A DNA stretch of 64,000 nt, taken from positions 248,001 to 312,000 of the forward strand of contig NZ_AFPU01000001.1 in NCBI RefSeq assembly GCF_000220175.1, read 5' to 3'. Within the stretch, counting starts at the first letter, position 1. Each line of letters opens with the position of its first letter. The position numbers and the translations under genes are program-made. A model generated the notes under the pieces. It saw nothing but the letters and a program-made list of their open reading frames with translations. It made no database searches and was not told the DNA's origin. This document shows, piece after piece, positions 1-64,000 of this stretch. This DNA comes from Nitrosarchaeum koreense MY1 (lineage in GTDB: Archaea > Thermoproteota > Nitrososphaeria > Nitrososphaerales > Nitrosopumilaceae).

Positions 1-2793
1 CTTTCTGAAACTGATGGTTTTGCAGTCCCAGGCAACAATGGTCTATCTGGTTTTACAAATGGCGTTTCATCATTTAATCAGTGTACTGGAACACTAACAA
101 GCTCTACTAATCTTAACAATGTTGTAAGAAATCCACAGTCAATTAACACCAACTCCAATATTCCAACTGGTCAAATTGGATTGGATTCTGATGCATGGCC
201 TTTAATTCAACTCTTCTCTTTTAGTGATGTCCAAATTCAATACAATGCCGGTGGAAACCCACAAAGTGTTTATCTTGAATACGACGAAAGTTCAAACATC
301 TCTCTAACACTTGATAGATCAATATATCCTCAGAATTCACAAGTTTTTCTAACTGTAAATGATTTTCAATTAAATCAAGATCCAACAGATGAAGATTCAT
401 GGACATTTAATGTTAATTCCCCCCTTGCTACTTTTTACCAAGCATTTGATACTTCGGGTTCAAATTCTGCAAATGGTACTTCTGGATTAGTGAATTTGAA
501 CACTAATCTCTCAAATTTGGGTTTTAAAAATAATGGACAACTTTCAATTAATTTGGGAAATATAATGGAATTAACATCAAATGATAAGCAGCCTAGTACT
601 TTTGTTGATGATGATATCCCCGGAAATCAATTTTCCAAAATTGTTACTTTAGTAGAAAATGGTCCAAACTCTGGAATCTTTGATAGTGTTGATAATGGTG
701 ATGAATCTGTTGTTAGAATTCTTGCTGACGCCCCAAGAGGTCAAAGTGGGCAAATAGACTATAATCAAAAATCTACTTCTGTTCTTACAGGTTCTTCAAC
801 ATCTTCAATTTCAATAAAATCTACCTTGACTGTTGGAGAAGGTACTAAATCACTTACACCAGGCAAAAAATTTCCTGTAACTTTAATAGATTCTGATCAA
901 AATATCAACTCTGCAAGTAGAGATCATTTAGATATTTTTAGAGATTCATCTTTAATTCCTACCTTAAAGATTGGAAATCCAACAACTCTTGGCAATGCAA
1001 ATGATGTACAGTTTCATTCTTCTGCCACCGCATTAAATGCCGGTGATACATCTAACTCGTCAATACCTGACAAAAACTCTGCAAGATTGTTCATTGATAC
1101 GTCAAATGTGGCAATTCCAACTTTTAAACAACTATCATTGAATCTTGGTGTTTCTGCATCAATCTTACAATCGCTTTTCATAGATTCATCTATTTCAAAT
1201 AACGATGGTACTAACTGGATAAATTACGATCTTAGATCTTTTGAAAATGATTTTGGAATCACAGATTTTACAGATACGTCAATCACTCTATCTTTTGGAA
1301 CTTTGGGTTCTTTACCAATAACTATAGTTGATTCTGGTGATCTGTCTTCATCCCATGGACTTGTTCAATTAGATGATGCCGATATTCAGCAACTATCTAC
1401 TAGGAGTGGAATTGTATATCTTGTAATAAATTTTGATTCAAGTAATAACACTCCCACAGTTGGAAGTATTTCTGCAGAAAAAAATAAACAACCGATAGTT
1501 TTTGATTTCTTTTCGTTTGGGTTATCCAATAACAATGATATCAATAATGCCATTTACAGATTTGAATTAGAAGAGACAAGTGATAACTCTTCAAAATTTG
1601 TTGGTACTCTTGAATATGCTGTAGCTAATCAACTCAACATTTTAGATCCTAATTTCATTAAAACATTAAGAACAATAGATGATGAAATAAAATTTATTGT
1701 GACTAATAGATTGATTGATGAACAAGGAATTGCCATATCTTATTCTGATTTAGATAAAGTTGGAGTAATTACAACGACTTCTACTAAATCTGATATTTCT
1801 ACCAATTCGGGTACTATCTCTTCTGGTTCAAGTACATATCGATTTGGTCAACCTGTGACAATTACCCTCAGAGACTCTGATCTTAATTTGAAAAGTGATG
1901 TTGTTGATATTTATCTAGTAAATAATGATCCAAATTCTCAAAATGTGGATACAGTTGGTAATTCAGGAAATATTTTGTTAGAAATTTTACTAAAAGATAT
2001 TCGTTACAAACGATGTATTGTTAATGGAGTTGAGTATGGAGGACTTGCTTCTACTGGTTTTACATTAGTTGAGACTGGACCTAGTACTGGTGTATTTGAA
2101 GGAACGTTCAAGATGCCATCTCAAATTTGTGATAAGGCTGGAACAAAACTAATTTCAACAGCAGGAGGAAGTCTTGATGCAAAATATTATGACTCTAGAG
2201 ATGCTTCTGGTAATTCAAACATATTTCACTTGTTAAATCCTAAATCAACAGCACAATTTTCTACTTTACCTCAATTAAGTACTGATAAAATTACAATTCC
2301 CTCATCTGGTTCTTCTGAAGAAATAATCTTGTCTGGTAGTATTGGTAATCATAAAAGAGGAATTCCATTAAATATCTCATTAATACGTCCAGATGGAGAA
2401 GTTCAAAACTTTGCTGCAGTGATATCTGATAGTGGAAACTATCGTGCTGCATTTTCAATCAATCAAAATTCTTTATCAGGTGTTTATAAAATTCAGTTAT
2501 TACATAATGGTATTAACGTTGGATTAGTTTCGTTTACTGCTTCACATGATATGCCTGCTTGGATTAAAAACAATGTGAAACAATGGTCTTCTAATTCTGA
2601 AATTATTGATGGATTAAAACAAATGATTAAAGAAAAAATAATCAATTCTCCAAAAGAATATCAAAATTCTGAAAGAATGGTTCCTGATTGGATTCAAAAT
2701 AATGCCAAATGGTGGTATAATGGACAAATTTCCGATGACGACTTTATAAAATCACTTCAATACTTGGTCAATAAAGGTATAATTCGAGTATAA
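1..2793 (+). CDS. S-layer-like secreted surface protein, 5'-truncated by window edge
   Basis: The reading frame is open from base 1, so the start and any signal peptide lie outside the window. The visible ~930 residues are Ser/Thr/Asn/Asp-rich, with no cysteine-rich or enzymatic motif. Repeated modules of the kind 'xxGxxVTLxDSDxNxxS' followed by 'VExGPxSGxF' occur at least twice (around nt 850-960 and 1840-2110). The same module recurs in the protein at 24205. The C-terminus carries two short copies of a P-x-W-I-K/Q-N-N...W motif (nt ~2550 and ~2680) ending in a 'YLVNKGIIRV'-type tail, which I know from other thaumarchaeal extracellular proteins. Inferred role: cell-surface or S-layer-associated structural protein. 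It could also be an adhesin; no enzyme activity is suggested. Confidence 0.75.
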   Translation, partial: LSETDGFAVPGNNGLSGFTNGVSSFNQCTGTLTSSTNLNNVVRNPQSINTNSNIPTGQIGLDSDAWPLIQLFSFSDVQIQYNAGGNPQSVYLEYDESSNISLTLDRSIYPQNSQVFLTVNDFQLNQDPTDEDSWTFNVNSPLATFYQAFDTSGSNSANGTSGLVNLNTNLSNLGFKNNGQLSINLGNIMELTSNDKQPSTFVDDDIPGNQFSKIVTLVENGPNSGIFDSVDNGDESVVRILADAPRGQSGQIDYNQKSTSVLTGSSTSSISIKSTLTVGEGTKSLTPGKKFPVTLIDSDQNINSASRDHLDIFRDSSLIPTLKIGNPTTLGNANDVQFHSSATALNAGDTSNSSIPDKNSARLFIDTSNVAIPTFKQLSLNLGVSASILQSLFIDSSISNNDGTNWINYDLRSFENDFGITDFTDTSITLSFGTLGSLPITIVDSGDLSSSHGLVQLDDADIQQLSTRSGIVYLVINFDSSNNTPTVGSISAEKNKQPIVFDFFSFGLSNNNDINNAIYRFELEETSDNSSKFVGTLEYAVANQLNILDPNFIKTLRTIDDEIKFIVTNRLIDEQGIAISYSDLDKVGVITTTSTKSDISTNSGTISSGSSTYRFGQPVTITLRDSDLNLKSDVVDIYLVNNDPNSQNVDTVGNSGNILLEILLKDIRYKRCIVNGVEYGGLASTGFTLVETGPSTGVFEGTFKMPSQICDKAGTKLISTAGGSLDAKYYDSRDASGNSNIFHLLNPKSTAQFSTLPQLSTDKITIPSSGSSEEIILSGSIGNHKRGIPLNISLIRPDGEVQNFAAVISDSGNYRAAFSINQNSLSGVYKIQLLHNGINVGLVSFTASHDMPAWIKNNVKQWSSNSEIIDGLKQMIKEKIINSPKEYQNSERMVPDWIQNNAKWWYNGQISDDDFIKSLQYLVNKGIIRV

Positions 2794-2820
2794 TCAGGTC
2801 AATTTTTCTTTCATTGAATA

Positions 2821-2830
2821 CATAAATACC
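2821..2830 (+). promoter_or_regulatory. TATA box for the CFI-box protein gene
   Basis: CATAAATACC is centred about 24 nt upstream of the ATG at 2848, the spacing expected for a leaderless archaeal transcript. Confidence 0.5.
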
Positions 2831-2847
2831 CTCATGCCTGATTCAAA

Positions 2848-4023
2848 ATGAAAATGAAGCTCGTGGGTTTCCTAGTATTATTATCAATTTCTCTATTATC
2901 CTATGGATTTATTGGAAATGCATCTGCTCAAAGTGTAGAATGTGGGGATAATCAAATAGAACAAAATGGTGTTTGTCAGGATATTACCTGTGGCCCTAAT
3001 CAAATATGGCAAAATAATGAATGCCAAGATGTTGTAACAGGCCCAAAAAATAATCTTAACTTAAAGACTGATCTTAACATTTACGGACAAGGCGGAATCG
3101 TAGTCATCAGCGGTCTGATTAACAATATTGAAAATCTTGGTTCTGGTGATGTCTCCATTATTGTTAGAGCACCAGATAACAATATCGTTACAATTGCCCA
3201 AGTTCATCCTAATACAGATGGTTCTTTTCAAACAACTGTAAAAGCTGATGGTCCACAATTCAAAGCACCAGGCGACTACAAAGTCTTTGCAAATTTTTCT
3301 GGATTAAAATCTGAAATTAAATTCAAATTTACTGGAGGAGATGGTGGTATCATCTCAGGTGGTGATAACAACCCAATTACATGTCCAACAGGTCAAAAAT
3401 TAGTTAATGGAAAATGTGTTGTTGAAGAAATTACATGTCCAACAGGTCAAAAATTAGTTAATGGAAAATGTGTTGATGATGTACCAGAACCAATACAATG
3501 TCCTCCTGGTGAAGAATTAATGAATGGAAAATGTATTGTTCCAGAACCAGTAGAAGAAGAACCACCAGTATGTGGTAAAGGAACAGAATTGGTAAACGGT
3601 GTATGTCAAGTGATTAAAGTCGATGATGATAAAAAATCAGGTGGCGCATGTTTGATTGCTACTGCAGCATATGGAACTGAATTAGCACCCCAAGTACAAT
3701 TCCTAAGAGAGATTAGAGATAATACTGTAATGAGCACTTCATCTGGAATGGCATTTATGAGTGGATTTAACCAAATCTATTATTCATTCTCACCAACAAT
3801 TGCTGATCTAGAAAGAGAGCATCCATTGTTCCAAGAAGCAGTAAGAGCATTTATCACTCCAATGATATCTACTCTCTCAATTATGACACTAGCTGAAGAT
3901 GGCTCTGATGCGCAAGTGTTAGGATTGGGACTCTCTGTTATTGCTTTGAACTTGGGAATGTACATTGCAGCACCAACAGTGATTGGTTTCAAAGTTCACA
4001 AACATTTGAAATCTAGAAAATAA
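2848..4023 (+). CDS. Secreted CFI-box C-terminal domain protein with Cys-rich repeats
   Basis: An N-terminal signal peptide (residues ~1-28, ending ASAQ) is followed by two short Cys pairs (CG/GVCQ type). Next comes an Ig/macroglobulin-like beta domain (~70-165) of the type shared with the PEFG proteins at 12780-16331. Three or four repeats of the form C-P-x-G-x-x-L-x-N-G-K-C follow (~175-255). The C-terminal domain starts at 'CLIATAAYGTE', the CFI-box signature of a widespread secreted-protein C-terminal domain, and ends with a hydrophobic segment and a basic KHLKSRK tail that suggest membrane anchoring. Function unknown; paired cysteines suggest disulfides or metal binding. Two of the Cys repeats are a 54-nt near-perfect tandem duplication (3375-3482). 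Confidence 0.8.
   Translation: MKMKLVGFLVLLSISLLSYGFIGNASAQSVECGDNQIEQNGVCQDITCGPNQIWQNNECQDVVTGPKNNLNLKTDLNIYGQGGIVVISGLINNIENLGSGDVSIIVRAPDNNIVTIAQVHPNTDGSFQTTVKADGPQFKAPGDYKVFANFSGLKSEIKFKFTGGDGGIISGGDNNPITCPTGQKLVNGKCVVEEITCPTGQKLVNGKCVDDVPEPIQCPPGEELMNGKCIVPEPVEEEPPVCGKGTELVNGVCQVIKVDDDKKSGGACLIATAAYGTELAPQVQFLREIRDNTVMSTSSGMAFMSGFNQIYYSFSPTIADLEREHPLFQEAVRAFITPMISTLSIMTLAEDGSDAQVLGLGLSVIALNLGMYIAAPTVIGFKVHKHLKSRK
3375..3482 (+). repeat. 54-nt tandem duplication inside the CFI-box gene
   Basis: Two adjacent 54-nt units encode the same C-P-T-G-Q-K-L-V-N-G-K-C segment and are nearly identical at the DNA level, diverging only at the 3' end of each unit. Confidence 0.75.
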
Positions 4024-4127
4024 CCTAAATTTTTTTGATAACTTTTATCTTTAATTCAGAAACGATAAAACGTTCTTAATGTTTTTTATATGGTAAATCT
4101 GACCCATGCTGAGATAGGGAAAGAAGA

Positions 4128-5438
4128 TTGAACAATTATACAATTTTATTCGGTTTTATGCTGCTTATCATTTTATCACCCAACAGCATTTTTGCACAAT
4201 CCTCAGACACTGACAGTGACGGTATTCCAGATTCTTCAGACTCCTGTCCTACTGATCCTGAAACTATTAACGGATTTCAAGATTCAGACGGTTGTCCAGA
4301 TGTGGTTCCTCCAACTGACACTGACAGTGACGGTATTCAAGATTCTTCAGACTCTTGTCCTACTGATCCTGAAACTATTAACGGATTTCAAGATTCAGAC
4401 GGTTGTCCAGATGTAGCCCAACCAACTGACACTGACAGTGACGGTATTCCAGATTCTTCAGACTCTTGTCCTACTGATCCTGAAACTATTAACGGATTTC
4501 AAGATTCAGACGGTTGTCCAGATGTAGCCCAACCAACTGACACTGACAGTGACGGTATTCCAGATTCTTCAGACTCTTGTCCTACACAAGATGAGACAGT
4601 TAACGGATTTGAAGATTTAGACGGTTGTCCAGATGTAGTTCCTCCAACTGACACTGACAGTGACGGTATTCCAGATTCTTCAGACTCTTGTCCTACACAA
4701 GATGAGACAGTTAACGGATTTGAAGATTCAGACGGTTGTCCAGATGTGGTTCCTCCAAAAGATACTGATAATGATGGAATTGATGATAAGATAGATCAAT
4801 GTCCTACCCAAGCTGAAACATTTAATGGGATTGAAGATTCAGACGGTTGTCCCGATGTAACAGCGCCAAAAGATACTGATAATGATGGAATTGATAATAA
4901 GATAGATCAATGTCCTACCCAAGCTGAAACATTTAATGGGATTGAAGATTCAGACGGTTGTCCCGATGTAACTACACTTCAAGACTCTGATAAAGATGGA
5001 ATTGTAAATTCTGCAGATCTTTGTCCACGTTCTCCTGAAACATTTAACGGATTTCAAGATTCAGACGGTTGCCCAGATGTAGCCCAACCAACTGACACTG
5101 ACAGTGACGGTATTCCAGATTCTATTGATTCTTGCCCAACTCAAGCTGAAACTATTAACGGATTTCAAGATTCAGACGGTTGCCCAGATGTAGCCCAACC
5201 AACTGACACTGACAGTGACGGTATTCCAGATTCTATTGATTCTTGCCCAACTCAAGCTGAAACTATTAACGGATTTCAAGATTCAGACGGTTGCCCTGAC
5301 ATCATTCCAACAACTGATTCCACTCCAATTTCTGAATCTGAAGATGATAACTCTCTATTGCAATGGACTGCTGTAATTGCTTCTGTTATTACTGCTGTAG
5401 GTGCAATTGGAGCTGCAAAATTAAGAAAATCATCTTAA
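4128..5438 (+). CDS. Secreted thrombospondin type 3 repeat (calcium-binding) protein
   Basis: A TTG start gives a signal peptide (residues 1-24, ending IFAQ). Residues 26-395 are ten 37-residue repeats of the form T-D-T-D-S-D-G-I-x-D-x-x-D-x-C-P-T...N-G-F-x-D-S-D-G-C-P-D, the Asp-rich thrombospondin type 3 pattern. Each repeat has two cysteines and several acidic Ca-binding loops. A serine/acidic linker, one membrane helix (~410-430) and a short basic tail follow, so the protein is probably anchored with its repeats outside the cell. Likely a calcium-stabilised spacer or adhesin at the surface. Repeats 1-5 and 9-10 are close to identical in DNA while 6-8 differ, which indicates internal duplication. 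Confidence 0.85.
   Translation: MNNYTILFGFMLLIILSPNSIFAQSSDTDSDGIPDSSDSCPTDPETINGFQDSDGCPDVVPPTDTDSDGIQDSSDSCPTDPETINGFQDSDGCPDVAQPTDTDSDGIPDSSDSCPTDPETINGFQDSDGCPDVAQPTDTDSDGIPDSSDSCPTQDETVNGFEDLDGCPDVVPPTDTDSDGIPDSSDSCPTQDETVNGFEDSDGCPDVVPPKDTDNDGIDDKIDQCPTQAETFNGIEDSDGCPDVTAPKDTDNDGIDNKIDQCPTQAETFNGIEDSDGCPDVTTLQDSDKDGIVNSADLCPRSPETFNGFQDSDGCPDVAQPTDTDSDGIPDSIDSCPTQAETINGFQDSDGCPDVAQPTDTDSDGIPDSIDSCPTQAETINGFQDSDGCPDIIPTTDSTPISESEDDNSLLQWTAVIASVITAVGAIGAAKLRKSS
4203..5312 (+). repeat. Ten tandem 111-nt repeats (TSP3 units)
   Basis: The 111-nt period is seen by aligning successive copies of 'gacactgacagtgac' (4206, 4317, 4428...). Several copies are nearly identical over the full unit. Confidence 0.85.
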
Positions 5439-5536
5439 TTTCAAGTTTGTAATTAAACCAAACATTTAATGCCAAAAATTATTTTTATGATAATAATTGG
5501 TTTGCACGCCAACAATCCAGAAGGAATCATTCAAAA

Positions 5537-5719
5537 ATGGTTCTTTCTGGAATTTTAACGAGGTTTGAATTTTTGTTATCTGAAGGATTACTTAATTTCT
5601 CTTTATACACTATTGAAATTGGACAAATAGCATTTGTTACTGCTGTAATAGTACTATCTGTAGCTGTATGTGTTAAAATTATTAAAAATAAAAAAACAAA
5701 AAATCATAATAAATTCTAA
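5537..5719 (+). CDS. Small single-pass membrane protein, unknown
   Basis: A 60-residue protein with one long hydrophobic helix (about residues 28-49) and a strongly basic Lys/Asn C-terminus, predicted inside the cell. The start is ATG. An AT-rich promoter-like stretch precedes it. I recognise no family. It sits alone between the TSP3 gene and the next unknown gene. Confidence 0.5.
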   Translation: MVLSGILTRFEFLLSEGLLNFSLYTIEIGQIAFVTAVIVLSVAVCVKIIKNKKTKNHNKF

Positions 5720-5787
5720 AAATCAAAACATTTTTCTATAATTTTCTTAACTATTACTCTAAGTTATTATATTCAAACAAACTCTAG

Positions 5788-6117
5788 ATGTTTATGCATA
5801 TCGAGTATGAAGAATTTGATTCAATTGAGGATATTTTCTTGTATATGGCAGCTGCTGCACCACCCATGAAAAATACTATGCCTATTAATTCGTATAAAGG
5901 ATTTATCATGGCATTCATTCCACTTAGTCCTTCAAGCGGCGATTCTTATCTTATGATTTATGCTAAAGGTACTCTTGAAACAGGCATTTATGAATTTGAT
6001 ATTAATTCAAAATCTTTCAAAAAAGTAAGTGCAATTGAAAGAGCTGATAAAAATTACTTTATTTCTTTAACCCCAAAAAGAAATACTATCGCAGATGAAG
6101 CAATTAAAAATCTATAA
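5788..6117 (+). CDS. Hypothetical protein, 109 aa
   Basis: A soluble, mixed alpha/beta-looking protein with no signal peptide and no recognised motif; it starts MFMHIEYEEF (a second ATG two codons later is equally possible). An AT-rich stretch with TATA-like sequence lies ~25 nt upstream. Its 3' end overlaps the convergent radical SAM gene by 6 nt. Codon use looks like that of its neighbours, so I consider it real, but its function is unknown. Confidence 0.55.
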   Translation: MFMHIEYEEFDSIEDIFLYMAAAAPPMKNTMPINSYKGFIMAFIPLSPSSGDSYLMIYAKGTLETGIYEFDINSKSFKKVSAIERADKNYFISLTPKRNTIADEAIKNL

Positions 6118-7698
6118 TTTTTTTGTTTGAATCTTTGGAGCAGTCACAGATCTACTTCTTGCATATTTATCAATAATTTCATCTGGAGTTCTTCCATTGA
6201 ATAGATCTTTACATAATCCTCTTAGATATCTCATTATTGCCCATGTGCCTGCTTTTAGAATTCCATACATGAATACTTTCATTGGTGGACCATATGTCTT
6301 ATTTCTAAGAATAATTGGAATAATATCATTAATTACACGAAGATTATTTTCCCAACATTTCCAAAATAATGTAAACTGAGCCTCATTCAAATTTCCAAAA
6401 TGCATAGAATTCTTTTCACTAAAGTCTTGATAAAGCAATGGAGCAACCAATCCTCTGAAATTCATTTCTCTAAAGTCACTCATCATATCAATAGTATATT
6501 GTACATCATCTGGTGTTTCATCTGGCCATCCTATGATGATTGTAGCAGCTGGGAACCAATGATTGTCATTCAAAATTTTTGCTCCTTCTCTTACCACACT
6601 ACCCCATTCTTCAGGAGCAAATGGTCTTGTTTTCACACCTAGATGTTTTTTTACCATGTTTGGTGCGACTGTCTCAATTCCTAAATTTGTTGCAAGCCAC
6701 CTACCAGTTTCATCTTGTTTGTTAATCTTTGAAATTTGTCGCATTAGCTCTGGATCGGCAGCAACTGCTGAGAAAGTCATATGTGTAGTTCCTATAAAAT
6801 TGGCTCCTAGTCCTTTAAGTCCTTTCCAAAGTTCTGTTATGGCATCTCTATTTGGAATAAAGTCTCTATTATCACATCCATAAAGTAACATCTCATCAGA
6901 ATGGAGCCATACTGAGTCAAATCCGTAATCTAAATTGATCTTTGCTTCATATTGTAGTCTTTCTAATGGTAAATCTTTCTTTGATCTTTTATTTACATCG
7001 CAAAAATCACACCCTCTACCACATCCTCTCATTGCTTCAATGAGTGAGTTTATTGTTGGTCCTTCAATAACTGGAATGTTTTGTATATTTTTTACAAAAC
7101 AATGCATTAATTCTGGAGCATCGCCTTTTTCTAAATCATGAAATAAATCTAAAGCTAGTTCATCAGCTTCCCCTACGACTACAGTATCTATTCCATGAAT
7201 TTGCATTCTATCTGATTTTGCAAGTTCCCATGCACCATTTCCGCCAACCACTACATGAAAATCGTATTTCTTTTTTAATTGAATAATATTTGCACACATT
7301 TTTTTGAATTTCATAGCAACATAAGATAATTTTTCAGGTGACATTGTTGTTGTAACTGGCGCCATTCCCAAAGGATCCATCACATTGATTCCAACTACCT
7401 TGGTATCTGGTCCAATTGATTTTTCTAACATCTCTGGATTTGCAATAAAAACTTCATCGCGTTTGTATCCTTGAAGTAATGCACTTTCAACTCTTCTTAA
7501 TCCAACTTGAGCAACCTTTGATTCTCCTGTAATTGGATCTGTTTCAACTGGAGGACAGAAAACTTTGTCAAACACCCATTCTGGAAGAACTTCATATGGT
7601 CCACAGGCAATAAATCCATAAAGAAAATTTCCTCTATAGTTTGTCATTAAGCTGCGATCAGCAGTTAGAACAATTCGTTTTCCAGCCAATATTAACAA
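6112..7698 (-). CDS. B12-binding-type radical SAM protein
   Basis: A radical S-adenosylmethionine enzyme of 528 residues. The [4Fe-4S] motif is C226-x3-C230-x2-C233 (CGRGCDFC). The region before it (about 95-190) has the alpha/beta layout of a cobalamin-binding domain, including VVGGNGAW and VVVGEADE. After the cluster motif come 'LHSDEML', 'NLGIETVAP' and 'IIIGWPDET', typical of the radical SAM barrel. The start is TTG with a TATA box upstream. Known: this architecture includes methyltransferases and the lipid ring-forming enzymes GrsA/GrsB of GDGT-making archaea. Inferred: a membrane-lipid role is possible but unproven. Confidence 0.8.
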   Translation of the reverse strand: MLILAGKRIVLTADRSLMTNYRGNFLYGFIACGPYEVLPEWVFDKVFCPPVETDPITGESKVAQVGLRRVESALLQGYKRDEVFIANPEMLEKSIGPDTKVVGINVMDPLGMAPVTTTMSPEKLSYVAMKFKKMCANIIQLKKKYDFHVVVGGNGAWELAKSDRMQIHGIDTVVVGEADELALDLFHDLEKGDAPELMHCFVKNIQNIPVIEGPTINSLIEAMRGCGRGCDFCDVNKRSKKDLPLERLQYEAKINLDYGFDSVWLHSDEMLLYGCDNRDFIPNRDAITELWKGLKGLGANFIGTTHMTFSAVAADPELMRQISKINKQDETGRWLATNLGIETVAPNMVKKHLGVKTRPFAPEEWGSVVREGAKILNDNHWFPAATIIIGWPDETPDDVQYTIDMMSDFREMNFRGLVAPLLYQDFSEKNSMHFGNLNEAQFTLFWKCWENNLRVINDIIPIILRNKTYGPPMKVFMYGILKAGTWAIMRYLRGLCKDLFNGRTPDEIIDKYARSRSVTAPKIQTKKL

Positions 7699-7713
7699 GA
7701 TTCGTTCTAGTAT

Positions 7714-7723
7714 GGTATATATG
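7714..7723 (-). promoter_or_regulatory. TATA box for the radical SAM gene
   Basis: On the minus strand CATATATACC is centred ~20 nt before the TTG start, consistent with a leaderless transcript. Confidence 0.5.
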
Positions 7724-7772
7724 ATTTACGAGGTAAATTTGCCAATAATTTTCTATAATTTCTCAATTAGTG

Positions 7773-8555
7773 TTACTTTGTACTGTTTTTTTGTATTGCC
7801 CTATTTGCTATATTTGCAGATATTGCACCAGCAGCAATACCGTTGTCTATATTGACTACTGATAATCCTAACGAACAGCTTTGTAACATTGAAGCCAGTG
7901 CAGCAATGCCTTTTCCACCATACCCGTATCCTACAGAAGTCGGTATTCCAATTACTGGAATATCTACCATCGATGAAACTAAAGTAGCTAGTGCTCCTTC
8001 CATTCCTGCAACTACAATTATACAATCTACTTCTTCATTTACCATTTCTTTTAAAATTGGAAATATTCTTTGAATTCCAGCAACCCCGACATCATAGCTT
8101 GTAATACATTTACAATTCATTGCCTCACACATTAATCTGGCTTCTTCAGCAACTCCTATGTCTGATGTTCCAGCTGCCAATATGCCTACTTTTCCACCTT
8201 TGAATTCAATTGGTTTTTTAAAAAGTACTATAGTCGATGAATTTTTTCCAGTTTTAATTTTCATTTTTAATTTTTTTGCAAATGCTAAGATTTTTGAATA
8301 ATCTTCTTTTTTGATTCTTGAAACTACTACTGAATTAGTTTTCTCTAGTGTTTTTTGAATGATTTTTTCAATTTCATCTATTCTTTTACTTTCTGCAAAA
8401 ATTACTTCTGGTATTCCTTTACGTTTTCTTCTGTTAATATCGATTTTAGCAATACCTTCTATTTCCTCAATTGAATATAGTGATAATAGTTTTTTTGCTT
8501 TATCTAATGAAATTTTTCCTTTTTCCAATGATTTTAAAATTTCATGAATTTCCAA
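7773..8555 (-). CDS. larB: LarB, nickel-pincer nucleotide cofactor synthase (carboxylase/hydrolase)
   Basis: LarB carboxylates the pyridinium ring of nicotinic acid adenine dinucleotide and hydrolyses it to P2CMN, the first step of nickel-pincer nucleotide synthesis. The PurE-like C-terminal domain (from ~121) shows GILAAGTSDIGVAEEA, VGVAGIQR, GMEGALATLV, PTSVGYG and 'SCSLGLSVVNIDNG'; C227 is in the position of the catalytic cysteine. The length (260) is usual for the family. It is downstream of mdh (33 nt gap) on the same strand, while larC and larE lie just beyond on the other strand. The ATG start at 8555 gives a natural MEIHEIL N-terminus. Confidence 0.92.
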   Translation of the reverse strand: MEIHEILKSLEKGKISLDKAKKLLSLYSIEEIEGIAKIDINRRKRKGIPEVIFAESKRIDEIEKIIQKTLEKTNSVVVSRIKKEDYSKILAFAKKLKMKIKTGKNSSTIVLFKKPIEFKGGKVGILAAGTSDIGVAEEARLMCEAMNCKCITSYDVGVAGIQRIFPILKEMVNEEVDCIIVVAGMEGALATLVSSMVDIPVIGIPTSVGYGYGGKGIAALASMLQSCSLGLSVVNIDNGIAAGAISANIANRAIQKNSTK

Positions 8556-8588
8556 TAATGTTTCATCTATGTTTGAATAAAAAAATGC

Positions 8589-9503
8589 TTAGATCTGTAT
8601 GCCTGAAATTGCACTTTTAACATTTTGTATCCCTGCATCAAATAATTGTTTTTCTTCAGCATTTAGGTCAAGTTCAATTATTTTTTCAACACCTTTCTTC
8701 CCAATTACTGCAGGAACCCCAATTGTGACATCTGAATGACCGTACTCTCCATCTAGATATGTTGCAACTGGTATCACTTGCTTTCTATCTCTAACAACAG
8801 CTTCAATCATTGCAGAAATTGCATTTCCAGGTGCATGTACTGTTGCACCTTTTAACTCAATAACCTTAGCTGCAACCTGTTTTGTATTTTGTACAAGTTC
8901 ATCTAGTTTTTGTTTTGGCAGAAATGAAGAAAGTGGAATTCCAGACACTGATGAGAATCTTGGCAATGGTAACATGTTTTCACCATGCTCTCCAATTACA
9001 AGTGCTCTGATAGAATCACGTGAATGTCCTGTGGCTTCATGAATAAATTGTCTAAATCTGGATAAATCTAACATTCCACCCATTCCAAAAACCCTACTTC
9101 TATCAAATCCTGATACCTTGTAAGTAATGTATGCCATTGGATCAAGTGGGTTTGTAACAGGAATTATCATAGAGTCATTTGCATATTTTTTGATATTTTC
9201 TACAACACTTTTTACAATGGTTGCATTAATTTTTAATAAATCCATTCTTGTCATTCCTGGTTTTCTTCCAGAACCTGCTACAACGACTATTATCTTAGAA
9301 CCTTTCATATCTTCAAAATTGCTTGAACCCTTTACTTCTACATCTATTCCCTGTTCTGATAACATGTGATTGATATCCATTGCTTCACCTTGTGGTAATC
9401 CTTCTGCCACATCAAGTAAGAGTATTTGATCATCTAATCGCTTTAGTGCTGAAAACAGTGCTGCATCTCCACCAACTTTTCCTGAACCTATTATTGTAAT
9501 CAT
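8589..9503 (-). CDS. mdh: Malate dehydrogenase, NAD-type LDH/MDH family
   Basis: Oxidises malate to oxaloacetate in central carbon metabolism. Rossmann motif GSGKVGG (residues 6-12); D31 at the end of beta-2 favours NAD. Substrate arginines R80 and R86 in GRKPGMTR indicate malate rather than lactate. N118 (VTNPLD), the LDLSRFR arginine and catalytic H173 (GEHGEN) are all present. 304 residues, normal for the family. It is the first gene of an mdh-larB pair, divergent from larC, which is unusual company for mdh and the basis for one of the findings. Confidence 0.93.
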
Positions 9504-9521
9504 GAAAGAAGCTGAAAATTT

Positions 9522-9533
9522 TCAATAATTAAA
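9522..9533 (-). promoter_or_regulatory. TATA box for mdh-larB
   Basis: Minus-strand ATTTAATTATT is centred about 24 nt upstream of the mdh ATG; a leaderless arrangement. Confidence 0.45.
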
Positions 9534-9563
9534 TCTAATGAAATTTTTTATCTATTTAGACAG

Positions 9564-9573
9564 AATTTATATG
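9564..9573 (+). promoter_or_regulatory. TATA box for larC-larE-cysteine desulfurase
   Basis: AATTTATATG is centred 27 nt upstream of the larC ATG at 9596. Confidence 0.55.
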
Positions 9574-9595
9574 CATTTTTGATAATTTTTAATCT

Positions 9596-10828
9596 ATGGT
9601 AATTGTTATTGATCCTCAAATTGCAGGCATATCTGGAGATATGATTCTCTGTTCTTTAGTGGATTTAGGTGCAAATAAAACCAAAATTATTGATGGACTT
9701 AAGCAATCTGAAAAATTTCTTTCAAATTCAACCATCAAACAAATTGATTTTAAAAAAATAGATAAACATGGAATTGAATCCACTTCATTATTTTTAGAAA
9801 TTGATGAACATGTTCATGAAAGAAAAGGCACTGAAATTAAAAAAGCAATTATGGATTCTGCAAATGAGATTGGTCTTTCTAACAAAGCAAAATCCTTTGC
9901 AGAATCATGTATTGATACATTAATTTTATCTGAATCTAAAATTCATGGGCTTCCTTTTGAGTCAGTTCATTTTCACGAAGCATCTAGTATTGATACTTTG
10001 ATAGATATTGTTGGAACTGCAATAGCTATGGATGATTTAGCATTATTTGATGAAGAAATTATTTGTATGCCAATTGCTGTAGGTGGAGGAACTGTGACCT
10101 TTTCTCATGGAACCATGTCAAATCCTGCAAGTGCAATTATTCAAATCTTGAAAAATTCTAAATTATCAATTCATGGTTGCCAAGTAAAAGATGAATTAAC
10201 TACTCCTACAGGTGCTAGTATACTTGTACATCTTGCAAAAACATCAATGGATTTCTATCCTTCCATGGAAATAATCTCTGTTGGATATGGTGCAGGAAAA
10301 AAGGAATTTGATGAATTTTCTAATGTTTTAAAGATTGTAAAAGGACATCAAAAAAATAATTTTCAATTAGATTCAGTTAAAATTCTAGAAACTAATGTTG
10401 ATGATGTCTCTGGAGAAATCATGGGGAATTTAATTGAAAAAATTATGAATAAAGGTGCTAGGGATGTTTCCATTTACAATGGTATTACTAAAAAAGGAAG
10501 ACCTACAAATCTCATATCTGTAATATGTGATGATGCATCACTTCATGAAATTATGGAACTTCTGGTAATTGAAACTGGGACTTTGGGAATTCGTGTAAGT
10601 ACTTCAGATCGTTTTATTGTGCCAAGAAAAATCCATAATATCAAACTAATTTTTGATAATAATGAATTTTTAGTAAAATACAAAGTTTCATCTTTTAAAG
10701 GAAAAAATGATTTTAAAATTGAATTTGATGATTTAAAATTGATCTCAAATATCTTAAACAAGTCAATTAAGGAAACAGAATCATTGATTAGAAAAGAGAT
10801 TATGAAATTAGATGTTAATTATGACTAA
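9596..10828 (+). CDS. larC: LarC, nickel insertion protein of the nickel-pincer cofactor
   Basis: LarC is the CTP-dependent cyclometallase that inserts nickel into the pincer cofactor. Signature segments are visible: IDPQIAGISGDM at the N-terminus, VHFHEASSIDTLIDIVG (~118-135), the T-P-T-G-A segment, and in the second half ETNVDDVSGE and KKGRPTN. In Lactobacillus larC is read through a programmed frameshift as LarC1/LarC2; here it is one uninterrupted 410-residue frame. It overlaps larE by up to 17 nt. The ATG start fits the TATA spacing. Confidence 0.92.
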   Translation: MVIVIDPQIAGISGDMILCSLVDLGANKTKIIDGLKQSEKFLSNSTIKQIDFKKIDKHGIESTSLFLEIDEHVHERKGTEIKKAIMDSANEIGLSNKAKSFAESCIDTLILSESKIHGLPFESVHFHEASSIDTLIDIVGTAIAMDDLALFDEEIICMPIAVGGGTVTFSHGTMSNPASAIIQILKNSKLSIHGCQVKDELTTPTGASILVHLAKTSMDFYPSMEIISVGYGAGKKEFDEFSNVLKIVKGHQKNNFQLDSVKILETNVDDVSGEIMGNLIEKIMNKGARDVSIYNGITKKGRPTNLISVICDDASLHEIMELLVIETGTLGIRVSTSDRFIVPRKIHNIKLIFDNNEFLVKYKVSSFKGKNDFKIEFDDLKLISNILNKSIKETESLIRKEIMKLDVNYD

Positions 10829-11618
10829 ACTTGATAATCTCATTGATTGGTTTGGAACAAAGAAAAAGGTAATGATAGCTCTTTCTGGAGGTGTAGATAG
10901 TGCGCTTGTTGCTTATGCTGCATTTCAAAAATTAGGCGTATCTGCAATCGCAGTTACTGCAGACTACAAAACCTTGTCAAAAGAAGAACTAGAAACTGCC
11001 AAACAAATTTGTTCAGAAATAGGAATTCAGCAAATTCTTTTAGATTATGATGAGCTCCAAAATGAAGAATTTGTAAAGAATTCATCTGATCGTTGTTTTC
11101 ATTGTAGATTAGAATTAGGTGATCACTTAGTTAATCTTGCAAAAAAACATGATGTTGAATTAATTGTTGATGGAACTAACTTGGATGATTTAGGTGAGTA
11201 TCGTCCAGGAATTGAAGCCTTAAAAAACAATGGTATTCGAAGTCCTTTAGTAGAAACCAATTTTACCAAAAATGAGATTCGAGTAACCGCAAAACTTGTA
11301 GGATTGTCCGTATATGATAAACCATCAAATTCCTGTCTAGCCTCACGAATTCCTTGGGGCCAGAGAGTAACAAATGAAAAATTAACTAGAATTGAATTGA
11401 GTGAAACGTTTGTTAAACAAATTACAAATGTAAGACAAGTTAGAGTACGAGATCTAAACGGTATTGCAAAAATTGAAGTGGAGAAAGATGAAATATCTCT
11501 TCTTCAAGGTGATGCTTTGGAAGAAATTACTAAAAAATTAACATTGATAGGATTTCAATCCGTTAAAGTAGATCCTGATGGATATAGACCAGGAAAAATT
11601 AATGTGATTGCAGATTGA
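10812..11618 (+). CDS. larE: LarE, ATP-dependent sulfur transferase
   Basis: LarE adenylates P2CMN carboxylates and converts them to thiocarboxylates. The PP-loop SGGVDS lies at residues 25-30. C175 in 'SNSCLASRIPWG' aligns with the sacrificial-cysteine position of the Lactobacillus enzyme (C176), and a second cysteine pair, C95-x2-C98 (RCFHC), is present. Some LarE proteins use three cysteines to hold a [4Fe-4S] cluster, and this set would fit that type. The start may be the ATG at 10812 or at 10821; both overlap larC. The stop overlaps the next gene's start (TTGA), so translational coupling is likely. Confidence 0.9.
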   Translation: MLIMTKLDNLIDWFGTKKKVMIALSGGVDSALVAYAAFQKLGVSAIAVTADYKTLSKEELETAKQICSEIGIQQILLDYDELQNEEFVKNSSDRCFHCRLELGDHLVNLAKKHDVELIVDGTNLDDLGEYRPGIEALKNNGIRSPLVETNFTKNEIRVTAKLVGLSVYDKPSNSCLASRIPWGQRVTNEKLTRIELSETFVKQITNVRQVRVRDLNGIAKIEVEKDEISLLQGDALEEITKKLTLIGFQSVKVDPDGYRPGKINVIAD

Positions 11619-12772
11619 TATATCTTGACAATGCAGCATCCACACAAATTCACGATGATGTTTTAGATGCAATGCTACCATATCTTAAAGAACAATATGG
11701 TAATCCTTCATCAATACATCGTTATGGTAGATTAGCCCATAAAGCTATAGAAAAAGCTAGAAAACAAATTGCATCATTGATTAATGCAAACTCATCAGAA
11801 ATTTTCCTTACATCTGGTGGGACAGAATCTAATAACATGGCGCTTTGGGGAATTGCATCAAAAAAACCTTCTTCTAAAATAATTACTTCTTCCATTGAGC
11901 ATGATGCAATATTAGAACCGTGTAAAAAATTAGTAAAAAGTGGATTTGATGTTCTTTATTTGCCTGTTGACAATCGCGGTGTTGTCAATCTAGATACTCT
12001 GAAAAATTCTCTTTCAGATGATGTATGTCTTGTTTCAATAATGTTTGCTAATAATGAAATGGGCACAATTGAGCCAATTGCAAAAATTGCTCAACTGTGT
12101 AATGAACAAAAAATTCCATTTCATACTGATGCTGTTCAGGCTGTAGGAAAAACTCCAATTGATGTCAAGCAATTAGGTATAGATTTACTTTCTATCTCAT
12201 CTCATAAAATTAATGGACCTAAAGGTGTGGGTGCATTATACATACGAGATGGAATTGATATAGATCCCCTGATTTTAGGCGGAGGTCAAGAACATGGTTT
12301 ACGCTCAGGAACCGAAAACGTGGCAAATATTGTAGGATTTGGAAAAGCATGTGAGATTGCTAAACTCCATCTTGTTGAGAATATCTCCCACATGAAAAAA
12401 CTTCGTGATATCCTTATTGCAAAAATTGTCAATGAGATTCCATATGTTACACTTAACGGTGACATTGAAAATCGTTTACCAAATAATGCCCATTTTACTT
12501 TTCTTGGTGTTACAGGTGAAGACTTGATTATAAAACTAGATGAGTATGGTATAGCTGCATCTACTGGTTCTGCATGTTCAGTTCACACCCAAAAAGCGTC
12601 TCATGTTTTACAAGCAATGGGTTTTTCACATGAACAAATTACTGGTTCCTTAAGACTTTCCTTGGGTGTGTTTAACAACGAACAACAAATAGATGAAACA
12701 GTAAGTATCTTGAAAAAAGTAACTACTGAGTTACGTTCTGTTTCGCCATTTAAAGAAAAATATTCTTTTTGA
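11615..12772 (+). CDS. Cysteine desulfurase, NifS/IscS family
   Basis: A PLP enzyme that takes sulfur from cysteine to form a persulfide for Fe-S clusters and thio-cofactors. Visible: TSGGTESNN (67-74), HTDAVQ (170-175), the PLP lysine K198 in SISSHKINGPKG, RSGTEN (230-235) and catalytic C321 in 'STGSACS'. 385 residues, class I. The TTG start overlaps the larE stop by 4 nt, so it is co-translated with larE, suggesting sulfur supply to LarE or its cluster (inference). It may also be the general desulfurase of the cell. Confidence 0.92.
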   Translation: MIYLDNAASTQIHDDVLDAMLPYLKEQYGNPSSIHRYGRLAHKAIEKARKQIASLINANSSEIFLTSGGTESNNMALWGIASKKPSSKIITSSIEHDAILEPCKKLVKSGFDVLYLPVDNRGVVNLDTLKNSLSDDVCLVSIMFANNEMGTIEPIAKIAQLCNEQKIPFHTDAVQAVGKTPIDVKQLGIDLLSISSHKINGPKGVGALYIRDGIDIDPLILGGGQEHGLRSGTENVANIVGFGKACEIAKLHLVENISHMKKLRDILIAKIVNEIPYVTLNGDIENRLPNNAHFTFLGVTGEDLIIKLDEYGIAASTGSACSVHTQKASHVLQAMGFSHEQITGSLRLSLGVFNNEQQIDETVSILKKVTTELRSVSPFKEKYSF

Positions 12773-12779
12773 TTAAATT

Positions 12780-13577
12780 CTAAATAGGAATCTGAAATCT
12801 ATTTTTTGTAACTATTATTGTTGTTATGATTCCTACTGCTAGAATCATCACTGCAATTGTACCAAATTCTGGAATTATTGTAGTGCCTATTATTTCGATA
12901 TCTGAATCACCTTCTTCAAAATTAATTGTAATTATTCTTGAGTTTGTATTAGTTACAGTCTCTTGATATGGCACTTCTATGCCATCTATTATTATTATGA
13001 ATGTGTCATCTGTTTGATCTTGTTTTTTTGCATCAAATGCATCTCTTGGCATTTCTAAGGTGATAGATCCATCATTTTCAGATTCTATTATTACTATTAA
13101 TGCAAAGATATCTTTGTCTATGAGCATATTTTTTACAGTACCGCCATTTATAGAATAATTCACATCAAATGTGCCATAACTGCCAGCATCAACTTCAAAT
13201 ATGTCAGTTGCTATCACGTCTGATTTTGGTGAAAAATTGAATTGAGTTTCTGCAACATTATCTTCACCAAATGACGCTCTTACAGTATATTCCCCAGATT
13301 TAGCCCAATATGGACCCTCGGCAATGATTGTATATGAATAACTTCCGTCTTCTGCTACATTAAATTGTGCAACATCTACTAAATTACCTTGACTGAAAAT
13401 TTGTAATGTGATAGGGGTGCCTACTATGATGGTACTTACATTACCTGAAATTACTACCGTATCTCCTTCTTTATATGAATTAGAATTTGTTTTTATTGTG
13501 ATTAAGGACTGAGCAAAAACTGGTAGTGTGACAATCATTCCTAAAATTAAAAATACAAAAATAATTCTAGTTTTCAC
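12780..13577 (-). CDS. Secreted PEFG-tail protein (divergent member)
   Basis: Signal peptide (1-22, ending VFAQ) and an Ig-like domain with the family pattern 'T-x-x-x-S-Y-x-x-G-D-x-V-x-I-S-G', then 'AEDGSYSYTIIAEGPYW'. A second beta domain holds 'GSITLEMPRDAFDAK' and 'DGIEVPYQE'. The C-terminus has IPEFGTIAVMIL and a hydrophobic helix, the PEFG sorting tail thought to be handled by an archaeosortase-type enzyme, but its last residues (KNRFQIPI) differ from those of the three neighbours. Probably a surface-anchored protein; ligand unknown. Confidence 0.8.
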   Translation of the reverse strand: MKTRIIFVFLILGMIVTLPVFAQSLITIKTNSNSYKEGDTVVISGNVSTIIVGTPITLQIFSQGNLVDVAQFNVAEDGSYSYTIIAEGPYWAKSGEYTVRASFGEDNVAETQFNFSPKSDVIATDIFEVDAGSYGTFDVNYSINGGTVKNMLIDKDIFALIVIIESENDGSITLEMPRDAFDAKKQDQTDDTFIIIIDGIEVPYQETVTNTNSRIITINFEEGDSDIEIIGTTIIPEFGTIAVMILAVGIITTIIVTKNRFQIPI

Positions 13578-13645
13578 AAAAATTATTGTTGTACGATTGT
13601 ATATTTCCTTTACTATCCTAAAATGAAAAAATGAAAAAAGTTGTG

Positions 13646-13757
13646 AATTTAGTATCTTGGCATAATGCTTAGTTTTGACTTTGCAGATACTGCAATTATT
13701 GAGATAATTGCTACTGCTAAGATCATCACTGCAATTGTACCAAATTCTGGGATTACA
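13646..13757 (-). repeat. PEFG tail repeat, copy 1
   Basis: The ~110-nt segment encoding the last ~33 residues plus the stop codon is nearly identical to copies at 14561-14671 and 15510-15620, with about one mismatch per pair by eye. Copies 1 and 2 also match through ~20 nt beyond the stop. Confidence 0.85.
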
Positions 13758-14500
13758 AAGGTACCTATCACTTCAATTTTTTGAGCACCTGCTAAGAAGT
13801 TGACTGTGACTTGATTGTCACTGATTTCTACATCATCCCATTCTTCTCCATCTACAAGTACCATGAAGATACCATCAAGAATTGATTTGTCTGGGTTTAA
13901 TGTGAGTGTTCCATCTTCACTTGCGTTAATTCTTACGATAATTGCATTATCGTTAGAATTGATGCTTGCACCTGTTACCATTCCACCAGTAATAGTGTAT
14001 GGTACACAATAATTGCCTTTTAGATAAATTTCTGAAGAGGCACAATTATTTGAGCTACCTGAAGTTGCACCACTTAACTCAACAAGTACTTTGTTGCTTT
14101 TTGAAGCACTTCCATAGTTGACTTTAATGGTGTATGTACCATCGTGTTTCCATAATTCACCATCTGTGTTGAGAATCGTTTTAAAACTACCGTCATTTTC
14201 AGGATTTATCTGAGCAATTGTAACGACAGAATTTAATGGATTCACAACAGTAACTGTTATTGGCATTCCAGAAACATTTGCTACTTTACCGTGTACTGTA
14301 ATTTTATCACCATGTGAATAATCTGTATTATCTGTCCAAACAGACACAGGCATATCCATCAACAACATTTGTTGTGCTGCTTTTCTTCCAGCATCTGGTT
14401 CGTAACAACCTACACATGCTTGAGCATATGCTGATGATATGGTTAAAGTACCGACTGCAGTCAAAACGGCTAATAGCGCGAACGACGTACGGTTGTTCAT
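13649..14500 (-). CDS. Secreted PEFG-tail protein A
   Basis: 283 residues: signal peptide ending AYAQ, a short Cys-containing segment (CVGCYE), an Ig/MG-like domain ('DYSHGDKITVHGKV', 'PENDGSFKTIL', 'YTIKVNYG'), a Ser-rich linker with a second Cys pair, a C-terminal beta domain, and a PEFG tail ending KSKLSIMPRY. The C-terminal ~33 residues are identical or nearly so to those of the next two proteins. CxxC near the mature N-terminus could bind a metal or haem, but no H follows in CxxCH form. Likely surface-exposed; function unknown. Confidence 0.8.
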   Translation of the reverse strand: MNNRTSFALLAVLTAVGTLTISSAYAQACVGCYEPDAGRKAAQQMLLMDMPVSVWTDNTDYSHGDKITVHGKVANVSGMPITVTVVNPLNSVVTIAQINPENDGSFKTILNTDGELWKHDGTYTIKVNYGSASKSNKVLVELSGATSGSSNNCASSEIYLKGNYCVPYTITGGMVTGASINSNDNAIIVRINASEDGTLTLNPDKSILDGIFMVLVDGEEWDDVEISDNQVTVNFLAGAQKIEVIGTFVIPEFGTIAVMILAVAIISIIAVSAKSKLSIMPRY

Positions 14501-14540
14501 CTTATTTGCAAAATGAATTTGTCTCTATTTATGTATATTT

Positions 14541-14673
14541 AAAAAATGAAAAAAGTTGTAAATTTAGTATCTTGGCATAATGCTTAGTTTTGACTTTGCA
14601 GATACTGCAATTATTGAGATAATTGCTACTGCTAAGATCATCACTGCGATTGTACCAAATTCTGGGATTACAA
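14541..14673 (-). repeat. PEFG tail repeat, copy 2
   Basis: Same segment as copy 1, with identity extending into the 3' untranslated 'aaaaaatgaaaaaagttgt'. Confidence 0.85.
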
Positions 14674-15406
14674 GACCATTTTCTATTCCTACTTCAATTG
14701 AAGATTTATCATTGCCTTGTTGAGCCACAATAGTATAATTGCCATCTTGTTTCCATAATGCGCCTCCTGTTATGATCTCTTTAGTAAAGTGACCATTTGC
14801 ATTTAGATTTGGTGCAAATTGATCAACAACAATCACATTTCCATTTGGTGCAATTACTTTCAATGTAATTGAATTAGCGCTATCTGTAATGCCACTAATT
14901 TTGATTGTGTTAGATCCTGCCATTGAATTTGCTTCTTTAATCACCAGTGTTTTTCTTACTGTTTGGGTTGGTTCCACAAATCCCTTTTCTAAAGTAGATT
15001 GACTAACATTTGTTTCTGAGGTCATACCGTTTATGACTTCTACACGAAGTGACATTTTATACAATGAACTTCCATGTGGACTTTGTTCAGCTTTTATTGT
15101 ATAGAATCCATTCTCCTTCCACATTGGAACTTTAAATTCAGTAGCAAAATCACCATTTTTGTCAGGTGTTAATTGATCAATGCTGACTACATTTAGACTA
15201 GGAGAAATTACTGTAAATGTAATATCTGTAACAGATGATTTTGTATGTCCGTTAATTGATATTGTGTCAGAGCCTTCTGATGCTATAGCTGAAATTGACA
15301 TTCCTGTAGTTTGAGCAAATGCATCTTGTTGAATTGAAGTTATTGAAATTATTGACAAAACCATTACGATTAATGTCATTGATGTTGCTGAACTTTTAAA
15401 ATTCAT
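14564..15406 (-). CDS. Secreted PEFG-tail protein B
   Basis: 280 residues: signal peptide (to ~31, ending AFAQ), two copies of the family's Ig-like domain (each with 'ISG/NGH', 'VVxxDQLxPxxxG', 'WKxxGxYTIxAxQ'), and a PEFG tail ending KSKLSIMPRY. It differs from its neighbours in lacking the separate C-terminal beta domain. Own promoter region upstream, with AT-rich sequence before 15406. Likely a surface protein. Confidence 0.8.
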   Translation of the reverse strand: MNFKSSATSMTLIVMVLSIISITSIQQDAFAQTTGMSISAIASEGSDTISINGHTKSSVTDITFTVISPSLNVVSIDQLTPDKNGDFATEFKVPMWKENGFYTIKAEQSPHGSSLYKMSLRVEVINGMTSETNVSQSTLEKGFVEPTQTVRKTLVIKEANSMAGSNTIKISGITDSANSITLKVIAPNGNVIVVDQFAPNLNANGHFTKEIITGGALWKQDGNYTIVAQQGNDKSSIEVGIENGLVIPEFGTIAVMILAVAIISIIAVSAKSKLSIMPRY

Positions 15407-15509
15407 TCTAAATTGAAAACGGTTACTTGGTATTTATATACATTTTTAAAAATGATTCTGTATTATTTCTAGGGTCGATCACAAGATCTTAAAAAGAGAA
15501 AAAAAGATG

Positions 15510-15620
15510 AATTTAGTATCTTGGCATAATGCTTAGTTTTGACTTTGCAGATACTGCAATTATTGAGATAATTGCTACTGCTAAGATCATCACTGCGATT
15601 GTACCAAATTCTGGGACTAC
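15510..15620 (-). repeat. PEFG tail repeat, copy 3
   Basis: Same coding segment as copies 1 and 2; its downstream flank differs. Confidence 0.85.
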
Positions 15621-16331
15621 GGTAGTACCAATTATCTCGATTTCCTCAGCACCTGCTGGGAATTGAATTGTCAATGTTCTATCTGTAGAAGTTGTTATTT
15701 CCTCAAAGTCTACTTCTTCTCCGTCTACTAAGACAAAGAATGTATCATCTTGATCACCCATCTTTGCATCAATCAAAGCTCTAGGCAATGTAATGACAAG
15801 TGAACCGTCTTGACTTGCAGTTATTGCAATTATCAAGGAGTTTGCTTCTACATCTGGAGTGATGCTGATTAGTTTACCACCAGTTATCTTGTAACTGACC
15901 ATAAATTCAGTACCTTCTACTGCCATTTTGGTTTCTTTTGGTCCACTATCTGATGAACCTGCAAATGAGAATGTGGTTTCAGCTGTACGAGTTTGGCTTC
16001 CATAAGTTACTTCAATTGTATAAGTTCCCCCTGATCTCATTAGTGGTCCACCTACAGTAAATTCAGTACTGTATTTTTTGTCTAAACCGACATCCAATTG
16101 ATCGAGTATTACTCTATTTCCATTGGGTGCTGTTACTATGAGACTAATAGGAGTTCCAGAAAGAAGTTCTCTTACTTCTCCAGTTACTAAGACTATTTCA
16201 CCATCTTCGTATGATGTCTTGTCTGTAGTGACCGAGATTGGATTTACTATTTGTCCAAATGCTGGTGCTATTCCAATACTTGCAATAATAATTGCAGATA
16301 AGGCTAACACCGATAGATGAGTATTCATCAA
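15513..16331 (-). CDS. Secreted PEFG-tail protein C
   Basis: 272 residues: signal peptide ending AFGQ, one Ig/MG-like domain ('DKTSYEDGEIVLVTGEV', 'GTYTIEVTYGSQ'), a C-terminal beta domain ('GSLVITLPRALIDAK', 'DGEEVDFEE') resembling that of the 12780 protein, and the common PEFG tail. Minus-strand CCTTAAATAGG around 16350 is a probable TATA box. Probably anchored outside the membrane. Confidence 0.8.
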   Translation of the reverse strand: MMNTHLSVLALSAIIIASIGIAPAFGQIVNPISVTTDKTSYEDGEIVLVTGEVRELLSGTPISLIVTAPNGNRVILDQLDVGLDKKYSTEFTVGGPLMRSGGTYTIEVTYGSQTRTAETTFSFAGSSDSGPKETKMAVEGTEFMVSYKITGGKLISITPDVEANSLIIAITASQDGSLVITLPRALIDAKMGDQDDTFFVLVDGEEVDFEEITTSTDRTLTIQFPAGAEEIEIIGTTVVPEFGTIAVMILAVAIISIIAVSAKSKLSIMPRY

Positions 16332-16421
16332 TTTTACGCTCGAATTTATCCTATTTAAGGTTGTGAAAAATATTATTGACTAAAAAGAAAAAAGACTGAT
16401 TTTCGCCGAATTTCAGATTAG

Positions 16422-16432
16422 ATATATATTAA
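16422..16432 (+). promoter_or_regulatory. TATA box for the RNA polymerase operon
   Basis: ATATATATTAA lies ~80 nt before rpoH. The expected start site near 16453 leaves a ~55-nt leader, unlike the leaderless genes around it. Confidence 0.55.
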
Positions 16433-16494
16433 CCTGAGCGTGACTTTTTTTCAGTTTGTGTGTATTGTTTGCTGTTACATTTAATGTTCGTCAT

Positions 16495-16500
16495 GGAGGT
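16495..16500 (+). promoter_or_regulatory. Strong Shine-Dalgarno site of rpoH
   Basis: GGAGGT, 7 nt before the ATG at 16508. It fixes the start and contrasts with the many leaderless genes in the window. Confidence 0.75.
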
Positions 16501-16507
16501 TTTGTAG

Positions 16508-16759
16508 ATGGCAACTAAGAAAAATCAGGTTTTAGTGCCTGACCATATTTATGTGCCAAAACATGAAATTATTTCAAAACAAGAAGCTGAAGATGTCCTA
16601 AAAAAATATAATTGTAAACCCACAGAATTACCATTGATTTTTGTAAACGATCCTGCAATATTGGGACTTGGTGTAAAACCAGGCGATATGATAAAAATCA
16701 CAAGAAAGAGTCCTACTGCTGGTGAGAGCCTTTACTACAGATATGTGGTGGAAGTTTAA
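16508..16759 (+). CDS. rpoH: DNA-directed RNA polymerase subunit H (Rpo5)
   Basis: Archaeal counterpart of the C-terminal domain of eukaryotic Rpb5, part of the polymerase jaw. 83 residues, with VPKHEIISKQEAEDVL, LPLIFVNDPAI, LGVKPGDMIKI and the final YYRYVVE, all family-typical. A strong ribosome-binding site precedes it, and it abuts rpoB with no gap. First gene of the rpo operon. Confidence 0.95.
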   Translation: MATKKNQVLVPDHIYVPKHEIISKQEAEDVLKKYNCKPTELPLIFVNDPAILGLGVKPGDMIKITRKSPTAGESLYYRYVVEV

Positions 16760-19700
16760 ATGGCAGATCCTTCAGTTAAACGTTGGCCAATAATTCAAGA
16801 TATCTTGAAACGTGAAGGTATTGCACGTCAACATCTTAATTCTTTTGATGAATTTTTAGAAAGAGGTCTTCAAAGTATTATCAACGAAGTAGGACAAATT
16901 GAAATTGAAAATGCTGAATATCCCTACAAAATACAACTAGGTAAAGTCAAACTACAACAACCAAGAATGATGGAGCTTGATGGTTCTATCACTCATATCA
17001 CTCCAGCAGAAGCTAGACTAAGAAATGTTTCATATTCGGCACCTGTAATGATGGAAGCAAGTGTTGTTGAAGATGGAAAAATCTTAGAATCTAGATTTGT
17101 CCATATTGGCGATGTACCTGTAATGGCAAAATCAAACGCTTGCATTTTACATAATTTTTCAACACAAAAATTAGTTGAACATGGCGAGGATCCAAATGAT
17201 CCCGGTGGTTATTTTATTATCAATGGTTCTGAAAGAGTTATTGTAGGATTAGAAGATCTTTCATACAACAAAATAATTGTTGACAGAGAAAGTGTGGGTG
17301 GAAATACAGTTTTTAAAGCTAAAGTTTATTCTTCAATTGTTGGTTATCGAGCAAAACTAGAATTGGTAATGAAAAACGATGGTTTGATTGTAGCTAGAAT
17401 TCCAGGTTCTCCTGTTGACATTCCTGTTGTTACACTAACTAGAGCACTTGGATTAGAATCTGATAGAGAGATTGCAGCTGCTGTTTCACTTGTTGATGAA
17501 ATTCAAAATGAATTAGAAGGTTCATTTGAAAAAGCAGGTGACGTTCCAACAGCAAAAGATGCAATTGTTTACATCAGTAAAAGAATCGCTCCTGGAATGT
17601 TGGAAGAATTCCAAATCAAACGAGCAGAGACTCTTTTAGATTGGGGCTTATTGCCACACTTGGGTAAACATCCAGAGAATAGAAAAGAAAAAGCACAATT
17701 TCTTGGTGAAGCTGCATGTAAATTATTAGAACTTAAACTTGGTTGGATCTCACCAGATGACAAAGATCATTATGGAAATAAAGTAATCAAATTTGCAGGA
17801 CAAATGTTAGCTGATCTATTTAGAACTGCATTTAGAAATTTGGTTCGAGACATGAAATACCAATTAGAAAGATCTGGTCAAAAAAGAGGCATTAACGCAG
17901 TAGCTGCAGCAATTCGTCCAGGTATTATCACTGATAAATTAAACAATGCAATTGCAACCGGAAACTGGGGTAGAGGACGTGTTGGTGTAACTCAATTATT
18001 AGATAGAACAAACTACCTTTCAACTATTAGTCATCTTAGAAGAATTCAATCTCCACTTAGTAGAACTCAACCAAACTTTGAGGCAAGAGATTTACACGCT
18101 ACACACTTTGGAAGAATCTGTCCTAGTGAAACTCCTGAAGGTTCTAACTGTGGTCTGGTAAAGAACTTGGCGCTTTCTGGAATTATTTCTGTAAATGTTC
18201 CATCCGAAGAAATTGTTGAGAAATTATATGATCTTGGAACAATTCACTTCTTTGATGCAAAAGAAGATGTGAAAAAAGACGGAGCTAGAATATTTGTTGA
18301 TGGTAGATTAATTGGCTATTACAAAGATGGTGCTGAACTAGCAGAATCGCTAAGAGAATTAAGAAGAAATTCAAAAATTCATCCTCATGTTGGAATATCA
18401 TTTCATCAATCTGCCATTGAAGGTTCTACAAAACGACTTTATGTTAATTGCAATGCAGGACGTGTTTTACGTCCATTGATAATTATCAAAGATAACAAAC
18501 CATTGCTCACACAAGACCTATTGGATAAAATCTCCAAAAAACTTCTTTCATGGACTGACTTGTTGCGTATGGGAGTCTTAGAAATGATTGATGCCAACGA
18601 AGAAGAAAATTGCTATATTACATTAGATGAAAAAGATTCAAAGAAACATACACATCTTGAAGTATTTCCACCAGCAATTCTTGGTGCCGGTGCTTCTATA
18701 ATTCCATATCCAGAACATAATCAATCTCCAAGAAACACATACGAATCTGCAATGGCAAAACAAAGTTTAGGATTTTCAACTCCAATGATGAATACCAGTA
18801 CTTATGTCAGACAACATTTGATGTTGTACCCACAAACACCTATTGTTAATACTAAAGCAATGAAATTATTAGGATTAGAAGATAGACCAGCAGGACAAAA
18901 CTGTGTTGTGGCAGTATTACCATTTGATGGTTATAATATTGAAGACGCAATTGTACTAAGTAGATCATCAGTTGACAGAGGTCTCGGAAGAACATTCTTC
19001 TTTAGAATTTATGATGCAGAAGCAAAACAATATCCTGGTGGAATGCGTGATGCTTTTGAAATTCCAAACGCTGAAGACAACATTCGTGGTTACAAAGGTG
19101 AAAAAGCTTATCGATTATTAGAAGAAGATGGAGTAGTTGCATCTGAATCTCCAGTTCATGGTGGAGATATTTTAATTGGAAAAACAAGTCCACCACGATT
19201 TATGGAAGAATATAGAGAATTTGAGTCATCTGGCCCTTATCGAAGAGACACTTCAATTGGTGTCAGACCGTCTGAAACCGGTGTAGTTGATACTGTTGTA
19301 ATGACACAATCAAACGAAGGTGGAAAGATGTACAAGATTAGAGTTAGAGATATGAGAATTCCTGAAATTGGTGACAAATTTGCATCAAGACATGGACAAA
19401 AAGGTGTCTTGGGAATTTTAGCAAAAGCTGAAGACTTGCCATATACTGCTGATGGAATTTCACCCGACGTTTTGATTAATCCACATGCATTCCCATCAAG
19501 AATGACTGTAGGAATGTTCATGGAATCAATTTGTGGTAAGGCTGCAGCACTAAGAGGAAGTCAATTTGATGGCTCTGCATTTGTAGGAGAAAAAATGGAT
19601 GAAGTTAAACCTGTAATGGATGCTGCTGGATTCAAATATTCTGGTAAAGAAACAATGTATGATGGAAGAACTGGTAAATCATTTCCAGTCGATGTCTTCA

Positions 19701-20107
19701 TTGGAGTAGTATATTATCAAAAATTACACCACATGGTTGCAGATAAGATTCATGCAAGAGCACGTGGACAGGTTCAGATGTTAACTAAACAACCAACTGA
19801 AGGAAGAGCCAGAGGTGGTGGTTTAAGATTTGGTGAGATGGAAAGAGATTGTTTGATTGCATATGGTGCATCAATGATTCTTAAAGATAGATTACTTGAT
19901 GAATCTGATAAATCTGATATTTTTGTCTGTGAGAGATGTGGATTAGTTGCATATCATGACGTAAAACAAAGAAAATACATCTGCCGAGTTTGTGGTGATA
20001 AAGCTAAAGTTTCATCAGTATCTGTTGCATATGCATTCAAACTTTTGTTACAAGAAATGCAAAGTTTGAATGTGGCTCCAAGATTACTCATTAAGGAGAA
20101 GGTATAA
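16760..20107 (+). CDS. rpoB: DNA-directed RNA polymerase subunit B (Rpo2), unsplit
   Basis: Second-largest catalytic subunit, 1115 residues, in one piece rather than split into B'' and B'. Visible: GGYFIINGSERVI (N-terminal lobe), HFGRICPSETPEGSNCGLVKNL, the GYNIEDAI loop, GDKFASRHGQKGVLG, the GGLRFGEMERDC segment and a C-terminal zinc ribbon C-x2-C...C-x2-C (CERCG/CRVCG). The stop TAA shares its last A with the ATG of rpoA. Confidence 0.97.
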   Translation: MADPSVKRWPIIQDILKREGIARQHLNSFDEFLERGLQSIINEVGQIEIENAEYPYKIQLGKVKLQQPRMMELDGSITHITPAEARLRNVSYSAPVMMEASVVEDGKILESRFVHIGDVPVMAKSNACILHNFSTQKLVEHGEDPNDPGGYFIINGSERVIVGLEDLSYNKIIVDRESVGGNTVFKAKVYSSIVGYRAKLELVMKNDGLIVARIPGSPVDIPVVTLTRALGLESDREIAAAVSLVDEIQNELEGSFEKAGDVPTAKDAIVYISKRIAPGMLEEFQIKRAETLLDWGLLPHLGKHPENRKEKAQFLGEAACKLLELKLGWISPDDKDHYGNKVIKFAGQMLADLFRTAFRNLVRDMKYQLERSGQKRGINAVAAAIRPGIITDKLNNAIATGNWGRGRVGVTQLLDRTNYLSTISHLRRIQSPLSRTQPNFEARDLHATHFGRICPSETPEGSNCGLVKNLALSGIISVNVPSEEIVEKLYDLGTIHFFDAKEDVKKDGARIFVDGRLIGYYKDGAELAESLRELRRNSKIHPHVGISFHQSAIEGSTKRLYVNCNAGRVLRPLIIIKDNKPLLTQDLLDKISKKLLSWTDLLRMGVLEMIDANEEENCYITLDEKDSKKHTHLEVFPPAILGAGASIIPYPEHNQSPRNTYESAMAKQSLGFSTPMMNTSTYVRQHLMLYPQTPIVNTKAMKLLGLEDRPAGQNCVVAVLPFDGYNIEDAIVLSRSSVDRGLGRTFFFRIYDAEAKQYPGGMRDAFEIPNAEDNIRGYKGEKAYRLLEEDGVVASESPVHGGDILIGKTSPPRFMEEYREFESSGPYRRDTSIGVRPSETGVVDTVVMTQSNEGGKMYKIRVRDMRIPEIGDKFASRHGQKGVLGILAKAEDLPYTADGISPDVLINPHAFPSRMTVGMFMESICGKAAALRGSQFDGSAFVGEKMDEVKPVMDAAGFKYSGKETMYDGRTGKSFPVDVFIGVVYYQKLHHMVADKIHARARGQVQMLTKQPTEGRARGGGLRFGEMERDCLIAYGASMILKDRLLDESDKSDIFVCERCGLVAYHDVKQRKYICRVCGDKAKVSSVSVAYAFKLLLQEMQSLNVAPRLLIKEKV

Positions 20108-23100
20108 TGTCGATTCAAGCAATTAAAACAATTGATGCAATTAGATTTTCAGTTTGGTCTCCAACTGAAATTAGAAAATATTCTGTAGCTGAAATTACAG
20201 CTCCTGAAACATATGATGAAGATGGAATGCCTGTACAAGGAGGTCTTATGGATGGTAGACTTGGTACGCTTGAACCTGGACAAAAATGTCTAACATGTGG
20301 AAATACTGCCGCTAGATGCCCTGGTCACTTTGGTCATATTGAACTTGCAGAACCTGTTTTACATATTGCATTTATTGATAATATTTACAAACTATTACAA
20401 TCAACTTGTCGTTCTTGTGCAAGACTCAAGGTTCCACAAGAAGATTTAGAAGAATTTAGAAAAATTAAAGAAAAACACGCTGCTTATACTGTAATTTCTG
20501 AAAAACGTATTCCAGAACAAATTATTGAAAAAGCAAAAAAAGCAAAAGAATGTCCTCATTGTGGTAAAACACAATATGAGCTAATCTTTACAAAACCTAC
20601 TATCTTTGTTGAAAAAACAGAGATTGGTGAACACAGACTATTACCAATTACAATTAGAGAAAGATTCACTCAAATTATTGATGATGATCTTAACTTATTA
20701 TCATATGATCCTGTGACTGCAAGACCAGAATGGTTTATTTTACAAGCACTACCTGTTCCACCAGTAACTGTAAGACCATCAATTATTCTTGAAACTGGAA
20801 TTCGTTCTGAAGACGATTTAACGCATAAGATGGTAGATATTATCAGAGTTAATCAAAGACTGAAAGAAAGTAAAGAAGCAGGAACACCTCCGTTAATTGT
20901 TCAAGATTTAGTAGACTTGTTACAATATCATACAACCACATATTTTGATAATGAAGTATCTGGCATTCCACAAGCTCATCATCGTTCAGGACGTCCACTA
21001 AAAACATTAACTCAAAGATTAAAAGGAAAAGAAGGAAGATTCAGAGGTTCACTTTCTGGAAAGAGAGTAGATTTCTCTAGTAGAACTGTAATTTCACCTG
21101 ATCCTAACTTGGACTTGTCTGAAGTAGGAGTTCCTGAACAAGTTGCAATGAAATTAACAATTCCTGAAATTGTTACTGAATGGAATATTGAAAGAATGAG
21201 AACACTTGTAATTAATGGACCAAACAAATTCCCTGGTGTTAACTATATCGTAAGACCCGATGGTGTTAAAATTAGATTAGATTTTGTTGAGGATCGTTCT
21301 ACAATAGCTGAAACATTAGAAATTGGATATCTTGTAGAAAGACATCTTGCTAATGGTGATATTGTCTTGTTTAACCGACAGCCATCTCTTCATCAAATGT
21401 CAATTATGGCTCACTATGTGAGAGTATTGCCAGGAAAAACTTTCAGATTACATCCATCTGTTTGTCCTCCATACAACGCAGATTTTGATGGTGACGAAAT
21501 GAACCTTCACGTTCCTCAAAGTGAAGAAGCAAGAGCAGAAGCAATTCTCTTAATGAGAGTTCAAGATCAATTAATTTCACCAAGATATGGTGGTCCAATT
21601 ATTGGAGCTCTAAGAGACTTTGTCACTGGCGCTTATCTTTTAACTAAAGATGATACTGTTTTGACTCCACAAGAATTTTACAATTATGCCATGCTTGGTG
21701 GATATACAGATAAACTTCCAAAACCTGCAACAAAAACTAAAGATGGTTTGATGTATACTGGTAAACAATTATTCTCATTATTCTTACCAAAAGATTTCAA
21801 CTATGTCATTACATCAAAGTGGTCAAAAGGAACCAAAGGTGCACAAAAAGACGTTGTAATTAAAAACGGTGAATTACTTAGTGGTGTAATTGATAAATCT
21901 TCAATCGGTGCAGAAGAACCAGAAAGTGTGTTGCATAGAATTGCAAAAGACTATGGTAACACCAAGGCAAAGAACTTTTTGAATTCTATTCTAATTATGG
22001 TAAAACAATACATTACTCATTATGGATTTAGCTATGGTTATGCAGATCTTGAAGTACCTGAAAAAGAGAAACAGCAGATTCTTGATGATATTCAGGAGAC
22101 ATATGGTATCATATCTGATCTTACTTCTCAATATGAAAAAGGAACTCTAAAGCTTACTAGAGGAATGAGACCTGAGGAAGCACTAGAAGCATACATTGTA
22201 AATGAATTGGGAAAAGCAAGAGACAAAGCTGGTATGACTGCAGATCAATCCCTTGATCAAAGTAATGCTGGAAGAATTATGGCTACAACTGGTGCAAGAG
22301 GTTCAGCACTTAACATCGGTCAGATGGCAGGTGCATTAGGACAACAATCAAGAAGAGGAAGTAGATTACATGCTGGTTACAATAATCGTGCATTACCACA
22401 CTATCAAGAACATGATAAAAATCCTGACGCACATGGTTTTGTTAAATCAAATTACAGAGAAGGACTTTCTGCACTTGAATTCTTCTTCCATGCAATGGGA
22501 GGTAGAGAAGGTCTTGTAGATACTGCAGTTAGAACACAACAAAGTGGATACATGCAGCGTAGACTTATCAACGCGTTAGAGCACATTAGATTAGAATATG
22601 ATGGAACTGTAAGAGATCCACACGGTCATATCATTCAATTCCTTTATGGTGAAGATGGAATAGATGTTGCAAAAAGTGATCATGGTGAAGCATTCAATGT
22701 TAATAGATTAATCGAATCACAAATCATTGTTGATTCTGGAAAGAAGGCAACAAAAGAAGAAATTACTGAATTAACAAAGAAATACACAAAGACATTCAAT
22801 CCTAGATTAAAGGAACTTGTATCTGAGGGATTACTTGATTCAAAATTAAGTAAGGAAGGTGCAGAAATTGTTTGTAAGAAAGGTCTATCATTATACAACA
22901 AAGCCAAAGTTGAACCAGGACAAGCAGTAGGAATTATCACTGCACAGTCAATTGGTGAACCTGGTACTCAGATGACTCTAAGAACATTCCACTTTGCAGG
23001 AATTGCAGAAAGAAACGTAACTTTAGGTCTTCCAAGATTAATTGAACTTGTTGATGCAAGAAAGAAACCTGTCACACCAACTATGGATATTTATCTTGAT

Positions 23101-23898
23101 AATGAATCTAAAAAATCAAGAGAAAAAGCAATCGATATTGCAAGAAATGTTTTGCAAACTAAAGTGAGTGCATTAATCTCTGATAGTGAAACTGATTACA
23201 CATCTCAAATTAAATTAATTCTTAGTGCAAACAGACTCAAAGAAAGAGGATGTACTGTTAGTGAAGTAGAGGCAGCATTACAATCAAACAAAAAATTCAA
23301 AATCGAAACAACTGGAGATCTAATCACTCTAAAACTAGTCGATGAATCTGATGCTCCAACTGTTATTGCAATTAGAAACAAAGTACTCAATACCACTGTA
23401 AAAGGAGTCCCAGACATTGAACGTGTAACTCTAGTTCAAAAAGACGACGAGTGGGTAATTCAAACAACTGGTTCCAATATTGCCAAAGTACTTGAAGTTC
23501 AAGGAATTGATAAGAAAAACGTTAGAACAAACAACGTGTTTGAAATTGCAGGTACATTAGGAATAGAGGCATCTAGAAATGCTTTGATAAATGAGCTGAA
23601 AAATACTTTAGAAGATCAAGGTCTGGAAGTTGATAATAGGTATATCATGTTAGTGTCTGATTTAATGTGCTCAAGAGGATACATGCAGCAAATTGGTAGA
23701 CACGGAATTGCTGGTACTAAAGATAGTGTTCTTGCAAGAGCAGCATTTGAAATTACAGTTCCAACAATTGCACATGCTGCATTAGCTGGTGAAGTTGAAC
23801 AACTCAAAGGTATTACTGAAAACGTAATTGTTGGTAGCATGATTCCAATTGGCAGTGGAACCGTAGATCTTTACATGCAAGTAAGTAAGAAGAAATGA
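20107..23898 (+). CDS. rpoA: DNA-directed RNA polymerase subunit A (Rpo1), fused A' and A''
   Basis: Largest subunit, 1263 residues. Most archaea split it into A' and A''; here both are continuous, as is known for Thaumarchaeota. Visible: the N-terminal zinc site CLTCGNTAARCPGHFGH, the catalytic NADFDGDEMN triad, the bridge-helix-region SNYREGLSALEFFFHAMGGREGLVDTA, and the A'' trigger-loop region AQSIGEPGTQMTLRTFHFAG, ending with the GEVEQLKGITENVIVGSMIPIGSG segment. Its start overlaps rpoB by 1 nt. Confidence 0.97.
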   Translation: MSIQAIKTIDAIRFSVWSPTEIRKYSVAEITAPETYDEDGMPVQGGLMDGRLGTLEPGQKCLTCGNTAARCPGHFGHIELAEPVLHIAFIDNIYKLLQSTCRSCARLKVPQEDLEEFRKIKEKHAAYTVISEKRIPEQIIEKAKKAKECPHCGKTQYELIFTKPTIFVEKTEIGEHRLLPITIRERFTQIIDDDLNLLSYDPVTARPEWFILQALPVPPVTVRPSIILETGIRSEDDLTHKMVDIIRVNQRLKESKEAGTPPLIVQDLVDLLQYHTTTYFDNEVSGIPQAHHRSGRPLKTLTQRLKGKEGRFRGSLSGKRVDFSSRTVISPDPNLDLSEVGVPEQVAMKLTIPEIVTEWNIERMRTLVINGPNKFPGVNYIVRPDGVKIRLDFVEDRSTIAETLEIGYLVERHLANGDIVLFNRQPSLHQMSIMAHYVRVLPGKTFRLHPSVCPPYNADFDGDEMNLHVPQSEEARAEAILLMRVQDQLISPRYGGPIIGALRDFVTGAYLLTKDDTVLTPQEFYNYAMLGGYTDKLPKPATKTKDGLMYTGKQLFSLFLPKDFNYVITSKWSKGTKGAQKDVVIKNGELLSGVIDKSSIGAEEPESVLHRIAKDYGNTKAKNFLNSILIMVKQYITHYGFSYGYADLEVPEKEKQQILDDIQETYGIISDLTSQYEKGTLKLTRGMRPEEALEAYIVNELGKARDKAGMTADQSLDQSNAGRIMATTGARGSALNIGQMAGALGQQSRRGSRLHAGYNNRALPHYQEHDKNPDAHGFVKSNYREGLSALEFFFHAMGGREGLVDTAVRTQQSGYMQRRLINALEHIRLEYDGTVRDPHGHIIQFLYGEDGIDVAKSDHGEAFNVNRLIESQIIVDSGKKATKEEITELTKKYTKTFNPRLKELVSEGLLDSKLSKEGAEIVCKKGLSLYNKAKVEPGQAVGIITAQSIGEPGTQMTLRTFHFAGIAERNVTLGLPRLIELVDARKKPVTPTMDIYLDNESKKSREKAIDIARNVLQTKVSALISDSETDYTSQIKLILSANRLKERGCTVSEVEAALQSNKKFKIETTGDLITLKLVDESDAPTVIAIRNKVLNTTVKGVPDIERVTLVQKDDEWVIQTTGSNIAKVLEVQGIDKKNVRTNNVFEIAGTLGIEASRNALINELKNTLEDQGLEVDNRYIMLVSDLMCSRGYMQQIGRHGIAGTKDSVLARAAFEITVPTIAHAALAGEVEQLKGITENVIVGSMIPIGSGTVDLYMQVSKKK

Positions 23899-23914
23899 GG
23901 AACAATAAAAAACA

Positions 23915-24154
23915 GTGATTAAGATGGGCGATGAAATTTCTAATTTAATGAGCAATAACAAAGACAAAGTCATTTTATTGCGATTAAGAAACAACAAATC
24001 TGTCAGAGGAAATTTACAAGACTTTGATGTTCATATGAATTTGACATTAGAAGACGCTGAAGATATCTCTGATGGAAAAACTGTAAAACTTGGAAAGATA
24101 CTTTTACGCGGAGATAACATTTTGGCAGTATCGCTGCCAGATGAAGAATCTTAG
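23915..24154 (+). CDS. Sm-like (LSm) archaeal protein
   Basis: A 76-79-residue Sm fold with Sm1 (VILLRLRNNKSVRGNLQDFDVHMN) and Sm2 (LLRGDNILAVSL) motifs; forms ring oligomers binding U-rich RNA. The GTG at 23915 and the ATG at 23924 are both in frame; MGDEISNL from 23924 is the more natural N-terminus. It is 16-25 nt after rpoA in the same operon, linking transcription and RNA handling. Confidence 0.93.
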   Translation: MIKMGDEISNLMSNNKDKVILLRLRNNKSVRGNLQDFDVHMNLTLEDAEDISDGKTVKLGKILLRGDNILAVSLPDEES

Positions 24155-24173
24155 CCGAAAAATATCATTCATT

Positions 24174-24183
24174 CTTAAATATT
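24174..24183 (+). promoter_or_regulatory. TATA box for the secreted protein at 24205
   Basis: CTTAAATATT is centred 26 nt before the ATG; leaderless arrangement. Confidence 0.5.
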
Positions 24184-24204
24184 AAATTCAAACAATATTC
24201 TATT

Positions 24205-25377
24205 ATGCTTCTGTTGTTTCCTATGGTTTTTTTATTTTTTTTATTGCCTGTATATGCTGAACAAATACCTGACTATGATAATCCATACGCTCCAATCTTT
24301 ACTGACAAAACAGTATACACTTGGACTGATAAAGTTAAAATGACTATTCATGCACCAAGCTGGAACGCCGATAGATATTTGATTGATTCAATAGGTGATG
24401 ATGATCATCCAATCAAAATTTCTACAAGAGGATACTTACTATCTCCATACAAATTTACTGAAACTGATGTGAATTCTGGAAAGTTTACCGCTGAAATAAT
24501 TCTTACAGGATTTTCCCATGATGCTGATGGTGATGGTGATTTTGATACTACTCCTAGAACTATGGGAAATGGACCGACAAGCGGATTTTTAGAATCTGAT
24601 AGTGATTCTGCATTAACTATAACATTTGAATTTGCAGATGGGGTTGTTCTTACTAAATCTGTTCCAATACAGTGGAATATTGGATCTATTCAATTCTCTG
24701 AAGAACATTATCTATCTGATCAAACTGCAACAATACATGTAATTGATCCTGACCTTAATCTCAATCCAGAATCCTTAGATCATATTCCGATAAAAATTTC
24801 TTCAAATTCTGATGTGTCAGGCATAGAAGTAAGTGCAGTAGAAACATCGGAAAGCTCAGGCATATTTACTTCAACAATATCATTTACACAAAATTCATCA
24901 TCAAGTGGAAATAGACTTTATGCATTACCTGGAGATATAATTTTTGCAAAATACGATGACTATACCCTTCCAAAACCTTATTCTGTATCTGATAATCTTG
25001 CAATAAAAACATCTGCAACAATTGGCACTTCTTCTTTAGCATTGCAAAGTCTACCAATTATATTTTCAGATAGTATGGGAAATCAAATCTCTGCAGTCTC
25101 AACTAATGATCAAATACAGATCGTTGGAAAGATAATAAATCCACAAAATTATAAACAAAAATTTGTTTATCTCTTTCAAGTAAAAGATGAGAATAATTTT
25201 GTAGTATCTTTATCTTGGATACAAGGAGAAATATCTGCAAATCAAAATTTAGATATTTCCCAATCATGGATTCCACAACAAACTGGAAATTATTCTATTG
25301 AGACATACACATGGAACTCGTTGACTAACGCAGCTCCACTATCTCCCTCGTTATCAACATCTGTTTTTGTTAATTAA
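24205..25377 (+). CDS. Secreted S-layer-module protein
   Basis: 390 residues: a signal peptide (1-18, ending VYAE) and two extended beta-rich modules. 'VYTWTDKVKMTIHAPSW' with a Ca-type DADGDGDFD loop is followed by 'LSDQTATIHVIDPDLNLNPES' with 'VETSESSGIFTSTISF', the same module as in the truncated gene at 1-2793. The C-terminal part resembles a CARDB/NEW3-like domain. It has no membrane anchor or PEFG tail, so it may be held by the S-layer. Role structural, by inference. Confidence 0.75.
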   Translation: MLLLFPMVFLFFLLPVYAEQIPDYDNPYAPIFTDKTVYTWTDKVKMTIHAPSWNADRYLIDSIGDDDHPIKISTRGYLLSPYKFTETDVNSGKFTAEIILTGFSHDADGDGDFDTTPRTMGNGPTSGFLESDSDSALTITFEFADGVVLTKSVPIQWNIGSIQFSEEHYLSDQTATIHVIDPDLNLNPESLDHIPIKISSNSDVSGIEVSAVETSESSGIFTSTISFTQNSSSSGNRLYALPGDIIFAKYDDYTLPKPYSVSDNLAIKTSATIGTSSLALQSLPIIFSDSMGNQISAVSTNDQIQIVGKIINPQNYKQKFVYLFQVKDENNFVVSLSWIQGEISANQNLDISQSWIPQQTGNYSIETYTWNSLTNAAPLSPSLSTSVFVN

Positions 25378-25402
25378 GTAATAGTATGATTTCTACTTAA
25401 TC

Positions 25403-25411
25403 AATAAATAC
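25403..25411 (+). promoter_or_regulatory. TATA box for the TPR secreted protein
   Basis: AATAAATA is centred ~25 nt before the GTG start at 25432, supporting that start and a leaderless transcript. Confidence 0.5.
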
Positions 25412-25431
25412 AAAATTACGATTTTAGCCGT

Positions 25432-26898
25432 GTGTTTGGATATACTATTGGATTATTGCTAGTGTTAATTGTATTATTTCCACTTACAATACCTTCAATA
25501 TTTGCCGATCCAATTTTGCTAGACTTTGATAAAACCGAATATCATACTGGTGATAATATGCTGATTACAGGACATATCTCAAATTATAAGATGCCAATAA
25601 TAGCAATGAGTCTTTTTGATCCTGAAGGGGATATTTTATCTGCAAATAATTTGATTATTGACTCCAATGGTACCTTCTCTAAAGAATTTTCATTAGACTC
25701 TCCGTTTTATGATAAATCAGGACAATACACTGTAAAACTAAATTATGGTAAGATAGTTCAAAATGAATTTTTTACAATTATAGGTAATACTTCTGAGCCT
25801 GAAATAATAATTCCGGAATCTATAGCACCTGAAATTATTTCCATAAACACTGACAAGAATCAATACTATGATCAAAATTTTATCACAATAACAGGTTCTG
25901 TTAATACAATTGATTCTCCAACTGTACTGATTGGAGTTCATGATCCATACGGTACACCAATCGGATTTTATTTTGGAGAAATTAATTCTGACTTGAAATT
26001 TTCTACAAAGTTTCTTGTAAAGTCTGGTGTTAATTTTAAAATCGATGGAACTTATCAAGTAAAAGCACATTATGGTGAGAGTGAAAAAACAATAAACTTT
26101 GAATTTTCTAAAAAACTAGATACTGTGATAGAGCCAGAAATAAAAACACCAGAAATAAAAACACCAGAAATAAAAACACCAGAAATAAAAACACCAGAAA
26201 TAAAAACTTCTGAAAAAAATATCAATTCAGTTGATTATCAATCCCAGATAAAAAAATATGATAATCTATCTGTTGAAGATATAGAATTAGGAAAACTACT
26301 AAATCAAATTAATTTGGATTGTGATCATAGTAGACTCGTTGATACCATTTCATATAATGATGGAATGGGACCGGCGCTATACCGACTTTGCAAATTTGAT
26401 CAGTCCTTGAATTTCTTTAATGACTCTTTATCAAAAGATCCAAACAATGTTGAAATTATAACTAGTAAAGGTTCTGTCCTTGGAAAAATGGGTCGTACTT
26501 TAGAATCTATTTCATATTATGATGCAGCTCTCAATATAGATCCAGATTTTATTCCTGCAATTAACAATAAAGCAAATGCCCTTGCAAATATGAAAAAATA
26601 TGGCGAATCTATCTCTCTTTACAATAAAGCCCTTGAAAAAAATCCAAGTTATGATACTGCAAGAAAAAATCTCCAATTAGTTTTACAAGAATCCTCATTG
26701 GGAAATATAGTATTTACTGAATATGCTTCTACAAGCACAGATATTCCATCTAACATCGTATCTTCAAAAAATACCATGACTGAAAAACTGCAAACGGAAA
26801 ATAATTTAAAAACCCAAACAAAAAATCCAACTAATATCTTTGAAGAATTATCTTTGGTATTTTCATCATTAGGCTCTCTCTTCGGATTTCAAAATTAA
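25432..26898 (+). CDS. Secreted Ig-like/TPR protein
   Basis: 488 residues from a GTG start: a signal peptide ending IFAD, two Ig/MG-like domains of the PEFG family type (~28-115 and ~135-225), a spacer of five E-I-K-T-P units (~235-260), then a helical region with tetratricopeptide motifs ('NVEIITSKGSVLGKMGRTLESISYYDAALNIDP', 'IPAINNKANALANMKKYGESISLYNKALEKNP', split here by element). The TPR part would mediate protein contacts outside the cell. No C-terminal anchor seen; the tail is Asn/Thr-rich. Exact role unknown. Confidence 0.75.
   Translation: MFGYTIGLLLVLIVLFPLTIPSIFADPILLDFDKTEYHTGDNMLITGHISNYKMPIIAMSLFDPEGDILSANNLIIDSNGTFSKEFSLDSPFYDKSGQYTVKLNYGKIVQNEFFTIIGNTSEPEIIIPESIAPEIISINTDKNQYYDQNFITITGSVNTIDSPTVLIGVHDPYGTPIGFYFGEINSDLKFSTKFLVKSGVNFKIDGTYQVKAHYGESEKTINFEFSKKLDTVIEPEIKTPEIKTPEIKTPEIKTPEIKTSEKNINSVDYQSQIKKYDNLSVEDIELGKLLNQINLDCDHSRLVDTISYNDGMGPALYRLCKFDQSLNFFNDSLSKDPNNVEIITSKGSVLGKMGRTLESISYYDAALNIDPDFIPAINNKANALANMKKYGESISLYNKALEKNPSYDTARKNLQLVLQESSLGNIVFTEYASTSTDIPSNIVSSKNTMTEKLQTENNLKTQTKNPTNIFEELSLVFSSLGSLFGFQN
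26134..26208 (+). repeat. Five 15-nt tandem repeats (P-E-I-K-T)
   Basis: Five in-frame copies of ccagaaataaaaaca (the last ends act) forming the spacer between the Ig-like and TPR parts. Confidence 0.85.
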
Positions 26899-26980
26899 GA
26901 GTGATTTCTAGTTTTTTTATATGTAAAATTTCAATAAACCTATAAAGCCCAGTAAAGACGATTGTGAATAAGGATAACAC

Positions 26981-27304
26981 ATGAGTAAGATACTAGAAAA
27001 GACACTAAAAGATGCACAGAAAGAAAATACATTAACAATTGGCACTAAACAAGTATTGAACTCTATGAAAGATTCCAAATTAATTGTCCTGTCTCAATCT
27101 GTAAAAAAAGAGATGTTTGCAAAAATTGAATCAGATGCGAAAAAAGAAAAAATACCATTAGTTAACTTTCAGGGAACTTCAGTTGCATTAGGAAGACTAT
27201 GCGGCTTACAATTCCGAATCTCAACAATATCATTTACATCAATAACTGATGCAAACATTAAATCAATTCTTAAAGATACAGAAACTGAGGAAAAAAATGA
27301 ATAA
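26981..27304 (+). CDS. rpl30e: Ribosomal protein L30e family (eL30)
   Basis: 107 residues of the L7Ae/L30e RNA-binding fold: 'TIGTKQVLNSMKDSKLIVLSQS' and 'IPLVNFQGTSVALGRLCG' are family hallmarks. It opens the L30e-NusA-S12-S7 run, the usual archaeal set downstream of RNA polymerase, here separated from rpoA by two secreted-protein genes. TATA-like sequences lie at 26914-26923 and 26939-26948; a leader with AAGGA-like sequence precedes the ATG. Confidence 0.92.
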   Translation: MSKILEKTLKDAQKENTLTIGTKQVLNSMKDSKLIVLSQSVKKEMFAKIESDAKKEKIPLVNFQGTSVALGRLCGLQFRISTISFTSITDANIKSILKDTETEEKNE

Positions 27305-27368
27305 ACATTTCATCTCTAATCTAAGTTTAAATGAGACAAATTTTGTTCGGAGTTAAACAGGAATTCTA

Positions 27369-27833
27369 ATGACACAATCAATTAAACTTACAACAGATCA
27401 AATGCGAATGATGTCACTCTTTCAAAATGTTACAGGTGCAACTGCTCGTGATTGTGTCGAAGATGAAAAACAAGATCGTGTAATTTTTGTAGTAAATACT
27501 GGTAAAATGGGATTGGCAATCGGAAAAGGTGGAATTCATATCAAATCATTGCAAAACATTGTAAAGAAAAATGTCGAACTCGTTGAATTTGACGAGGATC
27601 CAGCCAAATTTTTAACAAATCTCCTTAATTCTAAACTCGTCTCTGAAGTAAAAATAAATACACGTGCCGATGGTTCAAAACAGGCAATAGTTATGGTAGA
27701 CCCAAGAAAGAAAGGCATTGTTGTAGGAAGAGAAGGCAGAAATGCTGAGAAAGCAAGACTTTTAGCTAAACGATATTTTGATATTACGAGTGTATTGATT
27801 AACAGTCCTGAAAAAGCAACATTGGAGATGTAA
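27369..27833 (+). CDS. nusA: Transcription factor NusA (archaeal KH-domain form)
   Basis: 154 residues: two KH RNA-binding domains with GKMGLAIGKGGIHIKSL (GxxG) in the first and PRKKGIVVGREGRNAEKARLL in the second. It lacks the bacterial N-terminal and S1 domains, as usual in archaea. It lies three bases before rps12 and is probably co-transcribed with it. Confidence 0.93.
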   Translation: MTQSIKLTTDQMRMMSLFQNVTGATARDCVEDEKQDRVIFVVNTGKMGLAIGKGGIHIKSLQNIVKKNVELVEFDEDPAKFLTNLLNSKLVSEVKINTRADGSKQAIVMVDPRKKGIVVGREGRNAEKARLLAKRYFDITSVLINSPEKATLEM

Positions 27834-27836
27834 AAT

Positions 27837-28274
27837 ATGACAAAATCACCACTAGGTTTATTCGCAGGCAGAGTTCTAATCGCAAAAAGAAAGAGACAAC
27901 GATGGGCAATCTCTACTTACAAAAGACGAAAACTTGGTATTGATAAAAAAGCAGATCCTCTTGGTGGTGCTCCACAAGGAAGAGGAATAGTTTTAGAAAA
28001 AGTAGGTATTGCAGCAAAACAACCAAACTCTGCTGTAAGAAAATGTGTTAGGGTTCAATTAATTAAAAACGGTAAAACTGTAACAGCATTCTTGCCCCGA
28101 GACGGTGCAATGAATTTCATTGATGAACACGACGAAGTACACATCCAAGGAATGGGTGCAACACAAGGTGGTGCAATGGGCGATATTCCAGGTGTACGAT
28201 TCAAAGTATTCAAAGTAAATGGAACATCTCTTAACGAACTAGTAACTGGCAAGAAAGAAAAACCAAGGAGATAA
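27837..28274 (+). CDS. rps12: Ribosomal protein S12 (uS12)
   Basis: 145 residues, archaeal/eukaryotic length. Decoding-centre motif [13 protein letters not shown] and the conserved [16 protein letters not shown] and [10 protein letters not shown] segments are present. The gene follows nusA closely and is 2 nt from rps7. Confidence 0.97.
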
Positions 28275-28276
28275 AA

Positions 28277-28876
28277 TTGGCTGAGACAAAAAATTTCTTA
28301 TTATTTAGAAAATGGGACATGTCTGATATTGAAATCCAAGATCCTGGATTAAAGACAGCAATTTCATTAAGACGACAAATCTTACCCTACACTTTTGGTC
28401 GTTCAGCATTAAAGAGATTTAATAAAGCTGAAGTAAACATTGTAGAAAGACTTTGCAACAAAGTCATGCACTTTGGAAAGAAATATGCTAAAAACACTGG
28501 ACGTATGACTGGTAAGAAAACCAAAGTACTCAACACTGTTAAAGTTGCATTTGATATTATTGCATTAAAGACTGGAAAAAATCCAGTTGAGGTGTTAGTT
28601 AGAGCAATTGAAAACTCTGCGCCAAATGAAGACACTACAAGAATTGTATATGGTGGTACAGTCTACCATGTATCAGTAGATGTAGCTCCAATTAGAAGAG
28701 TCGACATGGCACTAAAGTTCATTGCAGACTCTATACGAGATGCAACATATTCTAATCCAAAACCAATTGAAGAACATATGGCCGAACAGCTAATCTTGGC
28801 CGCAGCAAACGACCCAAATGCTCCTTCTGTAAAGAAGAAACATGAATTAGAAAGAATAGCACAAGCTTCTAGATAG
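28277..28876 (+). CDS. rps7: Ribosomal protein S7 (uS7)
   Basis: 199 residues from a TTG start with an upstream AAGGAG ribosome-binding site (overlapping the rps12 end). Visible: NIVERLCNKVMHFGKK, GKNPVEVLVRAIENSAPNEDTTRI and YHVSVDVAPIRRVDMALKFI, ending with the family's C-terminal arm. It closes the cluster before a tRNA gene on the other strand. Confidence 0.96.
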   Translation: MAETKNFLLFRKWDMSDIEIQDPGLKTAISLRRQILPYTFGRSALKRFNKAEVNIVERLCNKVMHFGKKYAKNTGRMTGKKTKVLNTVKVAFDIIALKTGKNPVEVLVRAIENSAPNEDTTRIVYGGTVYHVSVDVAPIRRVDMALKFIADSIRDATYSNPKPIEEHMAEQLILAAANDPNAPSVKKKHELERIAQASR

Positions 28877-28888
28877 TAATTTTACCAG

Positions 28889-28996
28889 TAGCCCGAGGCA
28901 GATTCGAACTGCCGTCTCCGCCTATCCACTCTTGAGATCCAGAGGGCAGAATCCTTGATCTAAAATTTTTTTATTTGACCGCTAGACTATCGGGCT
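28889..28996 (-). tRNA. tRNA-Gln (CUG) with two introns
   Basis: Reading the minus strand, acceptor AGCCCGA pairs with TCGGGCT, discriminator A, T arm GGCAG-TTCGAAT-CTGCC, anticodon stem CTGCC/GGCGG and loop CTCTGGA, giving anticodon CUG. Removing two inserts leaves a 73-nt tRNA. Insert 1 (20 nt, 28955-28974) is in the D loop and forms a clear bulge-helix-bulge: central helix GGTC/GATC, AAA and AAG bulges, inner helix TAAAA/TTTTA. Insert 2 (~15 nt, 28924-28938) is at the 37/38 position; its exact ends are uncertain because its bulge-helix-bulge is imperfect. CCA is not encoded. Confidence 0.88.
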
Positions 28997-29021
28997 ACCA
29001 AAACAAATTCTGATGTTTTAG

Positions 29022-29030
29022 CATATAATC
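29022..29030 (-). promoter_or_regulatory. TATA box for tRNA-Gln
   Basis: Minus-strand GATTATATG is centred ~29 nt upstream of the mature 5' end. Confidence 0.5.
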
Positions 29031-29040
29031 ATTTACTAAT

Positions 29041-29376
29041 TTACTTGAACTGCACTTCATGAATGGCAGTTGCATAATCGCATTCTGCTTTTAATCTCAT
29101 GTATGGAATTAATCTATAATGAATAGAGTAAAGATGATCTTCTTTTCTAATAATTCCTTTTTGCATTAGTGATACTAGACCACGGGATGTAATCCCAATC
29201 TTTGTATTTGTTTTTTCACATACTTCGTCACGTTTTTTTTGATATTGCTCTAATGAAAAAGCTACATCATTAATTTCTAAAATTAAAGGCCACACAATTT
29301 CAGCCCAGACAAATCTTCTGTTTTCAGTAGCCGATGCATATTTGCCTTTTTCACTCAACATTAATAACATCTGCAA
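29041..29376 (-). CDS. Conserved small protein, possible winged helix
   Basis: Up to 111 residues. Predicted helical with a segment 'GITSRGLVSLMQKGIIRKEDHLYSIHYRLIPYMRL' (here split: a helix, a turn 'KGIIRKED', a strand-like 'LYSIHYRL') that could be a winged-helix turn. In-frame starts are TTG 29376, ATG 29370 and ATG 29361. A minus-strand TATA (around 29382-29392) favours 29361 for a leaderless mRNA. It is divergent from the cysteine-cluster gene with overlapping promoters. Function unknown; DNA binding is a guess. Confidence 0.6.
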   Translation of the reverse strand: MQMLLMLSEKGKYASATENRRFVWAEIVWPLILEINDVAFSLEQYQKKRDEVCEKTNTKIGITSRGLVSLMQKGIIRKEDHLYSIHYRLIPYMRLKAECDYATAIHEVQFK

Positions 29377-29396
29377 AAGAAGTTATAACTTAATAG

Positions 29397-30101
29397 TTGT
29401 CTCAAAAAGAAATTGAAGAATCACTGAATTTATTGCAAAAAGATTGGGATGTTGATCCCATTTTGCGCCAATTCATGCTAGGAAAAATAACTGATGTTAG
29501 TGATTATTCCATTAAAGTAAAAGATGTAATTTTTCATATTCCATATTTGGCATCTGAAAAAAAATATATTTTGTGGAAATGTTTTTGGCCCGACTGTCAT
29601 AACTGCTGTGACCGACAAGGTAGATTACCATTAACATCTGATGATCTAATTACAATTGGAAAGGGTCTAAAATACAAAAAAACATCCGATTTTATAAAAA
29701 ATGAAACAATAACTACAACTTGGCAAGACTCTTCTCCTTCTGGCCAAACCACCACAATGACTACAATTAATCTAAAACGAAAAAAAGATGAGACCATACA
29801 GGAAGATGGGACTCATATCTCTTGTAGATTCTTAGATGAAAAAGGTGGATGTAGTATGCATCCAGATAGGCCTGGTGTATGTTATCTCTATCCTTTCTCT
29901 ACATGGCTTGAAAATGAAAAAGGTATGGCACGAGTTCATGCTACATACCAGTTTACGGGTGATTGTCCTGGATTTTACCTAGCAGAAGACATGCAACAAA
30001 TGAAACAAGAGCTCAAAGACTATTCAAAAATAATTTATGATTATACCTTATCATCAAGCAGAACAATGAGAGAAAACTTTGGTTCTGTAAGTTTTGGTTA
30101 G
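29397..30101 (+). CDS. YkgJ-family cysteine cluster protein
   Basis: 234 residues with a Cys pattern characteristic of the YkgJ (UPF0153) zinc/iron-binding family: CFWPDCHNCC near residue 60, then C in 'HISCRFLDEKGGCSMHPDRPGVCYLYPF' (~140-165, cited in parts) and a final C in 'GDCPG'. The TTG start follows an AT-rich box. The family is thought to bind a metal or Fe-S cluster; its reaction is not known. Its stop overlaps the convergent GGR-like gene by 4 nt. Confidence 0.8.
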   Translation: MSQKEIEESLNLLQKDWDVDPILRQFMLGKITDVSDYSIKVKDVIFHIPYLASEKKYILWKCFWPDCHNCCDRQGRLPLTSDDLITIGKGLKYKKTSDFIKNETITTTWQDSSPSGQTTTMTTINLKRKKDETIQEDGTHISCRFLDEKGGCSMHPDRPGVCYLYPFSTWLENEKGMARVHATYQFTGDCPGFYLAEDMQQMKQELKDYSKIIYDYTLSSSRTMRENFGSVSFG

Positions 30102-31111
30102 GCCTTTGCTACTTTCATCAGATCAGAAATCTTTACATCCATTCCAAATCTAGCTTCGTTTTTCTTCATGTATCTAAAAATTGAGATAAAGTCTGGAAGT
30201 GACTTGAAGAAATTAAAGTCCTTGTGAATCTTTGCTCTAACAAACTTGAAAACTTTGTCGTAAATTTTGTAATGTTCATCAACTGCTTTTTCATAAGCTG
30301 CAAAGTCATGCATGTTCTCAACAAAGATATCCACACACTGCATACTTGGAATGATTCCCTCACCTAGTAACGCATAGACAGTACCAATTGATTCTCCAAC
30401 TCCTACAACTTTGCCTTTGTAAAATGGTTTGCACTTGCCAGGAGTTGCAAGTCTAATTGGCCTTCCTTTAGTTTTTTGAACTTTACCGCCATACTTTTTT
30501 AGAAAATCGTCAGTTGCCTTGATGTGATTCTTTCTGTAATCGCCTGCACCAATATGTGCATACTTTTCACCTAGTGGGAAATACCAAAAATACCCAGACA
30601 TTCCTGGAAATGGTTCAATGTAAAAGTCATCAAATGGAACCTTGTCTTCATACTCTACTTTGTATTCGTATGTTGGTAAGAAAAAATCCTCTTCTAGCTT
30701 TGGAAGATAAGTTCTTGCAAATCCAGTACAATCAACTATCATGTCATACTCTTTTTCTAGTTCTTCTAGCTTTGGTGCTACGCCGTAGATAATTTTAGAA
30801 TCTTTAATGAAATCTTTGATTAATGCAAGTTTGTCATATGTGCACAAGCCATGCAGACCGATATCAAATTTTACGTTATTATTCATCTTTACATGCATGG
30901 TTTTTCCGTCATGGATTAGAAAGTCATCAAAATTTCGTCCTACTTTACTGCAAAACTTGTCTAGTTCTGATTTTATTGTACCCCATGCGCAAATAGAATC
31001 ATGTCTCTCTTGTGTGCTTCGTTCATAACCTACAACCTCATGTTCTGAACTTTTGAGTCTGGCCATAAGATAACTTCCTGCAACACCCATGCCCATAACT
31101 GCAATCTTCAT
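30098..31111 (-). CDS. FAD-dependent geranylgeranyl reductase-like oxidoreductase
   Basis: 337 residues: N-terminal FAD Rossmann motif GMGVAGSYLMARL (7-19) with 'YERS' at the end of beta-2, 'DMIVDCTGFAR' mid-protein, a substrate-region 'GYFWYFPLGEKYAHIGAG' and a second FAD contact 'GVGESIGTVYALLGEGI'. This is the geranylgeranyl reductase layout; in archaea such enzymes saturate isoprenoid chains of membrane lipids. Length is a little short of characterised GGRs (~400), so it may act on another isoprenoid or quinone. Monocistronic, ATG start. Confidence 0.72.
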   Translation of the reverse strand: MKIAVMGMGVAGSYLMARLKSSEHEVVGYERSTQERHDSICAWGTIKSELDKFCSKVGRNFDDFLIHDGKTMHVKMNNNVKFDIGLHGLCTYDKLALIKDFIKDSKIIYGVAPKLEELEKEYDMIVDCTGFARTYLPKLEEDFFLPTYEYKVEYEDKVPFDDFYIEPFPGMSGYFWYFPLGEKYAHIGAGDYRKNHIKATDDFLKKYGGKVQKTKGRPIRLATPGKCKPFYKGKVVGVGESIGTVYALLGEGIIPSMQCVDIFVENMHDFAAYEKAVDEHYKIYDKVFKFVRAKIHKDFNFFKSLPDFISIFRYMKKNEARFGMDVKISDLMKVAKA

Positions 31112-31225
31112 TTAGCCTAAATCTGGCCAGACCTAATAAAAACACTATCTGGTGATTTTACAAATTTTTGAATTTCTCAACTAATCGTATTAATACTATG
31201 AACATTTTATACAAATTCAGGTAAA

Positions 31226-31435
31226 ATGGGGACTATACAAGCAATCGAAAAACTTGAAAATTCAAACCAAGGAATTCAAGTAATTTTAGACCATCTTGCA
31301 GAGCAACTATCTGACATGAAGCAAGATCCAAGATTAGAAGGACTGATGGATGATCTGGAGAATCTGTTTCATGCTTATCTCAAAACATGGATGAAAAGCA
31401 ACACCGATGTAATTACAATGCTAAAAGAACAATAG
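31226..31435 (+). CDS. Small helical protein, 69 aa
   Basis: An all-helical, acidic 69-residue protein ('EKLENSNQGIQVILDHLAEQL', shown in part) with no Cys and no membrane segment. The ATG start has AT-rich boxes ~30 nt upstream. No family recognised. It is 40 nt before the nitroreductase, though a separate TATA box lies between them. Confidence 0.55.
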   Translation: MGTIQAIEKLENSNQGIQVILDHLAEQLSDMKQDPRLEGLMDDLENLFHAYLKTWMKSNTDVITMLKEQ

Positions 31436-31474
31436 ACTATCTCAAGTTAAATTTGGAAAGATTTTATAAAAACC

Positions 31475-32074
31475 ATGGATACATTTGATGCAATAAAATC
31501 AAGAAGATCAATTAAGAGTTTTCAAAATTATACAATGAGTAAAGAAGAGATTAATCAATTATTGGAAGCTGCTATTTTATCTCCAACATCATATAACATC
31601 CAGAATTGGCGATTTGTCATTGTGACAAAACAGGAGATCAAAGACAAGCTTTGCGCTTTATCATATGGTCAGAAACAAGTGGCAGAAGCCTCTTTGGTAA
31701 TTATTTTATGTGCTGACTTGAAAGCATGGGACAAAGATCCTGAACGATACTGGATAAACATTCCAGAAGGCCCACGTCAATCTATTGCAAAAGCAATTAG
31801 ACAATCATACACTGGAAATCCAACACTTGAAAAAGATGAGGCAATGCGTTCTTGTGGATTTGCAGCTCAGACTATAATGCTTGCAGCAAAAGCTATGGGT
31901 TATGACACTTGCCCTATGGAGGGATTTGATTTTGGAAAAGTTGGTAATCTGATCAATCTGCCATCTGATCACATCATATCTATGATGGTAGTTGTTGGCA
32001 AAAAAGCAAAAGATGCTGCTCCTAGAGGTGGACAGTTACAATTATCTGAAGTAGTCTTTGAAGATCATTTTTAG
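31475..32074 (+). CDS. Nitroreductase-family FMN oxidoreductase
   Basis: 199 residues. The N-terminal FMN phosphate-binding RRSIKSFQ (residues 10-17), 'SPTSYNIQNWRFVIVT' (32-47), an 'EAMRSCGFAAQTIMLAAKAMGYDTCPMEGF' segment (~125-150, in part) and a C-terminal 'MMVVVGKKAKDAAPR' define the family. Such enzymes reduce nitro- or quinone-type substrates with NAD(P)H; the natural substrate cannot be read from sequence. A TATA-like AAGTTAAATTT (31446-31456) fits a leaderless ATG. Confidence 0.88.
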   Translation: MDTFDAIKSRRSIKSFQNYTMSKEEINQLLEAAILSPTSYNIQNWRFVIVTKQEIKDKLCALSYGQKQVAEASLVIILCADLKAWDKDPERYWINIPEGPRQSIAKAIRQSYTGNPTLEKDEAMRSCGFAAQTIMLAAKAMGYDTCPMEGFDFGKVGNLINLPSDHIISMMVVVGKKAKDAAPRGGQLQLSEVVFEDHF

Positions 32075-32274
32075 TGGTTTGAGAAAGGATATTTTTCATC
32101 ACATTTACTACATCTATCATGCATTCCTTTAGCTGGTTTTGTTACTCCGCAAAACTCACAATATCGCATAATTCCAAGATCAATTAATTTTTTAGAGCAA
32201 AATGACCACTGCTCTTCAGAATGCTTTGATTGTGTATTGCTGCAAATAAGACAAATTTCATCTAATTCATTCAA
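32071..32274 (-). CDS. Small zinc-ribbon protein, 67 aa
   Basis: 67 residues with C-x2-C (CLIC), a lone C in SFCS, and C-x2-C twice (CEFC, CSKC), enough for one or two zinc sites. The frame stays open upstream of the TTG start at 32274 as far as a stop near 32335, with no other standard start codon noticed. It overlaps the nitroreductase end by 4 nt. Role unknown; possibly an RNA- or protein-binding zinc ribbon. Confidence 0.55.
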   Translation of the reverse strand: MNELDEICLICSNTQSKHSEEQWSFCSKKLIDLGIMRYCEFCGVTKPAKGMHDRCSKCDEKYPFSNH

Positions 32275-32434
32275 TGACTGTTCGGATTTAATGGCATTTT
32301 TATTATTTGCTAATGATTCTTTCAGAAAACAATCCTAAAAATAATTTTTTAACAAATAACTTTTAGAAAATATGGATCAAAGATATGAATGAATTCTTAG
32401 TGAGTGTTATTACTAAAATTATTCTAAATACTTT

Positions 32435-32848
32435 ATGACAAAAGAACAATCACAAGTCCACAAATGGACTGCTGATGAGACAGTTGCAAAAATACAACAT
32501 GCCTCAAAAAACATCAAAGAATATTCCTTTTTGATGAGAAATACAGTCAAGACAGTTCGAGAAAGTGGTGCCATACCAGAACTAGTTGATGCAATACGTG
32601 AAGCTTCGTTTGCATTACGTGATACTGTAAATGAAATCAACCAGACAGCAAAAGAGATTCACAAAAAAGGAATAGTAACAGAAACAGCTAACGCAATAGA
32701 TAGTACAATCATCTCTATTGAAGACTCTGTAAATACCGTAAAAGAGATTGTAGTTGATGCCGAAAAAGTACTACCCAATTCAAAAAAGGCTGTACAAGAT
32801 GGAATTCAAAAAGCAAAACATCTCAAGCTAAAAGTAGGTGTAGCATGA
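32435..32848 (+). CDS. Helical (phasin-like) protein, first gene of a three-gene operon
   Basis: 137 residues, almost entirely amphipathic helix, with recurring segments 'TVRESGAIPELVDAIREAS', 'KGIVTETANAIDSTIIS' and 'EIVVDAEKVLPNSKKAV'. No Cys and no signal peptide. The third gene of the operon has the same feel ('KETGIIDKTTYLVDSVKQK'), so the two may be paralogous. The stop TGA overlaps the next ATG (ATGA), pointing to translational coupling. A structural, membrane-associated scaffold is an inference; no function is known to me. Confidence 0.65.
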   Translation: MTKEQSQVHKWTADETVAKIQHASKNIKEYSFLMRNTVKTVRESGAIPELVDAIREASFALRDTVNEINQTAKEIHKKGIVTETANAIDSTIISIEDSVNTVKEIVVDAEKVLPNSKKAVQDGIQKAKHLKLKVGVA

Positions 32849-33120
32849 GAACAGAGCAGAAATTGGTTTTACTGCCACCAATTTCTAATTCTGTAAAGTT
32901 TAGTTTGTTTTTACACACATTGGATTTAGTAATTAAAATTGGCAGATATTTTTCTATAATTTCTATTGTTTTAACTGGATTGAATTTATTTTTTGCAGTA
33001 AACGACTTTCATGGAAATAGCATTGCATTTGGAATACTGCACTCTCTTTTTGCAGCAAGTGGCATTGTCTTTGCTACCCAGTCACGCGTAATTGAATGTA
33101 TTAACAAATCTGTGATCTGA
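32845..33120 (+). CDS. Two-helix membrane protein, middle gene of the helical operon
   Basis: 91 residues with two hydrophobic helices (about 34-53 and 62-79) separated by a short polar loop ('AVNDFHGNS'). It overlaps both neighbours (ATGA upstream, TGATG downstream). It may provide the membrane anchor for the helical proteins on either side (inference). Confidence 0.6.
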   Translation: MRTEQKLVLLPPISNSVKFSLFLHTLDLVIKIGRYFSIISIVLTGLNLFFAVNDFHGNSIAFGILHSLFAASGIVFATQSRVIECINKSVI

Positions 33121-33620
33121 TGGAAGAAAAAAAGAGTAAACTAAGTGAGATTCGAGCCACTACTTTTGATGTAGTTGAGATAATGCGTCTCATAGGCAAT
33201 CCTGGAGTGATCGAATCACTAAGTAAGGTACGAGATACCACTTTCCAAATAAATGAGATTATTCAGGGACTTCAGACACCTCAAATGGTCAAAAACATTG
33301 AAAACTTTAGAATAATTTCTGAGAACTTTAATGAAGTTTCTAGTAAAATGCAAAGTACGGTTAATCATCTAAAGGAGACTGGCATTATTGACAAAACTAC
33401 ATATCTTGTAGATTCTGTAAAACAAAAAATTGATTCATTTGATGGAATCAATGTAGACATTGGTAGTGTTGTTGCATCTACAAAAGAGATGCTTGATTCT
33501 GTTTCTGGTCTTGTAATTGAAATAACACAGACTGTCTCTTCAATTAAAAAATCACAGACAGTAGCTAATGTTTCCGATTCTGTTACCGGTGTAAAAGAAT
33601 TATACCATACAATATCATAA
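33120..33620 (+). CDS. Helical coiled protein, third gene of the helical operon
   Basis: 166 residues, amphipathic helices with regularly spaced hydrophobics and many Ser/Thr/Asn; resembles the helical bundle seen in methyl-accepting-protein or DUF948-like stalks without their signature motifs. Similar in style to the first gene. Its ATG lies inside TGATG with the previous stop, so all three are probably made together. Confidence 0.62.
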   Translation: MEEKKSKLSEIRATTFDVVEIMRLIGNPGVIESLSKVRDTTFQINEIIQGLQTPQMVKNIENFRIISENFNEVSSKMQSTVNHLKETGIIDKTTYLVDSVKQKIDSFDGINVDIGSVVASTKEMLDSVSGLVIEITQTVSSIKKSQTVANVSDSVTGVKELYHTIS

Positions 33621-33665
33621 CTAATTCCGTTTCAGACATTGTTCAAATTTATGATTCAATAAAAT

Positions 33666-33956
33666 TTAGAGCCAAGATGAATATCCACCATCAAGTGTAA
33701 TTGCATAAAATCCTTCTTTTGTCAACTCGTCAGCTGCAATGTTTCCACGATACCCAGAACTACAGTAGGTACAGATTTTCTTGTCTCGCATATCTTCGAT
33801 CTGTTTTTTCTTTGTATTGCGAATTGTCAACCCTAAAGGCATGTGAATAGAGTCTTCAATTATACCGCCTTTTAATTCATCTATTTCACGAACATCAATT
33901 ATTACAAAATCATTTTTTTGAGACATTAGCTCCTTTGCTGTAATCTTGTCTGCCAT
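33666..33956 (-). CDS. Single-domain rhodanese-like protein
   Basis: 96 residues: 'FVIIDVREIDELKGGIIEDSIHMPLG' (in part) and the active-site loop with C65 (CSSGYRG), the sulfurtransferase cysteine. C62 is nearby (CTYC). It transfers sulfane sulfur or acts in stress sensing; the partner is not evident. Single gene with convergent neighbour at its 3' end. Confidence 0.88.
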   Translation of the reverse strand: MADKITAKELMSQKNDFVIIDVREIDELKGGIIEDSIHMPLGLTIRNTKKKQIEDMRDKKICTYCSSGYRGNIAADELTKEGFYAITLDGGYSSWL

Positions 33957-34028
33957 GAATTGTTTTATGAGTACTGCAATTTATTTTTGTTCCAAATGTT
34001 TAAGAATATCAATAAATTTAGATCATTT

Positions 34029-34130
34029 ATGGCTCAAAGTAAATGTCCTTACTGTAGCTCACTGTTTGAAAACAATGAGGTGCTATCAAAGCACATAGAC
34101 AAAGTACACAATGCTGCAGAACCAATCTAG
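34029..34130 (+). CDS. 33-residue C2H2 zinc-finger microprotein
   Basis: An ATG frame of 33 codons plus stop: C6-x2-C9, then a hydrophobic spacer (LFENNEVLSKH) and H-x4-H (KHIDKVH), exactly the C2H2 spacing of a classical zinc finger. Single-finger proteins of this size are known in archaea. AT-rich sequence 20-30 nt upstream fits a leaderless start. Possible role: DNA/RNA binding or protein contact. Confidence 0.65.
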   Translation: MAQSKCPYCSSLFENNEVLSKHIDKVHNAAEPI

Positions 34131-34254
34131 TCTTTTTATGTAAAACGTGCCTGATCAGATATCATAACTCCAGTCAGTGCAGCCAATTTTTGCTTCCATG
34201 GACTGGATTTGCAAGTTTTTAAAATTTTAAATCAAATAAAATTATATTTATTTT

Positions 34255-34356
34255 GTGAAACCTCAATCATGTAGAAACTGTGGAAAAGAGTTGTATCAAA
34301 ACCAAAGGGCTTGTCCTAGTTGTGGTAGAGATACTGGTTATGATGATACAGAGTAA
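34255..34356 (+). CDS. 33-residue zinc-ribbon microprotein
   Basis: A GTG frame of 33 codons plus stop with C-R-N-C and C-P-S-C knuckles separated by 13 residues, a complete zinc ribbon, ending in an acidic tail. TTTTAAAT about 26-30 nt before the GTG would give a leaderless mRNA. Short zinc ribbons of this kind are common in archaea; function unknown. Confidence 0.6.
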   Translation: MKPQSCRNCGKELYQNQRACPSCGRDTGYDDTE

Positions 34357-34450
34357 TTTCTGGATCTTAATTTATTGTTTTTAACCAATAATTTTTGAAA
34401 ATAACACAAATTTCATCTAAAATATTAAAAATCAATATGGAAAATTATGA

Positions 34451-34463
34451 TTTAAATTATATA
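34451..34463 (+). promoter_or_regulatory. TATA box for the Met-rich protein
   Basis: TTTAAATTATATA is centred 28 nt before the ATG at 34485, which decides the start over two upstream in-frame candidates. Confidence 0.6.
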
Positions 34464-34484
34464 CAATTAAAGACAATTATCTGT

Positions 34485-34967
34485 ATGGCAAGTACGCCTA
34501 TTTGGATTGCAATCATTATTGGTGTTTTCTTTGTAGGAATTGGTGTAAGTTATGCACATTTTGCCAGCACTTATGATCCAATGTCTATGAAATTTCAAAA
34601 TCAAGAATTGTTTAATCAAATGATGTCAAATAATCCAAAGATGTCTCAACAGTGGATGAATTCAGATATGATGAATCAACAACAAATGATGAATGATCCA
34701 CAGTTTAGGCAACAAATATTTCAACAAATGATGCAAAACCCCGATGATATGATGGAATGGATGGCAAAAGATCCTCAACATGTTGAACAGATGTCAAAGA
34801 TAATGAAAGAAGATCACATGTTTATGTCAAAAATGATGTCTACTATGATGAATGATCCGGATTTGAGATTGCAAATGGTGGGTCACATGTCAGAAAATCC
34901 AGAGGCATTCAAAGAAATGATGAACATGATGGGTTCTGGAATGAACCAACAAATGATGCATCCATAA
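34485..34967 (+). CDS. Methionine-rich single-pass membrane protein
   Basis: 160 residues: one N-terminal membrane helix (6-26) followed by a soluble domain that is about one fifth methionine (33 Met by my count), with MM pairs (QMM, DMM, KMM, TMM, NMM) and few His. Met pairs of this density are typical of copper(I)-binding extracytoplasmic proteins (known in bacterial copper resistance); here it is an inference. Upstream in-frame starts at 34395 and 34437 are less likely because the TATA box lies between them and 34485. Confidence 0.7.
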   Translation: MASTPIWIAIIIGVFFVGIGVSYAHFASTYDPMSMKFQNQELFNQMMSNNPKMSQQWMNSDMMNQQQMMNDPQFRQQIFQQMMQNPDDMMEWMAKDPQHVEQMSKIMKEDHMFMSKMMSTMMNDPDLRLQMVGHMSENPEAFKEMMNMMGSGMNQQMMHP

Positions 34968-34975
34968 AAAAATAA

Positions 34976-34992
34976 TTTTACATTTGTAAAGT
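34976..34992 (+). promoter_or_regulatory. Palindromic operator copy 1 before doxX
   Basis: ttttacatttgtaaagt contains the perfect 14-bp palindrome TTTACATTTGTAAA (34977-34990) and the core TACA-TT-TGTA. The same 17 bp occur again at 35020. Confidence 0.7.
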
Positions 34993-35019
34993 ATCCATAT
35001 TATATTTCAGTTTAGTATA

Positions 35020-35036
35020 TTTTACATTTGTAAAGT
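35020..35036 (+). promoter_or_regulatory. Palindromic operator copy 2 before doxX
   Basis: Identical 17-bp copy, 44 bp after the first (about four helical turns), with TATA-like sequences (TATTATATTT, TAGTATATTT) lying between the two. Confidence 0.7.
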
Positions 35037-35080
35037 CTATTGTTTTACTATCTCCACTTTTTAGAATATCTGAAGAAAAA

Positions 35081-35503
35081 ATGAACGTAACCCAACAAGT
35101 CACAAAAATAAATAGACTCCATGAGATAACCTACTGGGGAATAAGAGCATCAGTAGGAGTAATCTTTATCGTATATGGATTGCAGAAATTCAATCCAATA
35201 TGGAAAGATTATCTTATTGGATTTGGATTGCCGCCAGAACTGCAAATCCCAGTAGCATTGGCAGAAACTATTGGCGGAATATTCCTAATTGCAGGATTCA
35301 TGACTAGAATTACAGGAATAATATTTAGTGTGATTCTACTTGATGCAATATTTCACATTAGATGGGAAAAAGGATTTTTCATATCTCAAGGAGGCTGGGA
35401 TTATGATCTTGCATTACTTGCAATGGTTCTTTTTGTTCTAGTTACAGGTTCAGGTAAGATATCCATTGCATCAAAAGTGAAGATTCCACACCTTCTTCAC
35501 TGA
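35081..35503 (+). CDS. DoxX-family membrane protein
   Basis: 140 residues, four membrane helices. DoxX signatures: 'WGIRASVGVIFIVYGLQKF', 'IPVALAETIGGIFLIAGFMTRITG' (in part), 'HIRWEKGFF...GGWDYDLALLAM'. DoxX-like proteins are linked to thiosulfate:quinone oxidoreductase subunits and to thiol or oxidative-stress complexes. Two identical palindromes precede it, so its expression is probably controlled by a dedicated repressor. ATG start preceded by GAAGAAAA. Confidence 0.88.
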   Translation: MNVTQQVTKINRLHEITYWGIRASVGVIFIVYGLQKFNPIWKDYLIGFGLPPELQIPVALAETIGGIFLIAGFMTRITGIIFSVILLDAIFHIRWEKGFFISQGGWDYDLALLAMVLFVLVTGSGKISIASKVKIPHLLH

Positions 35504-35687
35504 TTTTTTTATTTTTGACATCTATCTGCGTCCATTTTCATCCTCAAAATAATGGCAGTCTCTGTGTCTCATTTTTATTCCTGATATGGAGGTTGGACCC
35601 AAAAAAGAAATAATATTTTGCTATATGTGTTGCCAGTGGAACTTTTTCAAAAATGGTATCTGAGTCACTAATATTGAATCTAAATCT

Positions 35688-38567
35688 CTATTCAATCAAT
35701 ATTGCTGGTTTGAATGGTCTTGCATGTCTTGCCTTTGCTTTAGGGTCATAGATTCCATCATCTGATTCAGAAAACACATCAATATCTACTCCAAACTCCT
35801 TCTTTCCAATGTCGGTTAATTCATTTGTCAGGAATTTTTTCTCATCAAATTCTTTTGATTCTAATTTCATCTGTCTGATTTCAGTTGGTTCTGATAAAAT
35901 ATCCTTAATTGTCTTTTGAACAAAGTCTGGAGTTTTTTTAACATCTGCAGTTTCTGAATTTGCAATTAACTCCTTCATTACAATTCCCATGTTTGTTTGT
36001 CCTGACATCACTTTTTCTAAAATTGAATGATATACTTTGGATTTGAATAAATCAGCAGTATAGATTGTAATCTTTTTTGGAGTAATTTTTGTTACTTTAA
36101 GAATATTTCCTATATCGTCAATTAGTAATTTTAACAATTCTTCGGATTGAATCGCAGATGCATTGATATTCTCTTCAGAATATTTTGGCCATTGAGAAGT
36201 TGATGCTAAATCAGAATGTCCAAGTTTTTCCCACATCTCTTCTGCTATATGTGGTGCAAATGGTGATAACATTGCAACACGTACTGAATTTATCTGATGT
36301 AAAATTCCTGAAATGTTTGTCCTATTTTTTGCATTTACTCTTTTTGTGTACCAGCTAAGATCAGATTCAAATGAAAACAAGATATCATGCAATGCCTCTC
36401 TTAATCTCATCTTTTCAATAGATGTGGTAACTTGAGATATCATACTCTGGGTTTTAGATAAAATCCACTTGTCTTCAGCCTCCAAATTCTCAATTTTCTC
36501 TGCTTTTAGCCTCGAGCATTCGTTGTATAATGATTCTAGTTTGTTTTGAATGCCTGAGACTGACTCCATGTTAAAATCAGCATCCTGAAGTAATTCTGCT
36601 GATATAATAATTGCTAGTCTAATTGGGTCTGCGCCATAATCTTGAATTGCTTTTCGTAATGGTATGATATTTCCCATACTCTTTGACATTTTAGAACCGT
36701 TCATCAATACTGAACCATTAACTACAATTTCTTTTGGCCAGTTGTTTTCAGGAAATATTGCAACATGATTTAAAACAAAGAATGTCAAGTGATTTGGAAC
36801 AAGGTCACGTCCTGAATGTCTTGAATCCACTGGATAAAAGTAGTCAAATTCTTTTTTGATTTGATTAATTACATCGACTGTTAATTCTGTAATTGAAGAT
36901 ACCTTGTTTGCATCACCTTTGCCCAAGAAAATATAATCAAAGAATTCTGGAGATAATTTTTCAGCCTTTAGTGTTCCATCATTTACAAATTTTGAAATTG
37001 TATAGTATGCCATGTAAATTACAGAATCTGATAGACTTTCTACGATCCAGTCCTTATCCCATGGCAGTTTAGTCCCAAGTCCATGCTGTCTTGCACAAGC
37101 TCTTTCTCTCAACCACCCAATTACATAGTTAAACTCTGATCTAATCTCTTGTGGTAAAATATTCATCTCATCAAAACATTTGGTAGCTAGTTCCTTCCAG
37201 TCTTTATTGCCATAGTTTAGGAACCACTGATTGTTAAGAACCTTGACTACACATTCAGCTCCACATCTACATCGAACAGGAGTGTTTGTTAGTTCTAGTA
37301 AAATATCTGCATGCTTGTTTTTGATTAGCCATTCCTTGATTGTATCTTTTGCATATGCTACTTTGATTCCAGCAAATTGTTCTGTATTTTGTTTTAATTT
37401 TCCACCGTAGAACTCTTTTCCATAAACCTCCTTTGTTGCTTCTTCTAATTTTGGATCACTTTGATTTACGACACCAAATTTCTCAACTGCTTCTTTTGCT
37501 GGATTTTCTCCAAAGCCTTCAGTCTGAATAATTGAGATTGGGATAATTTTGGCTACTTTTGAGGCTAATTCAGGCTCAATTTTGGCCTTTTTGAGATCTT
37601 CAAGTGCCTGATAATCAAATGGAGCATGGGCTGGAACTGACATTACCATTCCTGTACCAGTTCCGCTTTCAACAAAACTAGCTGGAAGCATTAGGATTGA
37701 TTCATTTCTGTGTGGAACTGTAACTAATTTTCCAATTAGTTCTGCACCTTTTATCTCGCCATCATGTGTAATTTTTTTATCCAAAAATTCTAACTTATAT
37801 GCACATTCTTTGCTTACAATCCATTTTTCGTTATCCACTGTAATTTTCTTATAAATTATTTCAGGATTAACCCAGAGATTGACAACACCAAAGATTGTTT
37901 CAGGTCGAAGTGTTGCAGTTGGTATGATGTAATCTTCATACTTGAATTTAATTAAAATATATTCAGTAAAGTCTGGCTCCACATCTCCCAAAGTATCATG
38001 TTGTGATACAGGATTTTGATCCTTTGGACACCAGCCAACTGGATGAGAACCTTGAATGATTAATTTTTTTTCCCTTAATGTTTTGATCTGCCACTCGATA
38101 AATTTACTATACACTGGATCAATTGTTGTAAACTCCCGTCTCCAGTCAATAGAATATCCAATCTCAATCATTCCTGTCTTGATTTCTTTGTGGAAATAAT
38201 CTGCAATCTTTACTGGTTCTACAAATGTCTTGATTGATTCTTCTGGTACTCCGTAAAGATTTTTTAAATTCTCAATTATTTCTCTGTCGTTTGCCTCTAC
38301 TCTTTTTGCCATCCCAAGTATTGGAGTTCCAGTATAGTGAAACGCCATCGGAAAGAGTACATTGAATCCATTCATTCTATAAAATCTTGCATGAACATCA
38401 GCTAGCGTGTATGTTCTACCATGTCCAATATGTTGAGGTGAATTTGGATATGGATATGCAACTGTTATGAATTTTTTTTCTTTTTCACTTGGATCTGTTT
38501 CAAAGTTTTTCGAGTCATTCCATCTCTTTCTCCATTTTGATTCAATCTCATTCCATCTTATTTCCAT
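35688..38567 (-). CDS. leuS: Leucyl-tRNA synthetase, archaeal type
   Basis: 959 residues. The class I HIGH motif is PQHIGHG at 45-50, KMSKS is in 'NGSKMSKSMGNIIPL', and a large CP1 editing domain (T-rich 'TATLRPETIFGVVNLWVNP') lies before the second half of the Rossmann fold. The C-terminal domain has the archaeal/eukaryotic form. The gene begins 7 nt after the alaS stop, so alaS-leuS are probably one operon. Confidence 0.96.
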   Translation of the reverse strand: MEIRWNEIESKWRKRWNDSKNFETDPSEKEKKFITVAYPYPNSPQHIGHGRTYTLADVHARFYRMNGFNVLFPMAFHYTGTPILGMAKRVEANDREIIENLKNLYGVPEESIKTFVEPVKIADYFHKEIKTGMIEIGYSIDWRREFTTIDPVYSKFIEWQIKTLREKKLIIQGSHPVGWCPKDQNPVSQHDTLGDVEPDFTEYILIKFKYEDYIIPTATLRPETIFGVVNLWVNPEIIYKKITVDNEKWIVSKECAYKLEFLDKKITHDGEIKGAELIGKLVTVPHRNESILMLPASFVESGTGTGMVMSVPAHAPFDYQALEDLKKAKIEPELASKVAKIIPISIIQTEGFGENPAKEAVEKFGVVNQSDPKLEEATKEVYGKEFYGGKLKQNTEQFAGIKVAYAKDTIKEWLIKNKHADILLELTNTPVRCRCGAECVVKVLNNQWFLNYGNKDWKELATKCFDEMNILPQEIRSEFNYVIGWLRERACARQHGLGTKLPWDKDWIVESLSDSVIYMAYYTISKFVNDGTLKAEKLSPEFFDYIFLGKGDANKVSSITELTVDVINQIKKEFDYFYPVDSRHSGRDLVPNHLTFFVLNHVAIFPENNWPKEIVVNGSVLMNGSKMSKSMGNIIPLRKAIQDYGADPIRLAIIISAELLQDADFNMESVSGIQNKLESLYNECSRLKAEKIENLEAEDKWILSKTQSMISQVTTSIEKMRLREALHDILFSFESDLSWYTKRVNAKNRTNISGILHQINSVRVAMLSPFAPHIAEEMWEKLGHSDLASTSQWPKYSEENINASAIQSEELLKLLIDDIGNILKVTKITPKKITIYTADLFKSKVYHSILEKVMSGQTNMGIVMKELIANSETADVKKTPDFVQKTIKDILSEPTEIRQMKLESKEFDEKKFLTNELTDIGKKEFGVDIDVFSESDDGIYDPKAKARHARPFKPAILIE

Positions 38568-38574
38568 AATATCA

Positions 38575-41265
38575 TCATCCTAAAATCATTGATTTTGCTT
38601 TGGCTATTGCATCGTTTATTTTAGATGTGTCTTTTCCTCCACCCTGGGCAAATTTAGCGTCTCCTCCGCCTGCTCCTCCTAGTATTTCAGCCACGGATTT
38701 GGCAATATTTCCAGCATTTTTGCTCTTTGAGGCCTCATCTCCTGAATATGCTATTACTCGAATTGTTGGACCTGATTCAAAAATTCCGACATACACAGAA
38801 TTTGGATTGTCCTTGACTAGTTTTTTGCCAAAGTTCATGTGGAAAAACTCGTCGTACTGTTTTGAATTTGTAAAACATGATTTTATTTTATTTACATTAA
38901 TTTCGATTTCATCTATTATTCCACTACTTGATTGAGCTGCAACTTGTTCTAGTAAAACTGGAATCTTTTCTTTTGCTTTTTGTTTTTCTTCTTCACGTTG
39001 TTTGTTTTTTATCTCTTTTTGTTTTTCTTCTTGTATTCTTTTTGCGTTTTCAATTTCTTGTTGTTTTACATATTCTTTAGCAGTTGGACCTGAGACAAAT
39101 TCCAATCTGACAACACCGTCTTGAATTCGCTTAGTCTTTGTAATTTTGATCAGTTCAACTTCTTTTGTCTTTTTGACATGTGTTCCACCACAAGCTTCAA
39201 CATCAAAGTCTTCAATTGATACTATTCTGACTGACTTTACTGGAACTACACCTCCCTGATAAATCTTAAATCCGTACTTTTGTTCTGCAGTTCCCCTGTC
39301 ATAGTTTTGTATGGTTACTACCATATCTTTTGCAACAATATTGTTTGCAGCATTTTCAATGTCTTGTACTTGCTTGTCAGTTAGTGAAGAGTGATGAGTG
39401 ATATCTAATCTTGCATGATCAGCTTCTTTGAATGCAGAGTGCTGCCATATCCAAGAACCTAACACTCCTCTAGCTGAAGAGTTTAGAATATGAGTACTTG
39501 TATGATTCTTTGTGATGTTTGATCTTCGCAATGAATCTATTTTGCACTTTACTACCTCGCCTTGTTTTGGAATTACTCCATCTATCTCATGAACTATGAC
39601 TCCGCCGTGTTTGTTTACATCAACTACTTTTGAGTCTGCAATGGTACCATAATCTGGTTCTTGTCCACCACCTCTTGCATAAAATGAGGTTCTATCAAGC
39701 ACGACTGATTTATCAAAAACTTTGAGGATCTTTGCATCAAACTCCATTGGATCATCTTTGTAAAAGAGCATGTCAGTTTCTGGAAGGTCATCAAGTGGAA
39801 GTTGCTCAATGTCTTTTTTCTTGTCTGACTGGTGCAAATCAGATAGTTTTGCATAAAATGATGAGGGAATTTCAGATATTACATCAATTTCTCTTAGATA
39901 CTCTGGTGTAATTCCATCTGATTCGTATAAAGTAATTAACTCATCTACTGTTGGCGCTCTGCCTTTTCCTTTAAGGCGTTCTGCCATCTTTCCCATTCTG
40001 ACCTTTGATTCAACATATCTTTCTGATTCTAATTTCAAAATGGTCTTGACATCTTGTCTCTTTTCATCTAATTCAGGATATGTGTCTCTGAGATAATCAA
40101 TATGCATATCTACTAATTCATCGATATCCAGCTTGAGATTCATTCTATCTATTGTTCCATTGATTCGTCTTAACATCATTCTTAGATTGTATCCGCCGCC
40201 AACATTGCTTGGTAATGCACCATCAGTAATTGCAAATATCAGAGTTCTAAGATGATCTGCAATTAGATACATTCCTTCAAGTGGTGTGATGATTCGATTG
40301 ACTTGATCTTGTGTTAGTCCAGTTGTTTTTACGGCATTTCTTCTTACTTCGATCAAGTCATCATGAATCTCTAGATTCTTTGCAATTGCGGTAAAGTATT
40401 TTCGTAACATTTCGGAATCTGAATCAATTCCAATCTTTTCAAACAGATGATTAGTAATTGGACCAAAGCAGCAGTCATATGCAGTAGGAGTTCCCTTTGT
40501 GATCCAAGCAAATCGTTCAAGGCCTGCCCCCATATCAATAATCTTTTGATCTAGAATGGTGTGTTTTCCCAACTCACCTTGAAATTCAGTAAATACGGCA
40601 TTTCCTAGTTCTAATCCCCTGACAAAATATTCTAGTGAAGAACCAAAAGAACCACCACCTGCCCACACGTCTTCAACAAAAACTACTTCTTCTTTCTTAA
40701 TTCCAAACTGTTCTGTCAATAATCTAAAGTCAAGATCAACGCATTCATCTTTCCAATATCCTTGTGCATTTGGAATGCTGTGTTGTCCAATCATGCAAAA
40801 GCTAGAAAAGTGTCTGCCAGTTACTCCGACATTTTCCAAATCCTTGAATCTCAAACAAGTTTGTGGAACTACAAGTGGATTTGCAGGAAACTCAAAGACA
40901 ACTTTTGAACCCATTATTCTTTGAAAGTCAACAATTGATGCAATTGTAAAGTAGAGATCATCTCGCCATCTACAAACGACTGGATATCTTGAAACTGAAG
41001 TGTGATTGTTTTTTACAAAAAATGATTCTACCTCTTTCCAGGCTTGGGTATAATCAAATCTCTTTTTGGTTGGAGGATCTCCTATGAATGAATAAGTATC
41101 GTCTGCATCATCAGGACATAATCCTCTCTGAGAATCCAGAGTCCAAAAATATCTTTTACATTTTAAGCATGATTTTCTAACAAATCCCTGTTCTTCAAAT
41201 AGCTTGACCTTATAGTATCTGTCTGGGTCAGATGAAAATTCATTCAGAATTTCTTTTTTATCCAA
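38575..41265 (-). CDS. alaS: Alanyl-tRNA synthetase, archaeal type
   Basis: 896 residues. N-terminal class II catalytic domain including 'DKKEILNEFSSDPDRYY' and the zinc-binding 'CLKCKRYFW' segment found only in archaeal AlaRS, then the editing domain with HTSTHIL and CGGTHVK, a coiled linker and a C-terminal Gly-rich 'GGAGGGDAKFAQGGG'. First gene of alaS-leuS; divergent from the unknown at 41335. Confidence 0.96.
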   Translation of the reverse strand: MDKKEILNEFSSDPDRYYKVKLFEEQGFVRKSCLKCKRYFWTLDSQRGLCPDDADDTYSFIGDPPTKKRFDYTQAWKEVESFFVKNNHTSVSRYPVVCRWRDDLYFTIASIVDFQRIMGSKVVFEFPANPLVVPQTCLRFKDLENVGVTGRHFSSFCMIGQHSIPNAQGYWKDECVDLDFRLLTEQFGIKKEEVVFVEDVWAGGGSFGSSLEYFVRGLELGNAVFTEFQGELGKHTILDQKIIDMGAGLERFAWITKGTPTAYDCCFGPITNHLFEKIGIDSDSEMLRKYFTAIAKNLEIHDDLIEVRRNAVKTTGLTQDQVNRIITPLEGMYLIADHLRTLIFAITDGALPSNVGGGYNLRMMLRRINGTIDRMNLKLDIDELVDMHIDYLRDTYPELDEKRQDVKTILKLESERYVESKVRMGKMAERLKGKGRAPTVDELITLYESDGITPEYLREIDVISEIPSSFYAKLSDLHQSDKKKDIEQLPLDDLPETDMLFYKDDPMEFDAKILKVFDKSVVLDRTSFYARGGGQEPDYGTIADSKVVDVNKHGGVIVHEIDGVIPKQGEVVKCKIDSLRRSNITKNHTSTHILNSSARGVLGSWIWQHSAFKEADHARLDITHHSSLTDKQVQDIENAANNIVAKDMVVTIQNYDRGTAEQKYGFKIYQGGVVPVKSVRIVSIEDFDVEACGGTHVKKTKEVELIKITKTKRIQDGVVRLEFVSGPTAKEYVKQQEIENAKRIQEEKQKEIKNKQREEEKQKAKEKIPVLLEQVAAQSSSGIIDEIEINVNKIKSCFTNSKQYDEFFHMNFGKKLVKDNPNSVYVGIFESGPTIRVIAYSGDEASKSKNAGNIAKSVAEILGGAGGGDAKFAQGGGKDTSKINDAIAKAKSMILG

Positions 41266-41334
41266 CGAAGAACTTCTATTTGTCCAATATTAAGAATTGT
41301 CGATTAATAATACATTAAATAAACTGGCAATATC

Positions 41335-41853
41335 TTGCAAATTATGTTCAAGAGAAAACCAGCATTAAGAGAAGGGGTACATGTTTTCTCTACTAAAAAA
41401 AATGGTGAATATTATGATTTTATCTTTGGAGTAGTTACTGGCGTTGATGGCAGGAAAGTTGGCGTCAATGGAGTAATTGTAAATCCAGTAGGCCTCAAAA
41501 ATAAAATTGCTCAGGGAAAAGCAGGTGAACGTTCCTCTGAGATTTTGGAACATCCAACGCCTGATAATGTGGTTTTAGCCTTAGTGTATAGAGTAGAACA
41601 TGAAAATTATGCTGAGGTATTGGATCTCGATAAAGACAAATGCGATTTGATTCCGCCAAAAGTTTATGCAATTTTAGATGGATGGATTCGGGAAACTCTG
41701 CCTGAATTTATCAACAATGTATTGTCTTTGCCACCAGGTCCAGAAAGAGATGAAGCTAAACGCGTCTTAAAACACAGAATGGAAACACTAGTTGATAAAA
41801 ATCTGAAACGAACTCTTTATTCTGTTTGCCGAAGTCTGAAAATTCTAAACTAA
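41335..41853 (+). CDS. Conserved hypothetical protein, 172 aa
   Basis: A soluble protein with an N-terminal beta domain (including 'FGVVTGVDGRKVGVNGVIV') and a C-terminal helical part with 'LPPGPERDEAKRVLKHRMETL'. The starts at TTG 41335 and ATG 41344 are both in frame; an AT-rich box near 41306-41318 suits either. I recognise no family. Well-behaved codon use suggests a real, lineage-conserved gene. Confidence 0.65.
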   Translation: MQIMFKRKPALREGVHVFSTKKNGEYYDFIFGVVTGVDGRKVGVNGVIVNPVGLKNKIAQGKAGERSSEILEHPTPDNVVLALVYRVEHENYAEVLDLDKDKCDLIPPKVYAILDGWIRETLPEFINNVLSLPPGPERDEAKRVLKHRMETLVDKNLKRTLYSVCRSLKILN

Positions 41854-42115
41854 ACTTTTCTATTTATACGTCATTTGTTGGATATCGAATCTAGAGTATT
41901 AAGAAAGGACTTTTTGGGATTTAAATCTCAAAATACTATTTATTTTGATAATCTCATGCGTGAGTTAAATGGAATTAAATGGTCATGAAAAAAATTCATT
42001 CTAACAAGACATATTTCCATTCAAAAAGTGTGAACAATAACAAAATGGAAGGTTGTGGGGAATCAAGATAGAGGGAGATAACAAGTGGGTTACTCTGATT
42101 AGGAGGGGGCTAGTC
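41854..42115. other. 262-bp gap with palindrome and hairpin
   Basis: No gene found. It contains a near-perfect palindrome TTTTGGGATTTAAATCTCAAAA (41912-41933; one central-flank mismatch), a 12-bp dyad CTCATGCGTGAG just downstream, and a possible hairpin TTCCATT (42015-42021)/AATGGAA (42044-42050). It could hold a regulatory region or a small RNA; no proof of transcription. Confidence 0.4.
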
Positions 42116-42235
42116 TTGAGTGAATTACTTGACTTGTTGATAGTAATTATTGTGTTGGGTGTTATTACAATTCCAATAATTTTGACCACCTATGTTGAAC
42201 TTAAAAGAGAAATAAATTTAGTGGATTTTTGTTAA
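42116..42235 (+). CDS. 39-residue membrane peptide with strong RBS
   Basis: From a TTG at 42116, preceded by AGGAGGGGG (42101-42109), the frame gives a 39-residue peptide with one hydrophobic helix (residues ~4-22) and a charged C-terminus (VELKREINLVDFC). Longer in-frame starts exist upstream, but the ribosome-binding site argues for the short form. It lies 16 nt before the next membrane protein, probably the same transcript. Function unknown. Confidence 0.45.
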   Translation: MSELLDLLIVIIVLGVITIPIILTTYVELKREINLVDFC

Positions 42236-42251
42236 TTCCGATAGTTTTGTT

Positions 42252-42635
42252 ATGTTTAATAGCATAACATTACAAGTTTCACAGTTAATGATAGACAATA
42301 TCACATTACTTCAGGTAAATGGTACAATTATAGCTGGGTTATTGGTTCTACTATCAATAAATTCAATCTGGGTATCAAGTTTGAAAGAACCATTAAAACC
42401 CAAAGTTGCACAAATAAAAAAATATGGAATCTATTTTACCCCTAGCCAATTACTAATTCTTTTTATTCCTTTTTCAGCATCTTCGATTTTTGCAATTTTT
42501 GATTCACAAGAAGGGATTCTAAGATTATTTTCTGTGGGTTTTTGTATAGTTGGATTTATTTTAATAATTATAGTAGTTTGTTTACTTGTACGTAGTGAAA
42601 GAAAACAGGATTTAGATTTTAGTGATGTTCAATGA
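42252..42635 (+). CDS. Hypothetical three-helix membrane protein
   Basis: 127 residues with three hydrophobic segments (~24-44, ~67-86 and ~92-113) and a charged C-terminal tail 'RSERKQDLDFSDVQ'. An N-terminal stretch predicted outside may be a signal-like helix. ATG start. No family recognised. It follows the 39-residue membrane peptide. Confidence 0.55.
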   Translation: MFNSITLQVSQLMIDNITLLQVNGTIIAGLLVLLSINSIWVSSLKEPLKPKVAQIKKYGIYFTPSQLLILFIPFSASSIFAIFDSQEGILRLFSVGFCIVGFILIIIVVCLLVRSERKQDLDFSDVQ

Positions 42636-42706
42636 AGCGCCGATATTTGACAGCAAAAAGAATTTCAGAGATCCTGAAATTTGACAGAATCAAACTCCAC
42701 CATAGT

Positions 42707-42715
42707 TTTATATTA
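42707..42715 (+). promoter_or_regulatory. TATA box for ribosomal P1
   Basis: TTTATATTA is centred 28 nt before the ATG at 42739; leaderless arrangement. Confidence 0.6.
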
Positions 42716-42738
42716 TGCCCTAAGAAAATCTCGATACA

Positions 42739-43035
42739 ATGGAATACGTTTATGCTGCTTTACTTCTTCACAAGCTACAAAAAGAAGTTAATGAGGCAAA
42801 CATCAGCTCAGTTGTAAAAGCATCTGGCGCTGCAGTAAATGATGCTCAAGTAAAAGCATTAGTTGCAGCATTGGCTGATGTTAACATCGAAGAAGCAATC
42901 AAAGCCGCACCTGTAGCAGTAGCAGCAGCCGCTCCGGCAGCCGCAGCAGCAGGTGAAGCAAAGAAAGAAGCACCAGTTGATACCAGTAAAAATGAAGAAG
43001 CCGCAATGGAAGGTCTATCTTCACTATTTGGATAA
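42739..43035 (+). CDS. rpl12: Ribosomal protein P1 (archaeal L12)
   Basis: 98 residues: N-terminal dimerisation helices ([19 protein letters not shown]), an Ala-rich hinge, and the C-terminal [13 protein letters not shown] tail that contacts translation GTPases. It recruits elongation factors to the stalk. In most archaea this gene follows L10; here it is separated from L10 (43747, minus strand) by the TRIC-like channel gene and faces the other way. Confidence 0.95.
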
Positions 43036-43111
43036 ACAACTATTATTTTTTCAATTTAATTTTGATTTTTTATATCAATGTTAATTAACAATTATTTGTT
43101 TTTTGTATTGA

Positions 43112-43744
43112 TTGGTTGATTTTTCAATTCCCGCTCATGTGTTTATCTACATTTTAGATCTCTTTGGAACAATGGCATTTGCAGTAACGGGAGCTTTCAA
43201 AGCCATAGAAAACAAATCCGATATCGTCGGAGTTTTACTGTTAGCTACAATTACAGGCGTTGCTGGAGGCGTAATCCGGGATGTTGTGATGGGCCAGTTT
43301 CCAAACGCATTATCTGATCCGGCATATGTTGCAATAACAGTTACATCGGGAATTGCAATTTTCTTTTTGTATACACATCTCAAAAAACACTGGAATCTAT
43401 TTTTGAAGTTTGATGCAATTGGACTGGGTGTATTTTCAATAATTGGAGCAACGTTTGCATACAATCTAGTAGGGCTAAACTTTCTTGCAATAATGCTTGC
43501 AGGAGTACTTACTGCAGTAGGTGGTGGAATACTTCGAGATGTCTTTGTCACACAAGTCCCAATAGTTTTTGTAAAGGAATTTTATGTCTCTGCAAGCTTT
43601 ATTGGAATTTTGGTATTTTATTTTATGTTGTACTTTGGTGGAGAGTTATACTCTGCAACAATCATAGGACTGGCAATAACTACTGCATTGAGATTAATTG
43701 CAATGAAGTATAATTGGAATCTTCCTAAAGTTAAAGGAATTTAA
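43112..43744 (+). CDS. TRIC-like (UPF0126) cation channel protein
   Basis: 210 residues, seven predicted membrane helices in the two-fold repeated UPF0126/YicG arrangement. 'DLFGTMAFAVTGAFKAIENK' and 'GVAGGVIRDVVMGQFPNAL' (repeat 1) match 'GLGVFSIIGATFAYN' and 'AVGGGILRDVFVTQVPIVF' (repeat 2). Homologues are trimeric potassium-type channels. TTG start at 43112. Ends 2 nt from the convergent L10 gene. Confidence 0.85.
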   Translation: MVDFSIPAHVFIYILDLFGTMAFAVTGAFKAIENKSDIVGVLLLATITGVAGGVIRDVVMGQFPNALSDPAYVAITVTSGIAIFFLYTHLKKHWNLFLKFDAIGLGVFSIIGATFAYNLVGLNFLAIMLAGVLTAVGGGILRDVFVTQVPIVFVKEFYVSASFIGILVFYFMLYFGGELYSATIIGLAITTALRLIAMKYNWNLPKVKGI

Positions 43745-43746
43745 GA

Positions 43747-44613
43747 TTAAGCTGGACTGTAGCCTTTGGCTTTTGATGCAAGGCCTTTTGCTTGGCCTTC
43801 TGCCTTTTGCAAAATCTGCTCTTTAGTTTCACTTGTCATAAATCCAGACTCTACTGATAATGAGCGAGCATGCTGAGATGCCTTGCCAATAATCTGGTTA
43901 ATGTTTTCTGGAGTAACATATGCTGCCTCGATTGATAGTGATACTGCTTCTTGGTGATATTGAGCAAATGCATTTCTAATTGCTTCTACATCAATTACCA
44001 TGTCTTTTTCTGCATATTTGAGACCCTCCTCTAATGCAGTGTATAGTGAAATTCCAGCTTCGACTGGTTTGATGTCTAATTTACCTAACAATACTGCTAG
44101 TTTCTCATTAATTACTCCGCCTTTCTTTACTGGAGTTGAGTCTTTTGCAATCCAAATTGTACCTTGATCAATCTTTGTTGGAATTCCAGCCTCTTTGAAT
44201 TCAGTAAGCATTGGGCCTGGAGCAATTCCTGTGTTCTTTGCAGGAACTACAATGTCGACACTTGCAATATCTCCACCTCTTGCTGCCATCATGATTTTGT
44301 TTTTGGCAAGTAAGACGTTTAGTTTGAATGGTGACATGTTTGTAAATATGAAAAGACATTGACCTACTAGTTCGTCAGCAATTCCTTTGATTCCCGGAAT
44401 ATTTGATTTTTCTAATGCTTTTTGTGCAATTCTATCTTTAACACAGACAAATTCTACCTGACCTTTGAGTGCTTTTCTTAATGGTAATAGTTGTGATGCT
44501 CTAACTTTGTTTGTCTTTACTAATGCAACAACTTTGTATTTTTTTGGAATCTCCATCATTTGTTGATACATCTGAGTTTTTTTTGCTGGATATTTTGTTC
44601 TATTTTCATGCAT
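43747..44613 (-). CDS. rpl10: Ribosomal protein L10/P0 (uL10)
   Basis: 288 residues. The rRNA-binding domain with 'YKVVALVKTNKVRASQLLPLRKAL' and 'GDIASVDIVVPAKNTGIAPGPMLTEF' (in part), then the P1-binding helical spine ('AQYHQEAVSLSIEAAYVTPENI', 'SQHARSLSVESGFMTSETK'). It ends at AKGYSPA and lacks the acidic GLGALFG-type tail usual in archaeal P0, while P1 at 42739 keeps its tail. Overlaps the L1 stop by 8 nt. Confidence 0.93.
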   Translation of the reverse strand: MHENRTKYPAKKTQMYQQMMEIPKKYKVVALVKTNKVRASQLLPLRKALKGQVEFVCVKDRIAQKALEKSNIPGIKGIADELVGQCLFIFTNMSPFKLNVLLAKNKIMMAARGGDIASVDIVVPAKNTGIAPGPMLTEFKEAGIPTKIDQGTIWIAKDSTPVKKGGVINEKLAVLLGKLDIKPVEAGISLYTALEEGLKYAEKDMVIDVEAIRNAFAQYHQEAVSLSIEAAYVTPENINQIIGKASQHARSLSVESGFMTSETKEQILQKAEGQAKGLASKAKGYSPA

Positions 44614-45268
44614 GTTTCTTCTTGACCTCTTCTATCTGTTTAATTGGTTTTCCCATTGTGGTTTTAATGATAATTCTTTTCATGTTCTTATCTCCGTTTG
44701 GTAATTTCTTTTCAACTGCAGCAAGTACCGCATGTGCATTGATTGCCAAATCTGCATCACTCATTGTTTCATCACCAATTTTACATGACATTGCCAATGT
44801 TGCTCTTGCTCTTACTTTGATTGATGCTCTGAATCTTGTTAGAAATGATTCAATTGATGCGTTAAATGGAACTGGTGTTGGCATTTTACCTCTTGGACCT
44901 AATAGCTGACCCAATACTTTACCGACTACTGGCATGATTTGTGTGTCTGCCAAAAAGAAATCATATTTGTTGATAAATTTTCTAGATGCTCTTTTGTTTG
45001 CTGCAAATCTATCTAGTTCATCAGAACCTACAACTGCATCAGCTTTTGCCGCTTTTGCTTTTTGACCCATATCTCCTGTTGCCATAATGCAAACAGTTGA
45101 TGGGGAGCTTGTCTTTGGTAGTTGAACTACTTCGTTTAATGCAAAGCCCTTTTTGACATCAATATCTTTGAATACTAGAATCATCTCGACAGACTGTGTA
45201 AACTTACGTTGCTTACTGCCTGTCTTGGCCTCTTTGATCATGTCTGCAAGCTTTGCCTCGGTAATCAT
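44606..45268 (-). CDS. rpl1: Ribosomal protein L1 (uL1)
   Basis: 220 residues, typical archaeal length. 'PVVGKVLGQLLGPRGKMPTPVPFN' (in part) is the family signature. L1 forms the L1 stalk and in archaea also represses its own operon by binding mRNA. Upstream of P0 on the minus strand, with an 8-nt overlap. A TATA box lies ~29 nt before the ATG. Confidence 0.95.
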   Translation of the reverse strand: MITEAKLADMIKEAKTGSKQRKFTQSVEMILVFKDIDVKKGFALNEVVQLPKTSSPSTVCIMATGDMGQKAKAAKADAVVGSDELDRFAANKRASRKFINKYDFFLADTQIMPVVGKVLGQLLGPRGKMPTPVPFNASIESFLTRFRASIKVRARATLAMSCKIGDETMSDADLAINAHAVLAAVEKKLPNGDKNMKRIIIKTTMGKPIKQIEEVKKKHA

Positions 45269-45293
45269 TATGAAGAATTTCCGAGATTGCCTA

Positions 45294-45302
45294 CTTAAAA
45301 TC
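45294..45302 (-). promoter_or_regulatory. TATA box for L1-L10
   Basis: Minus-strand GATTTTAAG is centred ~30 nt before the L1 ATG. Confidence 0.5.
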
Positions 45303-45393
45303 GTTTAGAGGAATGGGAATTAAGAATCTTATTTTATTTTAAAAAATTACACATTTCTATGCCAATTTTTGAAATTCAGGGACAAAAATCCTC

Positions 45394-45894
45394 ATGAACT
45401 TACATTTATTAATTCACCATCCTCCATTTTCGAATAGATTGCAGAAGTTTGATGATCTTGATATGAAACTCTTAGCAGAGTTGACAAAAGACGGTTCAAT
45501 CTCAGTTCCAGAACTATCAAAAAAATTAGGAATCAATGCATCTGTTTTGTACAGCAGAATAAAGAGACTGGTAAAAAAGAAATTAATTAAAAAATTCACA
45601 ATAGTTGTAGATGAATCTCTCTTAGGAGTCGGAGTAAAGGCATCAATTGGAGTTAACCGAGATCCAAAACTAAAAGATACTATTCACAAACAACTGATGG
45701 CTACCCCTGAGGTCACATCAATTTCTGAAGTTACTGGTAGATTTGATATTATAGTAAATGTCCAGACGAAAAATCTAGAGGTGCTTCACTCTATAGTAAT
45801 TGAGAAGCTAGGAAAAATCGATGGAATAATTAACACTGAAACTTTTGTAGAGTTACAAAAAACAGATAAAGATTTAGTTTATTCTGTGGTGTAA
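45394..45894 (+). CDS. Lrp/AsnC-family transcription regulator
   Basis: 166 residues: winged helix ('LAELTKDGSISVPELSKKLGINASVLYSRIKRLVKKKLIKKF', positions ~24-65, cited by ends) and a RAM ligand/oligomer domain ('VGVKASIGVNRDP', 'VTGRFDIIVNVQ'). Usual length with a longer N-terminus; ATG at 45394 or 45463. It sits between L11 and L1 on the opposite strand, splitting the ribosomal cluster. Targets unknown. Confidence 0.88.
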   Translation: MNLHLLIHHPPFSNRLQKFDDLDMKLLAELTKDGSISVPELSKKLGINASVLYSRIKRLVKKKLIKKFTIVVDESLLGVGVKASIGVNRDPKLKDTIHKQLMATPEVTSISEVTGRFDIIVNVQTKNLEVLHSIVIEKLGKIDGIINTETFVELQKTDKDLVYSVV

Positions 45895-45895
45895 T

Positions 45896-46378
45896 TTAGT
45901 TTAATTTTGCGTCCCACTTGCCAGCGTTAATCTCTGCTGTGATTTCTTTTGGAGTCTTTCCTTCCACTTTGATTCCAAGTGATGAGCAAGTTCCAATAAT
46001 TGTTTTAGCTACAGATTTTAGTGAAGTTGCATATGATTTCTCTAGTTTTGTTTTTGCAACTTTTACTACAGAATCAATGGTAATGTCTCCTACCCAAGCT
46101 GTTCCTGCAGTGCCGGTTCCTTTCTGAACTCCGGCCTCTTTTAGCAATAATGCAGCAGCTGATGGAATTCCAATTTCGATCTCCCACTTTTTAGTATCTG
46201 GAAATACTGAAACTGTTACTGGAACTTTCATTCCCTCAAAATCTTTTGTTTTATCGTTAATTGCCTTGATAATCTCCATGATGTTTACGCCCAATGGACC
46301 CAAAGCTGGACCTAGTGGCGGACCTGCAGATGCAGCTCCTCCTGTTACAAGTGAAGATATTTTTTGTGCGTCTACCAT
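45896..46378 (-). CDS. rpl11: Ribosomal protein L11 (uL11)
   Basis: 160 residues. N-terminal 'SAGPPLGPALGPLGVNIM' is the L11 signature, then 'KVPVTVSVFPDTKKWEIEIGIPSAAALLLKEAG' (positions ~51-83, by ends) and the GTPase-centre RNA-binding domain. Downstream of spt5 by 34 nt on the same strand; a TATA-like AAAATTTAAT at 46397-46406 suggests it also has its own start. Confidence 0.95.
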   Translation of the reverse strand: MVDAQKISSLVTGGAASAGPPLGPALGPLGVNIMEIIKAINDKTKDFEGMKVPVTVSVFPDTKKWEIEIGIPSAAALLLKEAGVQKGTGTAGTAWVGDITIDSVVKVAKTKLEKSYATSLKSVAKTIIGTCSSLGIKVEGKTPKEITAEINAGKWDAKLN

Positions 46379-46396
46379 GTTTATCAGCTTATTATG

Positions 46397-46406
46397 AAAA
46401 ATTTAA
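46397..46406 (-). promoter_or_regulatory. TATA box for L11
   Basis: Minus-strand ATTAAATTTT centred ~24 nt before the L11 ATG. Confidence 0.45.
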
Positions 46407-46412
46407 TCCTTC

Positions 46413-46871
46413 CTAAGACTCACTAGATAGTTTTAGGTAGTTGGCGTCGACAGTTACTGGCAATTGATATGATGCATCAAGTAAGACTACTGTTGCTTCT
46501 TCTTTGTCTACATCAATTCTTGTGATCGTGGCTTTCATTCCTTTGAATGGACCGCCAGTGATCTCAACTATGTTATCTACTGTTAATTGTGAAACTGTGG
46601 ATTTCTTCACCAGATACCCTTCTATATCTTTGAATTCTAATTCTCCTCTTAGTTGACCGCGAATATGTCTGATTCCTTCAACTGCCATGTATGCATCACT
46701 TGGGTTAATTGCTTCAATGACAACGTATCCCTTTAGATTATCAACTAGTAATACGGATTGAATATTCATTTTATTGTTACTTGCTTTAGCTTCAAGTAAT
46801 CTCATTACCACTTTCTCTTGACCTCCAGTGGTTCTTATTGCAAAAAGGTGTGATTTTACTTCTTCAGACAT
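46413..46871 (-). CDS. spt5: Transcription elongation factor Spt5 (archaeal NusG)
   Basis: 152 residues from the ATG at 46871 (MSEEVK...): NGN domain ('FAIRTTGGQEKVVMRLLEAKA', in part) and a C-terminal KOW domain ('DNIVEITGGPFKGMKATI'). It binds the polymerase clamp with Spt4 and couples transcription to translation. A longer TTG form starting inside secE is less likely because ATG at 46871 is one base after the secE stop. Confidence 0.93.
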   Translation of the reverse strand: MSEEVKSHLFAIRTTGGQEKVVMRLLEAKASNNKMNIQSVLLVDNLKGYVVIEAINPSDAYMAVEGIRHIRGQLRGELEFKDIEGYLVKKSTVSQLTVDNIVEITGGPFKGMKATITRIDVDKEEATVVLLDASYQLPVTVDANYLKLSSES

Positions 46872-46872
46872 T

Positions 46873-47046
46873 TTACCTACCAAACGTAATTACCGAAAAG
46901 ACAAACTGTATTGTAAATCCAATGGCACCTACTCCTCCAATTCCCAATAATACTAATCTGAGATGCTGTTGATACTCATCTTTGTCTGGCTTTTTTGCCA
47001 TCTTCATAGTATTTGCCATGTTTTTCAAAGTCTGCTTCGGGTTCAT
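46873..47046 (-). CDS. secE: SecE (Sec61 gamma) preprotein translocase subunit
   Basis: 57 residues from the minus-strand ATG at 47046: a charged N-terminus with MKMAKKPDKDEYQQHLR and one membrane helix (about 31-53, LVLLGIGGVGAIGF...), ending TFGR. Length, position directly before spt5 (secE-nusG order is nearly universal) and the single C-terminal helix identify it. It is easily missed because of its size. Forms the Sec channel with SecY (58465). Confidence 0.9.
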   Translation of the reverse strand: MNPKQTLKNMANTMKMAKKPDKDEYQQHLRLVLLGIGGVGAIGFTIQFVFSVITFGR

Positions 47047-47052
47047 TGCCTG

Positions 47053-47062
47053 AAATTAATAA
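47053..47062 (+). promoter_or_regulatory. TATA box for dtdA
   Basis: AAATTAATAA is centred ~28 nt before the ATG at 47086. Confidence 0.45.
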
Positions 47063-47068
47063 GGTGTC

Positions 47069-47077
47069 CTTATATCT
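47069..47077 (-). promoter_or_regulatory. TATA box for secE-spt5
   Basis: Minus-strand AGATATAAG is centred ~27 nt before the secE ATG. It interlocks with the dtdA box, so the two divergent promoters share ~40 bp. Confidence 0.5.
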
Positions 47078-47085
47078 CTTATCTC

Positions 47086-47862
47086 ATGGAGCTGCTAGTA
47101 GCTTATCGCGATGACCCTGCTGGATACAATATGGCAAATTTTCTTTCTCAAGAAATGAAAAAAGAAGGTGATATCTATCATGGAAAATACTATGATTTAC
47201 TGATAATTCCAACTCCTGCAATTTCAGCTGATTGGCTAGAAGAAAAATATGATTATGATGGATTTATTTTTCTATCAAAACACGCTGCAGAATCTGGAGC
47301 ATTGGCACTTACCTGTCACAGTACTGGAAATTTCTCAGAAGCCAAGTTTGGTGGAAATGATAAACAGATTGCAGTACCACATCCATTTATCCAAAAAACA
47401 TATCTTCAAACTTTATGGAAAAACAGATCCGTTTTTTCTGATTTTCAAATTACTATAGAGGCAACTCATCATGGACCGACCGCATTATCAAAACCTACAA
47501 TATTCATTGAAATTGGAACCACTGAAAAGCAGTGGACTGATGTAACGCTATGCAATTCAGTAGCTACACTAGTTCATCAAGTGATGAGTGGTCACATCAA
47601 AGCATCACCCACTGCTATATGCTTTGGAGGAACTCATTATCCCGATAAATTTACAAATGAATTACTTGAAGGCAAATACTCCCTTGGAACTGTTGTGCCA
47701 AAACATGCCTTAGATAATATTGATGAGAATCTGTTTTCTGAAATTTTATCAAAAAATAAAATGGCAACAACTGCTTTGCTTGATTGGGGAGGAATGGGTC
47801 CAAACAAACAAAAAATTCTTGAACTCCTAAAGACAACCAATCTTGAGGTAATTAGATTATGA
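47086..47862 (+). CDS. dtdA: D-aminoacyl-tRNA deacylase, archaeal DtdA (GEK1-like)
   Basis: 258 residues from the ATG at 47086 (MELLVAYRDDPAGYNMA). Signature segments: 'FLSKHAAESGALALTCHSTGN', 'TIEATHHGPT', 'IEIGTTEKQW', 'ICFGGTHYPDKF' and 'DWGGMG'; the H/C residues hold the zinc. It removes D-amino acids from tRNA. A longer upstream in-frame start overlaps secE and is rejected on TATA spacing. Ends 4 nt inside the ogt start. Confidence 0.93.
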   Translation: MELLVAYRDDPAGYNMANFLSQEMKKEGDIYHGKYYDLLIIPTPAISADWLEEKYDYDGFIFLSKHAAESGALALTCHSTGNFSEAKFGGNDKQIAVPHPFIQKTYLQTLWKNRSVFSDFQITIEATHHGPTALSKPTIFIEIGTTEKQWTDVTLCNSVATLVHQVMSGHIKASPTAICFGGTHYPDKFTNELLEGKYSLGTVVPKHALDNIDENLFSEILSKNKMATTALLDWGGMGPNKQKILELLKTTNLEVIRL

Positions 47863-48158
47863 GTCTTGATAAAAAAATTTACAAAAAATTACTTGAAGTA
47901 CCAAAGGGAAAAATTACCACCTATGGAGAACTTGCAAAAGCAGTTGGTTTAAAAAATGGACAACGAGCAGTTGGAAAAATTATGAACAAGAATCCATATC
48001 CTGTGATCATTCCATGTCACAGAGTTATCAAATCCGATGGAAAGATTGGTGGATATGCATACGGTGAAGAAATAAAATCAAATATGTTATCAAAAGAGGG
48101 AATAAAGATTCAAAATGGAAAGATTTTGGATTTGGAAAATTCTATTTATCGATTCTAG
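47859..48158 (+). CDS. ogt: O6-alkylguanine-DNA alkyltransferase (short form)
   Basis: 99 residues: the DNA-binding/active domain only ('VPKGKITTYGELAKAVG', 'ARAVGKIMNKNP' region) with the acceptor C53 in PCHRVI, so it should be a true methyltransferase and not an alkyltransferase-like protein that has lost Cys. Full-length MGMTs are ~150-180 residues, so the N-terminal domain is missing. Overlaps dtdA by 4 nt. Confidence 0.88.
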   Translation: MSLDKKIYKKLLEVPKGKITTYGELAKAVGLKNGQRAVGKIMNKNPYPVIIPCHRVIKSDGKIGGYAYGEEIKSNMLSKEGIKIQNGKILDLENSIYRF

Positions 48159-48607
48159 CTTCTTTTTGCTATAATCTCTTCCATCAATAATCTAAGGTGT
48201 GCTTTGTTTCTTACAGTGTTTCCGCCTACCTTTTTGTATAATGCCCAAAATTCAGGATTTGTCAAGTCCTTTCTGTCTTTGGCAATCTTTAGTAATCTTC
48301 TAAGTGAGCGAACCTTTGCAACGTAGACGTCCTTCTTTCCTACTCTTGCACCCTTTCTACCTTTTTTGGAGCCTTGTGTTGTTCCTCTTTTGTGTTTTTG
48401 TGCTTTCTTCATTTGTGATCTGCCCTTTGAGGTTCCAACAATTGGTTTAATGGTAATTTTCTTTGCAGTGATTAAACTTCGAATGTTTTGTCTAGTAATT
48501 GCATCAGCTACATCATCTAGATGATCAGCGTCTAATCTAACTCTGTTAACTCCGACTCCTGTAACTCGTGCTACGAGTCTTTTTTTAGCTTTAAGATTTA
48601 CTACCAA
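48155..48607 (-). CDS. rpl19e: Ribosomal protein L19e (eL19)
   Basis: 150 residues, a long basic helical protein with 'NLKAKKRLVARVTGVG' and 'GSKKGRKGARVGKKDVYVAKVRSLRRLL' (in part), found in archaea and eukaryotes. TTG start at 48607 overlapping the L32e gene by 17 nt. Minus-strand pair L32e-L19e, normally followed by L18 and S5, which here are ~7.7 kb away. Confidence 0.93.
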   Translation of the reverse strand: MVVNLKAKKRLVARVTGVGVNRVRLDADHLDDVADAITRQNIRSLITAKKITIKPIVGTSKGRSQMKKAQKHKRGTTQGSKKGRKGARVGKKDVYVAKVRSLRRLLKIAKDRKDLTNPEFWALYKKVGGNTVRNKAHLRLLMEEIIAKRS

Positions 48608-48998
48608 CAGTTCTCACTCTTGCATTAAATATTTTGAACTTGCTTTCAAGTGCTTTTACTAGAATTTCTTTTCTCTTTTTAGTACCTACACCATGTCCAA
48701 ATCTTATTCCGTCTGTTTTTGGATTAAGATTTTCCAAATCACTTAATTTGTAAACTAAATTATCTGTATATCCTGATGGATGTAATCCTTTAGCAATTTT
48801 TGGTCCACCATATCCGACTTTGACAAGTCCTGGACGACCTCTGCCACCTTTTAATTTTCTTTGATGATGATCAACTCCTTTTGGTTTTCTCCAATTGGTT
48901 TGTAATCTAACATAACGCCAGCTCTCTGGTCTGACAAAATCTGGATTGTGCCCTTTGATCTCTTCTCGTTTTGCTAGCTTCTCTTTATTGATCGGCAT
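48591..48998 (-). CDS. rpl32e: Ribosomal protein L32e (eL32)
   Basis: 135 residues from the ATG at 48998 (MPINKEKLAKREEIKGHNPDFVRPE, in part). 'WRKPKGVDHHQRKLKGGRGRPGLVKVGYGGPK' (in part) is the family core. A longer frame from 49109 is rejected: the TATA box at ~49022 fits leaderless initiation at 48998. Confidence 0.93.
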   Translation of the reverse strand: MPINKEKLAKREEIKGHNPDFVRPESWRYVRLQTNWRKPKGVDHHQRKLKGGRGRPGLVKVGYGGPKIAKGLHPSGYTDNLVYKLSDLENLNPKTDGIRFGHGVGTKKRKEILVKALESKFKIFNARVRTVGSKS

Positions 48999-49014
48999 TA
49001 GATTGACTCTTGAA

Positions 49015-49028
49015 ATTTTAAATAAATA
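49015..49028 (-). promoter_or_regulatory. TATA box for L32e-L19e
   Basis: Minus-strand TATTTATTTAAAAT, ~24 nt before the L32e ATG, settles its start. Confidence 0.55.
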
Positions 49029-49139
49029 CGTTCCTAGATTAAAAAAGATCATCTTTTGGGAAAGAGATAATAAGGAAAATTGAGTCGGATCGAAATATCT
49101 CATGATCAAGCCTGGGATTCCTATGATAATTGTTAAGGG

Positions 49140-50756
49140 GTGCTATTACCTCTGATCGAAGTAGTAAGTACTCTCAAAGTTGATAAATTCTTATCTCAAA
49201 TTCAGTCATTTGGAATTTCTCCCTCAAAGATACATCGAAATTTGAGCGTAGATGACCTAGTAAAAATCGCTGTAGAGAAAAAAGAAGGAGTAATCAATTC
49301 AACTGGTTCTCTTTCTGTCAATACTGGAAAATACACTGGACGTTCTCCAGATGATAGATTCATCGTTTATGATGATAAGACTCACAATACTGTAGATTGG
49401 GGTAAAGTAAATCACCAATTTCCATCAGGAAAGTTTGAGAAATTACTAGAGAAGATGAAATCTTTTGTAAACAACAAAGAGCTTTATGTCTTTGATGGAT
49501 TTGTAGGAGCTGACAAAGACAATCGTTTACCAATTAGAGTGATAAATGATCATGTATGGCAAAGTCTCTTTGCAAGAAATTTGTTTATTCGACCAACAAA
49601 TGAGGAGCTAGAAAACCACAATCCTGAGTTTACTATTTTGTGTATCAATAACTTTGAAGCAGTTCCAGCAGTAGATGGTACAGAGTCTAATGTTTTCATT
49701 ATTATTGATTTAACTAGAAAAATTGTCTTAATTGGTGGAACCCAATATGCTGGTGAAATGAAAAAGTCAATGTTTTCTGTAATGAATTTCCTCTTGCCTG
49801 AAAAAGGAGTTTTCCCAATGCATTGTTCTGCAAATATTGGTAAAGATGATGATACTGCATTGTTTTTTGGATTATCTGGTACTGGAAAGACAACATTGTC
49901 AGCTGATCCAAATAGAAAATTAATTGGCGATGACGAACATGGTTGGTCTGATAACGGGACATTTAATTTTGAAGGAGGATGTTATGCAAAATGTATCAAT
50001 CTAAGTCAAGAGGCAGAACCTGAAATCTGGAATGCAATTAGACCTGGTGCTGTTTTAGAAAATGTTGTACTAAATAACAATCAACCAGATTACGATGATA
50101 ATCTATTAACTGAAAATACTCGTGTTGCGTATCCGCTTGATTACATCCCAGGTGCAGTTATTCCAAGTGTAGGCGGTCATCCAAAAGTAATTGTATTTTT
50201 AACAGCTGATGCATTAGGTGTTTTACCACCAATTTCCAGACTGACAAAAGAGGGTGCAATGTATCACTTTATGTCAGGTTACACAAGTAAGTTGGCAGGA
50301 ACAGAGCGAGGAATTAAGGAGCCAAAATCCGTATTTTCTGAATGCTTTGGAGCCCCATTCATGCCTAGACCAGCTGCAGTATATGCTAAGGTATTAGGTG
50401 AAAAAATTACAAAACACAATACTGTCGTTTACCTAGTAAATACCGGATGGTCTGGTGGCCCATATGGTGTAGGTAAAAGAATTAAGATAAAATACAGTCG
50501 AGCAATGGTTACTGCGGCAATTAATGGCTCATTAAATATTGTAAAATACAAACATGATGATTTGTTTAATCTAGATATTCCAACCGAAGTACCAGATGTT
50601 CCTTCAGATATTTTGGATCCAAAAAATACTTGGACTGATAAAGACTCTTACAATCTTTCTGCTAAAAAATTAGCTCAAATGTTTGTTGAGAACTTTAAAA
50701 AGTTCCAAAATGTTGCACCTGAAATTATTTCAGCAGGTCCTGTGTATCACGCTTAG
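49140..50756 (+). CDS. pckA: Phosphoenolpyruvate carboxykinase (ATP)
   Basis: 538 residues. P-loop GLSGTGKTT, kinase 1a/2 motifs '[24 protein letters not shown]' (in part), 'SFGAPF'-like [10 protein letters not shown], and '[17 protein letters not shown]' are diagnostic. Converts oxaloacetate to PEP in gluconeogenesis, linking to malate dehydrogenase at 8589. GTG start; a later start cannot be excluded. Its 3' end overlaps the convergent subtilisin gene by 32 nt. Confidence 0.95.
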
Positions 50757-52773
50757 CTGATTTTATTTTTACAGCTCCAACAATTCCTATTATTGCTATA
50801 ATTCCCACAACTATCGCTACCTGTCTCTGTGGAATGTCAAGAATTTCAAAATCCTCTTGAGTCTCATCAATTGAATTTGCAATGATGGTGTTGTATGCAT
50901 CAAGTGTTTGGTCATTTGATTTTATTTTTGCTTCAATCCAATATTCTCCGTTTTGATTTATTCTCATTTTTGCATCCTTATTTGGTGTAGCAGTGATTAC
51001 ATCTGTTACCTCGGTATTACTTTTTGTCACTGAAATCTTTGCAAAATTCCAATCTGGATCATTAATTGTAAAAAACAATGAGTTATCATTTTGAATCACA
51101 CCAATTGAAGCTTTAGTATAGTGAATTTGTATTGGAACTGTGTATTTTATTTTATCATGATTTATGAAAATTTTTTCTTGAAATGTTCCATAATTTTCCC
51201 CTGAAATTTTAATTTTAACTGTTAAATTATTTTCTTGCAAAGAGTCTTCAACTTGAATAAATTCAGGACCCTCAAATGTTACATCAAGATTATCCAAAGT
51301 TCCATTAAGCAGTTTTAATTTTAATTCCTTTTCTGCCATTTTGTTATCTGATGATAAATTAACTACAAAATTTGGCGGGGTGATGATTAGCTTGGCATCA
51401 AATGCCTTTCCAAGATTTAGCCTGCCTGAACCAGTATCACTTAATGAGAATTCTGAACCATATGCGTCAGATACCATCTCTGAAGTGGTCATGAGAAGTG
51501 ATTTTATCTCATCATTTGTCATGGTAGGATACTTTTCTAATAGTAGCGCAACTGAGCCACTCACATGTGGGGCTGCAAAGCTAGTCCCACTAGTAAAATT
51601 GTACCCGCCGTTTGTCTGAGTTGTATTGATGTATGCACCTGGTGCTACCAAGTCAGGTTTTATGTAAAATGGTGAAACAGGACCCCTTGAGCTAAAATGT
51701 GCGACAAAGTCTGGGTTGTAAAACACATGTAGACTAGCTTTACTTTCACCAAGTTCTTTAATTTCAAGTCCTTCTTTTCTATCAATTGATACAACAGGAA
51801 TTTGTGGCTTGTAGTTTGGCTCTATGAATTCATGAATTAATTGACCAAGAAAAATTCCAGGTTGGTTGTTGTAAACGATCATTGCCTTTGCACCAGCATT
51901 TACTGCATTTTTTTCTTTAATTGAAAAATACAACATCTCACCTTCTACATCACTTCCTCTTTCTACAAGTAATATTGCATTAGTTGCATTGATCTTTTTT
52001 AGTTCTGCTTCTTTTCCATACCCTCCAAAAACAATTTTTCCAATAATTGGCTCATCAAGTTTTGCAGATCCTGTCATTGGAATTACGGTGTATGGTTTTT
52101 CATTTACCTCAAGTGTTGCAATAAGACTAGATGTCAAGTTGTTATATGTTGCGCCAACTGTAATGGAGCCAGGATTTTTTCCTGGACTGCCAATTGTTTG
52201 AGGGATTGGTCCATCGTTTCCTGCTGCTGTAATTACAATAATCCCTTTTTGCAGTGCATTATTAACGGCTTTATCAATATTGGAGTTTGTCTTGTTTACA
52301 CCAAGACTGATGTTGATAATGTCCGCATTATCTTCAATTGATTTATTGATTGCCTTGATTATCAAATCAGATGATACTCCTTCACCGTTTTCTGAAACTT
52401 TGTAAGCTAGGATTTTTGAATTAGGGGCAACTCCTTTTAGAATTCCATTTGCTGCAATTACTCCTGCAACTTGAGTGCCGTGACCGTTAGTGTCAAGTGG
52501 TGGTTCACCTTCATTTATGAAATTATATCCGCCGACGACTTTACCATCTGGTCCAAAACCAAAAAGATCTGGATGATTATAATCAACTCCAGTATCGATT
52601 ACTGCGATTTTAATTCCTGTTCCGTCAAATCCTTCCATTCTTGGAATATCACCTCCAATAAATGGAACACTTTGTTCAATGTATGTGTGGAAATTATCAT
52701 TAGGTAGTAATTGAAAAATAATTAAAGATGAAAAAACAACCACGATACTTGTAAAAACTACCCAAAGCTTCAT
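50725..52773 (-). CDS. Membrane-anchored subtilisin-like serine protease (S8)
   Basis: 682 residues. N-terminal signal/anchor helix (4-22), catalytic Asp60 ([14 protein letters not shown]), His98 (NGHGTQVAG), oxyanion Asn186 (AAGNDG) and Ser398 ([11 protein letters not shown]), with a PA-domain insert (~240-350). A long beta-rich region follows, then a C-terminal membrane helix (~657-673) and a basic tail. Extracellular, probably for protein turnover or processing of surface proteins, which are abundant here. No recognisable propeptide. Confidence 0.93.
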
Positions 52774-52820
52774 AATTTTACGATATTTTTAGCAAGTAAA
52801 AACCAATTGTCTACTAAAGC

Positions 52821-52837
52821 AATAAATTGAATAAATA
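52821..52837 (+). promoter_or_regulatory. TATA region for superoxide dismutase
   Basis: AATAAATTGAATAAATA lies ~22 nt before the ATG at 52851, matching leaderless initiation at that codon. Confidence 0.5.
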
Positions 52838-52850
52838 TTGCATAACTTTT

Positions 52851-53471
52851 ATGGGAAAATACACACTTCCACAAATACCATATGCTTATGATGCATTAGA
52901 ACCTCATATTGACGCAAAAACAATGGAGATTCATCATACAAAACATCACCAAGCATACACCGACAAATTAAATGCTGCACTAGAAAGTTGTCCAGCTGAT
53001 GTACAAAGTAAAGATATCTTAGACATCTTGTCTAACATCAACCAAGTACCAGAAGCACAACGTAGTGCCGTTAATTTCAATGGTGGTGGTTATGATAACC
53101 ACAAGCTATTTTGGAACAACATGAAACCAAAAGGAGGCGGTGAACCAGGAGGAGCAATTGCGGATGCAATCAATAATTCTTTTGGAAACTTTGCAGCCTT
53201 TAAGGAGAAATTCTCATCCACTACTGCAGTAATTCAAGGAAGTGGTTGGGGATGGTTAGTATACAATCCTTCAACAAAGAAGGTTGAGTACAAATCTATG
53301 CCAAACCAAACTAGTCCAAGAACAGAAGGATTAGTTCCATTATTGGGCTGTGATGTTTGGGAACATGCATACTATCTGAAATATCAAAACAAACGACCAG
53401 ATTACATTTCATCATGGTGGAATGTAGTTAATTGGGATGAAGTAGAAAGCAGATACTCCAAAGTAAAATAA
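52851..53471 (+). CDS. sod: Superoxide dismutase, Fe/Mn type
   Basis: 206 residues from ATG 52851 (MGKYTLPQIPYAYDALEPH, in part). Metal ligands: His in EIHHTKHHQAY, His in the N-terminal domain, and D/H in 'GCDVWEHAYYLKYQNKRPDY' (in part). It detoxifies superoxide from aerobic respiration. An 8-codon longer frame from 52827 is possible but lacks support. Iron versus manganese cannot be settled by sequence alone. Confidence 0.95.
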   Translation: MGKYTLPQIPYAYDALEPHIDAKTMEIHHTKHHQAYTDKLNAALESCPADVQSKDILDILSNINQVPEAQRSAVNFNGGGYDNHKLFWNNMKPKGGGEPGGAIADAINNSFGNFAAFKEKFSSTTAVIQGSGWGWLVYNPSTKKVEYKSMPNQTSPRTEGLVPLLGCDVWEHAYYLKYQNKRPDYISSWWNVVNWDEVESRYSKVK

Positions 53472-53543
53472 AGTTCTATCTTTATTTTTTTTATTATCAT
53501 CATTTTTAATCTGATTTATTTTTCAGAGTAATTTCCATGAATG

Positions 53544-53552
53544 AATTTATAA
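53544..53552 (+). promoter_or_regulatory. TATA box for pfdA-ftsY-argF
   Basis: AATTTATAA is centred ~29 nt before the pfdA ATG. Confidence 0.55.
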
Positions 53553-53576
53553 CCATCTCAGGATTGTTTGTTGTAA

Positions 53577-54002
53577 ATGAGTGAAGAACAGGCCCAACAC
53601 TTGATGCAGCAACTCCAAATGCTTGAGACTTACTATGGAGATTTATCACAACGTGAAGCTACACTTGTTAATGTCTTACGAGAGGCAATATCTGCAATTG
53701 AATCTATCAAAGCACTTCGCGAAAAGCCAGATTCTGATAGTTTGGTACCAATTGGAATGGGAACTTATGTGCAAACAAAAATCTCATCATCCAATAAAAT
53801 AATTTTGAATGTGGGAGCTGGAATTGCTATGGAAAAAACTTATGATTCTTCAATAAACTATCTTGAAGCAAGAATAAAAGAAATTGAAGTTGCTATACAA
53901 GACACTACTGCGCGAAAACAAGATGCTATGGCTAGATTGGAGCAAGGTAAAGAACAAATGAATCAACTTATGCAACAAACATCAGAAGATCTTTCGGGAT
54001 AA
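53577..54002 (+). CDS. pfdA: Prefoldin subunit alpha
   Basis: 141 residues: long N- and C-terminal coiled coils flanking a beta-hairpin core ('SLVPIGMGTYVQTKI', 'KIILNVGAGIAMEKTY'), the alpha-class pattern. Two alpha and four beta subunits form a jellyfish-shaped chaperone delivering nascent proteins to the thermosome. It lies 4 nt before ftsY, a pairing seen in other archaea. Confidence 0.92.
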   Translation: MSEEQAQHLMQQLQMLETYYGDLSQREATLVNVLREAISAIESIKALREKPDSDSLVPIGMGTYVQTKISSSNKIILNVGAGIAMEKTYDSSINYLEARIKEIEVAIQDTTARKQDAMARLEQGKEQMNQLMQQTSEDLSG

Positions 54003-54006
54003 AATA

Positions 54007-55389
54007 ATGTTTGATAAACTTCGTAATGCATTTTCCAATGCAGCGAAAAGTCTTGGAGAAAAAGAACTAAACGATAAAGACATTGAAGAAATTCTTTACG
54101 AATTAGAAATTTCTCTTATGGAATCTGATGTTGCAAGTGAAGTCATTGATACAATAAAATCAGATTTGAAAACTCAATTACTGGGTTCCAAAGTAGACAA
54201 AAAAGAGATTGAAAAGTTTGTCAAAGACAGATTGATTTCAAATATATCGTCTTTATTTGATGCTGCAGGTACAGTTGATCTCTTTGAGTTGATTAACGAA
54301 AAAAAGAAAACTGTTCAACCGTTTCTGATTTTATTTGTAGGAATTAATGGAACTGGAAAAACTACATCATTAGCTAAAGTAGCTTACATGTTACAGCAAG
54401 CAAAGTATTCTGTGGTAGTTGCAGCTGCTGATACATTTAGAGCAGGTGCTATTGAGCAGTTACGCGAACACACTAATCGTTTGAATCTAAAACTAGTTGC
54501 ACAAAATTACAATTCTGATCCAGCTGCAGTTGCCCGAGATGCGGTTCTTTATGCAAAATCTCACAAAATGGATTGTGTGCTAATTGATACTGCTGGAAGA
54601 ATGCAAACAAGCAAAAATTTAATGGAGCAGATTGCTAAAATTACCAAAGTAGTAAATCCTGATTTTAAAATATTTGTAGGTGATTCTCTGGCTGGAAATG
54701 ATACTGTAAATCAAGCTAGGGAATTTTTTGAGCATGTAAAATTCAATGGTTCAATTCTCACAAAAAGTGATGCTGATGCACGTGGTGGGGCTGCACTTTC
54801 TATTGTTAAAATTACATCTACTCCAGTGTTATACCTTGGAGTTGGACAGGAATATTCTGATCTCAAACCGTTTGACAAAGAACTCTTTCTAGAAACTGTA
54901 TTTGGTTCCTTATCTGGCGTAGATCGAAAAACTCCAAAACAAGAATTAGTTGAGGAACCAATTGTTGAATCAAAACCAGAACCAATTGTTGAATCAAAAC
55001 CAGAACCAATTGTTGAATCAAAACCAGAACCAATTGTTGAATCAAAACCAGAACCAATTCCAGAACCAAAATTAAAACCAGTTCAAGTAACAAAACCAGA
55101 ACCTAAACCAGAACCTAAACAAATTGAATCAGATGATCCGTTTGAAGGAATTGCAGACAAAGACATTGCAAAATATTCAAACTTGTATGATATTGCTCCG
55201 CCAGAAAATGATGATGAGGCAACAAAACTTGGTAATGCAATCCGTCAATGGATTAAGAAGGGACGACCAAAACCTGGAGAAGAAAAGAAACAGGAATCAG
55301 ATCAAGAGATAGATTCCAAGCACAAACAAGATAAAGAAGAAGAAAAGTCTAAAAAGAAAAGAGGTGTATTTGGATTCTTCAAGAAATGA
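54007..55389 (+). CDS. ftsY: Signal recognition particle receptor FtsY with C-terminal acidic extension
   Basis: 460 residues. The NG GTPase domain occupies residues 1-300: G1 GINGTGKTT (112-120), G3 DTAGRM (194-199), G4 TKSD (252-255) and GGAAL. FtsY normally has an acidic A domain before NG; here ~160 residues follow instead: four P-E-P-I-V-E-S-K repeats, a Lys/Pro/Glu spacer and a basic Phe-rich end [12 protein letters not shown] that could bind membrane. It docks SRP-ribosome complexes at the Sec channel. Confidence 0.92.
   Translation: MFDKLRNAFSNAAKSLGEKELNDKDIEEILYELEISLMESDVASEVIDTIKSDLKTQLLGSKVDKKEIEKFVKDRLISNISSLFDAAGTVDLFELINEKKKTVQPFLILFVGINGTGKTTSLAKVAYMLQQAKYSVVVAAADTFRAGAIEQLREHTNRLNLKLVAQNYNSDPAAVARDAVLYAKSHKMDCVLIDTAGRMQTSKNLMEQIAKITKVVNPDFKIFVGDSLAGNDTVNQAREFFEHVKFNGSILTKSDADARGGAALSIVKITSTPVLYLGVGQEYSDLKPFDKELFLETVFGSLSGVDRKTPKQELVEEPIVESKPEPIVESKPEPIVESKPEPIVESKPEPIPEPKLKPVQVTKPEPKPEPKQIESDDPFEGIADKDIAKYSNLYDIAPPENDDEATKLGNAIRQWIKKGRPKPGEEKKQESDQEIDSKHKQDKEEEKSKKKRGVFGFFKK
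54958..55053 (+). repeat. Four 24-nt tandem repeats (P-I-V-E-S-K-P-E)
   Basis: Four nearly identical 24-nt units in the ftsY extension. Confidence 0.85.
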
Positions 55390-56297
55390 AACTCAAAACT
55401 AAAAATTTACTCACTTTGGCAGAATTGTTCCCTAAAGAATTTGTTGCATTAATTGATTATTCAATTATTCTAAAAAAAGAATTAAAAAAAGGCAACAAAC
55501 CGTTGCTAAAAAACAAGACACTTGCAATGATTTTCCAAAAGCCATCAACTCGAACACGAGTAAGCTTTGAGACCGGAATGTTTCAACTTGGTGGACATGC
55601 TATTAATCTATCATCACAAGACATGCAGTTATCACGGGGTGAAACAATAGAAGATACTGCAAAGACATTGTCTCGATATGTAGATTGTATCATGGCACGA
55701 GTCTATGATCATAATTTACTTGAAAAATTATCTAACTCTTCTAGTGTTCCAGTAATTAATGGACTGTCTGATTCATTTCATCCATGTCAGATTCTAGCTG
55801 ACTTTATGACGATAAAAGAGAAGAAAGGGAAATTCAAAGGACTCAAGATTGCTTGGATCGGGGATGGAAACAATGTGTGTAACTCTATGATTTATGGATG
55901 TGCATTATCTGGTGTAAATCTGTCTATTGCAACACCTAAAGGATTTGAACCAGACAAATCAGTACTGAAAGAATCTGCAAAGTCCGTTGAGATAGATCTA
56001 ACAACTGATCCAATAAAGGCAATCAAAGATGCTGATGTCGTAGTTACTGATACATACACTTCAATTCATAACAACGATCAGAAACGAATCAAAAAGTTTC
56101 TTCCAAAATATCAGATCAATGATTCATTGATGAATCACGCCAATAGTAATGCAATCTTTATGCATTGTCTCCCAGCAAAACGAGATTATGAAGTTACATC
56201 ATCAGTAATTGATGGACCTCAATCAGTTGTATGGGATGAGGCAGAAAATAGACTCCATACTCAAAAGGCTTTACTTGCTTCAATAATTCGCGCTTAA
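55386..56297 (+). CDS. argF: Ornithine carbamoyltransferase
   Basis: 303 residues. Carbamoyl-phosphate site S54-T-R-T-R58, ornithine-binding HPCQ ('[13 protein letters not shown]') and C-terminal '[11 protein letters not shown]' are OTCase hallmarks. It forms citrulline in arginine synthesis. ATG start overlapping the ftsY stop by 4 nt, so it is in the pfdA-ftsY operon although unrelated in function. Confidence 0.95.
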
Positions 56298-56298
56298 C

Positions 56299-56307
56299 GT
56301 ATATAAG
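56299..56307 (+). promoter_or_regulatory. TATA box for the L18-S5-L30-L15-secY operon
   Basis: GTATATAAG is centred ~31 nt before the L18 ATG; the strongest box seen in this part of the window. Confidence 0.6.
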
Positions 56308-56333
56308 AGCAGTTTCAAACTCGTGTTCTATAG

Positions 56334-56816
56334 ATGGCCTATTCAAACATCCTCAGAAGACTACGAGAGGAAAAAACTAATTATAAAAAACGTTCAACTC
56401 TACTGATAGGTAAGCACGATTTTATCACAGTAAATATTACTAATGAAAATACCCAAGTCCAAATTGTAAAGCCTGGCATGACTGGCGATAAGGTAATCGC
56501 TTCTGCTCACTCTAATTATTTGCTAAAAAAAGGGTGGAAGGGCTCAAGAAAAAGTATTCCTGCTGCATATCTTACTGGCTATCTTGCTGGAAAGAAAGCA
56601 ATGGGCAAGGGAGCAAAAAATGCAGTACTATACACTGGTACTAGAAAATATACACAAAGAATGGCAGCTGCACTAAAAGGTGTTGTAGATGCAGGACTTA
56701 AAGTGCCAGCAGGTGCAGAAACTTTTCCACCAGAAGAGAGAATCAATGGCGAACATCTTACAGTAAAAAACGACACTTCAAAAATTAAATCTGCTATTGA
56801 TAGCGAGGTCAAGTAA
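56334..56816 (+). CDS. rpl18: Ribosomal protein L18 (uL18)
   Basis: 160 residues: 'RRLREEKTNYKKRSTLLIGKHDFITVN' (in part) and 'AAYLTGYLAGKKAMGKG' of the 5S-rRNA binding fold. Archaeal/eukaryotic L5-L18 type. First gene of a five-gene ribosomal-secY run; 2 nt gap to S5. Confidence 0.95.
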   Translation: MAYSNILRRLREEKTNYKKRSTLLIGKHDFITVNITNENTQVQIVKPGMTGDKVIASAHSNYLLKKGWKGSRKSIPAAYLTGYLAGKKAMGKGAKNAVLYTGTRKYTQRMAAALKGVVDAGLKVPAGAETFPPEERINGEHLTVKNDTSKIKSAIDSEVK

Positions 56817-56818
56817 AA

Positions 56819-57571
56819 ATGAGTCAAACTGCACAAACTAAACCTGGTGGCAGAGGTGGACCTGGTGGCAGAGGTGGACCTGGTGGCAGAGGTGGACCTG
56901 GTGGCAGAGGTGGACAAAAAGTTTACGGTGGTGGAAAACCAACCAATGGACAATCTAGAAGACCAAGAAGAGAAGAAGAAGAAGAAGTTTGGGTTCCAAA
57001 AACAATTTTAGGAAAAAAAGTTGCATCCGGTGAAATTAATTCTATTGAAGAAATTATTCAAGACGGTTTAAGAATTCAAGAAGCAGGTATTATCAAAAAA
57101 CTACTTCCTGATTTGAAAAGTGAAGTAATTGATGTTGGTATTATTCAAAAGATGACATCAAACGGTCAATCAACAAGATTCAAGGCTATTGTTGCAACAG
57201 GAAATCAAAATGGTTACCTTGGTATTGGTCAAGGAAAATCAAAACAAATGAGAATTGCAATTGAAAAAGCAACAAACCAAGCACTACTCAATGTTAGTCC
57301 AATCAAACTAGGATGTGGAAGTTGGGAATGTAGATGTGACGAAAAACATTCTGTTCCATTTAAGATTAGAGGAAAAGGTGGAAGTGTTACAATTGAAATT
57401 ATTCCAGCACCACGTGGATTGGGATTGGTTGCTGGTGGTAAAATTAAACGATTACTGGAGTTGGCAGGTCTTAAAGACGCATGGACAACTGCAAAGGGTT
57501 CTACACCAACAATGAATTCTACTTCAAAAGCTATTCTGGACTGCTTAAAGCAGACATTTAGTCAGGGTTGA
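56819..57571 (+). CDS. rps5: Ribosomal protein S5 (uS5) with RG-rich N-terminal tail
   Basis: 250 residues. Core uS5 (~50 onward) with 'EVWVPKTILGKKVASGEI', 'RFKAIVATGNQNGYLGIGQGKSKQM' (in part) and the double-stranded RNA-binding fold. The N-terminal ~45 residues are Gly/Arg-rich with four P-G-G-R-G-G repeats encoded by perfect 18-nt units. Eukaryotic RPS2 has a comparable RG-rich tail that is arginine-methylated. Whether methylation occurs here is not known. Confidence 0.94.
   Translation: MSQTAQTKPGGRGGPGGRGGPGGRGGPGGRGGQKVYGGGKPTNGQSRRPRREEEEEVWVPKTILGKKVASGEINSIEEIIQDGLRIQEAGIIKKLLPDLKSEVIDVGIIQKMTSNGQSTRFKAIVATGNQNGYLGIGQGKSKQMRIAIEKATNQALLNVSPIKLGCGSWECRCDEKHSVPFKIRGKGGSVTIEIIPAPRGLGLVAGGKIKRLLELAGLKDAWTTAKGSTPTMNSTSKAILDCLKQTFSQG
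56843..56914 (+). repeat. Four 18-nt tandem repeats (P-G-G-R-G-G)
   Basis: cctggtggcagaggtgga four times in perfect tandem in the S5 tail. Confidence 0.9.
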
Positions 57572-57577
57572 TGTTAA

Positions 57578-58045
57578 ATGGGTAGCGCATATCTTGTAGT
57601 TCGAATTAAAGGTCAAGCAGACTGTCCATATTGGGCAACTACTACAATGACATTGCTAAAATTAGATAAAAAATATCGTGCAACTATCTTACCGGCAAAA
57701 GACAACACATTGGGAATGTTAAACAAAGTAAAACACTATGTTACTTGGATTGAAATTGATGCATCTTTGGCAAAAGAACTAATCGATAAAAAAGCAAGAA
57801 AAGATGGTTACAAGAAAATTACAGCAGCAGATCTTAAGGAATTAGGATTTGAAAGTTCTGACGCACTTGGTGCAGCACTTGCAGAAGGCAAAGCAACTCT
57901 ATCTAAATTAAAACCACTAAAGCCTTGGTTTGCATTATCTCCACCACGATTTGGTTTCAAGAAAAGTACAAAAAAGATGTATGGACAAAAAGGAGTCTTA
58001 GGACACAACAACGATCTTCCAAAATTAGTGAGGAACATGATGTAA
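57578..58045 (+). CDS. rpl30: Ribosomal protein L30 (uL30)
   Basis: 155 residues, long archaeal form (uL30 core 'YLVVRIKGQADCPYWATTTMTLLKLDKKYRATILP', in part, followed by an extension with 'LHHP/LSPPRFGFKKSTKKMYGQKG'). Six nt after S5; 1 nt before L15. Binds 23S rRNA. Confidence 0.93.
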   Translation: MGSAYLVVRIKGQADCPYWATTTMTLLKLDKKYRATILPAKDNTLGMLNKVKHYVTWIEIDASLAKELIDKKARKDGYKKITAADLKELGFESSDALGAALAEGKATLSKLKPLKPWFALSPPRFGFKKSTKKMYGQKGVLGHNNDLPKLVRNMM

Positions 58046-58046
58046 C

Positions 58047-58472
58047 ATGGCAACACGATTACGAAAGACAAGAAAACTAAGAGGCGGACGTCACATGGGT
58101 TGGGGACAAGTAGGTCAGCACCGTGCAAGTGGTCACAAAGGCGGACTAGGAATTGCTGGATTACACAAATATCATTTTAGTACTTTGCTAAAAGAGGTTC
58201 CAGATCATTTTGGACACGATTCTACTCACCCACCTCATCCAATCATCACGAGAAAATGGGCAAGTGTCCGTGATCTCGATGATCTATTCGCAAAATTTGG
58301 TAAAGAAGAAGGAGGAAAGAAAGTCATAGACCTTGAAGTAGCAGGTTATGACAAACTCCTAGGCGGCGGTAAAATATCTAACGCATATACCGTCAAAATA
58401 GCCAGATTTACTGCATCTGCAGAAGAAAAAGTAAAATCTGCAGGAGGAGAGGTGTTATCTGAGAATGGCTGA
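58047..58472 (+). CDS. rpl15: Ribosomal protein L15 (uL15)
   Basis: 141 residues: the glycine-rich N-terminus 'RKTRKLRGGRHMGWGQVGQHRASGHKGG' (in part) with the H/G pattern of uL15. Overlaps secY by 8 nt. Confidence 0.94.
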   Translation: MATRLRKTRKLRGGRHMGWGQVGQHRASGHKGGLGIAGLHKYHFSTLLKEVPDHFGHDSTHPPHPIITRKWASVRDLDDLFAKFGKEEGGKKVIDLEVAGYDKLLGGGKISNAYTVKIARFTASAEEKVKSAGGEVLSENG

Positions 58473-59895
58473 GGGTACTATCACTAATCTAATTAGAAAA
58501 GTTGTTTTCAAGGCAGAACCATATATCCCACAAGTCCCAAAACCGAAAAAAAAGATTCCTTTACAAACTAGATTACTTTGGAGCGGTCTTGCATTATTAA
58601 TTTACATGGTAATGGGTCAGACTCCATTATTTGGGGCAACTGCACCTGAATTTGATTTCCTACAATTTGCCAGAGTTATTTTTGCATCACAGCAAGGAAC
58701 TCTTGTTGAGTTAGGAATTGGACCAATAGTTACAGCAGGTCTGTTGATGCAATTGCTTCGAGGTTCTGATATCCTGAAGTTCGATTTTAAGAAACCAGAA
58801 GAGAGAGGAATATTTCAAACTGCAACAAAACTTGTAACATATATTGTGATTATTGCTGAAACCATAGTTTATGCTATAGCAGTTTATGGTCCAGGGGTTT
58901 CTGAGCCATACATTTTGTATGTGATGATTGGGCAATTAATGGCAGCATCCATTATCATCATGTTCTTAGACGAACTTGTTCAGAAGGGATGGGGTCTTGG
59001 TAGTGGAATTAGTTTATTCATTATGGCAGGTGTTGCTCAACAAATTCTATGGAGTCTTTTTAGTCCTTTACCTGCTGGTGATGGCGGAACTATTGGTATA
59101 GTGCCGTACATTGGACAGTCTTTGATGAATGGAGATATATCAAATGTTTTATTCCGTGCAAATCAGCTCCCGAGTATATTTGGATTCTTTTTGACAGCGG
59201 GAATTCTTTTGATTCTGGTATTTACTCAAGGAATGAAAATTGAAATTCCAATTGTATCGACAAAATATAGAGGCTTTTCAGCAGTCTATCCAATTAAACT
59301 AATGTATGTATCAAACATTCCAGTAATTTTAGCCTCTGCGCTTACTGCAAACGCGGTATTTCTTGGGCAGATGTTTTGGGCAAACTTTAACCCTCGAAAT
59401 AATAATGCGTTTATGAACATTATTGGGCAATTTGATCCGACAAGTCCCTCCACACCAATTGGAGGAATTATCTATTACATTACTCCCCCAAGAGGATTAG
59501 CAATTGCAGCTTTAGATCCGACAAGAGCAATTGGTTACATGTTGTTTATGGTTGGAATTGTAGTTGTATTTGGTAGATTGTGGGTTGAGCTTGGTGGTCT
59601 TTCATCAAAGACTGCAGCTCAAAACTTACTTGATGCTGACGTGCAAATTCCAGGATTTAGAAGATCAAATGCACCAGTAGAAGCATTACTTGCAAAGTAT
59701 ATCCCATCTGTTACAATTATCGGTTCAATAATTTTGGGTTTGTTGGCAGGAGTATCTGATGTTCTGGGAGTTTTTGGTTCTGGAATTGGAATTTTACTTA
59801 TGGTGGATATTCTCATCAACTATTACACTCAATTAGTACGAGAACAAGTCGAAGTTGTAATGCCACGTCTGGGTGCTTTACTTGGTAGAAAGTAG
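58465..59895 (+). CDS. secY: SecY (Sec61 alpha) translocase channel
   Basis: 476 residues, ten membrane helices. 'GIGPIVTAGLLMQLLRGSDIL', the plug/pore 'QKGWGLGSGISLFIMAGVAQQI' (in part) and loop 'GLSSKTAAQNLLDADVQIPGFRRS' (in part) are diagnostic. It is the protein-conducting channel of the Sec translocon with SecE (46873). 8-nt overlap with L15 and a 3' overlap with the adenylate kinase gene. Confidence 0.97.
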   Translation: MAEGTITNLIRKVVFKAEPYIPQVPKPKKKIPLQTRLLWSGLALLIYMVMGQTPLFGATAPEFDFLQFARVIFASQQGTLVELGIGPIVTAGLLMQLLRGSDILKFDFKKPEERGIFQTATKLVTYIVIIAETIVYAIAVYGPGVSEPYILYVMIGQLMAASIIIMFLDELVQKGWGLGSGISLFIMAGVAQQILWSLFSPLPAGDGGTIGIVPYIGQSLMNGDISNVLFRANQLPSIFGFFLTAGILLILVFTQGMKIEIPIVSTKYRGFSAVYPIKLMYVSNIPVILASALTANAVFLGQMFWANFNPRNNNAFMNIIGQFDPTSPSTPIGGIIYYITPPRGLAIAALDPTRAIGYMLFMVGIVVVFGRLWVELGGLSSKTAAQNLLDADVQIPGFRRSNAPVEALLAKYIPSVTIIGSIILGLLAGVSDVLGVFGSGIGILLMVDILINYYTQLVREQVEVVMPRLGALLGRK

Positions 59896-60460
59896 AAAAG
59901 TCGTAGTGGTAGGAATACCTGGCGTAGGAAAAACTTCTTTATTGCAAAAAATTGTTGAGATTTTACAAAAAAATAACAAAAGTGTAAGCGTACATAGCTT
60001 TGGAAGTATGATGTTTGATGTAGCAAAAGAAAACGGTGTTACTGACAGAGACGAGTTAAGAAAACTACCACTATCTCAACAAAAAAATCTACAGAAAATA
60101 GCTGCAGAAAAACTTGCAATACTAAATGAAGATATTGTAATTATTGATACTCATGCTTTTATTAATTCTCCAGAGGGATATTATCCTGGATTGCCCGAAC
60201 ATGTTTTGCATATTCTCAAACCATCCAATTTTATATCAGTCTCTGCAAAACCTGAGGAAATCTATAATCGAAGAATGAAAGATGTTACTAGAACTAGAGA
60301 TAATATCTCCATTGACAATATTAAAAAGGAATTAGACGTTCAATCTGGTATGATATCTGCTTGTGCTGTAATCTCAGGTTCCCCAGTAAAACATGTGCTT
60401 AACCGAGAAGGTATGATTGATGAAGTTGCAGAAAAAATAATCAGGACAATAGGGTTGTAA
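59873..60460 (+). CDS. adkA: Adenylate kinase, archaeal AdkA type
   Basis: 195 residues: P-loop GIPGVGKTS (~15-23), 'SFGSMMFDVAKENGVTDRDELRKLP' and a C-terminal 'INSPEGYYPGLPEHVLHIL' region of the archaeal adenylate-kinase family. Start GTG 59873 or TTG 59882, either overlapping secY by 14-23 nt. The secY-adk order is conserved in archaea. Confidence 0.92.
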   Translation: MLYLVESRKVVVVGIPGVGKTSLLQKIVEILQKNNKSVSVHSFGSMMFDVAKENGVTDRDELRKLPLSQQKNLQKIAAEKLAILNEDIVIIDTHAFINSPEGYYPGLPEHVLHILKPSNFISVSAKPEEIYNRRMKDVTRTRDNISIDNIKKELDVQSGMISACAVISGSPVKHVLNREGMIDEVAEKIIRTIGL

Positions 60461-60461
60461 A

Positions 60462-61094
60462 ATGGTTTTAGATTCTGTATTTCTGTTTTTAAATTCAATA
60501 TTTCTTGAAGGAGGTATGTTTGATTTTCTTGGTGGCGGACATGGAGCATTGGGAAGTGATGATCCTATTGTCAAAGGATTGATCTTAACAGCATTTTGCG
60601 TAACTGGATTTGGAATTTTATTAAATCTCTTTAATGCTGCAGTTAGAAAAAAAATGGTTGATCAAACTAAACTAAAACGAATCATGAAAGAGACACGTGC
60701 TTGGCAAAAAGAGAGAATGGCAGCAATGCGTTCAAAAGATCAAGCAAAAATTAACGAACTAAGCAAAAAATCATCTTACATGAACAAGATGTCAATGGAG
60801 ATGATGCAGATGAACATGAGACCCATGATGATTACATTTGTTCCACTAATTTTGATATTTTATCTAGTACTGCCAGTATTGTTCTCGCATATTGTTGCAC
60901 TGTCTCCAATTTCACTTAACATTATTCCAGGTGACTTTTTCCATCTTACATGCACTGCTGAACAAGCAGCAGATATAGAAAACATTTGCACTCAAGAAAA
61001 CGCTTTGTATCTTTGGGCTTGGTATTTTCTTTCATCAATTGCTTTTAGTGGCATTATTATGAAACTAACAAAAACATCAATGGATCTCAGTTGA
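60462..61094 (+). CDS. DUF106/EMC3-like membrane protein (YidC/Oxa1 relative)
   Basis: 210 residues, three membrane helices (~45-65, ~125-150, ~183-205) with a cytosolic coiled-coil between first and second ('RIMKETRAWQKERMAAMRSKDQAKINELSKKSSYMNKMSMEMMQMN', by ends) that is Met-rich. This is the archaeal DUF106 arrangement, related to YidC/Oxa1 and eukaryotic EMC3/TMCO1. It inserts membrane proteins. Placed directly after secY and adk. Confidence 0.9.
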   Translation: MVLDSVFLFLNSIFLEGGMFDFLGGGHGALGSDDPIVKGLILTAFCVTGFGILLNLFNAAVRKKMVDQTKLKRIMKETRAWQKERMAAMRSKDQAKINELSKKSSYMNKMSMEMMQMNMRPMMITFVPLILIFYLVLPVLFSHIVALSPISLNIIPGDFFHLTCTAEQAADIENICTQENALYLWAWYFLSSIAFSGIIMKLTKTSMDLS

Positions 61095-61651
61095 CCAAAT
61101 CAATTGTAATCTCTGGTCCGCCAGCTGTCGGAAAGACAACTGTTGCCAAAGGATTGGCTAGTGAATTCAAATTAACATATCTTAGCGGTGGTGACATTCT
61201 AAAAGAGATGGCAAAAGAGGAAGGTTTTGATGCAGTTGGTGATGATTGGTGGGATACTGAAAATGGGATGAAATTTCTCAGTCAAAGAGAGAATAATTCC
61301 GAATTTGATAAGAAAGTTGATGATAAACTAATCCAACTTTTCAAGAAAGGTGGGATGGTAATTACAAGCTATACTTTACCATGGCTAGTCGATGACGGCA
61401 TTAAAATCTGGTTATCAGGCTCACATGATAGCAGTTCACAAAGAATGCAAACTAGAGACAACATGACTTCAAAGGAAGCATATGAGATTACTAAACTAAG
61501 ATACGACAAAAATCGTGCATTATATAAAAAATTATATGATTTTGATTTCGGAAACGATATCTCTGTATTTGATAAAATTATTGATACTGACAATCTTAAT
61601 GCGACTCAAGTAATTAATATTGCAAAAGAAACTGTAAGGGAATTATTATGA
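61091..61651 (+). CDS. cmk: Cytidylate kinase
   Basis: 186 residues: P-loop GPPAVGKTT near residue 9, and the archaeal CMP-kinase pattern 'LSGGDILKEMAKEEGFDAV' and 'RDNMTSKEAYEITKLRYDKNRALYKKLY' (in part). TTG start overlaps the DUF106 gene by 4 nt; its own stop overlaps cbf5 by 4 nt. Makes CDP from CMP. Confidence 0.92.
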   Translation: MTKSIVISGPPAVGKTTVAKGLASEFKLTYLSGGDILKEMAKEEGFDAVGDDWWDTENGMKFLSQRENNSEFDKKVDDKLIQLFKKGGMVITSYTLPWLVDDGIKIWLSGSHDSSSQRMQTRDNMTSKEAYEITKLRYDKNRALYKKLYDFDFGNDISVFDKIIDTDNLNATQVINIAKETVRELL

Positions 61652-62646
61652 CTCTAAAGCAACTGGAAAACTTGGTTGTAATTGATCAGGATATCACTGA
61701 TGATACATATGGAACGTATTATGATAAAAGAACTTTAGAGCAATTACTTGATTATGGTCTAATAATTTTAGATAAACCACCAGGACCTACTAGTCATGAA
61801 ACTGTTGCATGGACTAAACGAATCTTAAAAATTCCAAAAATTGGTCACAGTGGTACACTTGATCCTCAAGTTTCTGGAGTTTTACCTTTGGGACTCGGGG
61901 AGGCAACAAAAGCACTCGGTGTTTTACTTTATGGACCAAAAGAATACCATGCTTTAGGACGATTTCATTCTCTTCCATCAAAACAAAAACTAGATGAAGT
62001 ACTTGAAATGTTCCGAGGAGAAATTTTCCAAAAACCTCCACAACGTTCAGCAGTTCTAAGACAAACAAGAACTAGAACAATTTATGAATTAGAAGTACTA
62101 GAGCAAAAAGAAAGATTACTCTTAACACGAATTTTATGTGAAGCAGGAACTTACATTAGAAAACTATACTATGATATCGGAGAAATTTTAGGACCAGGTG
62201 CTACTATGATTGAACTACGAAGAACTAAAGTTGATCAATTCCATGAATCAGATGGTCTCGTAACATTACATGAGCTTGCAAATGCTTATGCACTTTGGGA
62301 AGAAAAAAAAGATGAAACAAAACTAATGTCAATGATCAAACCTATAGAATATGCATTAAGTGAACTCAGATCTGTTGTAATTCGAGACTCCGCAGTTGAT
62401 GCATTATGTCATGGTGCACAACTTGCAATGCCTGGAATCTTGCAAATCTCTCCAAATCTGAGAAAAGGTGACATTGTTGCAATTTATACACAAAAAGGCG
62501 AAGCAGTTGCTTTAGCAGAATCGTTGATGTCAGAAGAAGAGATACGTGATGCAACTAAAGGATATGCCTTTGAAACAAAACGAATTATCATGGCTCCTAA
62601 CATATATCCAAAAAAATGGAGATCAAAATCTGTTCCAAAGGATTAA
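61648..62646 (+). CDS. cbf5: tRNA/rRNA pseudouridine synthase Cbf5 (TruB family)
   Basis: 332 residues: catalytic D72 in 'IGHSGTLDPQVSGVLPLGLGEAT' (in part), 'GTYIRKLYYDIGEILGPGATM' (in part) and a C-terminal PUA domain ('SVVIRDSAVDALCHGAQLAMPGI', in part). Catalytic subunit of H/ACA RNPs. Last gene of the operon; ends in 'PKKWRSKSVPKD'. Confidence 0.95.
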   Translation: MTLKQLENLVVIDQDITDDTYGTYYDKRTLEQLLDYGLIILDKPPGPTSHETVAWTKRILKIPKIGHSGTLDPQVSGVLPLGLGEATKALGVLLYGPKEYHALGRFHSLPSKQKLDEVLEMFRGEIFQKPPQRSAVLRQTRTRTIYELEVLEQKERLLLTRILCEAGTYIRKLYYDIGEILGPGATMIELRRTKVDQFHESDGLVTLHELANAYALWEEKKDETKLMSMIKPIEYALSELRSVVIRDSAVDALCHGAQLAMPGILQISPNLRKGDIVAIYTQKGEAVALAESLMSEEEIRDATKGYAFETKRIIMAPNIYPKKWRSKSVPKD

Positions 62647-62673
62647 AAAATCAAATAAAAAACTTAATCATAA

Positions 62674-63120
62674 TTGTTAGCAAAAAGTCTTGTAATTTTT
62701 ATCAGTGTTGGTGTCATAGCTGGTTTTTCTTTTGGATTTTATTTACTTGAAATAAAAAGCACTAATCAACTTGTGTATGTGGATGGTTCTTCACTTTCTT
62801 TGGTTACTGAAAAATCTGATTTTAAGCGAGGTGAAGAAATCAAAATTACTTTGATAAATTCTGGAACAAACCCAATATCATTTTCAGATACATCATATGG
62901 TTTGAAAATTAGTGGCTTATTTGGCATTGCAAAATATTCTCCTCCTGCATCTCAAGTTATTTCAACATTAAACCCAGGAGAAAAAATTGAATTTGTTTGG
63001 AATCAGATGAAAAATGACGGTCTTCCAGTAATTGAAGGTCTTTACAAAATTAATGTAGATGGAATTGATTCTATGGGAATCAAAGTAGAAAAATCAATCA
63101 CAGTTAACATTTGGAAGTAA
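62674..63120 (+). CDS. Hypothetical membrane-anchored beta-sandwich protein
   Basis: 148 residues from a TTG start. A hydrophobic N-terminal helix (5-25) followed by an Ig-like beta domain ('SDFKRGEEIKITLINSGTNPISFSDTSYGLKISG', in part) similar to BsuPI/CARDB-type folds, with no cysteine. Probably an exported, anchored protein; function unknown. It is the last gene before the tRNA-Ser. Confidence 0.65.
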   Translation: MLAKSLVIFISVGVIAGFSFGFYLLEIKSTNQLVYVDGSSLSLVTEKSDFKRGEEIKITLINSGTNPISFSDTSYGLKISGLFGIAKYSPPASQVISTLNPGEKIEFVWNQMKNDGLPVIEGLYKINVDGIDSMGIKVEKSITVNIWK

Positions 63121-63144
63121 TTTTTTGTAATTTCAAGTAACACA

Positions 63145-63152
63145 ATATATAA
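63145..63152 (+). promoter_or_regulatory. TATA box for tRNA-Ser
   Basis: ATATATAA lies ~40 nt before the mature 5' end, consistent with a short 5' leader. Confidence 0.55.
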
Positions 63153-63188
63153 TCAAATTTTCCCAAACAAATCTGTCGTAAGACATGT

Positions 63189-63289
63189 GCCGGGGTCGCC
63201 TAGCCTGGTAGGGCGCGCGCCTGGAAATAATTAACCATAAAGCGCGTTCTCGCAAGGGAACGGGAGTTCAAATCTCCCTCCCGGCGCCA
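63189..63289 (+). tRNA. tRNA-Ser (GGA) with intron and encoded CCA
   Basis: Acceptor GCCGGGG/TCCCGGC (one G-U), discriminator G, CCA encoded. D arm GCCT/GGGC, anticodon stem CGCGC/GCGCG, loop CTGGAAA with anticodon GGA, long class II variable arm (ttctcgcaagggaac) and T arm GGGAG-TTCAAAT-CTCCC. A 14-nt insertion (63227-63240, canonical 37/38 position) interrupts the anticodon loop. Confidence 0.9.
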
Positions 63290-63451
63290 TACTGTTTTTT
63301 TGAAATTAATTTATCCAAATTAAAACACAGTAATAATGTAAAGGCATGCCACAATCAAAAAATTATAGTCATATATTGATAAGCAAAATATCTTTTTGAT
63401 TATGATTTTGAAAATACTACAAAATCTATTATCTAAAAATGAGGAATAGAA

Positions 63452-63592
63452 ATGACGCCTGGACAGATGGATGCAAGAAAAAGAAAAATGGCACAAACCA
63501 TTGAAAATCCACCAAACTATTTGAGTGAAAATGCTATTTCTGATAAAAAGAAATGGAAGAATCTTAAGAATGATGGATTGCCACGATACTAA
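63452..63592 (+). CDS. 46-residue basic protein
   Basis: An ATG (63452) frame of 46 codons plus stop: MTPGQMDARKRKMAQ... ending NDGLPRY. GAGGAATAGA upstream provides a ribosome-binding site. Strongly basic and helical at the N-terminus, Asn/Lys-rich, no Cys, so it may bind nucleic acid. It lies between tRNA-Ser and the membrane gene at the window end. No family recognised. Confidence 0.6.
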   Translation: MTPGQMDARKRKMAQTIENPPNYLSENAISDKKKWKNLKNDGLPRY

Positions 63593-63603
63593 TTATTTTT
63601 GAA

Positions 63604-64000
63604 TTATTTTTCTAATGCTTCATTGTTTCTATATGCAATTAAAAATCCTATGCCGCCACATACAACTCCTATTGCAAGAAAAGCAATAAACCCTCCAATT
63701 GGTTCAATAAATGAATCCATAATTGCTGGATATTTTGGACCAAGTTTTCCTTCAGTAAAAATTGAAAGTAGTCCTGTTCCTGCCAACCCTGCATATGTCA
63801 TAATCATCATTGCACCTGCACCACCTACATTCATTCCAACAAGATGTATTCCAGCTAGTATGTTTGATTTTTTTGTAAATTTTTTCCCCAAAGTGATTTC
63901 AAGATGACTGTAAAATAATGCAGTAACTGCAACTGCAACTATGATTATTAAATGAAATATTATTCCTAAAAAGAACCATTTTGCAGTTCCATCAAATGAC
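63604..64000 (-). CDS. Polytopic membrane protein, 5'-truncated by window edge
   Basis: The frame is open to the end of the window, so the N-terminus is missing. The visible ~131 residues hold three or four membrane helices with 'IHLVGMNVGGAGAMMIMTYAGLAG' (in part) and a C-terminal 'AYRNNEALEK'. The His-containing helix and Gly/Met pattern faintly recall the late helices of haem-copper oxidase or NO reductase subunit I; this is a weak resemblance and the family is not established. Confidence 0.6.
   Translation of the reverse strand, partial: SFDGTAKWFFLGIIFHLIIIVAVAVTALFYSHLEITLGKKFTKKSNILAGIHLVGMNVGGAGAMMIMTYAGLAGTGLLSIFTEGKLGPKYPAIMDSFIEPIGGFIAFLAIGVVCGGIGFLIAYRNNEALEK

Follow-up and report, generated by a model that had tools for sequence, protein, structure and literature searches.

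The two repeats upstream of doxX in Nitrosarchaeum koreense MY1 very probably serve as operators for a thaumarchaeal metalloregulator with AsnC-type HTH and TRASH domains that corresponds to CopR/CopT of other archaea, and doxX and a DsbD-YHS-glutaredoxin operon would be switched by copper through this regulator. The regulator class and the operator form are already known from other archaea; what appears to be new is the operator with a large predicted regulon in ammonia-oxidising archaea, the membership of a doxX clade in that regulon, and the persistence of the regulator without CopA. Ammonia-oxidising archaea depend on copper, and a tight 14-bp motif together with a named regulator gives a testable predicted regulon across many genomes, bearing on copper-gene control in these organisms. 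A DoxX protein of unknown function is at the same time placed in copper/thiol stress.

The window, i.e. the whole stretch of 64,000 nucleotides that was analysed, contains doxX, the proposed target gene, at 35081-35503 (plus strand), and its 140-aa product matches the DoxX family profile PF07681, in agreement with the name given to it in an earlier sequence-only reading. A 96-aa rhodanese-domain protein is encoded 1.1 kb from doxX (33666-33956, minus strand). By sequence scan, the 113-bp intergenic gap upstream of doxX (34968-35080) holds two copies of ATTTTACATTTGTAAAGT, namely the distal operator O1 (TTTACATTTGTAAA, 34977-34990), the position of which is kept before orthologous doxX genes, and the proximal operator O2 (TTTACATTTGTAAA, 35021-35034), which is found at about -51 to -70 before every doxX gene of the window gene's clade (10/10). 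The identical stretch of both copies comprises 18 bp (34975-34992 and 35019-35036) with a spacing of 44 bp. The sequence-only reading had recognised the two identical elements 44 bp apart, albeit with a length of 17 bp, and had seen a perfect palindrome in each, which is true for the perfectly inverted arms TTTACA/TGTAAA of ATTTTACATTTGTAAAGT but not for the central TT, which is not self-complementary; relatives mostly carry TTTACAATTGTAAA, and this is a true palindrome. Exact TTTACANNTGTAAA occurs five times in the one-contig window genome (G000; 1,607,695 bp) versus once for the reversed control pattern, and two of these five sites are in the doxX gap, where about 0.00014 would be expected in a gap of this kind by a model of the composition of the AT-rich spacers nearby. 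The twin repeats before doxX are real and not due to chance. The bare core TACANNTGTA shows no significant excess within the window (3 seen versus 1.3 expected), and therefore the flanking TTT/AAA matters.

Another exact site of the genome, at 135915, lies in the divergent promoter between the HTH-TRASH regulator gene and the DsbD-YHS-glutaredoxin operon. The exact operator TTTACATGTGTAAA (G000:C1:485841-485854; L161:4842) is found upstream of a 394-aa ORF without Pfam match and downstream of YnfA-like genes; it may mark one more target or be a chance occurrence. The one at G000:C1:12841, also exact, is inside a GTP-binding elongation/initiation-factor-like gene and was set aside as a likely chance match. 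Sites with one mismatch were also treated as chance, because their number is close to that of the control pattern (33 versus 30) and nearly all of them are intragenic.

The regulator, a protein of 142 aa (G000:C1:135458-135883, minus strand), was found by profile search of the genome, and its gene is 147 kb away from doxX. The N-terminus is an AsnC-type HTH (PF13404, 47.2 bits versus a cut-off of 27, E=2e-12), and the PDB matches of the protein are to the HTH part of Lrp/AsnC proteins. A full-length Lrp/AsnC regulator is ruled out, as the Lrp RAM ligand domain PF01037 (AsnC_trans_reg) has no match in the protein, in which the HTH is followed by a linker and the TRASH domain. This C-terminal archaeal TRASH domain (PF08394) scores at the cut-off (27.0 versus 27) or over it (28.8), and its cysteines, CxxC and CCxxC, are invariant across 17 aligned members. 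Judged by these profile matches, the domain plan is that of archaeal CopR/CopT. The divergent operon encodes DsbD_TM, a YHS/TRASH-like mini protein of 45-56 aa and a glutaredoxin-like protein. In 30 relatives, a P1B copper ATPase is encoded beside or divergent from the regulator, whereas the window genome has DsbD as divergent partner instead, and no CopA was found in this genome.

The association of site and regulator was followed in 150 Nitrosopumilaceae genomes, 61 with the regulator and 89 without. The mean number of exact sites per genome is 4.7 (control 0.87) in the former and 1.4 (control 0.72) in the latter (Mann-Whitney p=6e-11), with no difference in the control-pattern counts between the two groups. 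The regulator's own start is preceded by a site in 25/30 loci of the family, and in other families of the class, 9/18 loci of orthologues show an exact site 47-59 bp upstream of the start. There are also two HTH-TRASH groups without an operator before their own gene, one with five loci in one clade of the family (L067-L070, L073) and one with six loci in another family (L170-L173, L175, L179), in which either the control has changed or the protein binds elsewhere.

Homologues of doxX are found in 135 of the 150 genomes. In all ten genes with an identity of 66% or more to doxX of the window, the operator precedes the matched start by about 51-70 bp, and it is found before none of the next 20, more distant genes. 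The conservation of the palindromes before doxX, named beforehand as a check, thus holds for the whole clade and does not reach these 20. The ten operator-bearing genes form one monophyletic clade (support 100/100), and all ten genomes have the regulator; among them are Nitrosarchaeum ECS25A1, Nitrosopumilus SS_bin_47 and Nitrosotenuis chungbukensis MY2, the last of which has two sites 44 bp apart like the window. The regulator gene adjoins doxX in three genomes (G023, G080, G122) and is close to it at the loci L019 and L020, at the latter next to a Met-rich protein like that of the window. Two doxX homologues with in-frame stops are apparent pseudogenes (G130:C1:46798-47208 and G110:C11:28333-28629), and both genomes are without the regulator.

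In site-rich genomes, the sites cluster as islands around the regulator. The genome G041 (1,645,259 bp) has about 15 exact sites within 23 kb, in an island with genes for multicopper oxidases, a blue-copper protein, Met-rich, DsbA-like, DsbD, glutaredoxin, HtrA, MsrQ-like and ZIP-like proteins. In the islands examined, 73/75 exact sites are intergenic versus 22% expected (p=3e-45, with a few loci from near-relatives that are not all independent). The first genes after the sites include the regulator itself (10), Met-rich proteins, HtrA, DsbA and copper ATPases (TIGR01511 CopA, with HMA or YHS leaders and a CPC motif), and genes of CueO/CopA-type multicopper oxidases are also preceded by a site. 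Regulator and copper ATPase strongly co-occur (43/61 regulator-bearing genomes versus 4/89 of the others, p=1e-18), and 30 of the 33 adjacent regulator-CopA pairs are divergent. The sequence-only reading had suggested a link to copper and a search for sites near copper genes of relatives. The regulator has a metal-binding TRASH domain, and the same operator stands before CopA and multicopper oxidases in relatives; homology and gene company lend good support to the proposed copper link. Published copper-limitation motifs of N. viennensis do not match the site, and the papers searched describe no HTH-TRASH operator in ammonia-oxidising archaea.

The Met-rich membrane protein that had been noticed just upstream of doxX is indeed encoded there (34485-34967, plus strand), and a residue count gives 33 Met in 160 aa of this membrane-anchored protein. 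Its leader is of the type found in those Met-rich proteins of relatives that stand under the operator. The gene has no operator of its own, neither exact nor with one or two mismatches. Just 5' of it, at 34457-34484 of the window, there is only a degenerate half-site TATACAATTAAAG with 4 mismatches, whereas the relatives stand behind exact sites.

When 54 non-redundant target promoters are aligned on the site, a common TATA-like box appears at +10 to +17, with a peak of T 76%, A 69% and T 67% at +15 to +17, and the distance from the site end to the ATG is commonly 37-38 bp. Upstream of doxX, the TATA-like sequences described previously beside the repeats are one box 9 bp downstream of each site: TTATATTT at 35000-35007 (plus strand, +10 to +17 from the O1 end) as putative distal promoter, and TTTACTAT at 35044-35051 (plus strand, +10 to +17 from the O2 end) as putative main doxX promoter, with a start expected near 35073. 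As O1 and O2 each have such a box at the distance seen in the aligned promoters, the gap looks like two tandem operator-TATA modules, and the putative transcript start of the first module would fall near O2. The 30-bp spacer between the tandem operators (34991-35020) carries TTATATTTCAG, which is shared by the doxX promoters of the window and of Nitrosotenuis MY2 (G071; L094) and by the regulator/dsbD promoter of G058 (L162:2996-3053), as would be the case if a single composite promoter module had been used repeatedly. Among tandem sites, a spacing of 43-44 bp is more frequent than expected (8/20, spotted post hoc), and a helical phasing with an overall 10.5-bp periodicity is not significant (p=0.40).

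CopR of P. furiosus recognises TTNNCAWWWTGNNAA, which adjoins the BRE on the upstream side. In vitro, the protein is a repressor of its own gene and an activator of copA, and with Cu and Ag it loses affinity for DNA; copR and copA are a divergent pair (PMC7830388). Since the TATA-like box lies at +10 to +17, the operator stops immediately before the BRE, which is also the arrangement in P. furiosus, and the doxX site directly upstream of the BRE/TATA region has the position at which CopR activates copA. By this analogy, a copper-induced, direct activator-like role is somewhat favoured, and the rest falls to simple repression or a dual role. A closer TATA at the regulator's own promoter than at the targets, which would point to repression, is weakened as an argument, because the difference is a few bases only. 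We infer that the HTH-TRASH protein binds the sites, that copper is its ligand, and that control goes in the direction of induction by copper. The regulator would bind TTTACAnnTGTAAA directly upstream of the BRE/TATA of doxX and likewise bind its own divergent regulator/dsbD promoter, Cu(I) held by the TRASH cysteines (CxxC...CCxxC) would alter its grip on the DNA, and copper stress, or the thiol stress that copper drives, would in this way turn on both doxX and the DsbD-YHS-glutaredoxin operon.

In the window genome and 17 other regulator-bearing genomes, no copper-translocating P-type ATPase was found. It may tentatively be proposed that these genomes, including G041, possess an exporter-less envelope copper defence under the regulator, consisting of Met-rich copper-binding proteins, multicopper oxidases, thiol repair by DsbD/DsbA/glutaredoxin, and a dedicated DoxX clade. 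If true, organisms whose energy metabolism relies on extracellular copper enzymes would here cope with copper stress in a different way.

As to other explanations, the HTH-TRASH protein could be the right regulator with mercury, silver, zinc or a thiol/oxidant as signal, and the regulon would then be an envelope thiol-repair system. The partners in the window genome are DsbD, a glutaredoxin-like protein and DoxX in the absence of CopA, relatives add DsbA, HtrA and the MsrQ-like gene, and DoxX has elsewhere been associated with oxidative and with sulphur stress. However, the targets repeatedly include copper ATPases, multicopper oxidases and Met-rich proteins, and the co-occurrence of regulator and CopA is strong, which makes another signal unlikely. 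It is quite improbable that another regulator shares the targets with the HTH-TRASH protein: the G041 island does contain a DtxR-like gene, and a few genomes keep sites although they have no HTH-TRASH gene (some still hold 4-6), but in different families of the class the site accompanies the HTH-TRASH gene itself, and it resembles the proven CopR motif of P. furiosus. Even less can be said for a winged-helix repressor of the BlaI/MecI/CopY type, to which the sequence-only reading had assigned the sites. The older CopY/BlaI core is likewise TACAnnTGTA, and the pneumococcal cop also has two tandem operators before a gene, but PF03965 has no match in the window genome and is above the cut-off in only 10/150 genomes of the family, 8 of them outside the ten operator-bearing doxX genomes, i.e. 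there is no co-occurrence, and where relatives show matches, these are weak winged-helix cross-hits. In addition, the outer base on either side of the window sites TTTTACATTTGTAAAG departs from the CopY consensus in its refined form, RNYKACANNTGTMRNY (T for R, G for Y; PMC7253601). Gene content and refined consensus thus lead to the rejection of this family, and what stands of the former proposal is an operator, a regulator encoded outside the window, and the copper link. Finally, a chance AT-rich coincidence, or an RNA feature or terminator of the Met-rich gene, has practically no probability left, for although O1 starts 10 bp past the stop of that gene and AT makes up about 75% of the spacers nearby, only ~0.00014 sites are expected per gap, a hairpin loop would have only 2 nt, and the reading is refuted by the conservation of the site, which is kept before doxX also where the upstream gene differs.

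Preferring the CopR/CopT-type operator, the system can be compared to known ones. Like bacterial CopY/CopR, BlaI and MecI (PF03965), it has the core TACAnnTGTA and tandem operators, but there is no such gene here, the 16-base refined operator does not fit, and the protein family is another one. A DoxX membrane protein is also found in the bacterial GIG (Cupriavidus/Legionella), bufferin and HvfX clusters, there in gold/copper-responsive operons, whereas the archaeal doxX is stand-alone under the proposed TRASH regulator, has only a weak similarity to the HvfX model NF050144 with a score under the cut-off, and, in a non-exhaustive look at the neighbours, no DUF692/DUF2063/DUF2282-like partner was noticed beside it. 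With CopR (Pyrococcus furiosus/Thermococcus) and CopT (Saccharolobus), the regulator shares the HTH_AsnC-type and TRASH domains and, in relatives, the often divergent orientation to a P1B copper ATPase, and as in the archaeal cop systems, the half-sites are TTnnCA/TGnnAA (here TTTACA/TGTAAA), directly upstream of BRE/TATA, with a site before the regulator's own gene. Unlike in P. furiosus, the half-site spacer has 2 bp instead of 3 bp and the consensus TTTACAnnTGTAAA is much tighter; unlike in archaeal CopR/CopT, there is no C-terminal His region. The window genome furthermore differs from the archaeal cop systems in being without any CopA, and the predicted targets are wider here, comprising doxX, DsbD/Grx, DsbA, multicopper oxidase, Met-rich proteins and HtrA.
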